NCBI GenBank assembly: GCA_019912395.1
Contig: JAIOIH010000062.1
Coordinates: 1 to 64,000, forward strand
Length of the DNA: 64,000 nucleotides
Direction of reading: 5' to 3'
Source of the DNA: Flavobacteriales bacterium
Lineage (GTDB): Bacteria > Bacteroidota > Bacteroidia > Flavobacteriales_F > PHOS-HE28
The translations under genes and the position numbers were made by a program. The stretch's first letter is position 1, and every line of letters begins with the position of its first letter. Of the stretch, positions 1 through 64,000 are shown piece after piece. The notes beneath the pieces are model-generated. The model saw nothing but the letters and a program-made list of their open reading frames with translations. It did not search any database and was not told the DNA's origin.

Positions 1-163
1 GTGGTGCATTGAAGGGGGCTGGCCAATGAAGGCATTCAGCTGCAAACTCACGAGCGCGGGACTGTAACCGCCGGAGGCGGACGGCGGTGCCGGGCACTCG
101 GCAGACCAGTGGAATCCTCAGTTAAGCCGAGCGCCGGGATGGGTATGCCGGGAGTTCGCTTGC
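1..163. other. left edge, no gene seen
   Basis: No reading frame here looks like a gene. The stretch carries the first copy of a GC-rich dispersed repeat (66-143) and then the 3' end of the gene that starts at 1351. Confidence 0.5.
66..143 (+). repeat. GC-rich dispersed repeat, copy A (inverted relative to B and C)
   Basis: Two exact blocks are shared with the reverse complement of copy B: CGGGCACTCGG (91-101) and CCGAGCGCCGGGATG (127-141), in the same order. The copy also carries GGAGGCGG at 73-80. Between the blocks it has an unrelated spacer longer than that of B and C. The unit can fold, because an ACTCGG-type word faces a CCGAG-type word. With copy B it brackets the gene at 164-1351 as an inverted pair. 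Confidence 0.7.
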
Positions 164-1351
164 TCAGATCGCGCCCAACAGATCATAAGGTGGTTCCGCG
201 TTGTAGATCTCCTCATAGCGGCCCGGCCCAAGGTCGTGCAGGAACTGGTGCATGCCACCGGATACGGCCGTGCGCAGGTCGTACTGGTCGGCTGTGAACG
301 CTAAGCGCACGGTTGCTTCCAGTTCCGCCCGTGTGGGTTGTTCAAACCCCTCGCCGTGTTCAGTGAATCGCCCGCTGCTCCGGTAGAACCAATTATCTTC
401 CCGTACCAGGTCCGCTCCCTCACGGATCAATACGTTAAAGGTACTTCCCCAGCGATGGAGGTTGCGGATATCCATGGAACAATGGGTCTGGTCCTCCCGG
501 AAGTGGACGTAGCGCGTGTGCAGCACTTCGGCCTCGATAGGGCATGGGTCGTCCATTTCATCCACATCAAGCACGAACTGCTCGTCCCATTCCTCGTCGT
601 AGTACCTGCTGGTGCGCATGGTGGCCACGTTCACCACGGGAAACCGCTCTTCCAAGGAATGGATGATGTTGCGGATGGCTTGCAGGAAGCGCACCAGGTT
701 GGTGTGGGCACGGGTGCGGTCACCAAGGGTGAGTTCCGCCTGCCTGCCCGGTATGCTGATCCGAACGGAAAGCGCATCTTCCTCTCCAACAAGGAACTCC
801 ATGTTCAATTGGTTGCGGTTCAACCATTGAAACTCGAACAGGTCAAAGATGCTCACCTGACGCTGGGGGCCGTCAACATACAAGCGTGGTATGTGCGGGG
901 CATCCACCAAACTGGTGAATAGGACCATTGCTTCCAAGTGTGCGCGTGCCAGATCGTTGCCTTCATTCGGGATATGGGCATACTCCAGTTCGCTGCAATA
1001 GCCGAGCACGTTTTCGACATCGTACACGAGTGCATGCCTCCACTGTGTCTTGCCGGTAGGGGGCCGCTCCTGCACTTTCATCAGGTCGATGGTGTCCTGT
1101 ATGGCCTGTGCCTTCACCTTGGTGGTTTCCCAGTCCATGTGGAACCGGTAGCCCTGCTCCACCTCGGTAATGGTGTAGGTGATCGGCCCGGGCTTGTTGG
1201 TCCAGTTCATGATGCCCACCGCATGCAACAGGAAGTTGGTGAGCGCATCCCGGTGTGCCTCCTTCGCCTTCATGTGCGTTACCGCTACCGTGCCCCGGTT
1301 GATCTCGGCGTACACGCGCCAGCTTACATCGTTGTAGGTATAGGTGTTCAT
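164..1351 (-). CDS. hypothetical protein, 395 aa
   Basis: I do not recognise this protein. It is a soluble-looking, acidic protein with no signal peptide, membrane segment or obvious catalytic motif. The frame stays open upstream to 1525, but the upstream part translates the GC-rich repeat (Pro/Gly/Arg-rich, low quality). I therefore chose the ATG at 1349-1351, which begins MNTYTYNDVSWRVYAEINRG. It stands alone, transcribed away from the restriction gene, and is bracketed by inverted copies of the same repeat (66-143 and 1373-1430). Its place at the edge of a defence-rich stretch makes a role in that island possible, but nothing in the sequence shows it. Confidence 0.75.
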   Translation of the reverse strand: MNTYTYNDVSWRVYAEINRGTVAVTHMKAKEAHRDALTNFLLHAVGIMNWTNKPGPITYTITEVEQGYRFHMDWETTKVKAQAIQDTIDLMKVQERPPTGKTQWRHALVYDVENVLGYCSELEYAHIPNEGNDLARAHLEAMVLFTSLVDAPHIPRLYVDGPQRQVSIFDLFEFQWLNRNQLNMEFLVGEEDALSVRISIPGRQAELTLGDRTRAHTNLVRFLQAIRNIIHSLEERFPVVNVATMRTSRYYDEEWDEQFVLDVDEMDDPCPIEAEVLHTRYVHFREDQTHCSMDIRNLHRWGSTFNVLIREGADLVREDNWFYRSSGRFTEHGEGFEQPTRAELEATVRLAFTADQYDLRTAVSGGMHQFLHDLGPGRYEEIYNAEPPYDLLGAI

Positions 1352-1372
1352 TTTCGGGTGCTGTTGTCCTTT

Positions 1373-1430
1373 CCTCATCCCGGCGCTCGGGTGTTTCCCG
1401 AGTGCCCGCGGTCCCCTCCGCCACCGGCGG
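1373..1430 (-). repeat. GC-rich dispersed repeat, copy B
   Basis: On the plus strand it reads CTCATCCCGGCGCTCGGG, then TGTTTCCCGAGTGCCCGCG, then TCCCCTCCGCC. It is close to copy C (1705-1760) in the same orientation and inverted relative to copy A. Confidence 0.75.
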
Positions 1431-1704
1431 CCTCCGGGCCCCGCCCCGCAGGGCCACGCCAAGAAATACCTCCCGGCAAGTAGCGGACCCTGCGCTGGGA
1501 CGGGGCTTTGACAGCCCCACGGCAACGGAACCGGACACCAGGAACGGCTATCCGATAAAGAAAATGCCCGTCCTTGACTGATGCCGGTACATAACAGACG
1601 GTCTTACGCGGCTGTAAAGCATCACGCCCGAACGGGCACTACAAAGCTATGCCAGTATAAGGAATACGCAACTTCCAACAGCGGGTAGAGCGCCTCAAGA
1701 AGGT

Positions 1705-1760
1705 CTCTCATCCCGGCCCTCGGCTGTTTCCCGCGTGCCCGCGATCCCCTCCGCCTCCGG
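1705..1760 (-). repeat. GC-rich dispersed repeat, copy C
   Basis: It is nearly the same as copy B: CTCATCCCGGCCCTCGGC, then TGTTTCCCGCGTGCCCGCG, then ATCCCCTCCGCC. It lies about 70 bp before the direct repeat D1. Confidence 0.75.
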
Positions 1761-1826
1761 TCCTTCCGCTTTGGGCGGATCTCGGTTCAGGCGGTTCCAG
1801 GCCGCTTGGCTACGCGGCGCATGCTG

Positions 1827-2026
1827 GCTGCGGGCTTGGGCGTATGCAAAGGTTAAGGACATTTGGTGGTTGAAACTCGTGGATGCAGGCGATGAATGTA
1901 TGCTCCGCAAGTCCCTACTTTGAGCCGCAACGCCTGCCACTTTTTATAGCAACCCTTCCACCTGTTCATGCGCGCCGACTATTCCTCCATCTCCAAAGCT
2001 GTCCGCCACTTGCAGCAATTGCGGCC
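1827..2026 (+). repeat. direct repeat D, copy 1 (leader plus first 20 codons of the type IIG gene)
   Basis: About 200 bp that recur at 6417-6617 with a handful of substitutions and one single-base indel just before the start codon. The repeat holds 141 bp of leader and codons 1-20 of the type IIG gene. Similarity stops at GCGGCC (2021-2026). Confidence 0.95.
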
Positions 2027-5000
2027 TACCAAGGAGGAGTTCAACCTCTTCCGCAGGAACCTTGGGCAGCTTATCAGCAAGACGGAAGAGGTGCGCAAGA
2101 CCAGTTCCAGCGGTGCGCTGGAAGAGACCGAGAAGGGTTTACTGAAGGATTTTCTGCGCGACACCTTCTATAAGCACCTGAGCGTGGGCAACCTCAATTA
2201 CCGGGGGAACACCGGGGCCGACCTCACCATCCGCAGCGCGAAGAAGAACACCTTGGTGCTGTTCGAGTGCAAGGCCGGGAACAACCCGGAGGAGATGCCC
2301 ACGCCCGAGAAGCTTTTGGGCAAGGCCTTTTTGGAAGCGGTGGCCTACTACTGCTTCGAGAAGGATGTGCTGCACAACGACCACATGAAGCACGTGGTGG
2401 TCACCAACGTCCGCGAATGGTACGTGTTCGATGCGGCGGACTTCCGGGCCGCCACCCACGGCAAGGCGAAGGTCCGCGATGCCTTCAAAAGCTGGAACAA
2501 GGGGAATTGGGACAACAGTTCCACCGCCGCGCTGCACAAGCGCATCGCCGAACTGCTCAGCGACGGGGACGATGTGCTCCACGGCGTGCATGTGGACCTC
2601 TGGTCGTTCAAGAAGTACTTGGACCGCGACGATGAACAGGCGCTCACCGAGCTGCTGAAGCTCTACCGTTTCCTAAGCCCCGGCTATCTGCTGAAGGAAG
2701 GCACCGGCAAGGACAACAACACGCTCAACAAAGGCTTTTACAATGAGCTGCTGCACATCCTTGGCCTGCATGAGAGCAAGGAGAAGGGCGTGAAGCGGAT
2801 CAAACGGCTGCCCGAGGATAAGCGCCATCAAGGCATGCTTATCGAGAACACCATCGTGCGCCTGAAGAACGACGGATGCCTCGCCCGGCTGGAGCATAAG
2901 GAGCAGTATGGGGATACGGAGGACGAGCAGCTCTTCGCCGTCGCCATGGAACTGTGCATCACGTGGCTGGACCGCATCCTCTTCCTCAAGTTGCTGGAAG
3001 CCCAACTGCTGCGCTATCACGATGGCGACCGACTGCACGCCTTCCTCGCGCCCACGGATGAAGGGCAGCAATACGATTACCTGAACACGCTCTTCTTCGA
3101 TGTGATGGCCCGCGAGAACAGCGAGCGCGAACCGGAAGTGCGCAAGCAGTTCGGCCATGTGCCCTACCTCAACAGCACGCTCTTCGAACCCAGCGAACTG
3201 GAAGGCCGCACCATGCGCATCAACGGCCTGCGGGACGGCTTGCGCATACCGCTGCACCCCAAAAGCATCCTGATCCAGCGGAAGCTGTACACGCAGGACC
3301 TGCAAGCATTGGACTATCTGCTCCGCTTTTTGGACACCTATGATTTCGGCAGCACGCCCGGTGAAGTTTTTACCGATGACGACCGACCCCTGATCACCGC
3401 CAGCGTGCTCGGGCTCATCTTCGAGAAGCTGAACGGATACAAGGACGGCAGCTTCTACACGCCCGGTTTCATCACCATGTACATGTGCGGCGAAACGCTG
3501 CGCCCCGCCGTGGTGCAGCGCTACAACGAGCGCTTCGGGCTTGCGCTCTCCGGCTTCGAGGCGCTGCGCAACCATTGCGCCAAGCTGAACGAGCACGAAG
3601 AGATCGCCGCCGCCGAGGCCGTGGTCGATAGCATACGGGTCTGCGACCCGGCCGTGGGCAGCGGCCACTTCCTGGTCAGTGCGCTCAACGAACTGCTCTG
3701 CATCAAGAGCGACCTGGGCCTGCTTACCGATGTGGAAGGCAAACCCCTGCACGGCTGGACGGTGAGCTTGGCGAACGACGAGATCACCGTAACGGACCGC
3801 ACCACGGACGCGCCTTTCAAATACTTGGTACCGCCGGACGGCAAGCCCATACCGGCGGAGATGCAACGGGTGCAACGCGCCCTCTTCGAGCAAAAGCGCA
3901 AGCTGATCGAAGGCTGCCTCTTCGGCGTGGACATCAACCCCAACAGCGTGAAGATCTGCCGCCTCCGCCTGTGGATCGAACTGCTGAAGAACGCCTACTA
4001 CATCAGCCCCCCGCTTCCCGGGAGAGGGGCGGGGGGTGAGGGCGACTTGCGCACCCTGCCGAACATCGACATCAACATCAAGCGCGGCAACTCGCTCTAC
4101 TCCCGCTTCAACCTGCATGACAACATCGAGCAGATCATGCAGCGCACCAGCTATACGGCGGAGCAGTACCGGGGCTTCGTGCAGGACTACAAGGGGGCCA
4201 GCAACCGCGAAGAGCGGGCCGGCCTCAAGACCATCCTGCAAGGCATCGAGGCGCAATTCCTGGCCTACTCCCAGAACCGGGACCCGCGCGTGCTACGGCG
4301 CAACACCCTGGTGAACGAACTGGAAAAACTGACCGGGAGCCTCTTTGGCGGCGGGCAGGGCTACAGCACGGCAGCGGCGAAAGCAAAGGCCAAGAAGCGC
4401 ATCGGCCTGCTGGAGAAAAACATCAATGCCGTAAGCGAAGAACTGACGCGCGAAATGGGCGGCCGGGCCTATGGCGGCGCCTTTGAATGGCGCTACGCCT
4501 TCCCGGAAGTGCTGGACGACAACGGCGATTTCCGCGGCTTCGATGTGGTGATCGGCAACCCGCCCTATATCCGGCAGGAGGAGTTGAAGGACTTCAAACC
4601 CTTCCTGAAACAACACTTTGAGAAGACCTATGCCAGCACGGCGGACCTCTTCATCTACTTCATCCAGCTCGGGCACCAGCTGCTGGCCCCCGATGGTCGG
4701 TTCTGCTACATCGTGGCGAACAAATGGATGCGTGCAGGCTACGGGCGGAATCTCCGCGAATGGCTGGGGCAGCACACCATTGAGCAATTGATCGACTTCG
4801 GCGACCTGCCCGTGTTCGAGGAGGCCACCACCTATCCGTGCATCCTGCTCACGAGAAACAAGAAGCCGGAAAAGACGCACACGGTGCAAGCCTTATCCAT
4901 GCCGGAACTGCATACCGAGGACCTGCGTGCCTTTGTGAAGGCGCATGCCCTGGAGATCCCACAAACGGAATTGGTGCGGAACGATTACCGGATCAGTGGT

Positions 5001-5843
5001 GCCGAAGCGAACGCGGTGCTGGACAAGATCAAGCGTGCTGGGGTACCATTGGGTGAATACCTCAACGGCAAAGTCTATTGGGGGATCAAGACCGGGTTGA
5101 ATCAGGCTTTTGTCATCAACAAAGCAACGCGGGACAGGATAATCAAGGAAGATCCCAAGTGTGCAGCGGTGATCAAGCTCTTCTTCGAGGGGAAGCACGT
5201 GAAACGATATGCGGATACTTCTTCGGGCAAATACCTGATTCTCTTCAAGAGAGGTTCTACACGTGAGCTGCTCGGCGTGGGTTTGTCCGAGGAAGAAGCA
5301 TTTGCGCAGATGAATGAGCAGTACCCTTCGGTGTTCAAATGGCTCCTCCGCTTTGAGGAAGATGCCCGCAAGCGATCGGACCAAGGTGAATATTGGTGGG
5401 AGTTAAGAGCATGTGACTACTACGATGCTTTTGAAACACCGCATATCGTAACTCCCAGCTTTGCCTTGCACCCACTACTAACGTTGGATAATCATGCCTC
5501 CTACTCCAACAATAAAACGACGATCATCGGATCATCTGATAAATGGTTACTGGCCATCTTGAACGCGAAGGTGACCGACTATTGGATGCTGAACATCTCC
5601 AACAAGATCCGTGGCGGCTGGTTGGACTTCGAACCACGCTATCTCACCTTGATCCCGATCGCCGAACCCAGCGAAGCGGAAAAGCTGCGGCTGGATGAAC
5701 TGGTCACGCAGCGGATGGGCTTGGCAACCGGTACTGCTGAAGCCAAGGCATTGGAGCAGGCGATCGATGCGGTGGTGTATGGGGTGTATGGGCTTACGGC
5801 GGAGGAGGTGGGGGTTGTGGAGGGGGTGGCTTTGAAACCCTGA
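1968..5843 (+). CDS. type IIG restriction-modification enzyme (Eco57I-like, DUF7149 family)
   Basis: One 1291-aa chain that should both methylate and cut DNA. The N-terminal nuclease has a PD-(D/E)XK signature: D85 in GADLTI, then E100-C-K102. The adenine methyltransferase core shows motif I DPAVGSGHFL (from residue 560) and motif IV NPPY (864-867). After about residue 870 comes a TaqI-like target-recognition part. The length fits the family. Residues 681-692 (PPLPGRGAGGEG) come from a REP-like DNA element inserted in frame in a loop before LPNIDINIKRGNS. Its leader and first 20 codons lie in repeat D. Its last 51 codons also recur in the minigene at 6559-6774. BREX PglX is less likely because a nuclease motif is present and there are no other brx genes. 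Confidence 0.93.
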   Translation: MRADYSSISKAVRHLQQLRPTKEEFNLFRRNLGQLISKTEEVRKTSSSGALEETEKGLLKDFLRDTFYKHLSVGNLNYRGNTGADLTIRSAKKNTLVLFECKAGNNPEEMPTPEKLLGKAFLEAVAYYCFEKDVLHNDHMKHVVVTNVREWYVFDAADFRAATHGKAKVRDAFKSWNKGNWDNSSTAALHKRIAELLSDGDDVLHGVHVDLWSFKKYLDRDDEQALTELLKLYRFLSPGYLLKEGTGKDNNTLNKGFYNELLHILGLHESKEKGVKRIKRLPEDKRHQGMLIENTIVRLKNDGCLARLEHKEQYGDTEDEQLFAVAMELCITWLDRILFLKLLEAQLLRYHDGDRLHAFLAPTDEGQQYDYLNTLFFDVMARENSEREPEVRKQFGHVPYLNSTLFEPSELEGRTMRINGLRDGLRIPLHPKSILIQRKLYTQDLQALDYLLRFLDTYDFGSTPGEVFTDDDRPLITASVLGLIFEKLNGYKDGSFYTPGFITMYMCGETLRPAVVQRYNERFGLALSGFEALRNHCAKLNEHEEIAAAEAVVDSIRVCDPAVGSGHFLVSALNELLCIKSDLGLLTDVEGKPLHGWTVSLANDEITVTDRTTDAPFKYLVPPDGKPIPAEMQRVQRALFEQKRKLIEGCLFGVDINPNSVKICRLRLWIELLKNAYYISPPLPGRGAGGEGDLRTLPNIDINIKRGNSLYSRFNLHDNIEQIMQRTSYTAEQYRGFVQDYKGASNREERAGLKTILQGIEAQFLAYSQNRDPRVLRRNTLVNELEKLTGSLFGGGQGYSTAAAKAKAKKRIGLLEKNINAVSEELTREMGGRAYGGAFEWRYAFPEVLDDNGDFRGFDVVIGNPPYIRQEELKDFKPFLKQHFEKTYASTADLFIYFIQLGHQLLAPDGRFCYIVANKWMRAGYGRNLREWLGQHTIEQLIDFGDLPVFEEATTYPCILLTRNKKPEKTHTVQALSMPELHTEDLRAFVKAHALEIPQTELVRNDYRISGAEANAVLDKIKRAGVPLGEYLNGKVYWGIKTGLNQAFVINKATRDRIIKEDPKCAAVIKLFFEGKHVKRYADTSSGKYLILFKRGSTRELLGVGLSEEEAFAQMNEQYPSVFKWLLRFEEDARKRSDQGEYWWELRACDYYDAFETPHIVTPSFALHPLLTLDNHASYSNNKTTIIGSSDKWLLAILNAKVTDYWMLNISNKIRGGWLDFEPRYLTLIPIAEPSEAEKLRLDELVTQRMGLATGTAEAKALEQAIDAVVYGVYGLTAEEVGVVEGVALKP
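4007..4043 (+). repeat. REP-like GC-rich element inserted in frame in the type IIG gene
   Basis: The DNA reads CCCCCCGCTTCCCGGGAGAG followed by GGGCGGGGGGTGAGGGC. It is a partial palindrome (CTTCCCGGGAG) of a type I recall as dispersed intergenic repeats in many bacteria. Here it is translated as PPLPGRGAGGEG. The host protein continues in frame, so the insertion is tolerated at a loop. Confidence 0.6.
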
Positions 5844-6416
5844 GTGCAACTATGTAACGTCTCTGACCATTTCAACCCATAGGTGTTCAATGGCAATACC
5901 TGGATCGCCTATGTAACGAGCGTGCTGCGAATGCAGCCGAAGCACTCCATTCAGTTTCTTCCGGTCTGCCGAACATGTAAGGCACTCTTCCACGCTCCAA
6001 TGTTGCCCCTGCTTCCGCCAGTGTTCCCGGCCATACCGGGAACTGCGTTCCTGAATGAAAAGGCCGGGGTCACTGGTGGGGCTACACTCCCCAGAGCTCC
6101 CGTACGTTTGGTACCGAGGAAGTGCTCTTCGGCGCATTCGGCTCAGGCGCCTTTAGGCTCTATTGGCTCAAGGGGCTTCAGGCCTCTTCATCCATTCGGA
6201 CTTTTCCGGCCCCTTTGGCTTCTTAGGCCCTTTAGGCAATTAGCGCATTGGGCGATGGGCATACAGCGCGTTCGCCTCAGCCGGCCGGAGGCCGATGGGT
6301 GGCAGGCCCTCGCGAAATACGCGAACGCTGGGATGGGCGGGCCATCGCAAGTCGTGCTGCTCCAGTACTTCCTCCAAATCCATACAGCCCCTGACGGCCA
6401 AAGCTTCATACAGTGC
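5844..6416. other. intergenic spacer with word-mosaic repeat
   Basis: The spacer lies between the type IIG gene and the second copy of repeat D. A 95-codon frame on the minus strand (5850-6137) and a plus frame from 5883 cross it. Neither resembles a known family and I do not call them. From about 6124 the sequence becomes a mosaic of words such as TTCGGC, CTTTAGGC and TTCAGGCC, related in reverse complement to the mosaic at 13086-13345. Confidence 0.55.
6124..6260 (-). repeat. degenerate word-mosaic repeat, minus orientation
   Basis: The reverse complement reads as runs of GGCCTGAAGCC, GAGCCTAAAGGC and GCCTGAGCCGAATGCGCC. The same words, reshuffled, fill 13086-13345 on the plus strand. It is not a clean tandem array. 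Confidence 0.6.
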
Positions 6417-6617
6417 GCTGCGGGCTTGGGCGTATGCAAAGGTTAAGGACATTTGGTGGTTGAAACTCGTGGATGCAGGCGACGAATATGTGCTCCGCAA
6501 GTCCCTACTTTGAGCCGCAACGCCTGCCACTTTTTATAGCAACCCTTCCACCCTTTCCATGCGCGCCGAGAATTCCTCCATTTCCAAGGCTGTCCGCCAC
6601 TTGCAGCAATTGCGGCC
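6417..6617 (+). repeat. direct repeat D, copy 2
   Basis: Second copy of the leader and first 20 codons of the type IIG gene (first copy 1827-2026). It ends at GCGGCC, where it joins at CCCAGCG directly to a copy of the gene's last 51 codons. The two partners share only CC at the join. Confidence 0.95.
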
Positions 6618-6774
6618 CAGCGAAGCGGAAAAGCTGCGGCTGGATGAACTGGTCACGCAGCGGATGGGCGTGGAAACCGGTACTGCTGAAGCCAAGGCAT
6701 TGGAGCAGGCGATCGATGCGGTGGTGTTTGGGTTGTATGGGCTGACGGATGGGGAGGTTGGGGTGGTGGGGTGA
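6559..6774 (+). pseudogene. internally deleted copy of the type IIG gene (71 codons)
   Basis: Codons 1-20 (MRAENSSISKAVRHLQQLRP) match the start of the enzyme at 1968. Codons 21-71 (from SEAEKLRLDELVTQRMG) match its C-terminus from SEAEKLRL (nt 5670 onward). The join is in frame and removes about 1200 codons, including the nuclease, methyltransferase and recognition parts. The two copies differ at several positions, so the duplication is not recent. The gene keeps a start, a stop and the same leader as the full gene, so a 71-aa product is possible. I call it a remnant. A small functional protein is the alternative. Confidence 0.85.
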
Positions 6775-6814
6775 ACCACTTCCGGTCAAGAGGAGTATTG
6801 CATGGGAATCCAGG

Positions 6815-8569
6815 CTAATTGAATCGGAGGCCGAAGAGTCCGCCATCTTCGCTTGCATCGGTCAATCGCGAATTCAGCACATATTTTTCGAGGTCAAACG
6901 AGCCTGAAGCCTCTTTGTACAGATCGTCCGAGTTCATGGTGACGATATACTGAAAGCCTAATTCTTCGGCAGTCCTTGCTCCCACTTCCAAAGCATGCAC
7001 CACTTGTCGCCCATCCACACCATCAAATAAATGGCTATCATGGATGAGGAAGCCAGGCCCGATGCCGCGCTTCGCACATAAACGCATGAGCATCATGTCG
7101 AAGCAATAGATGTGCATGTTTTTAATGCCTACGCTTCGGCCACTGGGTACCGTGATCTTGAATTGAGGTCCATTGTCGGACACATCAATATTCAAATGCC
7201 CGGCCCCGGCCCGTTCGTATAGCTGTCGAGAGGTCTCCTCAAAAGCAAGGATGGCTTCATCCACGAATTCCTTGCGCTCATTCAGGTCGTTCCGTAGGCG
7301 CTGTACCAGATTTTGTCGCTCGATGTGCAACTCGGTCTTGCCGCTTTCCAGTCTTTCAGCCACCTGCATCCGTTGTTTGAGCGATTCAACCTCGGTTTCC
7401 CGCTTGACCAGTTCGGAGCGCAATTCATTGTAGTGTTCCAGCGCCCCATGAGTCTGAAGAAGCCTCATGAGTTCAGCGCGTCGTGAATCCTTGATCGCTT
7501 GCTCCCGTTCACGTTTCTGGATTCTCTGATCTGCAGCGGCCTTCTCGCTGCTCAGATAATCCCGGCGATTGGAAATGACCGAATCATGGAAGGCCTTCAC
7601 CTCTTCGAATCGACGCAGCGCCGCTTCTGCGATGATAACCCCTGCCTCGTTGTACAACCGACCGAGGTCATTCGCCGGGGGAGGTGTTTCTCGCTTGAGG
7701 GCTTCGGTCAGGTCAAGGATCAGTTTGCGGTCAATGGTATTGGCATCCGCCAACTCATTGATCTCCCGTGTCAATCGCGAGGCCTCCCGTTCGGTTTGCT
7801 CGTACTGCGGAAGGACTTGGAAACTGGCCAGTTGCTTCCGGAGTTTTGATACCTCTGCCTCTGCCACTACTACCGTGGTACGCAGATCGGCCCTGGTACC
7901 TAGGACTTGCCCGAGCACACTGTGGCTTCCTGTGGCCTTCGCCAATGCCTTGAGGTCCTTTTCTCGTGCCCGTACCTCCTGCCATTCCCCAGCGATCGCC
8001 CAATCGAGTCCGAGCAGATAGCTCAGAGATAACTGATACTGCCAAGGCTGAACCTGTTCCGCGAACTTTTCGAACGAACCGAATCCTTTCTCCGCGACCC
8101 TTCTCGCAAAGTAGGGGAGCAATGTTCGGAACGATGGTTGAGGGTGGTGGGATCCTTCTTTCGGAGACAGGCCGAACATTATCGTGCCCAAGATCTCTTT
8201 CCAAGCCTCGTTCGTCAGCCCTCCATCCTTCACCGCGGGTCTGGTCGGCCATGCCTTGTTTTCCTCTGCGTTCACGTAAACCTTGGAGGGAGCATCGCCT
8301 GAGCGCTTCACCGTGATTTGCTGTCCGCCTAGATCGAAGGTCATCTCGAACTGTTGATGGATCAAGGCTTCGGTCTTGAATAGAGATTGCGAATCGACAT
8401 TCGCTCCAAGCAGGAAATGGACGATTTCCACCAAGCTGCTCTTACCAGCCCCATTCCGTGTGGATTTATCGGTAGACCTCGTCGTCTTGTCAGCAAGCAG
8501 GATGTTCAAACCCGGCTTGAAGCTCTGAGGCTTGAAGCTTGGCAGGCTGCTATGGATGCTGTGGATCAC
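6815..8569 (-). CDS. ABC-three-component system ATPase (DUF2326-type, SMC/RecN-like)
   Basis: A 584-aa ABC ATPase of the coiled-coil kind found in ABC-3C conflict systems. The Walker A stretch NGAGKSS sits at residues 39-45 (K43). A long central region (about 200-450) is rich in charged heptad-like sequence, as expected for a coiled coil. Near the C-terminus, FLIHDSHLFDGVD fits the Walker B and following D-loop. The start overlaps the stop of the middle-component gene by 4 bp (ATGA), so translation is probably coupled. In the family, the ATPase is thought to sense invasion and license the effector. That role is inferred here from gene order. Confidence 0.88.
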   Translation of the reverse strand: MIHSIHSSLPSFKPQSFKPGLNILLADKTTRSTDKSTRNGAGKSSLVEIVHFLLGANVDSQSLFKTEALIHQQFEMTFDLGGQQITVKRSGDAPSKVYVNAEENKAWPTRPAVKDGGLTNEAWKEILGTIMFGLSPKEGSHHPQPSFRTLLPYFARRVAEKGFGSFEKFAEQVQPWQYQLSLSYLLGLDWAIAGEWQEVRAREKDLKALAKATGSHSVLGQVLGTRADLRTTVVVAEAEVSKLRKQLASFQVLPQYEQTEREASRLTREINELADANTIDRKLILDLTEALKRETPPPANDLGRLYNEAGVIIAEAALRRFEEVKAFHDSVISNRRDYLSSEKAAADQRIQKREREQAIKDSRRAELMRLLQTHGALEHYNELRSELVKRETEVESLKQRMQVAERLESGKTELHIERQNLVQRLRNDLNERKEFVDEAILAFEETSRQLYERAGAGHLNIDVSDNGPQFKITVPSGRSVGIKNMHIYCFDMMLMRLCAKRGIGPGFLIHDSHLFDGVDGRQVVHALEVGARTAEELGFQYIVTMNSDDLYKEASGSFDLEKYVLNSRLTDASEDGGLFGLRFN

Positions 8570-8811
8570 GGCTTGCGCTTTGAAAGTAGTCCGCGTTCAA
8601 GATCGATCGCGTTCATTGCGAATAGGAGGTCTAACGCCAGTACGAACCAGTCGTAGGTAATGGTGGGTGCATTGGGTATGCTCCTTCGCGCCATTGACAG
8701 TTCGGTCCAAACGCGCGATACGGTCATGGGTTGGTCCAACAAACCAAGAATACCCCCGCCAACGGAAAGGAGAGCACGGTCTTGGTGGATGCGTTTGGTT
8801 GGAAGTACCAT
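8566..8811 (-). CDS. ABC-three-component system middle component
   Basis: A small 81-aa protein, starting MVLPTKRIHQDRALLSVGGG, that resembles the short winged-helix-like middle components of ABC-3C systems (closest in my memory to middle component 6). These have the typical layout: a short N-terminal start, ILGLLDQP, then a C-terminal ALDLLFAMNAI. I chose the ATG at 8809-8811 because it leaves 16 bp after the effector stop. The longer frame from 8877 would run into the effector gene. It probably bridges effector and ATPase. Confidence 0.8.
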   Translation of the reverse strand: MVLPTKRIHQDRALLSVGGGILGLLDQPMTVSRVWTELSMARRSIPNAPTITYDWFVLALDLLFAMNAIDLERGLLSKRKP

Positions 8812-8827
8812 GGAATATTTGGATCGG

Positions 8828-9733
8828 TCACGGATTGGGGGCCTCAAAGATCTCACATTGTTCGAAAAAATAGGCAAGTACTGCTAGTATCGCCATCTGC
8901 TGTGCCGGGGTTGAACTACCCGACCACCCGGCCCACTCCTGAAGCATTCCGAAGATATCGTTTGGGCTGGGCTTGGGTTGAGTATCCCGCAATTCTTGGT
9001 ATCGGTTTCTGAACGAGGTTGCGACACGATCACCGAAGGGCGGATCAGGATGGCCATCGAAGTACTTTCCGACCATGTCGGCTTTCTCCATGCCAGCTTT
9101 CAGTAGACAGACTACGTTGTGTGATAGCTTGTTCGCCTCGATCTTTTCTGGGGGAACGATCATCACCGTCGCATTCTCATCAACCATGTCGCTCTGGGCG
9201 ATATGTTCCAGCACGGCTTCCAGATCCGCCAACCTGAGGTTAAGCTTGGCCTCATTCGTGGGCGCATAACCATACATCGACCGTTTGGCATCCAGACCAA
9301 GTTTGCTGAACTCTTGCCGCAATTCCTCCCAGCCCCACAGTTGTATGGTCCGTCCAGAATTTTCGCGCTCAAGTCCATTGATCACTTGTTGGATCGGAGC
9401 TGGAATGGCTTCTCCGTTGTATACGAAGGCCCACGTATCGAAGGCCTTACCCCAATGGACCAAGGCACCTTTGAAATCTTCTTCGATCTTCCGCTTTGCC
9501 TCCGCTGCGCTCATTTCATTCGGGGCATATACTTGGAACAAGGTACGTGTGGATGGGAGGTAGCCATCATTCTTCATGTCGCCCACATTACCCCATGGCG
9601 AACAAGGACGGAAATCTCTTGGATAGCCTTTGCCCATTACAGCCTCGAACAGCTTCTGGAACGCATTGCCCCGGGATCGGAGGAAGTCGTTCTCAAACCT
9701 CAGTTCGAAGTATGCATATGCAATCTGGTCCAT
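8828..9733 (-). CDS. ABC-three-component system effector (putative nuclease-like N-terminus plus ABC-3C C-terminal domain)
   Basis: A 301-aa first gene of the three-gene set. The N-terminal stretch RGNAFQKLFEAVMGKGYPRD, later DMKNDGY and then FQVYAP, resembles a restriction-endonuclease-like fold. The usual (D/E)XK triad is not clear: the core strand reads FQVY. The nuclease may be degenerate, or may be another fold. The C-terminal half (from about residue 190) should be the system-specific domain that docks to the middle component. Order and spacing (effector, 16 bp, middle component, 4-bp overlap, ATPase) match the typical operon. Confidence 0.75.
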   Translation of the reverse strand: MDQIAYAYFELRFENDFLRSRGNAFQKLFEAVMGKGYPRDFRPCSPWGNVGDMKNDGYLPSTRTLFQVYAPNEMSAAEAKRKIEEDFKGALVHWGKAFDTWAFVYNGEAIPAPIQQVINGLERENSGRTIQLWGWEELRQEFSKLGLDAKRSMYGYAPTNEAKLNLRLADLEAVLEHIAQSDMVDENATVMIVPPEKIEANKLSHNVVCLLKAGMEKADMVGKYFDGHPDPPFGDRVATSFRNRYQELRDTQPKPSPNDIFGMLQEWAGWSGSSTPAQQMAILAVLAYFFEQCEIFEAPNP

Positions 9734-9832
9734 CTCCGGCCCGGCATAGATAACGATGAATCAAGGAAACCAAGACAATCGGATAAGGGGGGTGTATGTG
9801 AGAAGCGAGATTGCTTCACCACGAAAACACTC

Positions 9833-10201
9833 CTACAAATACAAATACGACTGCGGCGGTTTCAGATTGTAGTGGTCCTTCAGGGACCTGGGCTTGCGGT
9901 AGCGCTTGGTGGCCTTGATGTGGATGGCATAGCCCACCTCCTTGGAGCCGAAGTAGGCCATGAAATAGTCCTTGCTGATCCCGGCGCCTTCGCGGGTGCG
10001 GTTCCACAGTTCCTCGGGCGGATGCTCCAATATGCTCTCGATCTCGAATTCACCGATCACCTTCTGCACGGGTGATGAAGCGTACACCACCACCCTTGAT
10101 ATTTCGGGCCGCTTAAAGATCATGCGGCGAAACTCGTAGTGCTTGGAGCCATCGAAGATCTTCGACGCAAACTTCGGCTTAATGGACATGAGTACCTTCA
10201 T
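9833..10201 (-). CDS. ASCH-domain protein
   Basis: A 122-aa protein of the ASCH (PUA-like fold) family. Diagnostic stretches are MKVLMSIKPKFASKIFDGSK, then YEFRR, VVVYASSPVQKVIGEFEIE and GYAIHIK. ASCH domains are thought to bind RNA or modified nucleic acid and are common in conflict and regulatory genes. Its ATG overlaps the stop of the upstream PIN-fusion gene by 4 bp (ATGA), so the two are very probably co-translated. The partner also seems to end in a PUA-like domain. Confidence 0.88.
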   Translation of the reverse strand: MKVLMSIKPKFASKIFDGSKHYEFRRMIFKRPEISRVVVYASSPVQKVIGEFEIESILEHPPEELWNRTREGAGISKDYFMAYFGSKEVGYAIHIKATKRYRKPRSLKDHYNLKPPQSYLYL

Positions 10202-11685
10202 AGCTTGCCCAAACGTACCAGTTCCACAAAGGCGTTCATCGGCAGTTCGTTGATGGTTCTCACGATGTCCATGTTAGGAAATATGCCCGCGTCCAAAAGG
10301 GAACGAAGGTTCTGGCGGTGTTTCAGCGAGTATGCATAGAGGAAGTTGATGACGAAGGGCTTGTAGCTGCCGAACCGTTCCCAGTATTCCTTGAGCTCCT
10401 CCACCTCCAACGCTGATTTCTTTCGACAGAGCTTCCGCAAGGTATCGAGATCGGCGACGGGGTTCACTACGTTCTCCACGATACCGATGGTGCTCACCAC
10501 ACCTTTGTGGATTCCACCCGTGCGATAGAACACAAGGATGTCGCCCGTAGATAGATCCCGATGCGGGGAGTGCGAGACGTAGGCCTTGCTTATGGCGTTA
10601 CGGTGCGGCTCGCCATCAACGAACGCATCAGCCTTCTCCGTTCGCAGGATGGAATCGGGGAATAGTTCAGTGTGGTACTCCGGTTTGATCGGGACGACCC
10701 AAACCCGAGCCGCCTTTGACACTTTGGGGTAAGTCTCCTTGGGGTGTGATGCATTAGCATCAACCTTCATGGGGCGAACAAATACAGCTTCACCTGTAGC
10801 CTTGGCCCCATGCCGGACGAACCCCCAGGAAGTAAGCAGCTCGATCAATCGAAGCTGCTCCGGCGATCGTTCGAAGATGGTCACGTAGATCTCGTCCACC
10901 TTGGCTTCCCGCGCATTGTCGAAGGCGATCTTCAGGAAGCGCTCGCCCATGCGCAGGCCATCAGCCACCACCTTGAGCGTTCCGATCTTCAATCGCTTCG
11001 CCGGTGCGAGAACAGGGGTGATATCCGAGTAGTTCTCGCCCCTGTCCTCCGTCTTCAGGAACAGGAAACCGCGAACGGAATCTTCTTTCGTGTAGACGTA
11101 GGCATGATCGTTCGCACGCTTCTGAAACCACCTGTCGAACGGAGGATCCACGTAATCCGCACGGAATGAGTCGAAGAAAGCATCTTGAACATCCAGCTCC
11201 CCGAACAATCGCTTCCGAACGGAAAGGACTTTGTAGTCAATGAGGTCCGGATGGTCCGTGATCGCCTGCTCCAGAAAGCGCTCGATGGTGAGTACCTGCA
11301 GCTCAATGCCCAGCGCACATGCCTTAGCGTGGATCTTTCGGTCCTCGGTGATCAGTACATCCACCCGGCCAACGAACACCTCGTTGATGAGCTTGGTATC
11401 CTCCTGGTCGTTCGCGCCCTTATCCATCGCGGCACAAACACGCTTGACCTCATCGGCCAATGGCGCAACACTTAACAGCTTGGTATAGCTATCCAGTTTG
11501 ATGGACATGGCCTGGACGACCTTTATATCCCTGTGGTGCCCGATCTCAGCGACCGTTACCGGATGCACGCACTTCTCGTACCTCAGTCTATCGAGCCAAC
11601 GGTACAATACGCCCACATCGCCATGGACCGCGGGCGTGACGGCCTCACGATGGATCACGATGTTGGTGTCGAGCAGGGCTTTCAT
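10198..11685 (-). CDS. PIN-domain / GNAT / PUA-like (EVE-like) fusion protein
   Basis: A 495-aa fusion. Residues 1-130 are a PIN ribonuclease fold: MKALLDTNIVIH (D6), E47 in VTVAEIGHH, D93/D96 in ANDQEDTKLI, and D115 in LITEDRKIHA. Together these make a plausible complete acidic active site. Residues about 190-310 resemble a GNAT acetyltransferase (MGERFLKIAF, then YVTIF, then LLTSWGFVRHGAK). From about 328 a PUA-like or EVE-like domain follows (ARVWVVPIKPEYH, then DLSTGDILVFYRTGG, then VSTIGIVENVV). It is followed by an ASCH gene with a 4-bp overlap. A nuclease joined to a nucleic-acid reader suggests an RNA-cutting conflict protein. Target and trigger are unknown. Confidence 0.8.
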   Translation of the reverse strand: MKALLDTNIVIHREAVTPAVHGDVGVLYRWLDRLRYEKCVHPVTVAEIGHHRDIKVVQAMSIKLDSYTKLLSVAPLADEVKRVCAAMDKGANDQEDTKLINEVFVGRVDVLITEDRKIHAKACALGIELQVLTIERFLEQAITDHPDLIDYKVLSVRKRLFGELDVQDAFFDSFRADYVDPPFDRWFQKRANDHAYVYTKEDSVRGFLFLKTEDRGENYSDITPVLAPAKRLKIGTLKVVADGLRMGERFLKIAFDNAREAKVDEIYVTIFERSPEQLRLIELLTSWGFVRHGAKATGEAVFVRPMKVDANASHPKETYPKVSKAARVWVVPIKPEYHTELFPDSILRTEKADAFVDGEPHRNAISKAYVSHSPHRDLSTGDILVFYRTGGIHKGVVSTIGIVENVVNPVADLDTLRKLCRKKSALEVEELKEYWERFGSYKPFVINFLYAYSLKHRQNLRSLLDAGIFPNMDIVRTINELPMNAFVELVRLGKL

Positions 11686-12037
11686 GAAGCGGTGGAAATC
11701 ATGGTTGTCGGGAAATACGGCAAAGTGGTGCTGACAATATAGTGCCCTTCACGCAGCCAGCCCTATGTTGTTCAATTCCTATCCCGATGCCCAATTACCC
11801 CCATTCTGGCACGAGCGTCCGATGCATATCGCTCCGATACCTATCGGAGCACCCTCGTGCCTTTCCGCATTAGCAAGGTTTCTACTTTCGCATCCAATGG
11901 CGGCCCTGCATCGGTGTGAACCTCCGGAGGGCTGAAAGGCTTGAAAGGGGTCTGCTCCACGCAACGAAGGTCGCCATTGCTATGTCTTGGCGCTCCATCT
12001 ATCTTGCCCGAACAAACCTATCAGAAGATCCGCGCCC
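11686..12037. other. intergenic gap with a nested palindrome
   Basis: A 352-bp divergent gap between the PIN fusion (minus) and the CpXC gene (plus). It holds a cruciform-like element (11808-11861) and TACTTTCG at about 11883, a near match to the Bacteroidota -7 box. I see no gene. Confidence 0.6.
11808..11861. repeat. nested inverted repeat (cruciform-like)
   Basis: The outer arms are GGCACGAG (11808-11815) and CTCGTGCC (11854-11861). The inner arms are GCTCCGAT (11831-11838) and ATCGGAGC (11843-11850) around a 4-base loop. No poly-T follows, so it is not an obvious terminator. Confidence 0.75.
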
Positions 12038-12469
12038 ATGACCATGAAAACAAGGAAGGAGCTGGCTTGCCCCCAATGCAGCCACAAGCAGGAGGTGATG
12101 GTGTGGTCCACAGTGAACAGCATGGACAAGGAAGCCAGCCAATTGGTGCGCGACATGAAGCTCAACATCTTCCACTGCGAGGCTTGCGGAAGTGATGCGT
12201 TCATCGATGAGAACGTTCTCTACCACGATATGGAACACAAGTACTTGGTGCAGTACGTGAGCCTGGGGGCGTTCGGCAACGAAGACTTCTACAAGCGCAT
12301 CACCAAACGTGGCACCATGATCATGGATCCAATAAGTACCGGCATTCTGGAGCTAACGGAAGGAGACTATTTCAAAAACCCGCACTACGTGTTCTCCACC
12401 CGCGAGATGGCGGCCTACATCGTTTTTCGGGAACTCTGCGCGGAGTGGGGAGCGGATGATCCCTCCTAA
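12038..12469 (+). CDS. CpXC-domain zinc-ribbon protein
   Basis: A 143-aa protein beginning MTMKTRKELACPQCSHKQEV. The CPQC at 11-14 and the second pair C47/C50 (FHCEACGS) fit a CpXC zinc ribbon. The family's role is not known, though members often sit near defence or regulatory genes. An upstream ATG at 11987 is possible but adds a poor N-terminus. The ATG at 12044 (MKTRK) is equally possible. It is followed 9 bp later by the HIRAN gene, so the two are probably one transcript. Confidence 0.82.
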   Translation: MTMKTRKELACPQCSHKQEVMVWSTVNSMDKEASQLVRDMKLNIFHCEACGSDAFIDENVLYHDMEHKYLVQYVSLGAFGNEDFYKRITKRGTMIMDPISTGILELTEGDYFKNPHYVFSTREMAAYIVFRELCAEWGADDPS

Positions 12470-12478
12470 CTTCCCCCC

Positions 12479-13009
12479 ATGGACCGCCCCACCTTCCTGA
12501 AAACCATGCTGGGCAGCTCCGCCTTGCTCACCCTACCTCCGTGGGCCATGCTCAACGCCAAGGAACAGGACCGCTTGGCGTGGACGCAGGACTGCCACGG
12601 CGTCTTCGTCTTCGATGCCTTTGTAAAGGGCTTCCGCTTCCACAAGGGGCCGGAGCTGTTGCCGCGCATCAAGGCCGAGGACCCCTTGGACCTGGTGCGC
12701 GAGCACGACAATGAACACGACCCCAATGCCGTGGCCGTGTATTGGGAAGGCCAGAAACTGGGCTACCTGCCCATGGGCGAGAACCTCTGCCTGGCCTATA
12801 TGCTGGACTATGGCCTGTTGCTGGAGGCCGAGGTGGTGTACACCGCGCCGGAGGAGGAGCCGTGGGCGCAATGCTTCATCGCGGTACACCTGTTGATGCC
12901 GAGCAACCCTTCGTTCGATGCGTACATCACGGACTACATGGACCGTCCCGATGCGGGCTACAAGCGCCGACCCGAGTACGGGGGCGAAGAGGGTGAGCCG
13001 GGTTTGTGA
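12479..13009 (+). CDS. HIRAN-domain protein with N-terminal signal-like segment
   Basis: A 176-aa protein. The first 25 residues (MDRPTFLKTMLGSSALLTLP onward) look like a signal or anchor sequence without twin arginines. Residues about 45-115 are a HIRAN domain, with the hallmark REHDNEHDPNAVAVYWEG then KLGYLP. HIRAN domains in helicases bind 3' ends of single-stranded DNA. Here the domain stands alone and may be exported, which is unusual for a DNA binder. The C-terminus is acidic and low in order. It is paired with the CpXC gene, 9 bp upstream. Confidence 0.8.
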   Translation: MDRPTFLKTMLGSSALLTLPPWAMLNAKEQDRLAWTQDCHGVFVFDAFVKGFRFHKGPELLPRIKAEDPLDLVREHDNEHDPNAVAVYWEGQKLGYLPMGENLCLAYMLDYGLLLEAEVVYTAPEEEPWAQCFIAVHLLMPSNPSFDAYITDYMDRPDAGYKRRPEYGGEEGEPGL

Positions 13010-13023
13010 ATTCCTTGGGGAAT

Positions 13024-13058
13024 GGTCAGTTGTCAGTTGTCCGCTGTCAGTTGTCAGG
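13024..13058 (+). repeat. GTTGTCAGTTGTCC-type microrepeat, copy 1
   Basis: Runs of GTCAGTTGTC and GTCCGCTGTC in tandem. The same words recur at 13357-13386 (same orientation) and 13475-13496 (inverted, as GGACAACTGACAACC). The facing arms could form a long hairpin across 13357-13496. Confidence 0.85.
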
Positions 13059-13085
13059 CTTGGCCGCGATGCTCCGCCCAGCCCA

Positions 13086-13345
13086 AGGCCGATGAGCCAG
13101 CTGGCCTGAATGCGCCGGACGGCCGAACACACCTAAAGGCCTTGAATGCCGCGTGTGCCGGAGGTCCCGCACAGCCTGAGCCAAAGGCCCTGTGCCTAAG
13201 CCAAGGAACGCACGGCCTGAATACGCCTGATGGCCGAATGCACCAGAAGACCTGATAAGGCCCAACGCACCGAAGGCCAAAAGCCGGGGCCAGATGCCAA
13301 ATGCCGAAATGCCTGAAGCCTGAATGCGCCTAAAGCCGAACATCG
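13086..13345 (+). repeat. degenerate word-mosaic repeat, plus orientation
   Basis: Three clearer copies of a unit of about 26-28 bp begin GCCTGAAT(G/A)CGCC and continue toward GGCCGAA: 13103-13130, 13214-13241 and 13317-13342. Between them the words CCTAAAGGCC, GGCCAAA and GCCGAA are shuffled. It is related in reverse complement to 6124-6260. Confidence 0.7.
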
Positions 13346-13356
13346 CGATCTAGGTA

Positions 13357-13496
13357 GTTGTCAGTTGTCCGTTGTCCGTTGTCAGGCGTTCTCAATGGAT
13401 CGCTCAGTCGCGCTCACTGCTTTCGACCGTGATGCCATAAGGAGTTTCGTTGGCACGAATCGGCCTATCGGTCCGGACAACGGACAACTGACAACC
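13357..13496. repeat. GTTGTC-type microrepeats, copy 2 and inverted copy 3
   Basis: Copy 2 (13357-13386) reads GTTGTCAGTTGTCCGTTGTC and onward. Copy 3 (13475-13496) is its inverse, GGACAACGGACAACTGACAA then CC. A stem of about 20 bp with a loop of about 90 bp is possible. Confidence 0.8.
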
Positions 13497-13509
13497 GAAG
13501 CAACCAGGA

Positions 13510-15081
13510 TCACTTCGGGCCTCCGGAAGCAACCGGCACCTCCCCCACCGGCGTTTCCCGGAAAATATCGGCCCGGTCCTCCGGCCGTGCCGCTGCGTTC
13601 CAGTGGAAGCCCTCCAAGCGCAGTTCCTCAATGGGCGCTTGGTCCAAGGGATAGAGCGTTGCCGTGGGCTGGGTGATGAAGCTCACCGTGCTCACCTTGC
13701 CACTGTCCAGCCCCACGGTGATGCGGCTGCAATCCGTGCGGTTCACGCCGGTGACCTGTTCCACGGAGTCCTTTGTTTCCTTGGCGAAATAGACGGTGCG
13801 GCTGTTGCCCTCGGCGATCAGTTCGGTGAGCTCATCGTTGTGGAAGCGACCGATCATGGTGAGGCCGGTCACTTGGTTGAAGTGCAGGCTGTCCACTTGG
13901 GAGATCATGAAGGCGGCCCCGTCCACAAAGAGCGTTTCGGCATGGCCATCGCGCAGCTTGATGCGCACGGTATCCCCACTGATCTGATCGGTCCTGCTCC
14001 AGATGAACGGGTGGCCGCGCAGGGTGATCAGGCTGTCGGCACCCACGTACGTCATGGTATCGCACACGCCTTGCAGGTCGCTCTTGAAGAAGCGGACATT
14101 GCGGCGCGCATCCACACGGCGCTGTCCCAGGCTGTCCTGCTTGGCGAACAAGGTGTCGGCGTGCAGGAAGAGGGAATCGTCGCCCATGATCATCACCATT
14201 TCCGCACGACCGGTCACCATGGACCGGCCATCGGTCTGGTTGTGCCGGCCTATTCGGCCCCGGACCAGCAGGTCGTTCACCGTGTCGGTGATGGACACAT
14301 GTCCCCAGCCCGCTCCTTCGCCTGTGGTGCGATCGTAGTGCAGGCTGTCCCCGGTGAGGACCTGCCCTTCACTGGCGATGCGCGCTGCCTTGGTGAACCG
14401 GCCCTTGCCGGTGCGTGTGTTGTAGCTGCCCCGTTCACAGTACATGCGGACCTTCCCTTGCGTGATGTGCGTGGGGCCGAGGAATTCCGCGATGCCCGAT
14501 GCGGTGGCATAGTGGAGCGTATCCGCCTCGATGGTGCGCTCGGGGTGCGAAAGGCGCACGCTATCGCTGAAGATGAACAGCCGGCTGTCCGCGTAGTAGG
14601 CGCCCTTTCCGCTGGTGAGGGTGTTCCCGTCGCGCTTGCTGATGATGCGTGCCCCGGCGTTGTATTCGGCCCGGTGGCCGCGCACATCGTAGAGCAGCGC
14701 CTCGGTGGTGAGTTCCATGCCGGGATCGCTCAGGTGGACGTTGCCCGACATGCGGGCGGTACGGTCGGCCCCGGAATAGAGGAGGCGCTCACCGGTGATG
14801 CGCAGGGTATCGCCTTGCGTGAGCCGCACGTTCCCGAATGCGCTCACGCGCTCATCCTCGTAGAGGTAGGCGCTGTCGCACGCCATCAGGGCATCGTCCT
14901 GCCTGAAGCGCACGTTCCCGATCAGTCGCTGTGCGCCGGTGGCCAGTTCCTTGTCGTACTCCCAGCGGTCGGCGTTGAGGATCTCCACGCGGTCCCTGCT
15001 CTTGGGTTCCTGGGCCTGCGCAAAGGCGGCCCAGGCGCAGCCGGACAAGAGGATGGTGGCGAGGCTCCTGAGCGTTCTCAT
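13510..15081 (-). CDS. OstA-like (LptA/LptD-N-type) periplasmic protein
   Basis: A 523-aa exported protein. The start at 15079-15081 gives the signal peptide MRTLRSLATILLSGCAWAAF ending at AQAQ. The rest is a long run of short beta-strand repeats typical of the OstA_2/LptA fold: RLIGNVRFRQDDALMACDSA, NVRLTQGDTLRITGERLLY, and MSGNVHLSDPGMELTTEALL. The fold makes a groove that carries lipopolysaccharide in LptA. In Bacteroidota such proteins are widespread but their partner is not settled. The frame reaches back to 15171, but that part lacks a signal and is basic and low quality. The OmpH-like gene lies just upstream on the same strand (61-bp gap). Confidence 0.85.
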   Translation of the reverse strand: MRTLRSLATILLSGCAWAAFAQAQEPKSRDRVEILNADRWEYDKELATGAQRLIGNVRFRQDDALMACDSAYLYEDERVSAFGNVRLTQGDTLRITGERLLYSGADRTARMSGNVHLSDPGMELTTEALLYDVRGHRAEYNAGARIISKRDGNTLTSGKGAYYADSRLFIFSDSVRLSHPERTIEADTLHYATASGIAEFLGPTHITQGKVRMYCERGSYNTRTGKGRFTKAARIASEGQVLTGDSLHYDRTTGEGAGWGHVSITDTVNDLLVRGRIGRHNQTDGRSMVTGRAEMVMIMGDDSLFLHADTLFAKQDSLGQRRVDARRNVRFFKSDLQGVCDTMTYVGADSLITLRGHPFIWSRTDQISGDTVRIKLRDGHAETLFVDGAAFMISQVDSLHFNQVTGLTMIGRFHNDELTELIAEGNSRTVYFAKETKDSVEQVTGVNRTDCSRITVGLDSGKVSTVSFITQPTATLYPLDQAPIEELRLEGFHWNAAARPEDRADIFRETPVGEVPVASGGPK

Positions 15082-15142
15082 CCGTGTATGGCCGGGCAAG
15101 GTGTTCCGGACGGGGCTGCGGGTGGTGCCGGACCGGGGCGGC

Positions 15143-15805
15143 CTACTTGGCTTTTTCCGCTTTGCGTGCACGGTGCCTCGCGTTCAAGCCGGAGACCACG
15201 GCGGAGGTGATGTCCAATCCCTTGTTCCCCACCCAGATCTGGCCGGCGTCCTGGATGCTGAAGATGTAGTCGAACCCGGCGGTCTTGTTGTAGTTCTCCA
15301 GGAACTGCTGGATCTGTCCGGTGATGTCCATCAACATTTTGGTCTGCAGCTCATCGAGCTGGTCCTGGGAGCTTGCCTGCATCTCTTGGATCTTCTGGCC
15401 GAGCTGCTCCACCTCGTTCTGGTCCGCCTTCAGCTCCGCTTGGGTGCTGTAGGTATGGTCCTTGCCCATCAGTTCGTTGTACCGCGCCTGGGCCTTTTGC
15501 ATTTCGCGTTGCAGGTTGCCCTCCATGCGCTGCCCTTCGCTGCGCACGCGCGCCGCGCTCTCGCTCACCAGTTCAAAATTGGCCTGTACGGAATCCATCA
15601 TGAAATAGGCGATGCGCGCTTCGGGCACCGGGGTGGAATCCGACAGGGCGGGAAGCGGAACCGCCTCATCCGAGCCCTGGATCCCCGTGAGCTTTTCCTT
15701 CAGGATGCGCTCCGGCACGCGGGCCCGGGTAAGCGACCAGATGATGGCACCGGTGAGCAGGATGTTCCAAAAAACGAGCAGTAGCAGCAGGGACCTTTTC
15801 GACAT
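15143..15805 (-). CDS. OmpH/Skp-family periplasmic chaperone
   Basis: A 220-aa protein with an N-terminal membrane or signal segment (LLLLLVFWNILLTGAIIWSL), then a long charged helical region (about 75-165: SAARVRSEGQRMEGNLQREM onward) and the C-terminal part VGNKGLDITSAVVSGLN, which matches the OmpH end. Skp-type proteins hold unfolded outer-membrane proteins in the periplasm. TAACTTCG at 15825-15832 (minus) resembles a -7 box 20 bp before the start. The OstA-like gene follows on the same strand, so both probably serve envelope assembly. Confidence 0.85.
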   Translation of the reverse strand: MSKRSLLLLLVFWNILLTGAIIWSLTRARVPERILKEKLTGIQGSDEAVPLPALSDSTPVPEARIAYFMMDSVQANFELVSESAARVRSEGQRMEGNLQREMQKAQARYNELMGKDHTYSTQAELKADQNEVEQLGQKIQEMQASSQDQLDELQTKMLMDITGQIQQFLENYNKTAGFDYIFSIQDAGQIWVGNKGLDITSAVVSGLNARHRARKAEKAK

Positions 15806-15865
15806 GTGTGGTTCGGGAATGGCGCGAAGTTAGCCTCCGCGCCATTCCCCAAGATCCATGCCGCC

Positions 15866-17965
15866 TCAATGCTGCACGACGAAGCGCCCTTGGAAAACCG
15901 TTGCGCCCATCACACCGCGCAGCACGTATGCTCCGTCCGTCAAGGCGCGAACATCAACGGACCAGCGGGTTCCTTCGGAGAACCGCTCACCGGCCATCAC
16001 CCGTCGCCCCTGGACATCCATTATCTGGAAGGTCATGTTCCCCTTGGGCGTTCCCTCCATCGCCACGCGATCCGATGCCGGATTGGGCAACATGACCACG
16101 TCTACCAGCCCCAGCTCCCTGATCCCCACCAGCACATTGACGTTCACGCAGGCCGTGTCGTTCTGTCCGTGGGTATCGGCACTGGCCGAAGTCCATGCAC
16201 AGAAGGCACCCGTCTCATCCTCCACCGGTACGAAGGGCTGGGTGAAGGTGATGATCGCGGAATTGCCCGGAGCAATGTTGTTGCCCGTGTAGTTCTGGGT
16301 CACCACCGGGCCATTAGCGAAGCTGTAGTTCACCGGGAAGCCGCTTGCGGGGGTGTTCCCGTAATTCCGTACCAGCGCTTGGACGGTGGTGCTGGACGTG
16401 ATGAGCTGGCCGTTGTTGATGCCGATCAACCCGACAACGCCCACGTCCATGAAGGGGGCCTGTTGGATCTGGAGACCGAGGTGAAAGTCCGCGATGACCC
16501 TGTCCCGATACTCGGACCACGCCCCTCCGAGCACTTCATAGCAGCGCAACGAGAATGGACCCACATTGTCCACGGCGATGTTCACGTTCGGGCCCACCAT
16601 GTACCATACCACATAGTAGCCTCCCTGGGTGACCTGGACCGGGGTGTTCAAGGGATACACATGATCGCCCGCGCCACCATCGGCGGCGGACACCATCACG
16701 CTGTCCAGGAGCGTGCCCGGTGCGCCATCCACACCGTCGTCATCATAGACCTTCATGCAGAAATTGCTTCCGGCGTTGCTGCTGATGCGCACCGTGGTGC
16801 CGGTGATCTGGCAGGGAAGGAACGGGGGAATGATGTACGCGCCGATACCGCCATCGCCGCCGTTCCAGGCCAGGCCCGTTCCATCATCCATCGGGCCGGC
16901 CCAGCTCACGTTGGTGATGTTCGCCGTGGGCGAATAGACCACCACCTCCCGTTCCATGACGTTGTTGGTGGTCACCAGTTCGCCGGTGATCCCCGAAAGA
17001 GTGACCTGATGCCTGTACGTGCCCGTGGCCGCGGGGACGAACGCCTGTGCCAGCGGAGGTTCAACGGTGCCGTTGGGCTGGAGGGAATCCACCGTGAGCG
17101 TTTCCGTCACCACGGTCTGCCCCGATGCGGAGATCACCTTGCTTACCAAGGTGAAGGGTGTCAATAGTTGATTTCCCGTGTTCTGGACCTTGGTGGCCAA
17201 TGCGAGCGACGCGCCCATCGCCATGGTGGTCCCCCCCGTTCCCTCCTCGCCTACCCATTCCACGGCCGCGTCCTTCACCTGGAGCAAGGGTATTGCCGGG
17301 TTGTAGAACCGAACGGCGTAGCCTGCCGCCGGCATCAGGCTTTGCGTGCGGGCCAGACCAATGCTGCCGGTGATGCTTTCGATCCCGATGATCGGCCCAT
17401 TGCTACCGGTGACCCCGGAGGTGCTCTGGTATTGCATGGTGATGGTACTGTCCGCCTTGTTCAGGATCAATTGGAAGGTATTGCTGCCGGTATATCCGGG
17501 TGAGGTCACGCTCCAGAAAGGAACATTGATCCACGACACGATGAACTGCGTCGGTTCATCCTTCACGAAGCATTGTCCGGGGTTTCCCGCGCCCGTGAAG
17601 GTGAGGTCGGACATGAGCACCGCCATATAGTTGTCCGTGCCCCCCGCAGCCGGAAGCAGCGGGAAGTTGGCCGAGATATTCCCGCCATTGAACGCCACGT
17701 AGCCGTTGCTGGCCACCCAGACCTTCTTCACATCGTACCAGTAGTAGGGCATGTTCCCCGCCATGATGATGGGGCCGTGGAGATTATCATCGGCAAGGTC
17801 GGTGATGGCGGTACCCGTGGTGGTGATGTCGATCCAGGAGTACACCGGACCACCGGGTTCGTCGCTGTCCTTCCAGATATAGCCGTACTGGTCGGGGCCG
17901 CCGGTAGCGGCGAAGAGCGTGGAAGCAGCGAAGAGCAGGAGCAGGAGAGTGTAGGATCTTTTCAT
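15866..17965 (-). CDS. secreted T9SS cargo protein with CARDB-like repeats
   Basis: A 699-aa protein. The ATG at 17963-17965 gives a clear signal peptide, MKRSYTLLLLLFAASTLFAA. The N-terminal third is a beta-sandwich-like region (SNGYVAFNGGNISANFPLLP). The middle holds CARDB-like Ig modules (AMGASLALATKVQNTGNQLL and TSSTTVQALVRNYGNTPASG). The last 75 residues are a T9SS type A sorting domain (VVMLPNPASDRVAMEG, then ALTDGAYVLRG). It should cross the outer membrane and be released or anchored. Upstream codons to 18154 lack a signal and are rejected. Function beyond secretion is unknown. Confidence 0.85.
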   Translation of the reverse strand: MKRSYTLLLLLFAASTLFAATGGPDQYGYIWKDSDEPGGPVYSWIDITTTGTAITDLADDNLHGPIIMAGNMPYYWYDVKKVWVASNGYVAFNGGNISANFPLLPAAGGTDNYMAVLMSDLTFTGAGNPGQCFVKDEPTQFIVSWINVPFWSVTSPGYTGSNTFQLILNKADSTITMQYQSTSGVTGSNGPIIGIESITGSIGLARTQSLMPAAGYAVRFYNPAIPLLQVKDAAVEWVGEEGTGGTTMAMGASLALATKVQNTGNQLLTPFTLVSKVISASGQTVVTETLTVDSLQPNGTVEPPLAQAFVPAATGTYRHQVTLSGITGELVTTNNVMEREVVVYSPTANITNVSWAGPMDDGTGLAWNGGDGGIGAYIIPPFLPCQITGTTVRISSNAGSNFCMKVYDDDGVDGAPGTLLDSVMVSAADGGAGDHVYPLNTPVQVTQGGYYVVWYMVGPNVNIAVDNVGPFSLRCYEVLGGAWSEYRDRVIADFHLGLQIQQAPFMDVGVVGLIGINNGQLITSSTTVQALVRNYGNTPASGFPVNYSFANGPVVTQNYTGNNIAPGNSAIITFTQPFVPVEDETGAFCAWTSASADTHGQNDTACVNVNVLVGIRELGLVDVVMLPNPASDRVAMEGTPKGNMTFQIMDVQGRRVMAGERFSEGTRWSVDVRALTDGAYVLRGVMGATVFQGRFVVQH

Positions 17966-18120
17966 GACAAAGGGGATTTGTGAACAAGGTATCATTTCCC
18001 CGGATCCGATCACGTGTGCCGGATCACCGGTGTCCGGGATAAGATCCGGTCGTCGACCGGGATCCGCCGTACTGCACGATGCAACCCGCTGCGACCGCTT
18101 GGCAACATTTTGAGATCCCC

Positions 18121-19665
18121 TCACTCCACCACGAACTTCGTCCCGGCCAACCAACGTTGCGCATCGCTCAGGTGCAGCGCATACATCCCGGAGGCCAAGC
18201 CGGAAACATCCAGCACCACCTCGCCCGCAGCACTGGTGGGCACCGCCACTTGCTGCACCAATTTGCCTTCCAAACTGGTGACTGATAGTGTAAGCGGCCC
18301 GGTGGTCTTGAACCCGTGCGGCAGGGAAATGCCCACATGCAATTGCTCCCGTACCGGGTTGGGGTAGAGGTGCAGGGCATCGCCGAGGTTGGTGGCCACT
18401 TCGGTAATGCCCACTATGCCATCACAGCCCGGCACCACGCAGCCCATGCTGTCCACTTTTACCACCCAGGTGTCTTGGGAATGGCCCGGCGGCAGGGGTA
18501 CATTGACCGGTCCATTGGCAAAGCCCGTAGCGATACAGCCGTTGTCCGCTGTGGGAAGTACATCGAAAAAGCGTCCTTGCCCTTGCTCTACGTCATCGTC
18601 GTAGTAGAAATAATTACGCATCCAAATACTGTCGCCATCGCTGGTGGTACGCAACAACAGCCCCTGCTCAGGGCCACCGACATAGCTTACCCCGGCATGG
18701 ATGATGTCCGAATCCGGAAATTGCTTGGAAACAAATATGGTGGTTATGTAATCCGTAGCTCCATACTTACGGGAGTAAAGGGTATCTCCATTGGCCGGGT
18801 CAATGAAAACCACGTAGGGCGTTTCAAAATAAAATGGATCTGTTCCCCAACCCCCGCCCAATAGTAGCCTTCCATCTTGTAAGTAAAGTATGGATGGACT
18901 CGGTTCTTTGTAAGGGCTGCCAAATCGAATGTCCCATTGCAATGTGCCCGACGTATCGATCTTGGTAACCCAAAAATCAAAGTTATCCGCGCTTAGGTGA
19001 CTTCTTCCGGAGAGCACATATCCATCCGGGACCAGCGTAATACAAGAGTAATCATCGCTTACGGAACCTGCACCGTAGGTGTGACGCCATAGCTCATTGC
19101 CCGCGCTATCCGTTTTCAGAACAAAGCCATCCGTGTTGCCAGTGGCATCGGTATAGCCACAGACCAAAAAACCTTCATCAGGGGTTTGCTTCACCTGCGA
19201 TCCGATCCAGAAGTGAGATGCATCCCCAAAGGTTCTAGTCCACAGGGTGTCACCTTGAGGGGAATACCGAACGAGTTCCACCTCGGACGATCCATCCAAA
19301 TTTTCAATACTGCCTCCTGATACGAACCCACCTCCGGCAAGAGTGTCACAGCAATTCGCCCATCCCAAATAAGCCCCATGCTGCGGGATCTTAAATTTCT
19401 TTTCAGCCAGCAATTCACCTTGAGCATCGATCTTTTGAAGTATGATCGTATGAATCCCAAGGATTGAATCCGGGGTCACGGTATCTGGTTCGTAACTGAC
19501 CGAAAATATCATCCAATCCAAACCGGTCGGTTCAATGCCAAATGCACCCTGGTCAAATTCAGAACTGAACGCATCGTAATGTCGATTGAATCCTTGGGCT
19601 TGCGCAACTTGCACAAGCCCAAGAACCAATACCCCGCATAAGGTGCTTCGCATCATGGCGTTCAT
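18121..19665 (-). CDS. secreted T9SS cargo protein, beta-propeller-like
   Basis: A 514-aa protein with signal MMRSTLCGVLVLGLVQVAQA. Repeated strands of the form DGFVLKTDSAGNELWRHTYG and DFWVTKIDTSGTLQWDIRFG mark a propeller of about 45-residue blades, common in Bacteroidota surface proteins. It ends with a T9SS type A sorting domain (LHLYPNPVREQLHVGI, then GLASGMYALHL). Its start lies 4 bp after the stop of the large T9SS gene upstream (19670), so they are probably co-transcribed. No enzyme motif is seen. Confidence 0.85.
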   Translation of the reverse strand: MNAMMRSTLCGVLVLGLVQVAQAQGFNRHYDAFSSEFDQGAFGIEPTGLDWMIFSVSYEPDTVTPDSILGIHTIILQKIDAQGELLAEKKFKIPQHGAYLGWANCCDTLAGGGFVSGGSIENLDGSSEVELVRYSPQGDTLWTRTFGDASHFWIGSQVKQTPDEGFLVCGYTDATGNTDGFVLKTDSAGNELWRHTYGAGSVSDDYSCITLVPDGYVLSGRSHLSADNFDFWVTKIDTSGTLQWDIRFGSPYKEPSPSILYLQDGRLLLGGGWGTDPFYFETPYVVFIDPANGDTLYSRKYGATDYITTIFVSKQFPDSDIIHAGVSYVGGPEQGLLLRTTSDGDSIWMRNYFYYDDDVEQGQGRFFDVLPTADNGCIATGFANGPVNVPLPPGHSQDTWVVKVDSMGCVVPGCDGIVGITEVATNLGDALHLYPNPVREQLHVGISLPHGFKTTGPLTLSVTSLEGKLVQQVAVPTSAAGEVVLDVSGLASGMYALHLSDAQRWLAGTKFVVE

Positions 19666-19669
19666 CCGC

Positions 19670-22600
19670 CTATTGTAGAGCGAGCTTCACTTGTCCGGCG
19701 CGTATACCGTCCAAGCGTAGTTCGGCCAAATAGATTCCGGCTGCGGCAAAACCCGGCCGGATCTCGGCAATGCCAGCACCGTTATTCAACACGATCTCTT
19801 TCACCAAACGCCCGTTCAGGTCAGCCACGCATAGTCGCGCCTGCTCCACCCCGTCGGGTACGTTGCACACCACATATACCGGCCCGTCGGAGGGGTTGGG
19901 GTAGGCTTGCAGGAGCAGCGGGGTTTCGGAGGTCCGGTTGCGGACACGCCGTTGGCTTGTGCTGCGCTGCTCCCCATCTTCGGGCAGGATAATGACCTCA
20001 TCCAGCGCATCAGCACCGGTTGCGCCTTGCAGCCAAGCACTGGCTTGGGCGGAGCCAATGGTCCAGCGTTCTTCCGCGAGGTCGGTGAGCCACTGTACCG
20101 TACCGGCGTCCAAACTGTCATTTGGTGCATTCAGTTGGTGGTCCGCATAGCGCTTCAACACCTCAAAAACCTCCGGGGTGGAGCTGGTCAACTTTTCGGC
20201 CTCGGCTAAACTGTATAAGGCGGGCATATCGTCCTTGGCGGCGTAGTAACCGGCCTTCACGCTGGCGCCATCGTCCGCCGGGAGGCTGTCGTGCCAGAGC
20301 TTCAGGTATTCCATGGCCGCACCCACATCCGTGGTGTCCAACCAGCTCATGCGGCCAAGATCCGTAAGAGCCTCGCCCTTCTCGGCGGCGTATTTGGCCA
20401 TTTCGCTTTCCATTTGGCTCAATACGTTCACGTCTCCGCTCTGGGCACTTTCCACGAGGTTGAAGTAGAAGTCGTCCAAGTCGCTCTCGTATGACATGTT
20501 CATCACCTCCGGTTGCAAGGGGCTGTTGGCCACCAGGGCCTGTGTAAGAGGCCACGGGTCCATGGCCGGCTCGCGTGCGAACACCCTTTTCCACACTTCC
20601 GTACTCACCTTGGGGGCCACGCTTTGGAGGGCGTTCCGCACTTGGGTGCTGCTATGTCCGGGGTCGGCCACGTAGCTTTCCAGCGAATAGGTGTCGCCAT
20701 TGTCCTTGGTGGCATCGTAGGCGTCCTTGCTGTCGGCGAGTTCCGCGTCCGCCTCGGCGGATTTCTGCATTTTTTCCAATCGCCCGTCGTTGTCAAAATT
20801 ATCTGGGCAAGCCTGACTGCGTTCTTGCGGCCAGTCAACTTGCTGCGGATATACATGAACGTAGAGCTGATCATAAAATTGGGGTATCCATGAATCCCCA
20901 ATGTTCCCATCGTGGCTGTAGTAGGAGATGAAATTGGATTCATTGGAAACATCCCAATCGCTTTCAGCATGCCCCTCAAGACTGAAGAGATTTCCAGCAG
21001 GCGCTAATGGGTCATTTTGACCATCAAATCCTCCTTGGGTTTGTTGAACCGTAGGCATTGGCCCCGTCAGCGCTACATCGAAGCGGTTGTCTCCGCCGAA
21101 CTGGCCGTATTCGTTGCACTTCACTTCCAAGCCCACATGGTAGTTCACTTGTTCATTGGCGTTCTGTCCTTGGATCAAGGAACCCACGCTGGTCATTGTG
21201 CCGAAGTTGTCGAACGTATTGTTGTAGAAGGTATTGTACTCCGGTCCGCTGTCCTTGATCACCAAGCCGACCCGCGACTTGTGTGCGGAGCCGTTGGAGG
21301 TGAAGGCGTTGTTCTCGATCTTGTAGCCTGTGCATTGGTCGAGATAGGCCCCATAGGGGGTTGAGACCACGTAAGGGTTGAGGTGATCCACCACGTTGAA
21401 GGCATTGCGGGTAATGGCGGCGTTGCGCACGCCCTCGGTGCGGATGGCGCGGGGGCAGTTGGTAAAAATGGACTGGTCCACAATAAAGGTCTTGTCCGGC
21501 GTGAAGGCGGTGGCCACCACGGCCTGGCCCAATTTGTCGAAGGTGCTGTGGAGCACCGATGCCGGGGGGCATGGGAAGCCGTATTGCACGATAACGGCAC
21601 ACTTGGAGAACACATTGAACGAGCTGTTGATGGAGCGGATGCCGGTACCCACCTGTGCAGGTCCGTTGAAAACCACATCAGGCTGATAGAACCCGGCGAA
21701 GGTGCAAGCGGTCATGGTGATGCCGCGGACACCGTTGAGGTAAACATGGTCCTTGGGGCTGTTCCCATCGTTGAGCATGGCATCCTCGGCAAAGGAGCAC
21801 TGGTTGAAGTAGCTGCGGTTGTTCTGCACGTTGGAGGGGTCGTTCGCACTGTGGTTCTCGTATTTTTGGAACACCGCATCGTAGCGGTTGTTCCGGAACA
21901 ACACAAACGAGGCCCGGACCACACCTCCGGACCATTCCTTGATCACAGGACCAGTGGGGTCATCGAAGCTCGCCGGGCCTCCGGAAACTAGTGCAACGCG
22001 TGCATTTTCGATAGTGGCAAGGGAGAGTGACGCAAGCCCTTGCGGTGTATTGTAGATCGGGTCTTGTGAGGCGAAATAATTCCCCTTCACCTTGATCCCG
22101 TCCCACATGCTGGCGGGACACTGGTCCATACTGGTGAGCTTGGCATTGCCGTTCACGGTCAATCGCCCGCCTTGTTCCACAACCAATTGTGTGGGATGGT
22201 CCAGCTGTTCACTGTCGGCGAAACGGATCGTTGCTGCGTTGGTGACCGTGAGGGTGGCGCCTTGGTCCACGACTATCTTGCCATGTACGTTCATGTCCGA
22301 GCTCCAAGTGGTGGGGGTGGTGATGTGGAATTCGTTGTTGGGGTCCAACGGCAGGTTGGCGTATGCTACCTTGGCTTGGCAATCGGGCTTCAGCTTGGCG
22401 AGGTAAAAATCGTCGAAGTTGTCGCTGGTATTGCCACAGACGACCAATCCGCCATCATCCAGCTCGGAGATCTTGTACATGCACTCCTGCTTGCGCATGT
22501 CGGCTGGTGGACATGCGCCGGGTATGCCGGGGTGCGCGTCGAACCGGGTTTCCCAGATCAGTTCCCCGTTGGCCGGGTTCAGCTTGGCCACATAAGCGTC

Positions 22601-22846
22601 CGTATTCCAGTACGCGTAGAGACCTCCTGGATCAGCTGTGCTATTCGGGTACGTGGTCGGGTCATTGTCCCAATTTACGCCGCCGTATTCATAATCATTC
22701 GTGTTGGTATCGTCCGGCCTTGTATATCCGTAGGTGTCGTTCAGGCAAGCTTGTTGGTCGGGGCCAAGCTCGGCCCAACTGAACGGAGTATGTGGGGGGG
22801 GTATAGTCCTCGGAGAGCTTGGAGGATACCACGGCCACCTTCCCAT
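19670..22846 (-). CDS. T9SS cargo protein, C-terminal part of a frameshifted gene (beta-helix, sorting domain)
   Basis: The frame is 1058 codons, but its first codons (up to about TIPPPHT) are out of phase. True homology begins near TPFSWAELGPDQQACLNDTY, which continues the upstream protein encoded at 22695-24293. The break is an 8-base C run (22794-22801). Seven would restore one frame, giving a protein of about 1535 aa. Residues about 200-600 are parallel beta-helix-like (IVDQSIFTNCPRAIRTEGVR). A helical region follows (about 700-950). The end is a T9SS type A sorting domain (LLQAYPNPSDGPVYVV). The natural start in this frame is not meaningful if the frameshift is an error. Confidence 0.8.
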   Translation of the reverse strand: MGRWPWYPPSSPRTIPPPHTPFSWAELGPDQQACLNDTYGYTRPDDTNTNDYEYGGVNWDNDPTTYPNSTADPGGLYAYWNTDAYVAKLNPANGELIWETRFDAHPGIPGACPPADMRKQECMYKISELDDGGLVVCGNTSDNFDDFYLAKLKPDCQAKVAYANLPLDPNNEFHITTPTTWSSDMNVHGKIVVDQGATLTVTNAATIRFADSEQLDHPTQLVVEQGGRLTVNGNAKLTSMDQCPASMWDGIKVKGNYFASQDPIYNTPQGLASLSLATIENARVALVSGGPASFDDPTGPVIKEWSGGVVRASFVLFRNNRYDAVFQKYENHSANDPSNVQNNRSYFNQCSFAEDAMLNDGNSPKDHVYLNGVRGITMTACTFAGFYQPDVVFNGPAQVGTGIRSINSSFNVFSKCAVIVQYGFPCPPASVLHSTFDKLGQAVVATAFTPDKTFIVDQSIFTNCPRAIRTEGVRNAAITRNAFNVVDHLNPYVVSTPYGAYLDQCTGYKIENNAFTSNGSAHKSRVGLVIKDSGPEYNTFYNNTFDNFGTMTSVGSLIQGQNANEQVNYHVGLEVKCNEYGQFGGDNRFDVALTGPMPTVQQTQGGFDGQNDPLAPAGNLFSLEGHAESDWDVSNESNFISYYSHDGNIGDSWIPQFYDQLYVHVYPQQVDWPQERSQACPDNFDNDGRLEKMQKSAEADAELADSKDAYDATKDNGDTYSLESYVADPGHSSTQVRNALQSVAPKVSTEVWKRVFAREPAMDPWPLTQALVANSPLQPEVMNMSYESDLDDFYFNLVESAQSGDVNVLSQMESEMAKYAAEKGEALTDLGRMSWLDTTDVGAAMEYLKLWHDSLPADDGASVKAGYYAAKDDMPALYSLAEAEKLTSSTPEVFEVLKRYADHQLNAPNDSLDAGTVQWLTDLAEERWTIGSAQASAWLQGATGADALDEVIILPEDGEQRSTSQRRVRNRTSETPLLLQAYPNPSDGPVYVVCNVPDGVEQARLCVADLNGRLVKEIVLNNGAGIAEIRPGFAAAGIYLAELRLDGIRAGQVKLALQ

Positions 22847-24293
22847 CGGCGGTGGGGGTCATATCGCTTTGCAGGTCGTATGCCCTTACCTCGCCCAAGT
22901 TCTTGGTCCAATGCAGGTTCCCACTGAGGTCCAGGCCATGGACCAGCAAGGTTGCCACGTTGGCGGAACCTCCATATATGCCGCCAGAGGTGAAGTTGCC
23001 CATGGTTGGCCACACGATCTTGACGCCGTTGGCATCGGGGACGAATCCGCCGCCAGTGGAATTGTTGGTGCTATTTGGGTCGTGCATCCCCGCATTGTTC
23101 AACGGGTCTTGCGTATTTCCGGTGAACCGTTGCCAAACAAACCCGGAGCGATCGGTGTACGGATCGATCAATGTGCCGACGAGCTGGGGGTGTGCTCCAA
23201 TGGAATAGCCGGTAACGAAAAGCTTTCCGTTGCTTGCATCCGCGTCAATGGAAATAAACTCCGCGATATCATCGCCCATCCATCCTGCCGGGTCGTTCGG
23301 TGCGTATGTGTATCGTTCGACCGGATAGCCGTCATTGTCCAAGTAGACGATCAAGGGGCGCAGGACAGCGGTGTTGCCGTTCACGCTTGTTCTGCCCACC
23401 GCGCAGTATTTGATGGTGGTGGCGGGGACCGTAACTTCCACAATGTCGGTGAGGAACGAGCTGGCGTTCCAATTGGCGTCCGGGTCGGCCCCGGTCTCGC
23501 CATTGCACATGGTGGTCCAGAGGATCTTGCCATCCGGGTTGAGCTTGGTCACATAACCCTTCCCCGCGAACGGTTGGTCATACTCGCCGCAGACTGCTGC
23601 GTTCATGTCGAGTACGGGGTCCTGGTTCAGGCGGATCACCGTATTGTCATCGGGCTGGAGCGCCATGGCCCAGCGGTTTGAGTAGGCGTTCCCCACCACG
23701 AGGAAATTGCCATCGGCATCCTGTGTTGCGTTTCTCAACAGGCCCGGTAACAGGCACTTATTCCATACCTCCGCTCCATCAAGGCCGTGCATGGCCACGT
23801 AGCCTAGCCCTTCCCCTTTTCTATAGTAGGTGGTTTCGAATTCCTCCGGTCTGGGACTGCCGATAGTGAGGGGGCTTGCACAACCTGTTCCGCGGAAGGT
23901 CCAATTGGGCCATGTAAAGTACCCTGCGGCCAATACGCCCACCACATGGCCACCGGAACTTGCGTTGCACTGGCCATAATACCAATCTTCACCGGATGCC
24001 GACGGTGTTTGTGGTGCGCCGAAGTTCGGGTCCGCCACGGCCGTAAAACCGTATGACCCCAGCTGGTCAGTTCCACTGTACGTGATGTCGTAATAGAGTC
24101 CGGACCCCGCCCGACGCTCTTCGGCACAGATCATTCGCCACTCCACCTGTGGCTGCGCGTGGACCATGATGGGGGCCATGGATCCCCAGGCGATCAATAG
24201 AAAGCCCCCATAAGCAAGGATCCAACCCGCACAGGAACGTCTTTTGCGGGGTTGCGTTTCACCGGAAGGACGGGTAGGGCGCGGCTTTTCCAT
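22695..24293 (-). CDS. T9SS cargo protein, N-terminal part of the frameshifted gene
   Basis: Begins MEKPRPTRPSGETQPRKRRS, then a hydrophobic segment (about 22-45: GWILAYGGFLLIAWGSMAPI) that serves as a long signal peptide ending VHAQ. The next 430 residues repeat propeller-like strands (GYVTKLNPDGKILWTTMCNG, NLHWTKNLGEVRAYDL). After SSKLSEDYTPP the frame slips and codes for junk (TYSVQLGRAWPRP) until its stop at 22695. The true continuation lies in the frame of 19670-22846. Confidence 0.8.
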   Translation of the reverse strand: MEKPRPTRPSGETQPRKRRSCAGWILAYGGFLLIAWGSMAPIMVHAQPQVEWRMICAEERRAGSGLYYDITYSGTDQLGSYGFTAVADPNFGAPQTPSASGEDWYYGQCNASSGGHVVGVLAAGYFTWPNWTFRGTGCASPLTIGSPRPEEFETTYYRKGEGLGYVAMHGLDGAEVWNKCLLPGLLRNATQDADGNFLVVGNAYSNRWAMALQPDDNTVIRLNQDPVLDMNAAVCGEYDQPFAGKGYVTKLNPDGKILWTTMCNGETGADPDANWNASSFLTDIVEVTVPATTIKYCAVGRTSVNGNTAVLRPLIVYLDNDGYPVERYTYAPNDPAGWMGDDIAEFISIDADASNGKLFVTGYSIGAHPQLVGTLIDPYTDRSGFVWQRFTGNTQDPLNNAGMHDPNSTNNSTGGGFVPDANGVKIVWPTMGNFTSGGIYGGSANVATLLVHGLDLSGNLHWTKNLGEVRAYDLQSDMTPTADGKVAVVSSKLSEDYTPPTYSVQLGRAWPRPTSLPERHLRIYKAGRYQHE

Positions 24294-24330
24294 GGGAATG
24301 CGAGGGGGTAAGGTGAATGAAATGAACGTT

Positions 24331-24354
24331 AACGCTTATCAATGATAAGGCGTT
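24331..24354. other. hairpin before the frameshifted T9SS gene
   Basis: AACGCTTATCA (24331-24341) faces TGATAAGGCGTT (24343-24354), a stem with one bulged base. It lies 38 bp upstream of the start at 24293 (minus). It may shape the leader of that gene or end the downstream transcription unit. No poly-T tract is present. Confidence 0.45.
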
Positions 24355-24502
24355 GTGTTTACCAGGTCATCAAAACTCGCGCGAAAAGTTATCAACCGTC
24401 TTCCCCATTGGGGCAGCGTGCTTCGGATATGTGCCCTCGATCAACTACCCCAATACGTTTGTCCCAGATGTTGCGACCGAACATCCGTACAGCACTGTGC
24501 CT

Positions 24503-25213
24503 CTACAGGCTCATCAGCTCCTTGAACCGCAGCGTTTGCCTGCGGCTCACCTCCACCACTTCGCCGGTGGAGAGCGAACAGTTGAGCCCTCCACTGAACC
24601 ACGGCTCGATCTTGTCCACGAAGGCGAGGTTGATCATCTGCTTGCGGTTGGCGCGGAAGAAGACATGGGGGTCCAGTTTCTTCTCCAGATTGTTCAGTGA
24701 GCGCAGCACCAAGGGCTTGTTCTCCCCGAAGCGCACGCGCACGTAGTTGCCCTCGCTCTCGAAAAGGCGTACGTCCTTCAGGGTGACGAACCAGCATTTC
24801 TCTCCGTCCTTGATGAAGATGCGGTCGTCGGGCGAGAGGCTTTCGCGCTGTGCAGCGGTTTCCTTGGGCAGTTGGGCCAGCTTGTTCACTGCGGCCCCGA
24901 GGCGCTCCGGGTCGATCGGCTTCAGCAGGTAGTCCAGTGCGTTCACCTCGAAGGCCTGCACGGCATGTTCATCGTAGGCGGTGACGAAGACCACGTGCGG
25001 TGCCATCTCCAGGGCCTCCAGGAGCTGGAAGCCGTCGCGGCCGGGCATGTTGATATCGAGGAAGAGGAGGTCCGGTCGTAGCTCGGCGATCAGCTTCTCG
25101 GCCTCATCGGCATTGGTGGCCTCGCCAATTACTTCGATGCCCGCATGCGGCTCCAGCAGCCGTGCCAGCTCTTTGCGGGCCAGTCGTTCGTCGTCTATGA
25201 TCAAGGCTTTCAT
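24503..25213 (-). CDS. LytTR-family response regulator
   Basis: A 236-aa two-domain regulator. Receiver domain 1-120: acidic pair D7/D8, phospho-acceptor D53 in LLFLDINMPGRDGF, T79/K98-type positions in VFVTAYDEHAV and LLKPID. LytTR DNA-binding domain about 135-236: IFIKDGEKCWFVTLKDVRLF, then GNYVRV and FFRANRKQMINL. Its start overlaps the stop of the LytS-like kinase by 4 bp (ATGA), so the pair is co-translated and probably acts as one signalling pair. Confidence 0.93.
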   Translation of the reverse strand: MKALIIDDERLARKELARLLEPHAGIEVIGEATNADEAEKLIAELRPDLLFLDINMPGRDGFQLLEALEMAPHVVFVTAYDEHAVQAFEVNALDYLLKPIDPERLGAAVNKLAQLPKETAAQRESLSPDDRIFIKDGEKCWFVTLKDVRLFESEGNYVRVRFGENKPLVLRSLNNLEKKLDPHVFFRANRKQMINLAFVDKIEPWFSGGLNCSLSTGEVVEVSRRQTLRFKELMSL

Positions 25214-26301
25214 GGTTCCCGTTCCAGTTCCGTTCGTTCGTGTTGCGCGGTATCATCCATGGAGGGCAGGTGGATCTCGCACACCACCATGTTCCCGTCG
25301 TTGAAAATACGGAGCGATGCCTTATTGCCGTAAATATGCTCCAGCCGCTGCTCGGTGTTCCGCAGCCCGAGGCCCTCTTCCTTGGAACGGCCCTTGACAT
25401 AGTGCCCGGTGTTGCGCACCAAAATGCGCATGCCGTTCTGTTCCGGCACGGCCGATATGTGGACGTCCCCACCCTCCTTGCGCTTGGCGATCCCGTGCCT
25501 CACGGCATTCTCCACAAGTGTCTGCAACATCATGGGCGGCACCGGGCTTCGTTCCAAGGCGGGGTCCACATCGAAATGCACGCGCAGCCGCTCCTCGTAG
25601 CGCATGGCCTCCAGGGAGAGATAGGAGCGCACCATGTCGATCTCCTCTCCCAAGGGGACTGTTTTACGCTTCACGGTGGACATGGCATTGCGGAGGATCG
25701 CGCTGAGCAGGGTGATGGAACGCTTCGCCCGCTCGGGATCCTCCTCGATCAAGGCCCTGATGCTGTTGAGGGCATTGAACATGAAGTGCGGGTTGAGCTG
25801 GCTCCGCAGATTGGAAAGCTGCCCCTCGCGGTTGGCGGCCTGCAGCCTGAGCGACCTCATCTCCTCCACGCGGCTGCGAATGATGTAATGGTACGCCACG
25901 TACACCACGGACCACACGAACAGCTGCAGCACCCAGCTGAGGAGCACCTCCACCAAGCGCCGCCCCGTGCCCGCGATCATGGACCCGGCCGCGGGAAAGG
26001 CCGCATCGTGCAGGGCAGCCTGCAGCAGGCCCGCCATGGTGCCAAGGATCAGCGCGCCGAGCACCATGCGCAACAGCAGCCTGCCGATCGACATGTCCAG
26101 CCATCGCCATTCCTTGAAACAGGTGCGCAGCGCATGGCTGCTGACCATTCCGATGATGGCCATGGCCAAGGTGACCAGGCCGAAACGCGCCGTGAACCCA
26201 CCCTCCAACCAGGTGGGCAGCCCCAGAAGGAGCATGTAGCTCGACCAGGCCACCACCTGCGTGGTCCAGTAGAGCAGCATCGTGGATCGACCGGACGCCA
26301 T
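25210..26301 (-). CDS. LytS-type sensor histidine kinase (His_kinase family)
   Basis: A 363-aa kinase. The ATG at 26299-26301 starts MASGRSTMLLYWTTQVVAWS. About four membrane segments fill residues 8-140. A short coiled linker follows, then the phospho-acceptor motif QLNPHFMFNALNSI with H172. The ATP-binding part shows LVENAVRHGI (N box) and GLGLRNTEQRL (G box). Upstream codons to 26550 look non-coding. TAATTTGG (26307-26314, minus) just before the start resembles a -7 box, giving almost no leader. It is coupled to the response regulator downstream. Confidence 0.9.
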   Translation of the reverse strand: MASGRSTMLLYWTTQVVAWSSYMLLLGLPTWLEGGFTARFGLVTLAMAIIGMVSSHALRTCFKEWRWLDMSIGRLLLRMVLGALILGTMAGLLQAALHDAAFPAAGSMIAGTGRRLVEVLLSWVLQLFVWSVVYVAYHYIIRSRVEEMRSLRLQAANREGQLSNLRSQLNPHFMFNALNSIRALIEEDPERAKRSITLLSAILRNAMSTVKRKTVPLGEEIDMVRSYLSLEAMRYEERLRVHFDVDPALERSPVPPMMLQTLVENAVRHGIAKRKEGGDVHISAVPEQNGMRILVRNTGHYVKGRSKEEGLGLRNTEQRLEHIYGNKASLRIFNDGNMVVCEIHLPSMDDTAQHERTELEREP

Positions 26302-26485
26302 GGCCGCCAAATTACCGGCCCAGAGGCGTTCCGCGCTGCGGGATCCACAAGCGGGCGCGCTGCCCGATGTCCGGCAAATGGACACCCATGGCGATCCCTC
26401 AACACCCGCGATCCGCTCTGGCTCGGCCTTTGCGGGAAGGTAGGGGGCCGATGAGAACGGTTGCAATACCTTTCCCAACAGCACC

Positions 26486-27064
26486 ATGAACTTCCTGGGA
26501 CATCTTCTCGTATCGGGCAATGCCCCCTTGGTGATCGTGGGCAACTTCATGGCGGACGCCGTGAAGGGGCGCGATCTTTCCGGCTGGTCCGCCGATCTTC
26601 AAACCGGCATCCGCATGCATCGTCGCATAGACAGCTTCACGGACAACCATCCGCTAACACTGAAAGGACGGGAGCGGTTGCGCCCTCACTGTGGAAAATA
26701 TGCCGGTGTGGCCCTGGACCTGTTCTACGATCATGCCATCGCCAGCCGATGGGACCTGTTGAACGATGAACCGTTGCCGGATTTTACCCGACGCATGTAC
26801 ACCTTGCTGAAAAGGCACGCACACCTGATGCCCGATCGTACGCAACAGATGTTGCCCTACATGGTGAAGAACGATTGGCTCACGTCCTACGCCAGCGTCC
26901 ACGGCATCGCCCGCGCCCTCCGTGGACTGGCTTCCCGCGTTCCTGCCGGCGGATCGCTGATCGGCGCCGAGGAGGTGCTGCAAGCACATTATGCGGAATT
27001 CCAGAAGGAATGCCTGCTTTTCCTTCCGGAACTTGAGGATCATTTGGCCTTGCCCGATGCGTAA
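26486..27064 (+). CDS. acyl carrier protein phosphodiesterase (AcpH-like)
   Basis: A 192-aa protein of the ACP phosphodiesterase family, which removes the phosphopantetheine arm from acyl carrier protein using a metal. Signatures: MNFLGHLLVSG, GNFMADAVKG, GIRMHRRIDSFTDNHP and LDLFYDHAIASRW. Length matches E. coli AcpH. It overlaps the next gene's start by 8 bp. TACCTTTC about 20 bp upstream resembles a -7 box. Confidence 0.9.
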   Translation: MNFLGHLLVSGNAPLVIVGNFMADAVKGRDLSGWSADLQTGIRMHRRIDSFTDNHPLTLKGRERLRPHCGKYAGVALDLFYDHAIASRWDLLNDEPLPDFTRRMYTLLKRHAHLMPDRTQQMLPYMVKNDWLTSYASVHGIARALRGLASRVPAGGSLIGAEEVLQAHYAEFQKECLLFLPELEDHLALPDA

Positions 27065-28454
27065 CGCGGAATACATCGGGATCGGGCTGTTCGCAGCGTT
27101 GCTGGCGCTTCCCTTTGCAGGAAATCCGACCGGTACGCACGCTGATCACACCGGAGAGTCCTGGTCCCATCCGCATGTGGTACGCGACCTCGCTCAGATC
27201 AAGCGGGATACCTTGCGGGTATTGGTGCTACCGGACCCCTTGTCCTGGGAGGAACGTCCCGGGGCCATGACCGGGCTGGAGTGGGAGTTGTTGGAACGCT
27301 TTGCCCGCAGGCACCGCATGCCGATCAAGGCCGTGCCGGTGGAGAACCGCGACAGCATGCTGGTGATGCTCCAGAACGGGCGTGGGGATGTGATCGCCGC
27401 GCAACTTTCCCCCAGTGGCTGGGCCGCTCCGTACACGCACCTCACCCGCTTCTACCGCCAGGTGGCCCGCGTGCATGCCGTACCGCGGCCCGATGGCACA
27501 AAGGATGCCGGCCCAACGGTCGCGGATACACTGACCGTGAGCGCTTGGTCGCCCTTCCTGGACAGCACACAGGTACTGAGCACCGTGGACAGTGGCAGCA
27601 CCGTGCGCATTGTGGACCTCCTCCCCGAGGAATTGTTGATTGAGATCGCCTTGGGCCGAGGGCACTGCCTTTTGGTAAGCGATGCCACGGCAGCGATGGA
27701 AGCCAAGCGCTTGCCCCTGGTGAAGTTCCGTCCACGCGAGGGAAGGTCCGTTCCCCTGGCCTTTGCCGTCCGCACGAACGCAACTCATCTCCTGCACGCC
27801 TTGGACACCTGGTTGGCATCGGCCAAGGAATATGAAGCCCGCCAAGCCCTGATCGCCGCCTATGACAACGGGCTGGACACGCGCGATCGCACACGCCCTT
27901 TACGGACCATGGCTTTCGGCACCGACAGCATCTCGCGCTTCGACAGCCTCTTCCAAGCCCATGCCGACAGCCTTACTTGGGATTGGAAACTTTTGGCTGC
28001 CATGGCCTTCAAGGAGTCGGGGTTCGATACCTCCGCCGTATCCCGTGCGGGAGCAGGCGGACTGATGCAGATGATGCCGACCACCGCCGCGCTCATGGGG
28101 GTTACCCGGGCCGGGGGCGTGAACGACCACATCCAGGGAGCAAGCCGTTACCTGGACCGCCTGGACCGCATCTGGCGGAACGAAATACCGGCACCGGCAC
28201 AGCGCTTGAAGTTCGTGTTGGCCGCCTACAATGCCGGACCGGGGCATGTGAAGGACGCCCAACGCCTGGCCTTGGAGCTCGGCATGGACCCGCAGCGCTG
28301 GGACGGCAATGTGGAACGCGCCATCGTGTTGTTGAACCGTCCGCGCTATTTCACCAGCCCCAGTGCGAAGACCGGGTACTGCCGCGGACAGGATACCTAT
28401 TGGTACGTGCGCGAGGTAGAGGAACTGTATGCGTGGTTGAGCGGAAGGAGGTGA
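27057..28454 (+). CDS. MltF-like lytic murein transglycosylase
   Basis: A 465-aa protein. It has an N-terminal signal or anchor (EYIGIGLFAALLALPFAG), a substrate-binding-protein-like domain (about 40-270: DTLRVLVLPDPLSWEERPG), then a lysozyme-like SLT domain. The SLT part shows the catalytic glutamate in LLAAMAFKESGFDTSAVSRA, then GGLMQMMPTTAALMG and YNAGPGHVKDAQ. It should cut peptidoglycan at the outer face of the cell wall. The start (ATG 27057) lies inside the end of the AcpH-like gene. The longer frame from 26991 is out of phase with that gene and gives no better N-terminus. Confidence 0.9.
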   Translation: MRNAEYIGIGLFAALLALPFAGNPTGTHADHTGESWSHPHVVRDLAQIKRDTLRVLVLPDPLSWEERPGAMTGLEWELLERFARRHRMPIKAVPVENRDSMLVMLQNGRGDVIAAQLSPSGWAAPYTHLTRFYRQVARVHAVPRPDGTKDAGPTVADTLTVSAWSPFLDSTQVLSTVDSGSTVRIVDLLPEELLIEIALGRGHCLLVSDATAAMEAKRLPLVKFRPREGRSVPLAFAVRTNATHLLHALDTWLASAKEYEARQALIAAYDNGLDTRDRTRPLRTMAFGTDSISRFDSLFQAHADSLTWDWKLLAAMAFKESGFDTSAVSRAGAGGLMQMMPTTAALMGVTRAGGVNDHIQGASRYLDRLDRIWRNEIPAPAQRLKFVLAAYNAGPGHVKDAQRLALELGMDPQRWDGNVERAIVLLNRPRYFTSPSAKTGYCRGQDTYWYVREVEELYAWLSGRR

Positions 28455-28687
28455 CCTGCAGGGGGACGGCCAACGTGGATCGGCACGCACTTGGTCCGGA
28501 GGGGCCGCTGCCAGTGGGGAAATGGCGAGTTCTCTTCAACCGGGGGAACGCGACCCCTCGCATCGTGATCAACGCCCCGGACCCTGCTTGGCGGATCCGA
28601 AGGAGGTGCCCTCCCTGTGGCTGTCCGGGACGAGTTACCGGGTGGCCGATCCGGGACTCCCTAACTTTCCGGCCATTTCCAACGCCC

Positions 28688-30463
28688 ATGAGAACCATTT
28701 TGGCAGCCCTCGCGTTCGGCGCGTTCCTGTTCGCCAACGCGCAGCAGCAAGGTCTTCCGCACAGCCTTGCCCCCGAGGAACTCCACCTGATCCCGGAATA
28801 CCGGAACACCCGCAGCGCATTGCACCGCAGCATCGATGGACCGCCGGCATTCCCCGTGCGCACCATGGCCGAGTGGGAAGAGGTGCAGAGCTTGGTGATC
28901 ACTTGGACGGGCTACCCCTCCATTCTCAAGCAGATCGTGCGCTACGCCAAGGAGGAGTGCGAGGTGATCATTGTGTGCGACAACCCCGCAACAGTGACCC
29001 AAGTGCTGAACAACTCAAGCGCGGGCGGCCCCTTGGATGACCTGTCCAACATCACCTTTCTCCAAGCGGGGTTCAATAGCATTTGGGTGCGGGACTATGG
29101 CGCGGAGACCATCTACCGCAACGAAGTGGACAGCCTGATGCTGCTGGACTGGATCTACAACCGCCCGCGTCCCTTGGATGATGTGCTTCCCGAGGCGATC
29201 GCCGACTCGAAGAACATTCCGATCTACGGCACCACGCAAGCGCCGTACGACCTGGTTCACACCGGCGGGAATTTCATGTGCGACGGAGCGGGCACCGCCT
29301 TCAGCAGCAACCTGGTGCTGGATGAGAACGGCCCACAAGGGAATTTCAACCAGACCGAAAAGAGCGCTGCACAAGTGGATACGCTGATGAGCGAATGGAT
29401 GGGGATCGACCTGGGGCGCTACATCAAGATGAACACACTGCCCTACGATGCGATCCACCACATCGACATGCACATGAAACTGCTGGACGAGGAGACCCTG
29501 CTGGTGGGAGAATTTCCGCAGGGCGTGAGCGATGGCCCGCAGCTGGAGCAGAACCTGCAAGGGATCATGAACGGCTACACCAATGTCTTCGGTGATCCGT
29601 ACGAAGTGGTGCGGATCCCGATGCCACCCAGCACCAGCGGGGGGTATGCGCCGAGCGCCTCCTATCGCACATACGCCAACAATGTGTTCATCAACAAAAC
29701 GGTTCTGGTGCCCACCTATCGCACCGAATATGACACCACGGGGCTGCGGATCCTGCGGGAGAGCTTGCCGGGCTACCGCGTGGTGGGAATTGATTGCGAC
29801 GATCAGGGATCGAACATCATCAGCCAGAGCGGCGCCATCCATTGCATTACCAAGGCCATCGGGGTGGAGGACCCGTTGTTGATCCGCCACAAAAAGCTGC
29901 GCGACACCTACGAGACCGTGGCCCCCTACACGGTGAGCGCCTACATCCGCCACCGCAGCGGAATTGCTTCGGCGGAGCTGTACTGGACCACGGATACCGC
30001 CCAAGGCTTTATCGCCGTGCCGATGATGGCAGGGGCCGAGAACATCTGGACGGCCGCGATCCCGGCACAGGAAGCAACCACCACTATTTTCTACTACATC
30101 CGCGCGGTTGCTGAAAATGGCAAAGTGCAGGTGCGTCCCATCGTCGCGCCGGAAGGCTGGTGGCGCTTCAAGGTGCTGGACGTGAGCACGGCCATCGCCG
30201 ATCCGAAGGGCCCCTTGATCAGCGAGGTGTTCCCGAACCCGACGCAGGGCGCGCTCGTGATCACCCTGGAGCGGTTCCGCAGCGAGTCCGTGCACGTGGC
30301 CTTGTACGATGCCACTGGCCGCCAAGCCCGGGTGTTGCACGAAGGGCCGATGCCGGCGGATGGCCGGCTGATCCTGGATATATCTTCATTGCCCCCCGGC
30401 GCCTATGCACTGGTGGCCACCAGCAAACTGGGCAGCTCCACCATGCGGGTGCTGAAGCAGTGA
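28688..30463 (+). CDS. secreted deiminase of the PAD_porph/agmatine deiminase family with T9SS tail (PPAD-like)
   Basis: A 591-aa protein with signal MRTILAALAFGAFLFANAQ. The catalytic domain (about 60-410) keeps the guanidino-group deiminase residues: D136 in IWVRDYGAE, HTGGNF, H258-I-D260 in AIHHIDMHMKLL, and C386 in SQSGAIHCITKAIG. An Ig-like region follows. The last 75 residues are a T9SS type A sorting domain (ISEVFPNPTQGALVITLERF). The layout and length match the secreted peptidylarginine deiminase of Porphyromonas gingivalis (556 aa), but free arginine or agmatine could be the substrate. The long upstream frame from 27977 overlaps the transglycosylase and is rejected. TAACTTTC at 28662-28669 is a weak -7 candidate. 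Confidence 0.88.
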   Translation: MRTILAALAFGAFLFANAQQQGLPHSLAPEELHLIPEYRNTRSALHRSIDGPPAFPVRTMAEWEEVQSLVITWTGYPSILKQIVRYAKEECEVIIVCDNPATVTQVLNNSSAGGPLDDLSNITFLQAGFNSIWVRDYGAETIYRNEVDSLMLLDWIYNRPRPLDDVLPEAIADSKNIPIYGTTQAPYDLVHTGGNFMCDGAGTAFSSNLVLDENGPQGNFNQTEKSAAQVDTLMSEWMGIDLGRYIKMNTLPYDAIHHIDMHMKLLDEETLLVGEFPQGVSDGPQLEQNLQGIMNGYTNVFGDPYEVVRIPMPPSTSGGYAPSASYRTYANNVFINKTVLVPTYRTEYDTTGLRILRESLPGYRVVGIDCDDQGSNIISQSGAIHCITKAIGVEDPLLIRHKKLRDTYETVAPYTVSAYIRHRSGIASAELYWTTDTAQGFIAVPMMAGAENIWTAAIPAQEATTTIFYYIRAVAENGKVQVRPIVAPEGWWRFKVLDVSTAIADPKGPLISEVFPNPTQGALVITLERFRSESVHVALYDATGRQARVLHEGPMPADGRLILDISSLPPGAYALVATSKLGSSTMRVLKQ

Positions 30464-30494
30464 ACTTGAAGGCCCGAACGGATCACCCAAAAAA

Positions 30495-30525
30495 GAAGCC
30501 CCGCCGGTCGGACCGGCGGGGCTTC
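30495..30525. terminator. strong bidirectional terminator
   Basis: A 15-bp perfect inverted repeat GAAGCCCCGCCGGTC / GACCGGCGGGGCTTC around a single central base. It lies between the stop codons of two convergent genes (30463 plus, 30545 minus), with A/T-rich flanks on both sides (AAAAAA before, TTCCTTCA after). Confidence 0.9.
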
Positions 30526-30544
30526 CTTCAATTCATGCCACTAC

Positions 30545-31138
30545 TCACTTCCCCATCTTCTCCATCTCCTTGTCGAAGGTCTCCTTGAACTTCTCGTAGT
30601 CGTAGTCGATCTTCAGCTTGTCGTCCTTGCTGAGGCGCTCGTTGTAAGCTGCGAGCAGGTCCTGCGCGCTGAGCTCGATGGCCACGTAGCACTTGTAATT
30701 ACCGCTTCCGTCCACCTTCATCATCTTCTCGCAGATGGTACGTGTGCCGGTGAGCTTCTGGTCCACCACTTCGCGGGTGAGCCCTTCAAAGCGCTCGGCG
30801 ATCTCCTCCTTGTTGTTCATCTCGCGGCTGTTCACGTAGTTGTCGATCACGCTCTTCACCTGCGTGTTGATCGCACTGGCCATGTCAGCACGCGCGTTGG
30901 AGAGGGCCTTCTTCTTCGCTGTGGCCTGGTCCATGCTCTCGCCGAGGTTGTTGGCGCGGAAGTTCTTCTCATCGGTAAAGAACTCGGGGCCCGAGCAGAG
31001 CACATTCACTTCGGTCTCGCCACTGGGTGGCTTAGCGGCCTCGGCTGCTTTCTTTTTGCCTTTGCAGGCGCTCAGCCCGCCAACAAGCATCAAGCCCATG
31101 AAGGCGATCGATGCGATCTTGGATGTAGTGGTTCTCAT
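30545..31138 (-). CDS. putative lipoprotein, 197 aa
   Basis: Starts MRTTTSKIASIAFMGLMLVG and has a lipobox ending GLSAC, so C25 is the likely lipid-bearing cysteine. The mature part is charged and helical. The core LGESMDQATAKKKALSNARA and EDIAERF-like stretches resemble the LPP20 family, as does its upstream neighbour. The frame extends to 31210 but that part has no signal. It is third in a run of lipoprotein genes on the minus strand. Function is unknown. Confidence 0.75.
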   Translation of the reverse strand: MRTTTSKIASIAFMGLMLVGGLSACKGKKKAAEAAKPPSGETEVNVLCSGPEFFTDEKNFRANNLGESMDQATAKKKALSNARADMASAINTQVKSVIDNYVNSREMNNKEEIAERFEGLTREVVDQKLTGTRTICEKMMKVDGSGNYKCYVAIELSAQDLLAAYNERLSKDDKLKIDYDYEKFKETFDKEMEKMGK

Positions 31139-31206
31139 GGTCTTCGTTTTTTTGGTGGTTGTGGTTCTGTGTCTTCCAATGGCGTGCCAAAGTGCGCAAT
31201 GTAGCG

Positions 31207-32664
31207 TCACTGTTGAAGTAGCGTGTTGATCATGGCGGGCAAAAGATCGTTCCGAAGGTCCTGCGCGGCTTTTTTGTAGGCATCGATCCCGGCTTTCCGG
31301 TAATCGAGCTGGATCCCCTTGATGCCCTGCTTGCCGCTTTCATGCACCACCTCGCCGCTTCGCCGGTCGCTCACCTTGAGCACCTCGTCCAGGGCGACGG
31401 TAAAGAAGCCGTTGCTCTCCCCCATTTCCCGGGTGCTTGCATTCATCTCGATGATGAGGTCGGCCTCAGCGGCACGGTCCACGGCCCGGAAGCCGGTGGC
31501 CGTGAGTTCTTCCTTGATGGCCAGGGCCAGTGGTGCATCACTCAGGCGTTGGCCAAGGTTGCTTTCCTCGCCCTTGAAGAAGACCTTGGGCATCACGCGA
31601 TCAATGGGCACATGGGCTTCCGTGGCCGTGAGGCTGCCGATCAACGGTGCCGTGAACGCGGGGTCCAGGTCCTTGCTCACCAAGGCGTCCATGTCCAGGC
31701 GCACTACCACGGCAGGTGCTGGGGCTGTGAGGTCAAGCCGCTGCACGGTGGTGCGGGCCCGCCCTTCGGCATCGGTGTTCCGGCTCTCGGTGACCTTCCC
31801 CACATGCCCCGGGTATTCAATGATGATGGGCAGTTGAGGCAATGCACGCGCCCCTTCGCCATAGGTGGCGGTGATCAGCAGTTCGCGCTTGAACCGGTTG
31901 GACCAATCCACCACGCAACGCTCCGGAAGTACGGCCAAGCGCACTCCGCTTGCCATGCGCTGCAGATCGTTGAAGAGCTCGTTCGCCAAGGGCACCGAAC
32001 GGCCCTCCACGGTCACTTGGTCATTCTCTCCCCAATACTCCTTCATGGCGATCAGGGCGCGCAGGTCCAGGTCGAATGCGCTCCGGAGGTCACCCTTGCT
32101 CAGGCCTGCCTTGGCGCGACCATACAGGTCCGTGGCCTGGTCGATGGCCTTCTGCTTCCGCTCCGCTTTGATCCGTGCGTGCTCGCTCTTGTCCAACCGG
32201 TAGTAGATCCAGTACTGATCCCGATCCTCAAAGCTGTCCACCAGTTCATAGCCTTCGAGGCGCTCCTTGGTGCTGGTATTGATGGTACTGGTGAATTCCT
32301 CATCGAACTTGTACTTGCGGTCCAAGGTGTAGAGCAGGCTGTTGCCTTCCACGGTCACGCTGATCTCACTGGCCAGGTCGTTCAGCGCGTTCTTCTTCGC
32401 AGCCTCCTGATAGTCGGGACGGGCCTTGGAGGCCACACCGATGCCGATGTAGGCCATGCTGGTCACCGGCCTCGCAGCCACCCAATCAGGTTGCTGGACC
32501 TCTATCGCAGCGGTACTCTCCACCGGTGCTACGGCCTGTTTCGCCTTGCAGGCGGAAAGGAGGAGAGCCAACACGGCGATCCACAGGATGAGATGGACAT
32601 GACCTCGGTCCCGGGGCCAGGCCATCGCCACCACTTCCCGCTCCTCAACCGCGTCCGGATTCAT
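31207..32664 (-). CDS. LPP20-family lipoprotein
   Basis: A 485-aa lipoprotein with lipobox LLLSAC (C39). The N-terminal module (about 60-165) matches LPP20: IGIGVASKARPDYQEAAKKN, then ALNDLASEISVTVEGNS. The C-terminal half resembles a beta-rich region ending in LLPAMINTLLQQ. ATG at 32662-32664 overlaps the stop of the CsgG-like gene by 4 bp. ATG at 32625 gives a more usual signal length, so the true start is uncertain. Confidence 0.8.
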   Translation of the reverse strand: MNPDAVEEREVVAMAWPRDRGHVHLILWIAVLALLLSACKAKQAVAPVESTAAIEVQQPDWVAARPVTSMAYIGIGVASKARPDYQEAAKKNALNDLASEISVTVEGNSLLYTLDRKYKFDEEFTSTINTSTKERLEGYELVDSFEDRDQYWIYYRLDKSEHARIKAERKQKAIDQATDLYGRAKAGLSKGDLRSAFDLDLRALIAMKEYWGENDQVTVEGRSVPLANELFNDLQRMASGVRLAVLPERCVVDWSNRFKRELLITATYGEGARALPQLPIIIEYPGHVGKVTESRNTDAEGRARTTVQRLDLTAPAPAVVVRLDMDALVSKDLDPAFTAPLIGSLTATEAHVPIDRVMPKVFFKGEESNLGQRLSDAPLALAIKEELTATGFRAVDRAAEADLIIEMNASTREMGESNGFFTVALDEVLKVSDRRSGEVVHESGKQGIKGIQLDYRKAGIDAYKKAAQDLRNDLLPAMINTLLQQ

Positions 32665-34043
32665 GGCAGCTTGCTCGCGAGTTCATGCTGGATGGTGCCG
32701 GCTGCGGCCACGGAGGTACTTCGGAGCAACTCGTTCCCGAGGACCGTGGTACTCTTCACTTCCCGTGGTGCGGAGAGCAGCGAAGTCAGGTCGCGGCGCG
32801 CACTGCTGCGCGTATCCACCGCGCCGTTCTGCTTGGGATAAAGCGCCTTTGCATTCCCGGAATAGCTGGCATACCAGGCATGGTCATCGGCTTCGCGCTC
32901 CACCACCTTGCTCAGCAACACCTGCCCTGTTTCCAAGGAGACCAACTTGAAGCTGAAGGAGACCATGGCCTTGTTCTCCTTGTAGAATTCCGTGTAGTTC
33001 ACCGGCTTGTAGCGCGTTACATACACGTACTGGTTCGTCTCGCTGTTGAGCTGTTTCACCTGGTAGCTCTCGTAGCCCTCCTTCGTGCTCTTGCGGGTGT
33101 TGCCCGGCACTTCCTGATAGGACATCACCGTGCCCATGATCACAGCCTGGGCTCCCATCAGCTTGCCCGCGCTTACCGCAGTGGATTCATCCACCACACC
33201 GGACATGCCCAAGCGTTGTTCATCAAGGATCTTCTGGATGTTGTCCCGGTCCACCACGCGGATGAACGGGTCGTTGATGTCCGTAAGCGCTGCGGTAACA
33301 TAGGCCTGGAGCGTGGCCGCCTGCGCCGTCTGCATCTGGTTGCCCGCCACGTTGAACGGAAGCACCGCGATGGCGTAACGGCCCTTGTCCACACATTGCT
33401 GCCGGAGCGCGGAAGCATCCTTGTACATGGCGTTTCGCTCCATCACGCGGTTGAGGTCGGTGTAGGCCTTGCGGTATTGCCCGGCCTCCAATGCCGCCTT
33501 GCCCGATAAATATAGCGGCTCCAAGTAGGCGATGTCCTGCAGGCTTCCGGCATCCTTGTAGCCGGGCTCCAGCTTGCCGATCTTGGCGAACGCAGCCTCC
33601 GCAGCCTGATAATCCTTCTTCTCCAGGAGCTCATGGCCCTGGGTGTACAACTGCACCAGGTACTCCCCCTTCACTTGCTTGAAATCCGTTGTGTAGCTGT
33701 CCGGAATTTCCAAGGTCACCCCGGCCCGCTGCACGCGCTCTTGATAACTCTCGGCATCGAGGTATGCGTCCACGGCTGCCGCCTTGTCCTCACCTAGACT
33801 GAACGCCTTGAAGAAGGCGCTGAGCTTGTCGTTCAGCACCATTTGCCCGGTCTTCTTCAGGCCGATCTTGGCATCGATGTTCTTCGCGTTGCGCACCGCA
33901 CTTTGCAGATACATGTCCGCAGCTTCCACGTACAGGCCGCTGCCATCCAGCTTGGCGGCCTTCTTCGAGTACGACTTCGAGCCTGAGCACGCAGCCGCGA
34001 ACAGAAGGAGGATGGAAGCGATGGCTATGTGGGAAGCTCTCAT
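32661..34043 (-). CDS. CsgG-like lipoprotein with TPR-like N-terminus
   Basis: A 460-aa lipoprotein; lipobox LLFAAACSG places the lipid on C19. The N-terminal half (about 30-210) has helical repeats like tetratricopeptide units (GSGLYVEAADMYLQSAVRNA, KDYQAAEAAFAKIGKLEPGY). The C-terminal half resembles CsgG: GRYAIAVLPFNVAGNQMQTA, then FIRVVDRDNIQKILDEQRL, AGKLMGAQAVIMGTVMSYQE and FSFKLVSLETGQVLLSKVVE. CsgG forms the curli export pore in other bacteria. No curli genes are present here, so a different envelope role is likely. It begins the lipoprotein run. Confidence 0.82.
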   Translation of the reverse strand: MRASHIAIASILLLFAAACSGSKSYSKKAAKLDGSGLYVEAADMYLQSAVRNAKNIDAKIGLKKTGQMVLNDKLSAFFKAFSLGEDKAAAVDAYLDAESYQERVQRAGVTLEIPDSYTTDFKQVKGEYLVQLYTQGHELLEKKDYQAAEAAFAKIGKLEPGYKDAGSLQDIAYLEPLYLSGKAALEAGQYRKAYTDLNRVMERNAMYKDASALRQQCVDKGRYAIAVLPFNVAGNQMQTAQAATLQAYVTAALTDINDPFIRVVDRDNIQKILDEQRLGMSGVVDESTAVSAGKLMGAQAVIMGTVMSYQEVPGNTRKSTKEGYESYQVKQLNSETNQYVYVTRYKPVNYTEFYKENKAMVSFSFKLVSLETGQVLLSKVVEREADDHAWYASYSGNAKALYPKQNGAVDTRSSARRDLTSLLSAPREVKSTTVLGNELLRSTSVAAAGTIQHELASKLP

Positions 34044-34073
34044 CTTGGTGGTGCTGATGGGATCAGGGGAGGA

Positions 34074-35033
34074 TCAACGGCTTTGAATGTAGCTGTTCAG
34101 TTCATCCACGGAGCTGGAGAAGCCGAAGGCATCGTTCACCTTGTAGTAGTTGTTCCTGTCCATCACGTGGTCATACGCAAACTTGGCAAAATCCAACTTG
34201 CTGTCCTCGAAACCGAACAGCTCCATGATGCTCTTCACTTGGGAAGTGGACAGGCAATTGCTGCCCGCTATCTGCTTGGCCAAGGTGAGCTTGGTCTCAT
34301 CGAAGCCCTTCGAGTCGATACTTTTCCTGGCATCCTCAAAATCAGTTGCGGACATGGCCTGCCTGCAACCGCCTGCAACCACCGGGTCTTCCTCCACCGG
34401 TGCAGGTGCCGGTGCTGCCGTGCCCGTGGTGGTGGAGGTATAGGTGGTGGTCGTGGTCGTGGTGGTGGTGGTTGAAGTACCGCCCATGCCGTCGGTAACG
34501 GCAACGTTGAGACCCACCCCGTTCACCCCGATGCTCATGTTCACATTGCCATCCGGCACGCCCTCCGTGGTGGTAATGGTGGTTGTGGACTTGGTGGTCG
34601 GGCCGTCCGTGGCGATCACTTCCCGTGTGCTTGCGGGTGCGGCTGCATCCTCGGTGAACTGGCCCGGTGCTGGCTTGGATGCCGGTTCGGCACTGGCGGT
34701 GCCCAATGGCGCTTGGCCCTGCATGCGAAGCACCTTCGCCCCTTTCTTGTTGGTGGTGATCCGCAGGGTGTATTCCTGGCCCGGCTCCATCCAGCTGTTC
34801 TGCTTCAGGGTAGGGATCTGCTTGTCCTGGAAATTGATGATCAGCAAAGGAGTTTCATTTCTGATCCCTTTGGCAACCACCCGAGCGGCAGGGACCTCGT
34901 TCTTTACATCGCCATCGATCACCAAGGTGAACTTGTCCCCTTCATCGGAGAAGACGACAACATCACTGGTTTGTGCGTGAAGACCAATTCCAAGAGCGAA
35001 GGCGGCGAAGAGGAAGGCATAGTGGCGTTCCAT
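34074..35033 (-). CDS. DUF4476-domain secreted protein with Thr-rich linker
   Basis: A 319-aa protein. ATG at 35031-35033 gives signal MERHYAFLFAAFALGIGLHA. The first half is a beta domain (VVVFSDEGDKFTLVIDGDVK, YTLRITTNKKGAKVLRM). A linker holds long runs of threonine, encoded by an (ACC/ACG)n microsatellite at about 34430-34475 whose length may vary. The C-terminal domain is DUF4476: SATDFEDARKSIDSKGFDET, then SSVDELNSYIQ. The frame runs upstream to 36047, opposite the ABC transporter genes, and that part is rejected. It sits beside the CsgG/LPP20 genes. Confidence 0.85.
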   Translation of the reverse strand: MERHYAFLFAAFALGIGLHAQTSDVVVFSDEGDKFTLVIDGDVKNEVPAARVVAKGIRNETPLLIINFQDKQIPTLKQNSWMEPGQEYTLRITTNKKGAKVLRMQGQAPLGTASAEPASKPAPGQFTEDAAAPASTREVIATDGPTTKSTTTITTTEGVPDGNVNMSIGVNGVGLNVAVTDGMGGTSTTTTTTTTTTYTSTTTGTAAPAPAPVEEDPVVAGGCRQAMSATDFEDARKSIDSKGFDETKLTLAKQIAGSNCLSTSQVKSIMELFGFEDSKLDFAKFAYDHVMDRNNYYKVNDAFGFSSSVDELNSYIQSR

Positions 35034-35213
35034 TTGGATGTGTTTTGGTTTGCGAATGTAATCCGTGCGGCATAGGCAAGCCCTGTGCCAGATCCATCCA
35101 CCGATCAGTCCGTGCCAGCGCATGTCCGCTCGAACGAAGGACCAACCGTTCATGTAAGAGCTTTGTGGCAAAGGTGAAGTCACCGGTACTTTCGTACCTC
35201 TCCCCACCTGAGC

Positions 35214-35921
35214 ATGATCCAGCTGAAGAACATCCGGAAATCGTACCACATGGGCAGCAATGTCCTGCAGGTCCTGAAAGGCATCGACCTGCATATCCGG
35301 GAGGGCGAGATGGTGAGCATCATGGGCTCTTCGGGTTCCGGGAAAAGCACGCTGCTGAACATCATCGGCATCCTGGACAACGCGGACAGCGGCGAGTACC
35401 ACTTGGACGGACTGGCGATCAAGAACCTCACCGAGACACGGGCAGCCGAGCTGCGCAGCAAATACCTGGGCTTCGTGTTCCAGAGCTTCAACCTGATCAC
35501 CTTCAAGAACGCCATGGAGAACGTGGCCTTGCCGCTGTACTACCAAGGGGTTTCCAAGCGGAAGCGGAATGAACTGGCCGTGGAGATGTTGGCCAACGTA
35601 GGGTTGAAGGAATGGGCGCACCACATGCCGAACGAACTGAGCGGCGGGCAGAAACAACGCGTGGCCATCGCACGGGCACTGATCGCCAGCCCCAAGGTGA
35701 TCCTGGCCGACGAACCCACGGGGGCCCTGGACAGCACCACCAGCGAAGAAGTGATGGAGTTGCTGAAGAAGGTGAACACGGACCTGGGCATGACCTTGGT
35801 GATCGTGACCCATGAACCCATTGTCGCAGCATTGACCGAGCGGATCATCCGCCTGAAGGATGGCGAGATCGAAAGCCACGATGGGCAACCCATAATAGAA
35901 GCGGTGCATGTTCGACGCTGA
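35214..35921 (+). CDS. ABC transporter ATP-binding protein (MacB/LolD type)
   Basis: A 235-aa ATPase. Walker A GSSGSGKS, Q-loop YLGFVFQSFNL, ABC signature LSGGQKQRVAIARAL, Walker B VILADEPTG, and switch histidine in VIVTHEP. The type pairs with FtsX/MacB permeases that move lipoproteins, peptides or drugs from the outer face of the inner membrane. It overlaps the first permease by 14 bp. TACTTTCG at 35187-35194 is a near -7 box 19 bp before the start. Confidence 0.94.
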   Translation: MIQLKNIRKSYHMGSNVLQVLKGIDLHIREGEMVSIMGSSGSGKSTLLNIIGILDNADSGEYHLDGLAIKNLTETRAAELRSKYLGFVFQSFNLITFKNAMENVALPLYYQGVSKRKRNELAVEMLANVGLKEWAHHMPNELSGGQKQRVAIARALIASPKVILADEPTGALDSTTSEEVMELLKKVNTDLGMTLVIVTHEPIVAALTERIIRLKDGEIESHDGQPIIEAVHVRR

Positions 35922-37152
35922 GAAATGGGCGGAGATCTTCGACACCATCAGCAAGAACAAGTTGCGGACGGTGCTCACGGGCTTCAGTGTATTCTGGGGC
36001 ATCTTCATGCTCATCATCCTCCTGGGCACCGGAAAAGGGTTGAGCAACGGCTTCTCCTACAATTTCCGGAACACGGCGAAGAACACCATCGACATTTGGG
36101 GTGGCCAGACCACCAAGCCATGGCAGGGCCTTGCGGTGGACCGGGAGATCCAACTGGACACGCGCGATGTGGAGGCGATGCGCACGGCGATCCCCGGGCT
36201 TGAGCACATCACCGGGAACCTGCGTGTATGGCGGGGGCGAAGCCAACTGAGCCGGGGCAAGAATTACGGGAACTTCACCATCAGCGGGGTAACGCCCGAA
36301 TTCACCGAACTCCAGGACCAGCAGATCCTCCAGGGCCGGTTCATCAACGAAGTGGACCAGATACGCACGCGCAAGGTGATCGTCCTCGCGGAGGATTCAC
36401 GGGATGCCTTGTTCAAGGGCGAGGACCCGATCGACCAGTGGGTGCAGGTGAACAACATCCCGTTCCAAGTGGTGGGCGTGTACCGGTTCGAAAGCAGCGG
36501 CCGCGGCATGAACCAGAACAGCCAGGTCTTCATTCCGCTGAGCGTGGTACAGCGCGTGTTCAACGCGCAACAGAGCGTGGACAAGATCACCTTCAGCTTC
36601 CTCGACGGCTCGATCCAGGGTTCCGAGCAGGCCGCTCAACGGGCCGTGGCCGTGCTGGCCTCCAGGCACCGCTTCGACCCCACGGACGAACGGGCGGTCT
36701 ACGTGAACAACAACGTGGAGAATGCCGAGGTCTTCGGCAAGATCTTCGGCGGGATCAACGCATTTCTTTGGATCATTGGCATCGGCACCATCGTGGCCGG
36801 GATCGTGGGCGTGAGCAACATCATGCTGATCGTGGTGAAGGAGCGCACCCGGGAGATCGGCATCCGCAAGGCCCTGGGCGCCACCCCGGCGGACGTGGTG
36901 GCCCAGGTGATCATGGAAGCGGTCTTCGTGAGCGCGGTGGCGGGTTACTTCGGGCTGGTCTGCGGCGTTGGCCTGCTGGAGTTCATTTCATCCAATGTGC
37001 CCGGCACCGAGATGTTCCGCGACCCCACGATCGACATTGGCGTAGCTCTTTGGGCCACGGCCGTGCTGGTGGTGGCCGGTGCATTGGCGGGACTGATCCC
37101 TGCGCGGCGAGCAGCAGCCATACGACCCATTGAAGCACTCCGGGACGAATGA
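35908..37152 (+). CDS. ABC transporter permease 1 (MacB/FtsX family)
   Basis: A 414-aa permease. First membrane segment at about 18-38 (LRTVLTGFSVFWGIFMLIIL), then a large periplasmic MacB core domain (to about 280), and three C-terminal membrane segments: INAFLWIIGIGTIVAGIVGV, VFVSAVAGYFGLVCG and ALWATAVLVVAGALAGLIPA. The end ARRAAAIRPIEALRDE is typical of the family. It is paralogous to the permease at 37339-38583, with the same length and near-matching start. Confidence 0.93.
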   Translation: MFDAEKWAEIFDTISKNKLRTVLTGFSVFWGIFMLIILLGTGKGLSNGFSYNFRNTAKNTIDIWGGQTTKPWQGLAVDREIQLDTRDVEAMRTAIPGLEHITGNLRVWRGRSQLSRGKNYGNFTISGVTPEFTELQDQQILQGRFINEVDQIRTRKVIVLAEDSRDALFKGEDPIDQWVQVNNIPFQVVGVYRFESSGRGMNQNSQVFIPLSVVQRVFNAQQSVDKITFSFLDGSIQGSEQAAQRAVAVLASRHRFDPTDERAVYVNNNVENAEVFGKIFGGINAFLWIIGIGTIVAGIVGVSNIMLIVVKERTREIGIRKALGATPADVVAQVIMEAVFVSAVAGYFGLVCGVGLLEFISSNVPGTEMFRDPTIDIGVALWATAVLVVAGALAGLIPARRAAAIRPIEALRDE

Positions 37153-37175
37153 GAATGGGAAACCGCAAAGAGGCA

Positions 37176-37330
37176 AGGTACTTGGTACCGGGTACCGGGT
37201 ACCGGGTATTGGGTACCGCATACTTGTCGCTCCTCGCGGCATTGCACCCTGTCCCCAATACCCTGTACCCAACATCGTTCCGTGCTAACACGCTCTTCTC
37301 CGTGCCTCCGTGCCTCCGTGGTGTAAAACC
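37176..37330. repeat. intergenic microrepeat cluster between the two permeases
   Basis: Tandem copies of GGTACCGGGTACCGGGTATT (about 37180-37220), an inverted CCCCAATACCCTGTACCC (37253-37270), then tandem CTCCGTGCCTCCGTGCC (37299-37316) followed by TCCGTGGTGTAAAACC. Both types are of the kind I recall scattered in many bacterial genomes. Confidence 0.75.
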
Positions 37331-37338
37331 AGCCCCCC

Positions 37339-38583
37339 ATGTTCGATAGCGAACGCTGGAGCGAGATCTGGATCACGCTCACCCGCAATAAGCTGCGGAG
37401 CGGGCTCACCATGTTCGGTGTGTTCTGGGGCATCTTCATGCTGGTGATCATGCTGGGCATGGGCAAGGGCCTCAGCAATGGCGTGCTCGGCGGGTTCAGC
37501 GGCTGGGCCACCAACAGTTGCTTCATGTGGACACAGAGCACCTCGGTGCCCTACGCTGGTTTCAAGCGCGGGCGCCGGTTCAACTTCGACAATAGCGACA
37601 TCGCGACCATCAAGGCCATTCCCGGAGTGGACCAAGTGGCCCCCCGCTTGCAGCTCGGTGGCTATCGCGGCGCGAACAACGTGAACTACAAGGACAAGAA
37701 CGGCGGCTTCAGCGTGAACGGCGACATGCCTGCGGTGCTGCACTTCCAATCGGCGAACATCACCCAAGGCCGCTTCCTGAACGAGAAGGACATCAGCGAT
37801 GAGCGGAAGGTGTGCGTGATCGGACCGGAAGTGGTGAAGACGCTCTTTGGCGCGGAAGACCCGATGGGCAAGTACATCCGGATCCAAGGGGTCTTCTTCC
37901 AAGTGGTGGGCCTGCACGTTCCAAAGGCATCGGCCATGCGCGACGACGGGCAGGGGAGCACCATCTACATCCCTTTCAGCACGTTCCAGAAGGCGTTCAA
38001 CAGCATGAACATGGTGCATTGGTTCAGCATCAGCGCCAAGCCGGGCGTGAAAGTGTCCGACATCGAGGAGCAGGCGAAAAAGGAAATGGCCAAGCGCCAC
38101 AAGGTCTCGCCGGACGATCCCTTGGCGTTCGGAGGCTTCAACCTGCAGGAGATGTACGACAAGATGAACATGCTCTTCATCGCCATCGCCGCGTTGAGCT
38201 GGTTCGTGGGCACGCTCACGCTGATCGCCGGGGTGATCGGCATCAGTAACATCATGCTGGTGATCGTGAAGGAACGCACCAAGGAGATCGGCATCCGGCG
38301 CAGCATCGGTGCGCGACCCGGGAACATTACCGGGCAGATCATGCTCGAATCCCTTACGCTCACCTTCGTGGCGGGCTACTTCGGCCTGATAGCCGGCATC
38401 GGTGTGCTCCAGGCCATCAATTCAATCCAGATCGAATCCGGCTTCTTCACCAACCCCGAAGTGGACCTCAACGTGGCGCTCATCGCCCTCACCGTCCTTA
38501 TCATCAGCGGGCTGATCGCCGGGTACATCCCGGCCAAGCGCGCCTTAAGCATCAAACCAGTGGACGCCCTGCGGGCGGAATAG
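37339..38583 (+). CDS. ABC transporter permease 2 (MacB/FtsX family)
   Basis: A 414-aa paralogue of permease 1: MFDSERWSEIWITLTRNKLR at the start and AKRALSIKPVDALRAE at the end. Membrane segments at about 20-40 and three in the last 140 residues (AIAALSWFVGTLTLIAGVIG, TLTFVAGYFGLIAGIGVL, ALIALTVLIISGLIAGYIPA). With permease 1, the ATPase and the HlyD adaptor it can make a heteromeric MacB-type exporter. A 20-bp palindrome separates it from the adaptor. Confidence 0.93.
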   Translation: MFDSERWSEIWITLTRNKLRSGLTMFGVFWGIFMLVIMLGMGKGLSNGVLGGFSGWATNSCFMWTQSTSVPYAGFKRGRRFNFDNSDIATIKAIPGVDQVAPRLQLGGYRGANNVNYKDKNGGFSVNGDMPAVLHFQSANITQGRFLNEKDISDERKVCVIGPEVVKTLFGAEDPMGKYIRIQGVFFQVVGLHVPKASAMRDDGQGSTIYIPFSTFQKAFNSMNMVHWFSISAKPGVKVSDIEEQAKKEMAKRHKVSPDDPLAFGGFNLQEMYDKMNMLFIAIAALSWFVGTLTLIAGVIGISNIMLVIVKERTKEIGIRRSIGARPGNITGQIMLESLTLTFVAGYFGLIAGIGVLQAINSIQIESGFFTNPEVDLNVALIALTVLIISGLIAGYIPAKRALSIKPVDALRAE

Positions 38584-38594
38584 GGGCGATGCAA

Positions 38595-38614
38595 GGGCGA
38601 TGCATGCATCGCCC
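38595..38614. repeat. 20-bp perfect palindrome
   Basis: The site reads GGGCGATGCATGCATCGCCC, and an extra GGGGCGATGCAA precedes it. It lies between permease 2 and the adaptor gene in the same operon. It is REP-like, with no poly-T, so it is not a normal terminator. Confidence 0.85.
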
Positions 38615-38658
38615 ATATGCACCGCCCGCTACACCGCTCCGCCTCAACAACCCTCACC

Positions 38659-39762
38659 ATGAAAAGATCCCTCAAGTACATCATCCTCATCCTGCTGGGC
38701 TTCCTCTTCGTGTGGACGCTTTGGTTCCTTTACCAGAAAAGCGTGACGAAGGAACCTGAATACACGGTGGTAAAGCCCAAGGTGGCCACGATCGTGAAGA
38801 AGACCGTAGCGAACGGCACCATCGAGCCACGGCAGGAGATCGACATCAAGCCGGTGGTGAGCGGGGTGATCCGGCAGCTCTTCGTGGAGGCCGGTCAGAA
38901 GGTGAAGGAGGGCGACAAATTGGCCACCATCCAGATCGTTCCCGACATGCTTTCCCTGAACCAGGCGGAGAGCCGGGTGAACAGTTCGGCCATCGCGGTG
39001 ACCAATGCGCAGTTGAACTTCGACCGCAACAAACCCTTGGCGGACAAGGGCGTGATCTCGGCCAGCGAAATGCAGACGTACGACATCGCACTGCGGAACG
39101 CCAAGCAGGAACAGAGCGCTGCCCAGGATGCGTTGCAACTGGTGCGCGACGGGATCAGCAAGAGCAGCAGCGGCAGCAGCAATACGATCGTGCGCAGTAC
39201 CATCAACGGGATGGTCCTGGACGTACCGGTGAAGGTGGGCAGCAGCGTGATCGAGCGCAACAACTTCAATGAGGGGACCACCATCGCCACGGTTGCGGAC
39301 ATGAAGGACCTGATCTTCAAGGGCAACGTGGACGAGAGCGAAGTGGGCAAGGTGCGCCTGGGCATGCCCGTGGTGATCACCGTGGGCGCCATCGACAGTG
39401 CCAGCTGGGATGCAAACCTGGAATACATCGCACCGAAGGGAGTGGAGGTCAATGGCGCCATCCAGTTCGAGATCCGCGCTGCGGTGAACGTGAAGGAGGG
39501 CCAGACACTCCGTGCCGGGTACAGTGCCAACGCCGATATCGTTCTGGACCGCAGGGACAGTGTGCTCACCATCCCCGAGAGCGTGATCAGCTTCAGTCCC
39601 AAGGGCGATAGTGCCTTCGTGGAAGTGAAGAACCAGAAGACCTGGGACAAGACCTTCGTGCGAACAGGCCTGAGCGACGGGGTGAACATCGAATTGCTCG
39701 GTGGCATCAGCGACACCACCTCCTTGAAGGGTGCGCTGAAAGTGGACGAGCCGAAGAAGTGA
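38659..39762 (+). CDS. HlyD/RND-type periplasmic adaptor subunit
   Basis: A 367-aa membrane-fusion protein. ATG 38659 gives the anchor MKRSLKYIILILLGFLFVWT. The lipoyl/barrel-sandwich halves are at about 45-90 (SGVIRQLFVEAGQKVKEGDK) and about 180-210. A coiled-coil hairpin lies between them (VNSSAIAVTNAQLNFDRNKP). A beta-barrel domain follows (DESEVGKVRLGMPVVITVGA). It should join the ABC permeases upstream to an outer-membrane channel, which is not encoded in the window. Confidence 0.9.
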   Translation: MKRSLKYIILILLGFLFVWTLWFLYQKSVTKEPEYTVVKPKVATIVKKTVANGTIEPRQEIDIKPVVSGVIRQLFVEAGQKVKEGDKLATIQIVPDMLSLNQAESRVNSSAIAVTNAQLNFDRNKPLADKGVISASEMQTYDIALRNAKQEQSAAQDALQLVRDGISKSSSGSSNTIVRSTINGMVLDVPVKVGSSVIERNNFNEGTTIATVADMKDLIFKGNVDESEVGKVRLGMPVVITVGAIDSASWDANLEYIAPKGVEVNGAIQFEIRAAVNVKEGQTLRAGYSANADIVLDRRDSVLTIPESVISFSPKGDSAFVEVKNQKTWDKTFVRTGLSDGVNIELLGGISDTTSLKGALKVDEPKK

Positions 39763-39809
39763 CGGAAGGATCGCGCATCTTGCCACCTTTACCCTGATCG
39801 ATCAGCACC

Positions 39810-41312
39810 ATGCGCCAACCATTTCTTCTTCTCGCGTTCCTTCTCCTGGGCAGTCTTTCAGCTCAGGAGCAGCCGGACCTATCGCAGCTCGACGCCTATA
39901 TCACCGATGCCGTCAAACAGTTCGACCAGCCCGGCCTGGCCGTTGGGATCGTGAAGGATGGCGAGCTGGTGTGGAGCAAGGGCTATGGCAAGCTCGACCT
40001 CGCCAAGAGCGACCCGGTAACACCGAAGAGCATCTTCTTCATCGCCAGCATGAGCAAGGCCTTCACCGCTTGCGCCATTGGCCTGCTGGTGGATGAGGGC
40101 AAGCTCGCTTTCGATGATCCCGTGCGGAACCATCTACCGGAGTTCAACACACCGAACCCGTATGTGACCACCAACATGACCGTGCGGGACCTGCTCTGCC
40201 ACCGCAGCGGTTGGGCAACCTTCGATGGTGACCTGCTTTGGTACGGCACCCATTATTCGCAACCGGAGATCTTGGCCCGCCATGCCGGACAACCATTCGA
40301 GTATGGCTTCCGCGAAAAATTCGGGTACAGCAACCTGATGTTCATCGCTGCTGCACAATTGATCGAGCGGGTGAGCGGAAAGACCTGGGACGAGTTCATT
40401 ACGGAACGGATCCTACAGCCGTTGAACATGGATCGAAGCACCGTGGAGACCTCCGACCTGTCGCACTTCACAGAGGTGGCCCTCCCCCACGTTCGCAAGG
40501 GCCAGGACCCGAATGCTCCCCAGCGCAGCATGCCCTACCAAGCCCTGCAAGGTGCCGATGGGGCGTGCGGCATCAATAGCTGCGTGACCGACATTGCCAA
40601 GTGGGATGCCATGTGGGCCAATGAAGGCAAGGTGGGCGAACAGGCCTTCCTGAGCCGCAGCACGTTCAACACCCTCACCTCCACGCAACTGGCCATGGGG
40701 GGCAGGCGGGATGGCGCGGCCATGGGCTGGTTCGTGGAATACAACAACGACGAAAAAGTGATCACCCACAGCGGTGGCATGCCCGGCTTCGTGCTGAACC
40801 ATGCGGTGGTGCCGGACAGGGACCTGGCAGTGATCGCCTTGGGCAACGGCGAGAGCTACAGTGTATTCGCGGTGACGAGCAAGATCCTCGACCTCTACCT
40901 GGGCGACGGCACTGCCGACCCGGTGGCCACCATGATCCCCCGGATCAAACAATTGGATGAAAAGGAGACACAACGGCGGGCGGACCGGGCAGCTGCGCGA
41001 AAGCTGAAGACCAAGCCCACGATCGCCTTGGACTCGCTCGGTGGCACCTATTCGGATAAGATCTACGGCAATGCCACGATAACCGTGAAGGGCGGTGTGG
41101 CCACGCTCTCCCTCCTTCCCGCTCCGGAACTCTTCACCGGAACGTTGGAACACTGGCACTACGATACCTGGAAATGGAACCACGCGGATCCCTTTCTTGA
41201 GCCGGGCTACGTCACCTTCAACTTCGATGCGGACCACCGGATCACTGATTATAAGATCGACCTGCACAGCCCGGACTTCCATTTTGGCAAGCTGGACTTT
41301 GTGCGGGAGTGA
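39810..41312 (+). CDS. serine hydrolase (beta-lactamase/class C family)
   Basis: A 500-aa exported enzyme with signal MRQPFLLLAFLLLGSLSAQE. Active-site marks: S80-M-S-K83 in FIASMSKAFT, YSN in KFGYSNLMF, and HSG in KVITHSGGMPGF. Such proteins act as peptidases, esterases or penicillin-binding relatives. The C-terminal region (about 390-500) resembles DUF3471 (LGGTYSDKIYGNATITVKGG). There is no reason to expect antibiotic resistance. It precedes rsmE by 26 bp. Confidence 0.9.
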   Translation: MRQPFLLLAFLLLGSLSAQEQPDLSQLDAYITDAVKQFDQPGLAVGIVKDGELVWSKGYGKLDLAKSDPVTPKSIFFIASMSKAFTACAIGLLVDEGKLAFDDPVRNHLPEFNTPNPYVTTNMTVRDLLCHRSGWATFDGDLLWYGTHYSQPEILARHAGQPFEYGFREKFGYSNLMFIAAAQLIERVSGKTWDEFITERILQPLNMDRSTVETSDLSHFTEVALPHVRKGQDPNAPQRSMPYQALQGADGACGINSCVTDIAKWDAMWANEGKVGEQAFLSRSTFNTLTSTQLAMGGRRDGAAMGWFVEYNNDEKVITHSGGMPGFVLNHAVVPDRDLAVIALGNGESYSVFAVTSKILDLYLGDGTADPVATMIPRIKQLDEKETQRRADRAAARKLKTKPTIALDSLGGTYSDKIYGNATITVKGGVATLSLLPAPELFTGTLEHWHYDTWKWNHADPFLEPGYVTFNFDADHRITDYKIDLHSPDFHFGKLDFVRE

Positions 41313-41338
41313 TGCCCTTTTCCGCACGCCGGAGCACG

Positions 41339-42037
41339 ATGCACCTTTTCCACTGTCCTGACCTGACTTCCACCACCGTGGAACTACCAACGGAAGAAGC
41401 CCACCATGCACTGCATGTGCTTCGCCTGAAGGCGGGAAGCGTGGTCGGACTGCTGGATGGCCAAGGTGGCTTCGCGGAAGCGGAGGTCATCACGGCAGAC
41501 AAGCGGAACTGTATCGCACAGGTGTTGCGGAAGGAATCGTTCCCGGCGGAACGCACGGCCCGCATCCACCTTGCCGTGGCGCCCACCAAGCAGATGGACC
41601 GCTTCGAGTGGTTCTTGGAGAAGGCCACGGAGATCGGCGTGGATCGCATTACTCCGGTCCACACGCACCGCACGGAACGCAGTAAGCTTCGCCACGATCG
41701 CATGGAGAAAGTGCTGGTGGGTGCAATGAAGCAGAGCCAGCGCAAATGGCTCCCGCAGTTGGATGAATTGACAAACCTAAAGGACCTTGCCTCCGGGAGT
41801 GCGACGCAAAAATTCTTCGGCTGGTGCGAGGGCGAGCATGCTGATCTCACTTCCGTTTACGATCCAAAGCGGGATGCGCTTATGCTGATCGGTCCCGAAG
41901 GAGATCTCACAACCGAGGAAGCGGAATGGTTGATCGCGAACGGCTATCACGCAGTGCGCCTGGGCATGGCCCGGTTGCGCACGGAAACCGCAGCCATCGC
42001 GGCATGCACGTGGATGAACTTCGCGCAGAACGGATGA
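41339..42037 (+). CDS. rsmE: 16S rRNA m3U1498 methyltransferase
   Basis: A 232-aa SPOUT-class methyltransferase. The N-terminal PUA-like part starts MHLFHCPDLTSTTVELPTEE. The knot shows LMLIGPEGDLTTEEAEW and VRLGMARLRTETAAIAA, the SAM-binding turns of RsmE. It methylates U1498 in the decoding region of 16S rRNA. The frame allows a start at 41309, but the ATG at 41339 matches the family start. Confidence 0.93.
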   Translation: MHLFHCPDLTSTTVELPTEEAHHALHVLRLKAGSVVGLLDGQGGFAEAEVITADKRNCIAQVLRKESFPAERTARIHLAVAPTKQMDRFEWFLEKATEIGVDRITPVHTHRTERSKLRHDRMEKVLVGAMKQSQRKWLPQLDELTNLKDLASGSATQKFFGWCEGEHADLTSVYDPKRDALMLIGPEGDLTTEEAEWLIANGYHAVRLGMARLRTETAAIAACTWMNFAQNG

Positions 42038-42134
42038 TGCGCGCTCAGGGTCTCACGTAGTGGACCCCGGAGACCATCGCAGGGTCGCGCTTACCAGTAT
42101 CTCCTACAAACAGCGGACCCTGCGGAGGCACGGC

Positions 42135-42142
42135 TAACTTTG
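42135..42142 (+). promoter_or_regulatory. Bacteroidota -7 box before the DUF4159 gene
   Basis: TAACTTTG matches TAnnTTTG exactly. Only 5 bases separate it from the ATG at 42148, which implies an almost leaderless mRNA. No clear TTG at -33 is seen. Confidence 0.6.
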
Positions 42143-42147
42143 CTCCC

Positions 42148-42804
42148 ATGCGCGCCTTCCTGCTCTCACTCGCCGTTCTTCTCGGCATTTCCGCTTCATC
42201 CCAAGGCACCTTCCAATTGGCTGTGCTGAAGTACAGCGGTGGCGGTGACTGGTACGCCAACCCCACTGCGGTGCCCAATTTGGTGAAGTTCTGCAATGAA
42301 CAGCTGGGCATGAACATCAATCCCGAAGTGCCCACCGTGGACGTGGGCAGTCCGGACATCTTCAGCTATCCTTGGTTGGACGCGACGGGCCACGGCAACA
42401 TCACCTTCAGCCCGCAGGAGGCGGAAAACCTGCGGAACTACTTGATCGGTGGCGGCTTCCTGCACGTGAGCGACAACTACGGCATGGACAAGTTCCTTCG
42501 GCCCGCGCTCAAGTTGGTATTCCCGGAGCTGGACCTCGTGGAACTTCCCTTTTCACATCCGATCTATCACCAGCAATACAATTTCCCCCGTGGCCTGCCG
42601 AAGATCCATGAGCACGACGGGTTACCTGCCCAAGGTTTCGGATTGATCTGGGAGGGACGACTGGTCTGTTTCTATGATTACGAGACCGATCTCGGTGATG
42701 GCTGGGAGGACCCGGACGTACACAACGACCCACCCGAGCTACGCACCAAGGCCCTGCAGATGGGTGCCAATATGGTGCAGTACGTTTTCGGGGGAGCGGA
42801 GTGA
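42148..42804 (+). CDS. DUF4159-domain secreted protein
   Basis: A 218-aa protein with signal MRAFLLSLAVLLGISASSQ. It matches DUF4159: LAVLKYSGGGDWYANPTAVP, then ITFSPQEAENLRNYLIGGGF, LHVSDNYGMDKF, and WEDPDVHNDPPELRTKALQM. The fold is like a glutamine-amidotransferase-type domain, and its function is unknown. In Bacteroidota it is often near MoxR/VWA genes, which are not present here. Confidence 0.88.
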   Translation: MRAFLLSLAVLLGISASSQGTFQLAVLKYSGGGDWYANPTAVPNLVKFCNEQLGMNINPEVPTVDVGSPDIFSYPWLDATGHGNITFSPQEAENLRNYLIGGGFLHVSDNYGMDKFLRPALKLVFPELDLVELPFSHPIYHQQYNFPRGLPKIHEHDGLPAQGFGLIWEGRLVCFYDYETDLGDGWEDPDVHNDPPELRTKALQMGANMVQYVFGGAE

Positions 42805-42825
42805 GAGATGAATGTCCTATGCTCG

Positions 42826-42877
42826 CTGTCTTATGTCCTACGCTTCGAGCGTGCATAAGGCATTGGACATAAGACAG
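42826..42877. terminator. convergent hairpin between DUF4159 and TerC genes
   Basis: CTGTCTTATGTCC (42826-42838) pairs perfectly with GGACATAAGACAG (42865-42877). An inner hairpin ACGCTTCGAGCGT sits at 42840-42852. The run ATGTCCTATG...TTATGTCC is itself a repeat-like motif. It lies between two convergent stops. Confidence 0.65.
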
Positions 42878-42881
42878 CCTC

Positions 42882-43622
42882 TTAACCTCCGGCCCCTGTA
42901 TCCTTAACCTTCCGCATCTTGATGTTCAGCAGTTCCACACCGAAGCTGAAGGCAATGGCCACGTATGCATATTCCTTGGGGATCTCGCTGTGGTGCAGCG
43001 GTTCGAGCCCTTCGAAGAAAAGCATGAAGCCCACCACCATCAGGAAACAGAGCGCCAGGATCATGAACGTGGGGTGCTTCCCAATGAAGGAGCTGATGCC
43101 CTTGGCGAAGTAGAACAACACGATCATGGCGATCACCACGGCGAGTATCATCACCTCCAGGTTTGCGCCGAGCCCGATCGCGGTGAGAACACTGTCGAAG
43201 GACAACACGGCATCCAACAGCACCACTTGGAGCATCAAGGCACCGAACCCTGTGGCCTTCACGCCCGGCGGTGCTTCCCGGCTGCCTCCCTCCATCCGCA
43301 GGTGGATATCCTTCACGGCCTTGTACAGCAGGAAGATCCCGGCCAAAATGAGAATGAGGTGGCTCAACGAAAATATGTGCCCTGAAAATGCGATCAGCGT
43401 GATCTCCCCATTGTTCACCAGGGCGAGGAGACCGATGAGCATACCGCTCCGGACCAGGATACCAAGGACCATCCACAGCCTGCGGCCCCGTGCGCGATAC
43501 TTCTTCGGCATGTGGTTCAGCATGAGGCTGACGAAGACCACATTGTTAATGCCGAGTGCGACCTCCAGCAAGGTCAAAGTGACCAGGCTCATGAGCGCGC
43601 TGAGCGTGAAGAGGTCTTCCAT
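42882..43622 (-). CDS. TerC-family membrane protein
   Basis: A 246-aa integral membrane protein with about seven segments. Family marks are EVALGINNVVF near the start and DAVLSFDSVLTAIGLG in the middle, which hold the conserved acidic residues used for metal binding. TerC relatives export manganese or help load secreted metalloproteins. Tellurite resistance need not follow. The ATG at 43620-43622 is preferred. A GTG at 43631 would add three residues. Confidence 0.88.
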   Translation of the reverse strand: MEDLFTLSALMSLVTLTLLEVALGINNVVFVSLMLNHMPKKYRARGRRLWMVLGILVRSGMLIGLLALVNNGEITLIAFSGHIFSLSHLILILAGIFLLYKAVKDIHLRMEGGSREAPPGVKATGFGALMLQVVLLDAVLSFDSVLTAIGLGANLEVMILAVVIAMIVLFYFAKGISSFIGKHPTFMILALCFLMVVGFMLFFEGLEPLHHSEIPKEYAYVAIAFSFGVELLNIKMRKVKDTGAGG

Positions 43623-43642
43623 GTGGAGCACGAAGATGCAGT

Positions 43643-44281
43643 TCAGCCAGTGAATTCCGCGAGGATCGCATGCGACACTTCCTCCGAAAGGGTGAGCACC
43701 ATGATATGGGGCCCGCCCTTCACGATATGATCTGCCGGAAAATGCAAGGGGATCACCCGGTCCAGATCACCATGGATCCGGGCCACAGGGCCGTTCCAGC
43801 GGGAACCCTTCCAGCGCAGCACCGCTTGGATACCGCGACGGATCTTTGAACCGGTCTGTTTCTTGGCCATGTCCCAAAGCAGGCGATCGGTAGGGCGGTC
43901 CCGTTGACCCAGCATGCGTTTGAACGGCCACGTGGCCCACATCGTAAAGGAGCCGATCATGAACGAAAAGTCCAGGAATTTCACCACATGCACATGCCAT
44001 GGCCACTCCTTCGGGCTCGTCCACGTGGAGATGAGGATCACCTTTTCCGGTTGCGTGAGCACCGCCAATTCCTGCGCCACCATGCCGCCCATGCTCACAC
44101 CTGCAAGCACATGCGGCTTGGTCGCATCGACACCGGGCCGCATGGTCGCGGCCAATTCCTCCAAGGTGCATCCTTTGGGGAAGGGCGGCCATTCCAAGTA
44201 GACCACATCAATACCCGGAAGGTTGAGCCGCTCGAACAGTCGCTTATCGCAACCCACGCCGGGGAGGAGGTAAATGAGCAT
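43643..44281 (-). CDS. alpha/beta hydrolase
   Basis: A 212-aa protein with an alpha/beta-hydrolase core. The nucleophile elbow is GVSMGGM (S in HVLAGVSMGGMVAQELAVL). The acid is probably in RIHGDLDRVIPLHF and the histidine in EEVSHAILAEF. It starts MLIYLLPGVGCDKRLFERLN. The substrate is unknown. It lies 20 bp upstream of the TerC gene on the same strand. Confidence 0.85.
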   Translation of the reverse strand: MLIYLLPGVGCDKRLFERLNLPGIDVVYLEWPPFPKGCTLEELAATMRPGVDATKPHVLAGVSMGGMVAQELAVLTQPEKVILISTWTSPKEWPWHVHVVKFLDFSFMIGSFTMWATWPFKRMLGQRDRPTDRLLWDMAKKQTGSKIRRGIQAVLRWKGSRWNGPVARIHGDLDRVIPLHFPADHIVKGGPHIMVLTLSEEVSHAILAEFTG

Positions 44282-44290
44282 CTTCCGGGA

Positions 44291-44322
44291 TTGTCATTCC
44301 GGGGTCAGGCCCGGAATGACAA
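44291..44322. repeat. REP-like perfect palindrome
   Basis: TTGTCATTCCGGG (44291-44303) and CCCGGAATGACAA (44310-44322), a 13-bp perfect stem with a 6-base loop. It lies between hutH (3' end) and the hydrolase. On the minus strand no strong poly-T follows, so it may act as a barrier or an mRNA stabiliser rather than a terminator. Confidence 0.85.
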
Positions 44323-44332
44323 AATTCAAGGA

Positions 44333-45829
44333 TCAGGCGATCAGGTGATCCGATGATCGCACGAACTCCAATGCCCTCTCCATCAAGTTATGCATGACCA
44401 CATCCTCTTCCACGAAAGGCACCTGCTTGCGGAACTCAGCGTGCAGGCCTTCGATCCTCTTCGAGGACTTGAGCGGTTTCCTGAACTCCAATGCCTGTGC
44501 GGCCGTGATGAGTTCGATGGCAAGGATGCGCTCAACATCTTCCGCCACCTGCCACGTCTTGATCGCGGCGGCAGCGCCCATGCTCACGTGGTCCTCCTGT
44601 CCATTGCTGCTGTCGATGGTATCCACGCTGTTGGGCATGCAGCGTTGCTTGTTGGCGCTGACCAAGGAGGCCGATGCGTACTGCGGGATCATGAAGCCAC
44701 TGTTGAGGCCGGGGTGCGCGACCAGGAACGCTGGCAATCCGCGCTGTCCGCTGAGCAGTTTGTACGTGCGGCGCTCGCTGATGCTGCCGAACTCGGCGAG
44801 TGCAATGGCCAGGAAGTCCAGTGCAAGAGCAAGCGGTTGTCCATGAAAATTACCCGCGCTCACGATCAGGTCCTCATCATCGAAGACCGTGGGATTGTCC
44901 GTCACGGATTCCAACTCGCGTTCCACCACGCGCTCCACGTATGCGATCGCATCGCGGGAGGCTCCATGCACTTGCGGAATACAACGGAAGGAATACGGAT
45001 CCTGCACATGCTTCTTCGCACGCTTGGCGATCGCACTGCCCCTCAGCAGCTCGCGGATGTGTCCCGCCACCACGGCCTGCCCCGGATGTGGACGCACCGC
45101 ATGGACGGAGGCGTGAAAGGGTTCGATGCGGCCATCGAACGCGTCAAGTGAAAGTGCAGCGATGACATCCGCGATGTGTGCGATCCGGTTCGCTTTCAGC
45201 GTGAGCAGGGCCGCGAACGCGCACATGAACTGCGTGCCGTTCAGCAGCGCCAAACCTTCCTTGGGTCCCAGTTCGATGGGATCCCAACCCAACTGCTTCA
45301 GGGCCTTGCGCGTGGGCATCCGCTTACCGGCCAGCACAACTTCACCCAGTCCGATCAGCGGCAGGGCAAGATGAGCCAGCGGTGCCAGATCTCCGGATGC
45401 ACCCAGCGAACCGCGCTCGTAGACCACTGGGAGCATGTCCGCATTGTACATGTCCACATAGCGCTGCACCGTCGCCAACGCCACTGCGCTATGTCCGAAG
45501 GCCATGTTCTGTACCTTCAATACCAGCATCGCCCGCACGATCTCCTCGGAAACGGGTTCACCGGTTCCGCATGCGTGGCTCATCACCAGGTTCTTCTGCA
45601 GTTGCGCGAGCTTGTCCTTCGGAATGCTCGTGTCGGCCAAGGCACCGAAGCCGGTGTTCACACCGTAGATCGGTGCGTCGCTCTTCTTCAGTCTATCCCG
45701 CAGGTAGCTGTGGCTGCGCTTCACGGCAGCGACGGCATCCTTGCTGAGCGCGATAGGGTTGCCGGAGGAGAGAATGTGGTCGAGTTCAGCCAGTTCGAGG
45801 CCGATGGTACCTATTTGGTGGGGCTTCAT
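44333..45829 (-). CDS. hutH: histidine ammonia-lyase
   Basis: A 498-aa enzyme that removes ammonia from L-histidine to give urocanate. The MIO cofactor forms from A144-S145-G146 in GSLGASGDLAPLAHLALP. Also seen: YGVNTGFGALAD, RMPTRKALKQLGWDP, and SSNGQEDHVSMG. Length matches HutH (about 500). No hutU, hutI or hutG is in the window. It lies 42 bp downstream of hisS on the same strand. The last codons overlap a GATCAGGCGATCAGGTGATC run. Confidence 0.95.
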   Translation of the reverse strand: MKPHQIGTIGLELAELDHILSSGNPIALSKDAVAAVKRSHSYLRDRLKKSDAPIYGVNTGFGALADTSIPKDKLAQLQKNLVMSHACGTGEPVSEEIVRAMLVLKVQNMAFGHSAVALATVQRYVDMYNADMLPVVYERGSLGASGDLAPLAHLALPLIGLGEVVLAGKRMPTRKALKQLGWDPIELGPKEGLALLNGTQFMCAFAALLTLKANRIAHIADVIAALSLDAFDGRIEPFHASVHAVRPHPGQAVVAGHIRELLRGSAIAKRAKKHVQDPYSFRCIPQVHGASRDAIAYVERVVERELESVTDNPTVFDDEDLIVSAGNFHGQPLALALDFLAIALAEFGSISERRTYKLLSGQRGLPAFLVAHPGLNSGFMIPQYASASLVSANKQRCMPNSVDTIDSSNGQEDHVSMGAAAAIKTWQVAEDVERILAIELITAAQALEFRKPLKSSKRIEGLHAEFRKQVPFVEEDVVMHNLMERALEFVRSSDHLIA

Positions 45830-45871
45830 TGGGGTGGTATTGTCGATACAATGGATCGACGGTCCAGGTGC

Positions 45872-47251
45872 TTATGAGATTATACTTAGCAAGTCTTCCT
45901 CCTTCACGGCCTTCTGCTCGCCGCTCTTCATCTCCTTCACGGTCACGATGCCTTGCTTCAGCTCGTTCTCACCGATGATGGCCACGAACGGGATGCCCTT
46001 ATCATCGGCATACTTGAATTGCTTGGCCATTTTCACGGCATCGGGATAGAGTTCCGCAGCGATGCCCGCTTCGCGCACGGTGCGTAGGAGCTTCAGTGCG
46101 TACATGGCTTCCTTCTCCCCGAAATTGGCGAAGAGCACGCGCGTGCTTCCACCGAGTTCCGTCGGGAATTTGTTCGTCTCCAGCAGCACATCGTAGATGC
46201 GGTCCGCGCCGAAGCTGATGCCCACGCCGCTCATGTCCTTGAGGCCGAAGATGCCGGTGAGGTCGTCGTAGCGGCCGCCGCCACAGATGCTTCCGGGCAT
46301 GTTACCTTCCTGTGACTTCACCTCGAAGATCGCGCCGGTGTAGTAGTCGAGGCCGCGAGCAAGCGTAGGGTCAAATTCCAGCGTGGCGTTCTTCAGCGGC
46401 CCCACCGCACCAAAGACAGTGGACAAGTTTTTCAGGCCTTCCTGGGCCAAGGGCACGCCGCCCAGCCATTTATCCAGCTTTTTCCGTTGTTCCGGCCACG
46501 TACCGCTGAGCCGAAATAGTGGCGCAATGGTAGCGATCGCCGGTTCGCTGATGCCTTTGGCGCGCATCTCCTCCTCCACTTTCTCCTGCCCGATCTTGTC
46601 CAGCTTATCGATCGCCGTTACCATGTCCACCACCTTTTCCGGTTGCCCGCTGATCTCAGCGATGGCACTGAGCACCTTGCGGTCGTTCACTTTGATGACC
46701 ACCTGCAGATCGAGCGCGGCGAACACATCTCCGATCAATTCCACCAACTCCACTTCGTTCAACAAGCTCTTGCTTCCGATCACATCCGCGTCGCACTGGT
46801 AGAACTCGCGGTAGCGGCCCTTCTGCGGCCGATCGGCGCGCCACACGGGCTGGATCTGGTAACGCTTGAAGGGGAAGGTGATCTCGTTGCGGTGCTGCAC
46901 CACATAGCGCGCGAAAGGCACCGTGAGGTCGTAGCGCAGGGCTTTTCCGGACAGTTCTGCGCCGAGCCTGCCGGGGTGTACCTCCTCTCCTTTCACCAAC
47001 TTCGCCTTCACCTCCGGGTCCATCGTACCCCATACGTCCCCGTTGTTGAGGACCTTGAAGATCAGCCGATCACCTTCCTCACCGTACTTGCCCGTAAGCG
47101 TTTCGAGCTTTTCCATCGCCGGGGTTTCCAGCGGAAGGAAGCCGTACTTCTGAAAGACCCTTTCGATGGTGTTGAAAATGTACTTGCGGCGCAGCATCTC
47201 CGCTGGGGAGAAATCGCGCGTGCCCTTGGGAATGGAAGGCATGTTGGCCAT
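45872..47251 (-). CDS. hisS: histidyl-tRNA synthetase
   Basis: A 459-aa class II synthetase. It starts MANMPSIPKGTRDFSPAEML and shows the family marks KYGFLPLETPAMEKLE (motif 1), FRYQIQPVWRADRPQKGRYR-type motif 2 (KRYQIQPVWRADRPQKGRYR), the histidine A site LARGLDYYTGAIFEV, and motif 3 GVGISFGADRIYDVL. A C-terminal anticodon-binding domain follows. TACCTTCG six bases before the start is a near -7 box. Confidence 0.96.
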   Translation of the reverse strand: MANMPSIPKGTRDFSPAEMLRRKYIFNTIERVFQKYGFLPLETPAMEKLETLTGKYGEEGDRLIFKVLNNGDVWGTMDPEVKAKLVKGEEVHPGRLGAELSGKALRYDLTVPFARYVVQHRNEITFPFKRYQIQPVWRADRPQKGRYREFYQCDADVIGSKSLLNEVELVELIGDVFAALDLQVVIKVNDRKVLSAIAEISGQPEKVVDMVTAIDKLDKIGQEKVEEEMRAKGISEPAIATIAPLFRLSGTWPEQRKKLDKWLGGVPLAQEGLKNLSTVFGAVGPLKNATLEFDPTLARGLDYYTGAIFEVKSQEGNMPGSICGGGRYDDLTGIFGLKDMSGVGISFGADRIYDVLLETNKFPTELGGSTRVLFANFGEKEAMYALKLLRTVREAGIAAELYPDAVKMAKQFKYADDKGIPFVAIIGENELKQGIVTVKEMKSGEQKAVKEEDLLSIIS

Positions 47252-47256
47252 GGCCG

Positions 47257-47264
47257 CGAAGGTA
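47257..47264 (-). promoter_or_regulatory. candidate -7 box of hisS
   Basis: TACCTTCG (one mismatch to TAnnTTTG) ends 5 bases before the ATG at 47249-47251. Confidence 0.4.
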
Positions 47265-47286
47265 AGCGGGGCGGGAAGAGGTTTTT

Positions 47287-47320
47287 CACCGCCAAGACGC
47301 TAAGAACGCAAGGTAAACGC
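47287..47320. repeat. CACCGCCAAGACGC-type microrepeat
   Basis: The run CACCGCCAAGACGCTAAGAA followed by CGCAAGG is a word-type repeat I recall as dispersed in many genomes. A related fragment, GACGCAACGCGCGCAATGC, lies at 47366-47384. Confidence 0.5.
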
Positions 47321-47395
47321 AACGAAATGCGATATAACTGCCAAGCATGCTTGCGACAGCCAGGGACGCAACGCGCGCAATGCAAATGAGCGAAC

Positions 47396-47475
47396 CTACT
47401 TCTTCGCCCTTCCCACAGCGTAGCTCAGCGCGATCTCCGTGGCGCTGTTGGCGGGGTTCGGGGCACCAGTCGGAA
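47396..47475 (-). other. possible C-terminal fragment of a T9SS-tailed protein
   Basis: On the minus strand the reading RIPTGAPNPANSATEIALSY, then AVGRAKK, ends at a stop at 47396-47398. APNP followed by alternating hydrophobic residues recalls the start of a T9SS sorting domain, but only about 26 codons remain. The fragment follows directly after the acyltransferase stop and has no start. It may be chance. Confidence 0.25.
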
Positions 47476-47477
47476 TC

Positions 47478-48575
47478 CTACAGCCACATCCGCTTCTCCC
47501 GCAAGCGCAGCACCGGCAGTTCAAAATAACGGTACAGGAAGGACGAAACCCCAACGACGACCGCCCAGAACAGCACGTACTTGATCATCGCATCGGTGGC
47601 TGAAACCGGCGGGAATTGATCCCTGATCACGCAGGCCACCAGCCCGAGATTGATGAGGTACATCGAGTAGGAGATCTTGCTGGTGTGGGTGATCGTTGCG
47701 CCCAACGGACCCGAGCTTCTTCGCCAGCTGTTGGCCGCGGGCAGGAGCAGCATGGCCGCAACCGGAACGATGGACCAGTAGAGGACTTGGCGAGCCACCA
47801 GTCCGGTGAAAGGGCCATGGACCAACAGGAAGACGACCAGCAGCGCACCGCCGGCCAATGCCGGGATCCGGACCCGGTCCCAGAGCGGTCGATAGTGGAA
47901 ACAGGTCCATGCCGCGAGCAGCCCGTAAGCGATGCTGTCCAGCCGCGTCACCACCACCTTGCCAATGGTGATGCCGCTCCAGAATTCATCCAGTGCGGGA
48001 TCCATGCGCTGGTAACGGAACACCATCGGGACCGCGAGCATCAACACCGTCACGGCAAGGAAGGACCACTTGGGGCGCAGGGCGCCCAAGAGCATCAGGA
48101 TCGCCAATGGCGTGATGAGGTAGAACCATTCCTCCACGGAAAGGCTCCACGATTCCCAGAAGAATCCGGTGAACGGCGAGTTCCAGTTCTGCATGAAGAC
48201 CAGGAAGCGGGCACTGATCGCATGGATGTCCTGATGCACGATCCCGAGCTTCACCACCACGACGTTCGCCGCAAGAATGAGGTAGTAGTTGGGCAGCGTG
48301 CGCAACCAGCGGCGCTTCCAGAAACGGGCCAAGCGGGGCCATGTGAGGCCCTCCCCGCGATGCAGTTCCTTCAGCAGGATGGTGCCGATGAGGAAGCCGC
48401 TCAGGACGAAGAAGAGATCCACGCCATCGATCACCTCCAGCCAGCGCGGGTTCTCGATGCCGCCCAAGCCGAGAATGATGCCGCCGTGCCGCAGCACCAC
48501 CAGCAGGATCGCCACGGCCCGGAAGAGGTCCAAGCCGAAGATGCGCCCGGAGGGCGAGACATCGGTGGGTGTCAT
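47478..48575 (-). CDS. acyltransferase family protein (OafA/YrhL type)
   Basis: A 365-aa membrane acyltransferase with about ten segments. It starts MTPTDVSPSGRIFGLDLFRA (ATG 48573-48575). The key residues are in the first helix pair: FRAVAILLVVLRHGG with the catalytic-type H, and VDLFFVLSGFLIGTIL. The family adds acetyl or other acyl groups to polysaccharides or lipids from the cytoplasm outward. The substrate is unknown. The frame extends to 48671, but that part has no support. Confidence 0.9.
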   Translation of the reverse strand: MTPTDVSPSGRIFGLDLFRAVAILLVVLRHGGIILGLGGIENPRWLEVIDGVDLFFVLSGFLIGTILLKELHRGEGLTWPRLARFWKRRWLRTLPNYYLILAANVVVVKLGIVHQDIHAISARFLVFMQNWNSPFTGFFWESWSLSVEEWFYLITPLAILMLLGALRPKWSFLAVTVLMLAVPMVFRYQRMDPALDEFWSGITIGKVVVTRLDSIAYGLLAAWTCFHYRPLWDRVRIPALAGGALLVVFLLVHGPFTGLVARQVLYWSIVPVAAMLLLPAANSWRRSSGPLGATITHTSKISYSMYLINLGLVACVIRDQFPPVSATDAMIKYVLFWAVVVGVSSFLYRYFELPVLRLREKRMWL

Positions 48576-48795
48576 GGAACCGGGATCATGGAAGCAAAGG
48601 AAGGTGAAAGGACTTGGCAAAACCGAGCGCCCGGGACGGGGAAAGAGCCGAGCACCAGCATCCTGAACCATCAGCGCAGATCCGCTCGACCCGTGTCATC
48701 CGTGTTCCATCCACCAAGAAAGCCACATCCCGTATTGCACAACTCTTTCCGGAGGATCCATCCAGCACGCTCACTGCTCCTTTCATTTGCCCACC

Positions 48796-50253
48796 ATGAG
48801 CCCGTACCTCCTGCTCGCCGTTGTTTTCGGCTACTTCCTGGTGCTGCTGGGCATCGCTTGGTACACCTCGCGCGGCGCGGGGGAGCACAGCTTCTACAGC
48901 GGCGACCGCAAGAGCCTGTGGTACGTGGTGGCCTTCGGCATGATCGGCACCTCGCTCAGCGGCGTCACCTTCATCAGCGTGCCGGGCTATGTGGATGCCA
49001 AGGCCTGGACCTACTTCCAACTGGTGTTCGGCTTCGCGATCGGCTATTGGGTGGTTGCGGGCGTGCTCCTGCCGCTGTACTACCGCTTGCACCTCACCAG
49101 CATCTACGGGTATTTGCGCGAGCGCTTCGGCCTGAGGAGCTACCGCACCGGTGCGTCCTTCTTCATCCTGAGCCGCTTGGCCGGGGCCACCATCCGGATC
49201 TTCGTGGTGCTGAACGTGATCCAGCTCTTTGTGCTCGATGCGATGGGCGTGCCCTTCGAGGTGACGGCCTTCATCGTGATGGTGATGATCGTGCTGTACA
49301 CGCTGAAGGGCGGCGTGAAGACGATCGTGTGGACGGACACGTTGCAGACCATGTTCATGCTGGGCGCGTTGATCGGCACCATCATCTACATCGTCCAAAG
49401 TCCCGGCATGGGCGATTGGCTCCCCGCGTTGAAGGCGAACGGGAGCATGCGCATCCTGGACCTCGACTGGCGCAGCGACAGCTTCCTCCTGAAGCAGGTG
49501 CTGGCGGGCATCTTCATCACCATCGCCATGACCGGCCTGGATCAGGAGATGATGCAGAAGAACCTGAGCGTTTCCACGGTGGAGGGGTCGAAGAAGAACA
49601 TGCGCGTGTTCAGCGTGATCCTGCTGGGCGCCAACCTGCTTTTCCTGCTGCTCGGCTCGCTCCTCTATCTGTACGTGCAACGCAATGGCCTCCCGCTTCC
49701 GGCGCACTCGGACGATGTGTTCCCCACGTTGGCACTACAGCAATTCCCGGTATGGCTGGGCCTAATGTTCATCATAGGCCTCATCAGCGCGCTTTTTCCC
49801 AGTGCCGATGGGGCGCTCACGGCACTTACCGCAAGTACCTGCCTGGACCTCATCGGCATCCGCGACCGTGGCTGGGACGAGGCCAAGCAGAAGCGCGTGC
49901 GGCAGCGCGTACACCTCGGCATGGCCGGGCTTTTCCTGCTGTTCATCCTTTATTTCCATTGGTTGGCCACGCCCACGGTGATCAAAACGCTCTTCGACAT
50001 CGCGGGCTTTACTTACGGCCCGTTGCTTGGCCTTTTCGCGTTCGGGATCTTGTTCAAGGCCGTGCCGCAGGAACGTTGGGTCCCGCTGGTGTGCATCGCA
50101 GCGCCGATCGTTACCTACTTCATCCGGATGTATTCACAGCAGCTCTTCTTCGGCTACAAAATGGGCTTCGAGGTGCTACTCGTGGTGGCCGGGTTAACGA
50201 TGCTGGGATTGTGGGCCGTGAGTTCGCGGAGGGTGACAGAGCCGGTTCGGTGA
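48796..50253 (+). CDS. sodium:solute symporter
   Basis: A 485-aa transporter of the SSS family with about 13 membrane segments. Start MSPYLLLAVVFGYFLVLLGI (ATG 48796; an ATG-like start nine bases earlier is also possible). Family marks: GTSLSGVTFISVPGYV in segment 2-3, YLRERFGLRSYR, ITIAMTGLDQEMMQKNLS, and LFPSADGALTALTASTCLDL. The solute cannot be told from sequence alone. Members carry sugars, amino acids, sialic acid or small acids. Confidence 0.9.
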   Translation: MSPYLLLAVVFGYFLVLLGIAWYTSRGAGEHSFYSGDRKSLWYVVAFGMIGTSLSGVTFISVPGYVDAKAWTYFQLVFGFAIGYWVVAGVLLPLYYRLHLTSIYGYLRERFGLRSYRTGASFFILSRLAGATIRIFVVLNVIQLFVLDAMGVPFEVTAFIVMVMIVLYTLKGGVKTIVWTDTLQTMFMLGALIGTIIYIVQSPGMGDWLPALKANGSMRILDLDWRSDSFLLKQVLAGIFITIAMTGLDQEMMQKNLSVSTVEGSKKNMRVFSVILLGANLLFLLLGSLLYLYVQRNGLPLPAHSDDVFPTLALQQFPVWLGLMFIIGLISALFPSADGALTALTASTCLDLIGIRDRGWDEAKQKRVRQRVHLGMAGLFLLFILYFHWLATPTVIKTLFDIAGFTYGPLLGLFAFGILFKAVPQERWVPLVCIAAPIVTYFIRMYSQQLFFGYKMGFEVLLVVAGLTMLGLWAVSSRRVTEPVR

Positions 50254-50379
50254 CCGCACGATGGGGATTGCCCATTGGAACGCGGATGCCGCTGATCAAG
50301 CCGATTTTCGCGGATCTGAAAAAGAGGGAAATTGCGGATCGGTTACTGACTGATACCGATTGTTGCCTCAGCACGGTTC

Positions 50380-50437
50380 GCCATTCTACTCTCTACATTC
50401 TACTTTCTACATTCGCCATTCTACATTTTACATTCCC
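50380..50437. repeat. CATTCTACTTTCTAC-type microrepeat
   Basis: Tandem variants of CCATTCTACTCTCTACATTC, then TACTTTCTACATTCGCC, then ATTCTACATTTTACATTCC. A second repeat-like stretch (50278-50330, AACGCGGATGCCGCTGATCA) precedes it. Together they fill the gap between the symporter and the cytochrome-like gene. Confidence 0.75.
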
Positions 50438-50544
50438 CTCGCCAGGCGCTCTCCAATTCCGCCGTACAACGGGTAAGACCGCTCCTCCGTCATTCGATGC
50501 ACATCGGATCTCCCGGTCTCCGCGCCGCTTCCTTGTTTTCGCTC

Positions 50545-51645
50545 ATGATCGGAAAAAAGTCCGTCCTCGTCTTCCTTGCAGCTCTTGTCGTGGCGTTCAT
50601 CTCCTGCCGGAAGGACGAACCGGACGATCCCGTGCAAACGCCTGCCCCCGAGTCTCCCGTGGTGTTCGATCTGGATTCCGTGCCCTATTCCACCCTGTCC
50701 CACTACAACTTCTTCTCGGGGAACATGGCCAACATGCAGCCGGTGCAAGGGGTGCTGCCCTACGAACTGACCACGTCGCTCTTCACCGATTACGTCCACA
50801 AGGGCCGCTTCGCGTGGATGCCCGCAGGCAGCAAGGCCAGCTATGTTTCGGACGGAGATGTGCTGGACTTTCCGGAAGGCGCCGTGCTGATCAAGAACTT
50901 CTATTATAACAATGTGCAGCCCACCAACAGCCGCCGTTTGTTGGAGACCCGCCTGATGATCAAAAAGAACGGGGAATGGATCTTCGCCGATTATGTGTGG
51001 AACGATGCGCAGACGGAAGCAACATTCGACCTGTCCGGATCCCATGCCCAATTGACCTGGATGGACGACAACGGCCAGCTGCACGACGAGAATTACCGGA
51101 TCCCCTCGGAAGTGGAATGCGTTACCTGCCATAAGTACAACGGCCAATCCATTCCGATCGGGCCGAAACCGGAGAGCCTCAATTTCATATTGAACTACAC
51201 GGACGGTCCCATGAACCAGTTGGGGAAGTGGGAAGCGGAAGGCTACTTGCAAAGCGGCTATCCCGCGAACATCGAGACCGTGGCGAAGTGGGATGACCCC
51301 GACGAGACCATGGACCGCCGAGTGCGCGCCTACTTGGACATGAACTGTGCGCATTGCCATTCCGAGGGCCGGCATTGCGACTACCGCCCGATGCGGTTCG
51401 CATGGAACGAGACGACGGATCCGGTGAACATCGGGGTGTGCGTACCACCGGACGACCCCACGGTGGAACCCTCCCAGCAATTCATCGTGTACGCGGGCAA
51501 CACGGCGCGGTCCATGCTCCACTACCGGATCAGTTCCACCGACGAGGCTGTTCGGATGCCGCTCATGGGCCGGACGGTGCGGCACGAAGAGGCCATTCAA
51601 CTGATCGGTGACTGGATCAACGCCATGCCCGACACGTGCCAGTAG
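50545..51645 (+). CDS. cytochrome c-like lipoprotein (SO2930-type, two CxxCH motifs)
   Basis: A 366-aa lipoprotein. ATG 50545 gives MIGKKSVLVFLAALVVAFIS with the lipid on C21. Two heme-binding motifs are seen: C192-V-T-C-H (VECVTCHKYNG) and C268-A-H-C-H (MNCAHCHSEG). The pattern and N-terminal domain resemble SO2930-family diheme proteins. The end MPLMGRTVRHEEAIQLIGDW is typical of this family. It should lie in the periplasm or on the outer membrane and pass electrons. No partner enzyme is next to it. Confidence 0.8.
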   Translation: MIGKKSVLVFLAALVVAFISCRKDEPDDPVQTPAPESPVVFDLDSVPYSTLSHYNFFSGNMANMQPVQGVLPYELTTSLFTDYVHKGRFAWMPAGSKASYVSDGDVLDFPEGAVLIKNFYYNNVQPTNSRRLLETRLMIKKNGEWIFADYVWNDAQTEATFDLSGSHAQLTWMDDNGQLHDENYRIPSEVECVTCHKYNGQSIPIGPKPESLNFILNYTDGPMNQLGKWEAEGYLQSGYPANIETVAKWDDPDETMDRRVRAYLDMNCAHCHSEGRHCDYRPMRFAWNETTDPVNIGVCVPPDDPTVEPSQQFIVYAGNTARSMLHYRISSTDEAVRMPLMGRTVRHEEAIQLIGDWINAMPDTCQ

Positions 51646-51792
51646 AACCACCTTCTTTGTTCAAGCCCGGCCTGAGGTAAAGAACGCGGCTCCATCTCCG
51701 GAGGGGACCTTGCCAGTACCCTTCATGTGGACCGGGCCGAGGTGAACAACCGCTCCCGGGCCGTGGCCCGGTCTTCACGGCTAACTTGCGGC

Positions 51793-52299
51793 ATGAGCCG
51801 CGGATTCGTACGGGAAGATGACCAGGAGGAACCGGTGTTCATTCCACAGCGGGCCCCGCTTCCGCCAGGTACCGATAATCTGGTGACACCGCGCGGCCTG
51901 AAGCTCTTGAAGGAGGAGCGCACGGAACTGGAGAATGCCCGCACGGCCTTGCAAACGCCCGAAGGCCCGGCACGTCGGCGCGAACTGGCGGAGATCAATG
52001 GAAGGCTGGCCCTGGTGGAGGAACGGATAGCGAGCGCCCGCCCGGTGGAACCGGGGAACAGGCCCAGCGATGAGGTCCGCTTCGGCGCTACCGTGACCTT
52101 CCGCATCATCGCCGGACCGCAGCAAGGCGTGGAACGGACCTTTACGTTGGTGGGCGTGGACGAGGCGCGCATTGCCGAAGGGCGGATCGCCTTCACCGCC
52201 CCGATCGCCCAGGCCCTGTTGGGGCAGGTCCCGGGAGGAACCGTGCAGTTCCGGCTCGGGGACCAAGTGCAATCGATCGTCGTTATCGCGATCCGGTAG
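51793..52299 (+). CDS. GreA/GreB-family elongation factor
   Basis: A 168-aa protein. The N-terminal coiled coil (about 28-85: LVTPRGLKLLKEERTELENA, RRRELAEINGRLALVEERIA) leads to the C-terminal Gre domain (DEVRFGATVTFRIIAGPQQG, FTLVGVDEARIAEGRIAFTA, PIAQALLGQVPGGTVQFRLG). The acidic tip residues of true Gre factors are not clear (tip reads TALQTPEGPARRRE). It may instead be a GreB-like factor that binds RNA polymerase without strong cleavage activity. TAACTTGC ends 3 bases before the ATG. Confidence 0.88.
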   Translation: MSRGFVREDDQEEPVFIPQRAPLPPGTDNLVTPRGLKLLKEERTELENARTALQTPEGPARRRELAEINGRLALVEERIASARPVEPGNRPSDEVRFGATVTFRIIAGPQQGVERTFTLVGVDEARIAEGRIAFTAPIAQALLGQVPGGTVQFRLGDQVQSIVVIAIR

Positions 52300-52386
52300 A
52301 CTGTTCCAAGGCATTCGTCGAACAGCTGTATACCATTGGGTATTGGTTGTATACATTGAAACACTTTACCCTATCCCACCCCCACC

Positions 52387-55038
52387 ATGACCCCCATAAA
52401 TACCCTATTCCGGCATGTTTTCATCCTTATTGTCGGCTTGCTGTTCATCGCAACACCCCGCCATGCCTTCGCCCAGGGAGGATGCGGGGCCGAAGCCGGG
52501 AGCGTGAACATGGATGCCGGTCCCCTCTGCTTGCACGACGGGGAAGCGATGCTCACCGGGATCCCTTCGGCCAATGCCGTGGTCCCCGCAGGCTATACAA
52601 GCACCTACCTTCTTACCCGTACCAATGGCCGCATCATTGAGCAAATGGGACCATCGCCGACCTTCCTGGTGAGCGGCACGGACGGTTGGCGCATTCACCG
52701 GCTTGTGTTCGACCCGGCCACCCTGGACCTTGCCAGTGTGGTATTTGGTGTCACCAGCGCGTACGATGTGCGGGCCCAGTTGCTGGAGGGCGGTGGCACC
52801 ATCTGCGGCAGCCTCAGCATGTCCGGCCCGTTCGTGAAAACCATGGAATGCGAGGAGTCCTGTGAGGCATTCGCATCCGGAATGATCATGGATTCCACCC
52901 TCGTGTGCCTAACGGGCGGACAAGCCACGCTCACGGCCGTACCCGCCGGGGCGAGCAACGTGCCCATCGGCTTCGAGCAGGTCTTTGTGCTATCCCGAAC
53001 CAACGGCCTCATCATTGCGCAACTCTCGCCCACGCCCTCGTTCACCGTGAACAGTACGAACGTTTGGCGCATCCACAACCTCGTGTACGATCCCGCCACC
53101 CTCGATCTCTCTGCCATTGTCCTCGGCAGTACCACTGCGTATGATATCTGGCTCATGTTCCAGCAAGGCGGAGGAACCATTTGCGGCAACTTGGATCTCA
53201 ACGGGGCCCCGGTGAAGACCGGGGAATGCGGAACCCCCTGCTTCGCCGAGGCCGGCGAGGTCAGCGCGGACCAAGCCGACCTCTGCCTGATCGAGGGCAC
53301 GGCCCAGCTCAGCGCCACGCCCGATGGCGGTGCCACCCTGCCGGACGGCTACGTCATTAACTTCCTTCTCGCCCAGGGAACGGACACACCCATGATCCTC
53401 GATCACGGCAATGCCCCCATGTTCACCGTGGCTGCACCGGGCATCTATGGCATCCACCCCTTCGTGTACGATCCAGGAACGTTCGACATCACCACGGTGG
53501 TCCCGGGGGAAACCACCCTGATGGACCTGAACGCGCAGTTGCTGCAAGGTGGTGGCGGCATCTGCGCCAGCTTGGACCTGGACGGCGCGGACTTCCAGGT
53601 GGTGGACTGCTCCCCTCCCTGCGTGGCGGACGCCGGCTCCATGGGAGCGGAAAATGAAATATCCTGCTTGGTTGAAGGGAGCACCGCGATCAGTGCCCAC
53701 TCCAACGGGGACACACTGGTGCCTCCCGGCTTCGTGATGAGCTATTTCCTCTCCCAAGGTGCCGGGCTGGTGCTCTTGGACCTGAATTCATCACCCGTCT
53801 TTACCGTGACCGATACCGGCCTCTACCACATCCATGCCTTCGTGTACGACCCGGCCACTTGGAATACCGGCATGCTGACCTTCGGCACCAGCACCGCGCT
53901 GGACCTGAACGCCATGTTGACCCAAGGTGGCGGCAGCATCTGCGCGAACCTGGATTTCATGGGTGCTTCCATTACGGTCACTATTTGCCCGCCGCCTTGC
54001 ACGGGCGGATCCGACACAACGGTCAGCGTTTGCTCCAGTGATGGGGCTTTCCCATTATTTGCACTGCTGGAAGGGGACCCCTGTCCGGGTGGTTCATGGA
54101 CCACACCCGACGGGAGTGCGTCCAGCGGCATATTCGTTCCGGGCCTCGATCCCTCGGGAGTTTATACCTACACCGTGGGCAATGGATCCGGCGCAACCTC
54201 AGTGACCATGGTGACCGTGAACGTGGTAGCTGCGCCTAACGCAGGTTCTTCCGCCTTCATCACCCTGTGCTCCAATGGCAGCACCTACGACCTTTTTGAT
54301 GCCCTGGCCGGCACACCTGAGAGTGGAGGCGTCTGGACAGGACCGAACACTTTGGTCAACGGGCAATTCGACCCGACCACAATGACCGGTGGCGCATACA
54401 CCTATACGGTCAGCGGAACCGGGCCATGTCCCGATGCGACCGCGAACGTAATGGTCATGGTCACCTCGGCGCCGAATGCGGGAACCGACGGGATGGTGGA
54501 TGTCTGTCTCACTGATCCGCCCATTCAACTTCTCTCGGAACTGAACGGCGATCCGGATGCCGGTGGCACATGGAGCGGACCGAGCCCTGTCGTCAATGGC
54601 GTGTTCGTCCCGGGATCCATGATGGCCGGAACCTACGCCTATACGGTCGCCGGATCGCCACCGTGCGCACCGGACACTGCGTTCCTGACAGTGAACGTGC
54701 TCGAATGCCCGAACGTGAACCTGACTACGCTAACATCGGGCAAGGACGGTTCCGGCAACGCCGATATCACGACCGCAGTGGAGGACCTTGAAGCAGGAAG
54801 CTACTTCACCATCTGGCCGAACCCGGCCATCGGAACGGTCCACATGGCCTTGCCTTCCACGGGTTGGGGCGATGTGCACGTGGAACTGATCGATGCCACC
54901 GGCCGCATCGTAGAGGCGAAGCCATTGCAGCGGTCCGCAAGTGACCTTACGTTGGATGTCAGCACGCTCACCCCGGGTGTTTGGACCGTGCGCATTATCA
55001 GTGGAGGCACGCTGGGCATCGGACGATTTGTCCGCTAA
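52387..55038 (+). CDS. repeat-built secreted T9SS cargo protein, 883 aa
   Basis: The signal peptide ends near RHAFAQ (residue 29). Four copies of a module of about 127 aa follow (nt about 52477-53995). Each has an opening C..AxAG, an inner LCL..G, then YLLTRTNGRIIEQMGPSPTF, WRIHRLVFDPATLDLASVVF and GGGTICGSLSMSGPFVKTME. The first two copies are closest to each other. Three shorter modules follow (about 53995-54700), each with GGxW-GP-xxxxGxFxP and YTYTV strands, like Ig domains of Cytophaga-type adhesins. The last 75 residues are a T9SS type A sorting domain (TIWPNPAIGTVHMALP). It is probably a surface adhesin. Confidence 0.87.
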   Translation: MTPINTLFRHVFILIVGLLFIATPRHAFAQGGCGAEAGSVNMDAGPLCLHDGEAMLTGIPSANAVVPAGYTSTYLLTRTNGRIIEQMGPSPTFLVSGTDGWRIHRLVFDPATLDLASVVFGVTSAYDVRAQLLEGGGTICGSLSMSGPFVKTMECEESCEAFASGMIMDSTLVCLTGGQATLTAVPAGASNVPIGFEQVFVLSRTNGLIIAQLSPTPSFTVNSTNVWRIHNLVYDPATLDLSAIVLGSTTAYDIWLMFQQGGGTICGNLDLNGAPVKTGECGTPCFAEAGEVSADQADLCLIEGTAQLSATPDGGATLPDGYVINFLLAQGTDTPMILDHGNAPMFTVAAPGIYGIHPFVYDPGTFDITTVVPGETTLMDLNAQLLQGGGGICASLDLDGADFQVVDCSPPCVADAGSMGAENEISCLVEGSTAISAHSNGDTLVPPGFVMSYFLSQGAGLVLLDLNSSPVFTVTDTGLYHIHAFVYDPATWNTGMLTFGTSTALDLNAMLTQGGGSICANLDFMGASITVTICPPPCTGGSDTTVSVCSSDGAFPLFALLEGDPCPGGSWTTPDGSASSGIFVPGLDPSGVYTYTVGNGSGATSVTMVTVNVVAAPNAGSSAFITLCSNGSTYDLFDALAGTPESGGVWTGPNTLVNGQFDPTTMTGGAYTYTVSGTGPCPDATANVMVMVTSAPNAGTDGMVDVCLTDPPIQLLSELNGDPDAGGTWSGPSPVVNGVFVPGSMMAGTYAYTVAGSPPCAPDTAFLTVNVLECPNVNLTTLTSGKDGSGNADITTAVEDLEAGSYFTIWPNPAIGTVHMALPSTGWGDVHVELIDATGRIVEAKPLQRSASDLTLDVSTLTPGVWTVRIISGGTLGIGRFVR

Positions 55039-55063
55039 GGTGATGCGGATCCGCAGGAAAGGA

Positions 55064-55071
55064 TACCTTTG
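55064..55071 (+). promoter_or_regulatory. -7 box of the SRP RNA gene
   Basis: TACCTTTG matches TAnnTTTG exactly and ends 4 bases before the first pairing base of the RNA (55075), the distance expected of a -7 box. Confidence 0.7.
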
Positions 55072-55074
55072 TGC

Positions 55075-55172
55075 GGGGCAAGTCTTGTACGTCCAGCTCC
55101 TGCTGAATCCCCCAGGACCGGAAGGTAGCAAGGGTAGGCGGTCGTAGCGGAGCGATATGAGGAGCTTGCCCC
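55075..55172 (+). ncRNA. ffs: signal recognition particle RNA (small bacterial type)
   Basis: The conserved core AATCCCCCAGGACCGGAAGG then TAGCAAGGGTA is the Ffh-binding hairpin with its GGAA tetraloop. The ends pair: GGGGCAAG (55075-55082) with CTTGCCCC (55165-55172). T6 follows at 55175-55180. Length of about 98 nt fits the small 4.5S-type RNA. It works with Ffh to send proteins to the membrane. Upstream is the T9SS gene, and downstream the SDR gene starts 20 bp later. Confidence 0.96.
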
Positions 55173-55191
55173 ACTTTTTTGCCCCTGCTTG

Positions 55192-55995
55192 ATGGCCGCC
55201 AACCCCAAAGTCGTTCTGGTCACCGGCGGTTCCAGCGGCATTGGCAAGGCCATCTGCACGCGGCTGGCCGCGCAAGGGCATACGGTCTTAGGCACCACGC
55301 GCATCGTTGGGGAACAACCGGAGGGCTATCGCCTCATCGCGATGGACCTGGTGGATGATGGCACCGTGAAGCGCGCCGTGGCGGAAGTGATCACTTCCGC
55401 CAACCGCATCGATGTACTGGTGAACAACGCGGGCCTCGGCATCCAAGGTCCCACGGAGGACATCCTGCCCGAACAGGCCACCGCCCTTTTCGATGCGAAC
55501 CTGATCGGTGCCCATCGGGTATGCAGGGCCGTGCTGCCCCACATGCGCGCCTCGGGAAGCGGCCTGATCATCAACATCACCAGCCTAGCGGCCAATTTCG
55601 GGCTGCCCTACCGGGGCTTTTACAGCGCCAGCAAAGCCGCACTGGAGCGGTACACCGAAGCGCTGAACATGGAGGTGCAGCCCTTCGGCATCCATGCGGT
55701 ATGCCTGCAGCCCGGTGAGTACAAGACCAACATCGGCGCGAACCGCATCCGCCCCGCCGCGATCGGCGAAGCGTACAGAAAAGGCTACGATCGCGCCATG
55801 GAAGTCCTGGGTGGTAGTCTCCACTACAGCCGTGATCCCGATGAAGTGGCCTTGCTAGTGCAGCGTATCATGAGTACGGCCCGGCCAAAAAGCGTTTACC
55901 ACGCTGCTCACGGCAAGCAAAAGCTCGCGGTGCTGATGAAGAAGATGCTGCCCGGCAGGCTCTTCCAACGGCTGGTGATGCGGGAGTACAAATAG
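55192..55995 (+). CDS. short-chain dehydrogenase/reductase (SDR)
   Basis: A 267-aa enzyme. NAD(P) binding: VVLVTGGSSGIGKAI; NNAG in LVNNAGLGIQGPT; catalytic YSASK in FYSASKAALERYTEAL. The starting TTG at 55189 is followed at once by ATG, which I prefer. The substrate is unknown. Confidence 0.92.
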   Translation: MAANPKVVLVTGGSSGIGKAICTRLAAQGHTVLGTTRIVGEQPEGYRLIAMDLVDDGTVKRAVAEVITSANRIDVLVNNAGLGIQGPTEDILPEQATALFDANLIGAHRVCRAVLPHMRASGSGLIINITSLAANFGLPYRGFYSASKAALERYTEALNMEVQPFGIHAVCLQPGEYKTNIGANRIRPAAIGEAYRKGYDRAMEVLGGSLHYSRDPDEVALLVQRIMSTARPKSVYHAAHGKQKLAVLMKKMLPGRLFQRLVMREYK

Positions 55996-56156
55996 GGTCG
56001 AGAAAGGTTCGAGCGCATTCTGTAATTGTCCCCTTTGACGGTGGTACATGACGAAACATGGATAATGGGTGCGTTCGCCCCCAGCACGAATTGGACCGGT
56101 CCGGGCTTACCTTCGCGGCATCACTCCGGGCAACCATGCCGGGAGGGGAATAGCGC

Positions 56157-56831
56157 ATGAAATTCTTCATTGATACAGCCAGCCTCGCCCAGATCAAGGA
56201 AGGCCAGGACCTCGGCATCCTCGACGGCGTCACCACCAACCCTTCACTGATGGCCAAGGAGGGCATCTCCGGCACGGACCGGGTGATGAAGCACTACGTG
56301 GACATCTGCAACATCGTGAACGGCGACGTGAGCGCGGAGGTGATCGCCACCGACTTCGAAGGCATGGTGCGCGAGGGCGATAACCTCGCGGCGCTCCATC
56401 CCAACATCACCGTGAAGCTGCCCATGACCCGCAATGGCGTGAAGGCCATCAAGCATTTTGCCGACAAGGGCATCAAGACCAATTGCACGCTGGTGTTCAG
56501 CGCGGGCCAGGCCCTGCTGGCCGCGAAGGCCGGAGCCACCTACGTTTCGCCGTTCATCGGTCGCTTGGACGACATCAGTACGGAGGGAGTGCAGTTGATC
56601 GAACAGATCCGGAACATTTACGACAACTACGGTTTCGACACGCAGATCTTGGCCGCGAGCATTCGCCACCCCATGCACATCGTGCAGTGCGCGGAGGTGG
56701 GCGCGGACGTGGCCACTTGCCCCCTGAACGCCATTCTCGCCCTGTTCGATCATCCGCTCACGACCATCGGGCTGGAAAAATTCCTGGCCGACCACAAGAA
56801 GGCGGCCCAGCAGGAGGCGACCGCGAAGTAG
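56157..56831 (+). CDS. transaldolase / fructose-6-phosphate aldolase family (TalC/Fsa-like)
   Basis: A 224-aa TIM-barrel enzyme. MKFFIDTASLAQIKEGQDLG at the start, GVTTNPSLMAKEG, and K87 in HPNITVKLPMT as the Schiff-base lysine. Short transaldolases of this size are Fsa/TalC type. Most Bacteroidota members probably act as transaldolase. The next gene begins one base after the stop, so they are probably cotranscribed. TACCTTCG about 40 bp upstream is a weak promoter candidate. Confidence 0.92.
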   Translation: MKFFIDTASLAQIKEGQDLGILDGVTTNPSLMAKEGISGTDRVMKHYVDICNIVNGDVSAEVIATDFEGMVREGDNLAALHPNITVKLPMTRNGVKAIKHFADKGIKTNCTLVFSAGQALLAAKAGATYVSPFIGRLDDISTEGVQLIEQIRNIYDNYGFDTQILAASIRHPMHIVQCAEVGADVATCPLNAILALFDHPLTTIGLEKFLADHKKAAQQEATAK

Positions 56832-56832
56832 C

Positions 56833-57453
56833 ATGTTGCTTGCGATCCATCCTAAGAATCCGGAACCCCGGAAGGTCCTCGATGTGGTCGCACGGCTGAA
56901 TGCCGGGGCCGTGATCGTCTGCCCCACGGATACGGTATATGCCTTCGCCTGCAGCGCCCACCAGCCGCGCGCCATGGAAGCCATCGCCCGGCTGAAGGGG
57001 ACCAAGGCGCACAAGACGGACCTATCGCTGATCTGCAAGGACCTGAGCCAATTGAGCATCTATGCCCGTGCGATCGACACACCGGGCTTCCGGCTGATGA
57101 AAAAAGCCCTTCCCGGCCCGTACACCTTCATCGTTCCCGCCAGCAGTGAGATCCCACGCCTGTTCAAGAATAATAAGCGCACCGTGGGCATCCGCGTGCC
57201 GGACCATCCGATCCCGGTGGCGATCGTGGAGGCCTTGGGCCATGCCTTGGTCGTTACCAGCGTACACGATAACGACGAACTAATGGAGCACACCGCAGAC
57301 CCGGAGCTGATCCACGACCGCATCGGCAAGCAGGTGGAATTGGTGATCGACGGCGGCATCTGCGGCATGGAGGGTTCCACTGTGATCGACCTCACCGGTA
57401 GTGAGCCCGAGGTGCTGCGCGAGGGAAAGGGAGTTTTGGAGGGGCTTTTCTGA
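56833..57453 (+). CDS. Sua5/YciO/YrdC-family protein, YciO-like
   Basis: A 206-aa single-domain protein. It shows VICPTDTVYAFACSA, TDLSLICKDLSQLSIYARAI, LPGPYTFIVPAS, RTVGIRVPDHPI and GSTVIDLTGSEPEVLREGKG. The pattern SLICKDLSQLS and TADPELIHDRIGKQVELVID is closer to YciO than to YrdC/TsaC, so threonylcarbamoyl-AMP synthesis is possible but not certain. ATG is one base after the transaldolase stop. Confidence 0.88.
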   Translation: MLLAIHPKNPEPRKVLDVVARLNAGAVIVCPTDTVYAFACSAHQPRAMEAIARLKGTKAHKTDLSLICKDLSQLSIYARAIDTPGFRLMKKALPGPYTFIVPASSEIPRLFKNNKRTVGIRVPDHPIPVAIVEALGHALVVTSVHDNDELMEHTADPELIHDRIGKQVELVIDGGICGMEGSTVIDLTGSEPEVLREGKGVLEGLF

Positions 57454-57471
57454 GGGTCGGGGATCGGGCTT

Positions 57472-57511
57472 GATCAGAGGATCAGACGATCAGACGATCA
57501 GAGGATCAGAT
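57472..57511. repeat. GATCAGA-type microrepeat
   Basis: Five tandem copies of GATCAGA(G/C)(G/A), e.g. GATCAGACGATCAGACGATC. The same word type is in the hutH 3' end (44331-44356). No terminator hairpin is seen between the convergent genes here. Confidence 0.8.
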
Positions 57512-57648
57512 GCCTTTGCAGCGAACTGTTGGGCGAGGGGCACGCCGATCAACGCTGAACGAGATGACGGACGCGGATCTGATGATCGCCTGCACGCGCT
57601 TGCAGCGCGATGCGTGCGAGGTTCGCGCCTTTGGCGCAAGGAACGTGT

Positions 57649-59175
57649 TTACATGTTCATCTTCCCGCCGCGCAACTGCTTCCACACGTTCGGCAATTGC
57701 TCGATCAGATCACTGGGCAACATGCCGTCCATACCAAGGTGCTCCGCTGCGAGGTCTCCGGCCTTGCCATGTGCATACACACCGAGCAATGCTGCGGAAA
57801 GCGCGTCCAACCCTTGGGCACGCAGGCCGGTGATGATCCCCGTAAGCGCATCGCCACTCCCTCCTTTGGCCATGCCGGGATTGCCGGTGGCATTGAAGAA
57901 GGTCCGGCCATCCGGTGCGCAGATCGCCGTGTAGGCCCCCTTCAGCACCACCACGGCTTTTAAGCGAACAGCCAGTTCCTTGGCTTTCATCAGTCGGTCA
58001 TGGTCGTTCGCGGCCTTCCCTGCCAGGCGGTCAAACTCCTTGGGATGTGGGGTAAGGATCGTTCCCGCAGGGAGAAAAGCGATCCAGGTCTTGTTTTCCG
58101 CGAGGATATTGATCGCGTCGGCATCGATCACCAAGGGCGCGGGTGCCTGTTGGATCAGCAACTTGAGCATGCGCGCCGTTCCATCGGCCTTCCCGATGCC
58201 CGGTCCGACCCCGATGGCGGAGACTTTTTCGAACTTCGGCAGGCCGGCGAGCGCCGTGCCGTCCTCATCCAACGAGACCATCGCTTCCGGCAACGTCGCA
58301 TGGACCACCCCATCCTGCCCGGCCGGGACATGGACGGTGAGCAAGCCGGCACCGGAACGCAGGCAAGCCTTGGCAGCGAGCAAAGCAGCTCCCATCTTTC
58401 CTTCTCCACCGGCCAGGAGCCACGCATGCCCGAAATCGCCCTTGTGCGCGTAGCGGTTCCGCACCGGCATCAGGGCGGCCACATCCGCGGCTTCGAGCAC
58501 CACCGCATCGGTCTTTAGGCTGGCGATGAATTCCCTGTCCAGACCGATCGGGACCACCTCCCATTCACCGGCATAGCGCGCATTTTCCGCCAGAAGCAAC
58601 GCCAGTTTGGGCAGCTCCAGCGTAAAGGTCCGGTCCGCTTGAACGATGGCCTCGGGATCGTTCGCGGCATTCACCTCCACAAAAAGACCCGATGGCAGAT
58701 CGATGGAAAGCACCGGATCGGGTCTTTGGTTCAGGGCCATCACCAGTTCCTTCAACCAGCCTGTAACGGGGCGTTGGAGGCCGGTCCCGAAGAGCGCATC
58801 GATCACCAAGGTGCCCCGGGTGAACGCGGGAAGTTCCGCGCCTTCCTCCAGGAAGTCCACTGGGATCCGGTCCTTCCGTGCCCTGCCCAGGTTCGCTTCA
58901 AAGTCCGGGCTTCCTTGGGGCTTGTATCGCGGAACGATGATCCGCACCGGCTGCCCTGCCATGTTCAGGATGCGGGCCATGGCCACGCCATCACCCCCAT
59001 TGTTGCCCATGCCGACCAGCACCGCCACGGGCACATCGCAGGCCAAGGTCTCCATCAGCTTGTTGGCACAGGCCGTGGCGGCCCGTTCCATCAGGTCGAT
59101 CGAGGCGATCGGCTCGTGGGCCATGGTGTTTGCATCGGCCTGCCGGAGCTGTTCCGCGGAAAGCAGTGGGATCAT
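57649..59175 (-). CDS. nnr: bifunctional NAD(P)H-hydrate epimerase / ADP-dependent (S)-NAD(P)H-hydrate dehydratase
   Basis: A 508-aa metabolite-repair enzyme. The YjeF_N epimerase domain (about 1-215) shows MIPLLSAEQLRQADANTMAH, VLVGMGNNGGDGVAMARIL, and the DALFGTG stretch. The ribokinase-like dehydratase (about 225-505) shows HAWLLAGGEGKMGAALLAAK, GPGIGK, ILTPHPKEFDRLAGKA and the ATP-site motif AKGGSGDALTGIITGL. ATG 59173-59175 fits the family. A perfect -7 box lies 4 bases upstream. The upstream codons to 59304 are rejected. Confidence 0.93.
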   Translation of the reverse strand: MIPLLSAEQLRQADANTMAHEPIASIDLMERAATACANKLMETLACDVPVAVLVGMGNNGGDGVAMARILNMAGQPVRIIVPRYKPQGSPDFEANLGRARKDRIPVDFLEEGAELPAFTRGTLVIDALFGTGLQRPVTGWLKELVMALNQRPDPVLSIDLPSGLFVEVNAANDPEAIVQADRTFTLELPKLALLLAENARYAGEWEVVPIGLDREFIASLKTDAVVLEAADVAALMPVRNRYAHKGDFGHAWLLAGGEGKMGAALLAAKACLRSGAGLLTVHVPAGQDGVVHATLPEAMVSLDEDGTALAGLPKFEKVSAIGVGPGIGKADGTARMLKLLIQQAPAPLVIDADAINILAENKTWIAFLPAGTILTPHPKEFDRLAGKAANDHDRLMKAKELAVRLKAVVVLKGAYTAICAPDGRTFFNATGNPGMAKGGSGDALTGIITGLRAQGLDALSAALLGVYAHGKAGDLAAEHLGMDGMLPSDLIEQLPNVWKQLRGGKMNM

Positions 59176-59179
59176 GGAG

Positions 59180-59187
59180 CAAAGGTA
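59180..59187 (-). promoter_or_regulatory. -7 box of the NAD(P)HX repair gene
   Basis: TACCTTTG on the minus strand (exact TAnnTTTG). Only 4 bases separate it from the ATG, so the mRNA should be leaderless or nearly so. Confidence 0.6.
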
Positions 59188-59303
59188 TCCGGCCTTCTTC
59201 TTGTTGTCAGGCTCCTTCCCAATGGCCCCGAATGGACGTGGATGGACACGTCCATTCACGTCCATTTTAGGGTCCAATAACCGCCCGGCATAAACACAGT
59301 GCA

Positions 59304-59336
59304 AAAAGCCCCAGCCGCAAAACGGCCGGGGCTTTT
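59304..59336. terminator. terminator hairpin (second on the minus strand)
   Basis: AAAAGCCCC and GGGGCTTTT, with inner GCCG/CGGC. The minus strand continues into TTTTTG. It is probably a backup stop for the outer-membrane barrel gene. Confidence 0.75.
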
Positions 59337-59340
59337 ACGA

Positions 59341-59366
59341 GAAAGCCCCCGTTTCCGGGGGCTTTC
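59341..59366. terminator. terminator hairpin (first on the minus strand)
   Basis: GAAAGCCCCCG / CGGGGGCTTTC, an 11-bp perfect stem with loop TTTC, 22 bp after the stop of the barrel gene (59389). Two hairpins in tandem suggest a strongly transcribed gene. Confidence 0.8.
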
Positions 59367-59388
59367 AGGACCAAAGCGAGAAATTCTC

Positions 59389-60252
59389 TTATTGGAAGTA
59401 GAAGTTGACGCCAATGGAAGCTCCGCTCACGCCGGTATCGAGGCTGAACGTGTTCTTCTTACCGGTCGGTCCTTCCACCTCTGTGGTCTTCACGCTGTTA
59501 TTAACAGTATCCCATGACTCAGTAGTCGTGGTACCGAAACCGGTGCTGCTCATGGCCAGCCCCCAAGTGTACTCACCGCTCAGGGAGAGCTTCGGAGCGC
59601 AGAACCACTCAATGCCGGCAAAGGCGCGAAGGCCCAGACCGAAGGTTGAACCGCCTTTGGCCTCAGTCACACCTGCACCCTGGTTAAAGGAGTTGCTGTG
59701 GTTCTGATTGGTCGCGCTCAATGCGTTTCCATATTCATAGGTGGTTTTATTGCTTCCAAAGCCCACATTGAACATGGCACCATATACACCCACTACGCGG
59801 GTGCTGCCAACGCGCTTTTCCATACCGACACCCAAGTCGATGCCCATGAAACCAATCTTCTGTACATCATCCACGGTAACGGTAGGTTCATTTTGACCAG
59901 CTTGCTGGACCAAAACGGTGTTTTTGGTGCTGCCGAAGCCGATGCGCACTTGGCCGCGGTATGCGGTGTTCGCATCAATGAGCTTCTTGCCACCGATAAC
60001 AACCCTATTACCATTAATGCCGGCAGCACCTGTGCTGCTGAACAAGTTGTTCAACGCGACATTGCCGTTGTTGAGGTTGCCGTTGAACAGGTTGCCAGCA
60101 TAGTTCAAAAGCGGAGAGGCATCAAAGGTGAGGCCCCAGTCGCCGTCTTGTGACAGCCAGTTTTCGCCGCGGTTGCTGGTGATCTCGCCCGTTTGTGCGA
60201 AAGCAACAGATCCAGCGAAGAGCGCTGCGGTGATCAGTACAGTCTTCTTCAT
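59389..60252 (-). CDS. outer-membrane beta-barrel protein
   Basis: A 287-aa protein. Signal MKKTVLITAALFAGSVAFAQ. Alternating strands (YRGQVRIGFGSTKNTVLVQQ, GSTFGLGLRAFAGIEWFCAP, LSLSGEYTWGLAMSSTGFG) end in the aromatic sequence GASIGVNFYFQ, the usual BAM-recognition signal. Compared with neighbours it uses more Asn, Thr and AT-rich codons. The promoter is one of the best in the window, and two terminators follow it, so it is probably abundant. No function beyond a porin-like barrel can be given. Confidence 0.88.
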   Translation of the reverse strand: MKKTVLITAALFAGSVAFAQTGEITSNRGENWLSQDGDWGLTFDASPLLNYAGNLFNGNLNNGNVALNNLFSSTGAAGINGNRVVIGGKKLIDANTAYRGQVRIGFGSTKNTVLVQQAGQNEPTVTVDDVQKIGFMGIDLGVGMEKRVGSTRVVGVYGAMFNVGFGSNKTTYEYGNALSATNQNHSNSFNQGAGVTEAKGGSTFGLGLRAFAGIEWFCAPKLSLSGEYTWGLAMSSTGFGTTTTESWDTVNNSVKTTEVEGPTGKKNTFSLDTGVSGASIGVNFYFQ

Positions 60253-60327
60253 GACGTTTTGGTTTTTCGTGTGCTTTGGTTAGTGGTTCGTTCTGCTTGG
60301 TCGGTCAAATCTATCCGACCGGGGGCG

Positions 60328-60358
60328 CAAACTTATGAACATCCGGCTGACATATCAA
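60328..60358 (-). promoter_or_regulatory. promoter of the outer-membrane barrel gene
   Basis: On the minus strand TTG (60358-60356), then 20 bases, then TAAGTTTG (60335-60328). This matches the Bacteroidota -33/-7 consensus. A second exact -7 word, TAGATTTG, lies at 60313-60306, with a poorer -33. The leader is about 70 nt. Confidence 0.75.
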
Positions 60359-60465
60359 CCATTTTTTGTTGATAGCCGATTTCCAGGTGCCTTTTGTCGA
60401 TGCTCCGGTTGGATGGGTTTATCGATTTCGGGGGCGAATGTAGCACAGTCCGTGAAATCCCGTAG

Positions 60466-61116
60466 TCATCCCCTCACTTTGTTTTCCACCATGGGCACAA
60501 AGCTGAAGGCACCGTGCTCCTTCTTCTCCACGCCGGTGGCTGTTTTCACCAGGCTGTACATGGATTGCCCGGCATCACCCCCCACGGGTATCACCAGTAT
60601 GCCGCCCTCCACCAATTGATCGAGCAGGGCCTGTGGCACTTCGGGGGCGCCGCAGGTCACGATCACCTTGTCGTAGGGGGCGTGTACCGGGAGGCCCTTG
60701 TACCCGTCGCCATGCGCGAGGTTCGCCCGGTACCGCATATCGGCGAGCCGTTTCTTGGTCGATAAGTACAGCGGACGGTGGCGTTCGATGCTGTACACCT
60801 TGGCCCCGAGCTCACAGAGTATCGCGGTCTGGTATCCGGAGCCGGTCCCGATCTCCAGTACCTTCTCACCGGGCTTCACCTTCAACAGCTCGCTTTGGAA
60901 CGCCACGGTGTACGGCTGTGAGATGGTCTGGCCGCAGCCGATGGGGAAGGGCTGGTCCACGTATGCGAAGCGGTCAAAGGCGCTATCGTCGATGAACTGG
61001 TGGCGGGGCACTTTGCCGATGGCGGCCAATACGCGGGCGTCGGAGATGCCCTTGTGCTTCAACTCTTCCACCAGCTTGCGCCGCAGGCCTTGGTGGCGAA
61101 AATCATCTGTTCGCAT
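60466..61116 (-). CDS. pcm: protein-L-isoaspartate O-methyltransferase
   Basis: A 216-aa enzyme that repairs isoaspartyl residues in aged proteins. Marks: VPRHQFIDDSAFDRFAYVDQ, then GCGQTISQPYTVAFQSELL and the SAM site VLEIGTGSGYQTAILCELGA. Near-standard length. An exact -7 box, TAGCTTTG, ends 10 bases before the start. Confidence 0.95.
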   Translation of the reverse strand: MRTDDFRHQGLRRKLVEELKHKGISDARVLAAIGKVPRHQFIDDSAFDRFAYVDQPFPIGCGQTISQPYTVAFQSELLKVKPGEKVLEIGTGSGYQTAILCELGAKVYSIERHRPLYLSTKKRLADMRYRANLAHGDGYKGLPVHAPYDKVIVTCGAPEVPQALLDQLVEGGILVIPVGGDAGQSMYSLVKTATGVEKKEHGAFSFVPMVENKVRG

Positions 61117-61126
61117 GGTTCGTCGG

Positions 61127-61134
61127 CAAAGCTA
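61127..61134 (-). promoter_or_regulatory. -7 box of pcm
   Basis: TAGCTTTG on the minus strand, exact TAnnTTTG, ten bases before the ATG at 61116. Confidence 0.6.
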
Positions 61135-61257
61135 TGGTGCAGGGCGGGGCTGGAAGATGCTTGCAGGCTCAGGGTCCCCTTCGGGAGACCGCTGAGCCAG
61201 CCAATACCCCCCTAGGCCCTCCTTGAAAATAGGAGGGGATGAACTCATGGCTTGGTC

Positions 61258-64000: not shown

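Follow-up and report, generated by a model that had tools for sequence, protein, structure and literature searches.

The window analysed here is a 64,000-nt stretch of Flavobacteriales DNA in which the gene starting at 1968 encodes a predicted type IIG restriction-methyltransferase (Table 1). PADLOC model PDLC03612 covers residues 12-1286 of the product (E 1.2e-258), and Pfam recognizes DUF7149, DUF7814, an Eco57I methylase and a TaqI_C-like specificity domain. The gene thus has the composition expected of a full-length type IIG family member, namely a single chain with a methylase core and a specificity domain. The closest relative that we found, locus L032 (contig C5 of genome G022, JAHBUL010000013.1), comes from a Flavobacteriales draft genome. 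It has the same leader in front of its one full-length type IIG gene and lacks a minigene of the kind described below. Compared with L032, the intact gene of the window contains a short in-frame insertion, SPPLPGRGAGGEG (3990-4045), matching a dispersed repeat that occurs twice on contig C6 of the window's own genome, as well as in L142 and L143. When viral contigs were scanned for the enzyme, one distant relative was recovered.

From its gene content, the type IIG locus is a predicted defence island. Its right-hand part contains DUF2326 and CTD10 proteins as one pair (PADLOC candidate PDC-M68) and ASCH and PDC-M11A proteins as another. The first pair (6815-9733; ABC-3C-like proteins, PDC-M68A/B) lies next to the minigene, and its DUF2326 protein had no match among 44 genus-mates. 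On a larger scale, the interval 164-12469 extends from a gene of unknown function (395-453 aa) to a CpXC-like gene. Both G004 and G032 have counterparts of the left neighbour (164-1525) and of the CpXC-like gene (11987-12469), the CpXC-like match being one judged by eye from translations and unscored. The interval looks like a variable defence hotspot, because these two genomes carry other genes within it. An empty site was sought through the neighbouring genes: the left one occurred in three genus-mates, with other genes adjoining it, and the right one in none, and no genus-mate was found that has the same left and right neighbours but no type IIG gene.

Downstream of the intact gene, both of its ends recur as a minigene. 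Positions 1827-2026, comprising the leader and 20 codons, return at 6417-6617 with 95% identity (BLAST, E about 1e-86), and 5667-5820, corresponding to codons 1234-1284, return at 6616-6769 with 94% identity (E about 1e-61); both matches are far above chance level. A repeat search delivered the pairs 1827-1967/6417-6557 (96%), 1961-2038/6552-6629 and 5667-5820/6616-6769 (94%), and within this genome the leader is present at two copies only. The spacings of the N-terminal and C-terminal repeats, 4591 and 949 nt, differ by 3642 nt, so the joint is in frame, for which the chance is one in three, and the minigene lacks 1214 parental codons. These values bear out the initial annotation, which had described the repeated block, its in-frame joining to C-terminal codons, a loss of about 1200 codons and a joint with only CC in common. 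The sequence check agrees on the last point as well: TTGCGGCC/TACC and GAACCC/AGCG yield TTGCGGCCCAGCG.

The resulting frame (6559-6774) runs undisrupted from ATG to TGA over 71 codons, and searches of Pfam and PADLOC gave no domain or family match for it. Start codon, leader and open frame have been preserved, as had been noted before, but the stop codon is not homologous to that of the enzyme: homology ends at 6769/5820, and the last residues before the stop are VVG in the minigene, EGVALKP in the intact gene and EGK in L032. The neat joining of both gene ends is an unusual feature of the minigene. The assembly is a draft of 87 contigs, but it is very unlikely that a misjoined repeat produced this arrangement, given that the copies are set apart by about 20 differing sites and one indel and have different flanks on both sides. 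In addition, the flank of the minigene matches the independent assembly of the relative.

Table 1. Features of the type IIG locus and of the minigene downstream of it (window coordinates).
Feature	Position	Strand	Basis
Intact-gene leader, with a left part that doubles as the predicted start of a divergent small gene (12 codons, minus strand), cut at 1827	1827-1967	+	
Intact predicted type IIG restriction-methyltransferase gene, 1291 aa	1968-5843	+	Pfam, PADLOC
Specificity (TRD) segment of the intact gene, differing from that of the nearest relative	4572-5751	+	blastn against L032
Spacer separating the intact gene and the relic; contains dispersed genomic repeats (contigs C27, C68)	5844-6334		
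Codons of the divergent small gene; putative ancestral flank, relic copy only	6335-6416	-	86.6% identity to L032 7778-7859
Relic leader	6417-6558	+	96-98% identity to 1827-1967
Relic type IIG codons 1 to about 20	6559-6617	+	
Putative deletion joint; 2-nt overlap CC, 3642 nt (1214 codons) gone, in frame	6616-6617		
Last 51 codons of the relic, with its own stop; the final 38 homologous nt resemble a different tail allele	6616-6774	+	

The upstream flanks distinguish the two copies. In L032, a whole divergent gene of 94 codons (7608-7892, minus strand) is located directly upstream of the type IIG leader. At the minigene, homology to this ancestral locus reaches left past 6417 to 6335, and residues 1-42 of the divergent protein match that of L032 (76%); at the intact gene, the match ends at 1827, 12 codons into the divergent gene. 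The small gene is truncated at both sites in the window. In L032, the sequence flanking the full-length gene corresponds to 6335-6416 of the window; the minigene therefore occupies the older upstream context, which the intact gene has lost. The block that the initial annotation called a leader does recur as such, but its left part also encodes the start of the divergent minus-strand gene; this shared leader is predicted to carry the promoter side and the first 12 codons of the latter.

The divergent small gene (6335-6450, minus strand, in the window; 7608-7892 in L032) belongs to a family of about 95-104 aa, whose relatives in genus-mates are found near a SIR2-like gene, a likely defence gene (L144), and beside a CpXC-like gene (L141, L142). 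Its product may be a regulator, perhaps of the winged-helix type: a low-confidence structure model bears weak resemblance to winged-helix regulators, none of it significant, and searches of Pfam, PADLOC and NCBIfam yielded no usable family.

A head-to-tail duplication leaves the old upstream flank with the left copy. The tandem duplication with internal deletion proposed in the initial annotation holds in outline, but a plain tandem event does not fit, because it is the minigene, the right copy, and not the intact gene that keeps the old flank. The proposal can be adapted by assuming that the whole unit was duplicated in tandem, that the right copy suffered an internal deletion and that the left flank was replaced later. 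The direct orientation, the close spacing and the matching specificity end of the two copies are all in line with this order, and the dispersed repeats that occupy the region left of 1827 could mark the later rearrangement. On the other hand, an extra event is needed, since the right copy has the ancestral flank and the left copy does not, and the sequences from 5844 and from 6775 onwards are dissimilar, that is, the repeat search detected no shared downstream flank. We therefore regard this version as possible, though doubtful.

Changes between the copies are unevenly distributed. Polarised with L032 over 201 nt of upstream and N-terminal sequence, nine changes fall on the minigene, one on the intact gene and seven on L032 (9 versus 1, two-sided binomial P = 0.02), with the limitation that this three-sequence polarisation has no independent root and that the minigene-side excess partly assumes L032 to be a valid outgroup. 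Over 70 codons, the minigene and the intact gene are separated by 8.5 nonsynonymous and 5.5 synonymous changes (omega about 0.5, dS about 0.11), compared with 22.5 and 50.5 over 860 codons between the intact gene and L032 (omega about 0.13). The changes in the minigene thus show no preference for silent positions. The intact gene and its nearest-relative homologue have a dS of about 0.09, and the similarity of the two dS values supports the earlier view that the event is not recent. The difference between the two patterns of change is borderline in Fisher's test (P 0.03-0.07, depending on rounding). When compared with simulated neutral drift of an open frame, the omega of the minigene gave P = 0.20 on only 14 changed sites; purifying selection between the copies is thus undetectable, while 14 changed codons provide little power against weak selection.

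The initial annotation had raised the idea of a retained 71-aa product with a regulatory or decoy role, and a decoy, a regulator or a partner of the enzyme's helical tail are conceivable given that it has an ATG, a stop codon, a leader and an open frame. A single-sequence AlphaFold model predicts three helices (pLDDT 71.5), but helices are expected from any fragment of a helical tail. Likewise, the genus-mate G006, whose type IIG gene is on contig C258, carries the tail of that gene alone on contig C303 in a stand-alone ORF of 64 codons (L113, 387-581), yet this ORF has a foreign start and only the tail in common with the minigene. With purifying selection undetectable, a 9-to-1 excess of change on the minigene, no Pfam or PADLOC family and no counterpart in the 44 genus-mates, we consider a functional 71-aa protein very improbable. 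The open frame, preserved despite a dS of about 0.11, does count against a relic. Gene remnants usually have a disrupted frame, yet disruption is not required, and in simulations 14 random changes leave this frame open with a chance of 0.52; it follows that there is nothing to explain beyond the one-in-three joint and moderate luck.

The initial annotation also raised the possibility of the same minigene beside type IIG genes in relatives; none was present in the 44 other genomes of the genus. The matches obtained there are ordinary full-length 3' ends or short chance hits, the leader in G022 being the sole match of another kind, and the idea of a recurring minigene was rejected. Stray type IIG 3' ends, loose or decayed, do occur close to such genes at several loci: 121 bp at 78% identity in L061, 82 bp at 90% behind an inserted abortive-infection-like ORF in L083, 52 bp at 77% in frame behind another ORF in L069, 45 bp at 85% in L040, and several decayed tail copies together with a dispersed repeat in L062. 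In L083, the ORF in question (11668-12519) is abortive-infection-alpha-like and lies between two copies of the 82-bp 3' end. Overall, the stray tails are heterogeneous and mostly decayed, and relics of exchange and insertion account for them better than a conserved small protein. Special conservation of the 3' end at the DNA level, as a recombination site, was considered and discarded: in 71 aligned genes, codon choice is no more conserved in the tail (mean z 2.18) than elsewhere (2.00).

The intact gene is itself a mosaic with respect to L032. In a blastn comparison, 1827-4571 match at 96.3% and 5752-5825 at 94.6%, and the specificity segments in between are unrelated; the specificity domain has been exchanged in one lineage, either that of the window or that of L032. 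The segment of the window has no close DNA match in the 44 genus-mates, with the sole exception of 85 nt in the minigene, where 6616-6700 are 98% identical to 5667-5751, the end of the segment. Behind it, the tails diverge. Eight of the ten differences between the minigene and the intact gene fall into the final 38 nt (scan P 0.005). Ahead of the last nine bases, the tails of the intact gene and of G017/L018 differ at four positions, and the minigene has the L018 base at each of them. Positions 5752-5777 are identical in all three sequences, and a crossover in this stretch would explain the tail pattern of the minigene. The clustering of the tail mismatches suggests recombination among gene ends, at the place where specificity domains have been swapped as well.

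These observations allow for another version of events, in which the minigene is what is left of a donor. The intact gene would have taken its specificity domain from a second, tandem type IIG gene of different specificity, with boundaries near 4571 and within 5752-5777, and the second gene would have been gutted then or later. The shared backbone and tail around a different specificity segment, the presence of the end of this segment next to a different tail in the minigene, the clustered tail differences, the four sites shared with G017/L018 and the stretch common to all three sequences in which the crossover could lie would all be accommodated. The same mosaic would result from a domain swap in L032, or from recombination confined to the tail of the relic; the tail comparison is based on few sites, and no other full-length gene with this specificity segment was found in the genomes of the genus. 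We consider this version unlikely. It and the tandem duplication are both versions of the origin of the relic, and our confidence in them overlaps with that in the relic itself and does not sum to one.

We thus favour, as the likely explanation, a second type IIG restriction-modification locus that was cut by an internal deletion and of which the minigene is the decayed rest. The island would formerly have held two related copies of a unit consisting of the divergent small gene, a shared promoter region and the type IIG gene. One copy would have been shortened by 1214 codons when an illegitimate deletion joined sequences overlapping by 2 nt and, by chance, preserved the frame; the divergent gene next to it would have been truncated to 42 codons. 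In the other copy, the enzyme would have survived, but not the flank beyond 1827. An open frame of 71 codons would then be due to the chance in-frame deletion and the small number of later mutations. Since the leader and promoter region of the relic are nearly intact, it is probably transcribed whenever the intact gene is. There is no sign of a small working protein, and the minigene most likely represents a fossil left by the turnover of genes in a defence island.

Remnants of restriction genes are already known in kind (PMC3077401), as is, as far as the work of Nobusato et al. (2000) is described in PMC1643837, the insertion of restriction genes with long target duplications. In Helicobacter pylori 26695, HP1404, of which only the N-terminal end remains, and HP1383, a central remnant, are broken restriction-modification paralogues (PMC3077401). 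Like the minigene, they illustrate that fragments of restriction-modification genes persist as relics of rearrangement. Unlike these, the minigene retains both gene ends, fused in frame, and has an intact copy as its immediate neighbour, and the enzyme here is a single-chain type IIG protein, whereas the H. pylori relics belong to the type I S subunit. In insertion with long target duplication, for which an association with restriction-modification genes has been described (Nobusato et al., 2000, as presented in PMC1643837 and PMC3874152), direct repeats of gene parts flank the inserted genes. In the features covered by these accounts, L083 has such an appearance; for the window locus, an empty site with one repeat copy, which would be the matching counterpart, was not found among the genus-mates. 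The mosaic of the intact gene and L032, with a common backbone and tail around different specificity segments, also resembles DOMO, in which target recognition domains are exchanged through recombination at conserved flanks (PMC3077401). It differs from DOMO in that the exchange affects the C-terminal TaqI_C-like domain of a single-chain enzyme; a role of the minigene in it would be conjectural.

The minigene, the stray tail in L083 and the tail ORF in G006 could also be scars of one recurrent process of specificity exchange, which we put forward as a speculative and rather improbable proposal. A single-chain type IIG enzyme would change its specificity when its gene recombines with a neighbouring second copy, the exchange taking place within the short conserved 3' end, and two joined ends would be all that remains of the donor. 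The minigene itself mainly serves as a clear illustration of the copying, recombination and loss of restriction genes in defence islands. If stray ends were indeed systematic scars of specificity exchange, past changes in type IIG specificity would become readable from genome sequence.
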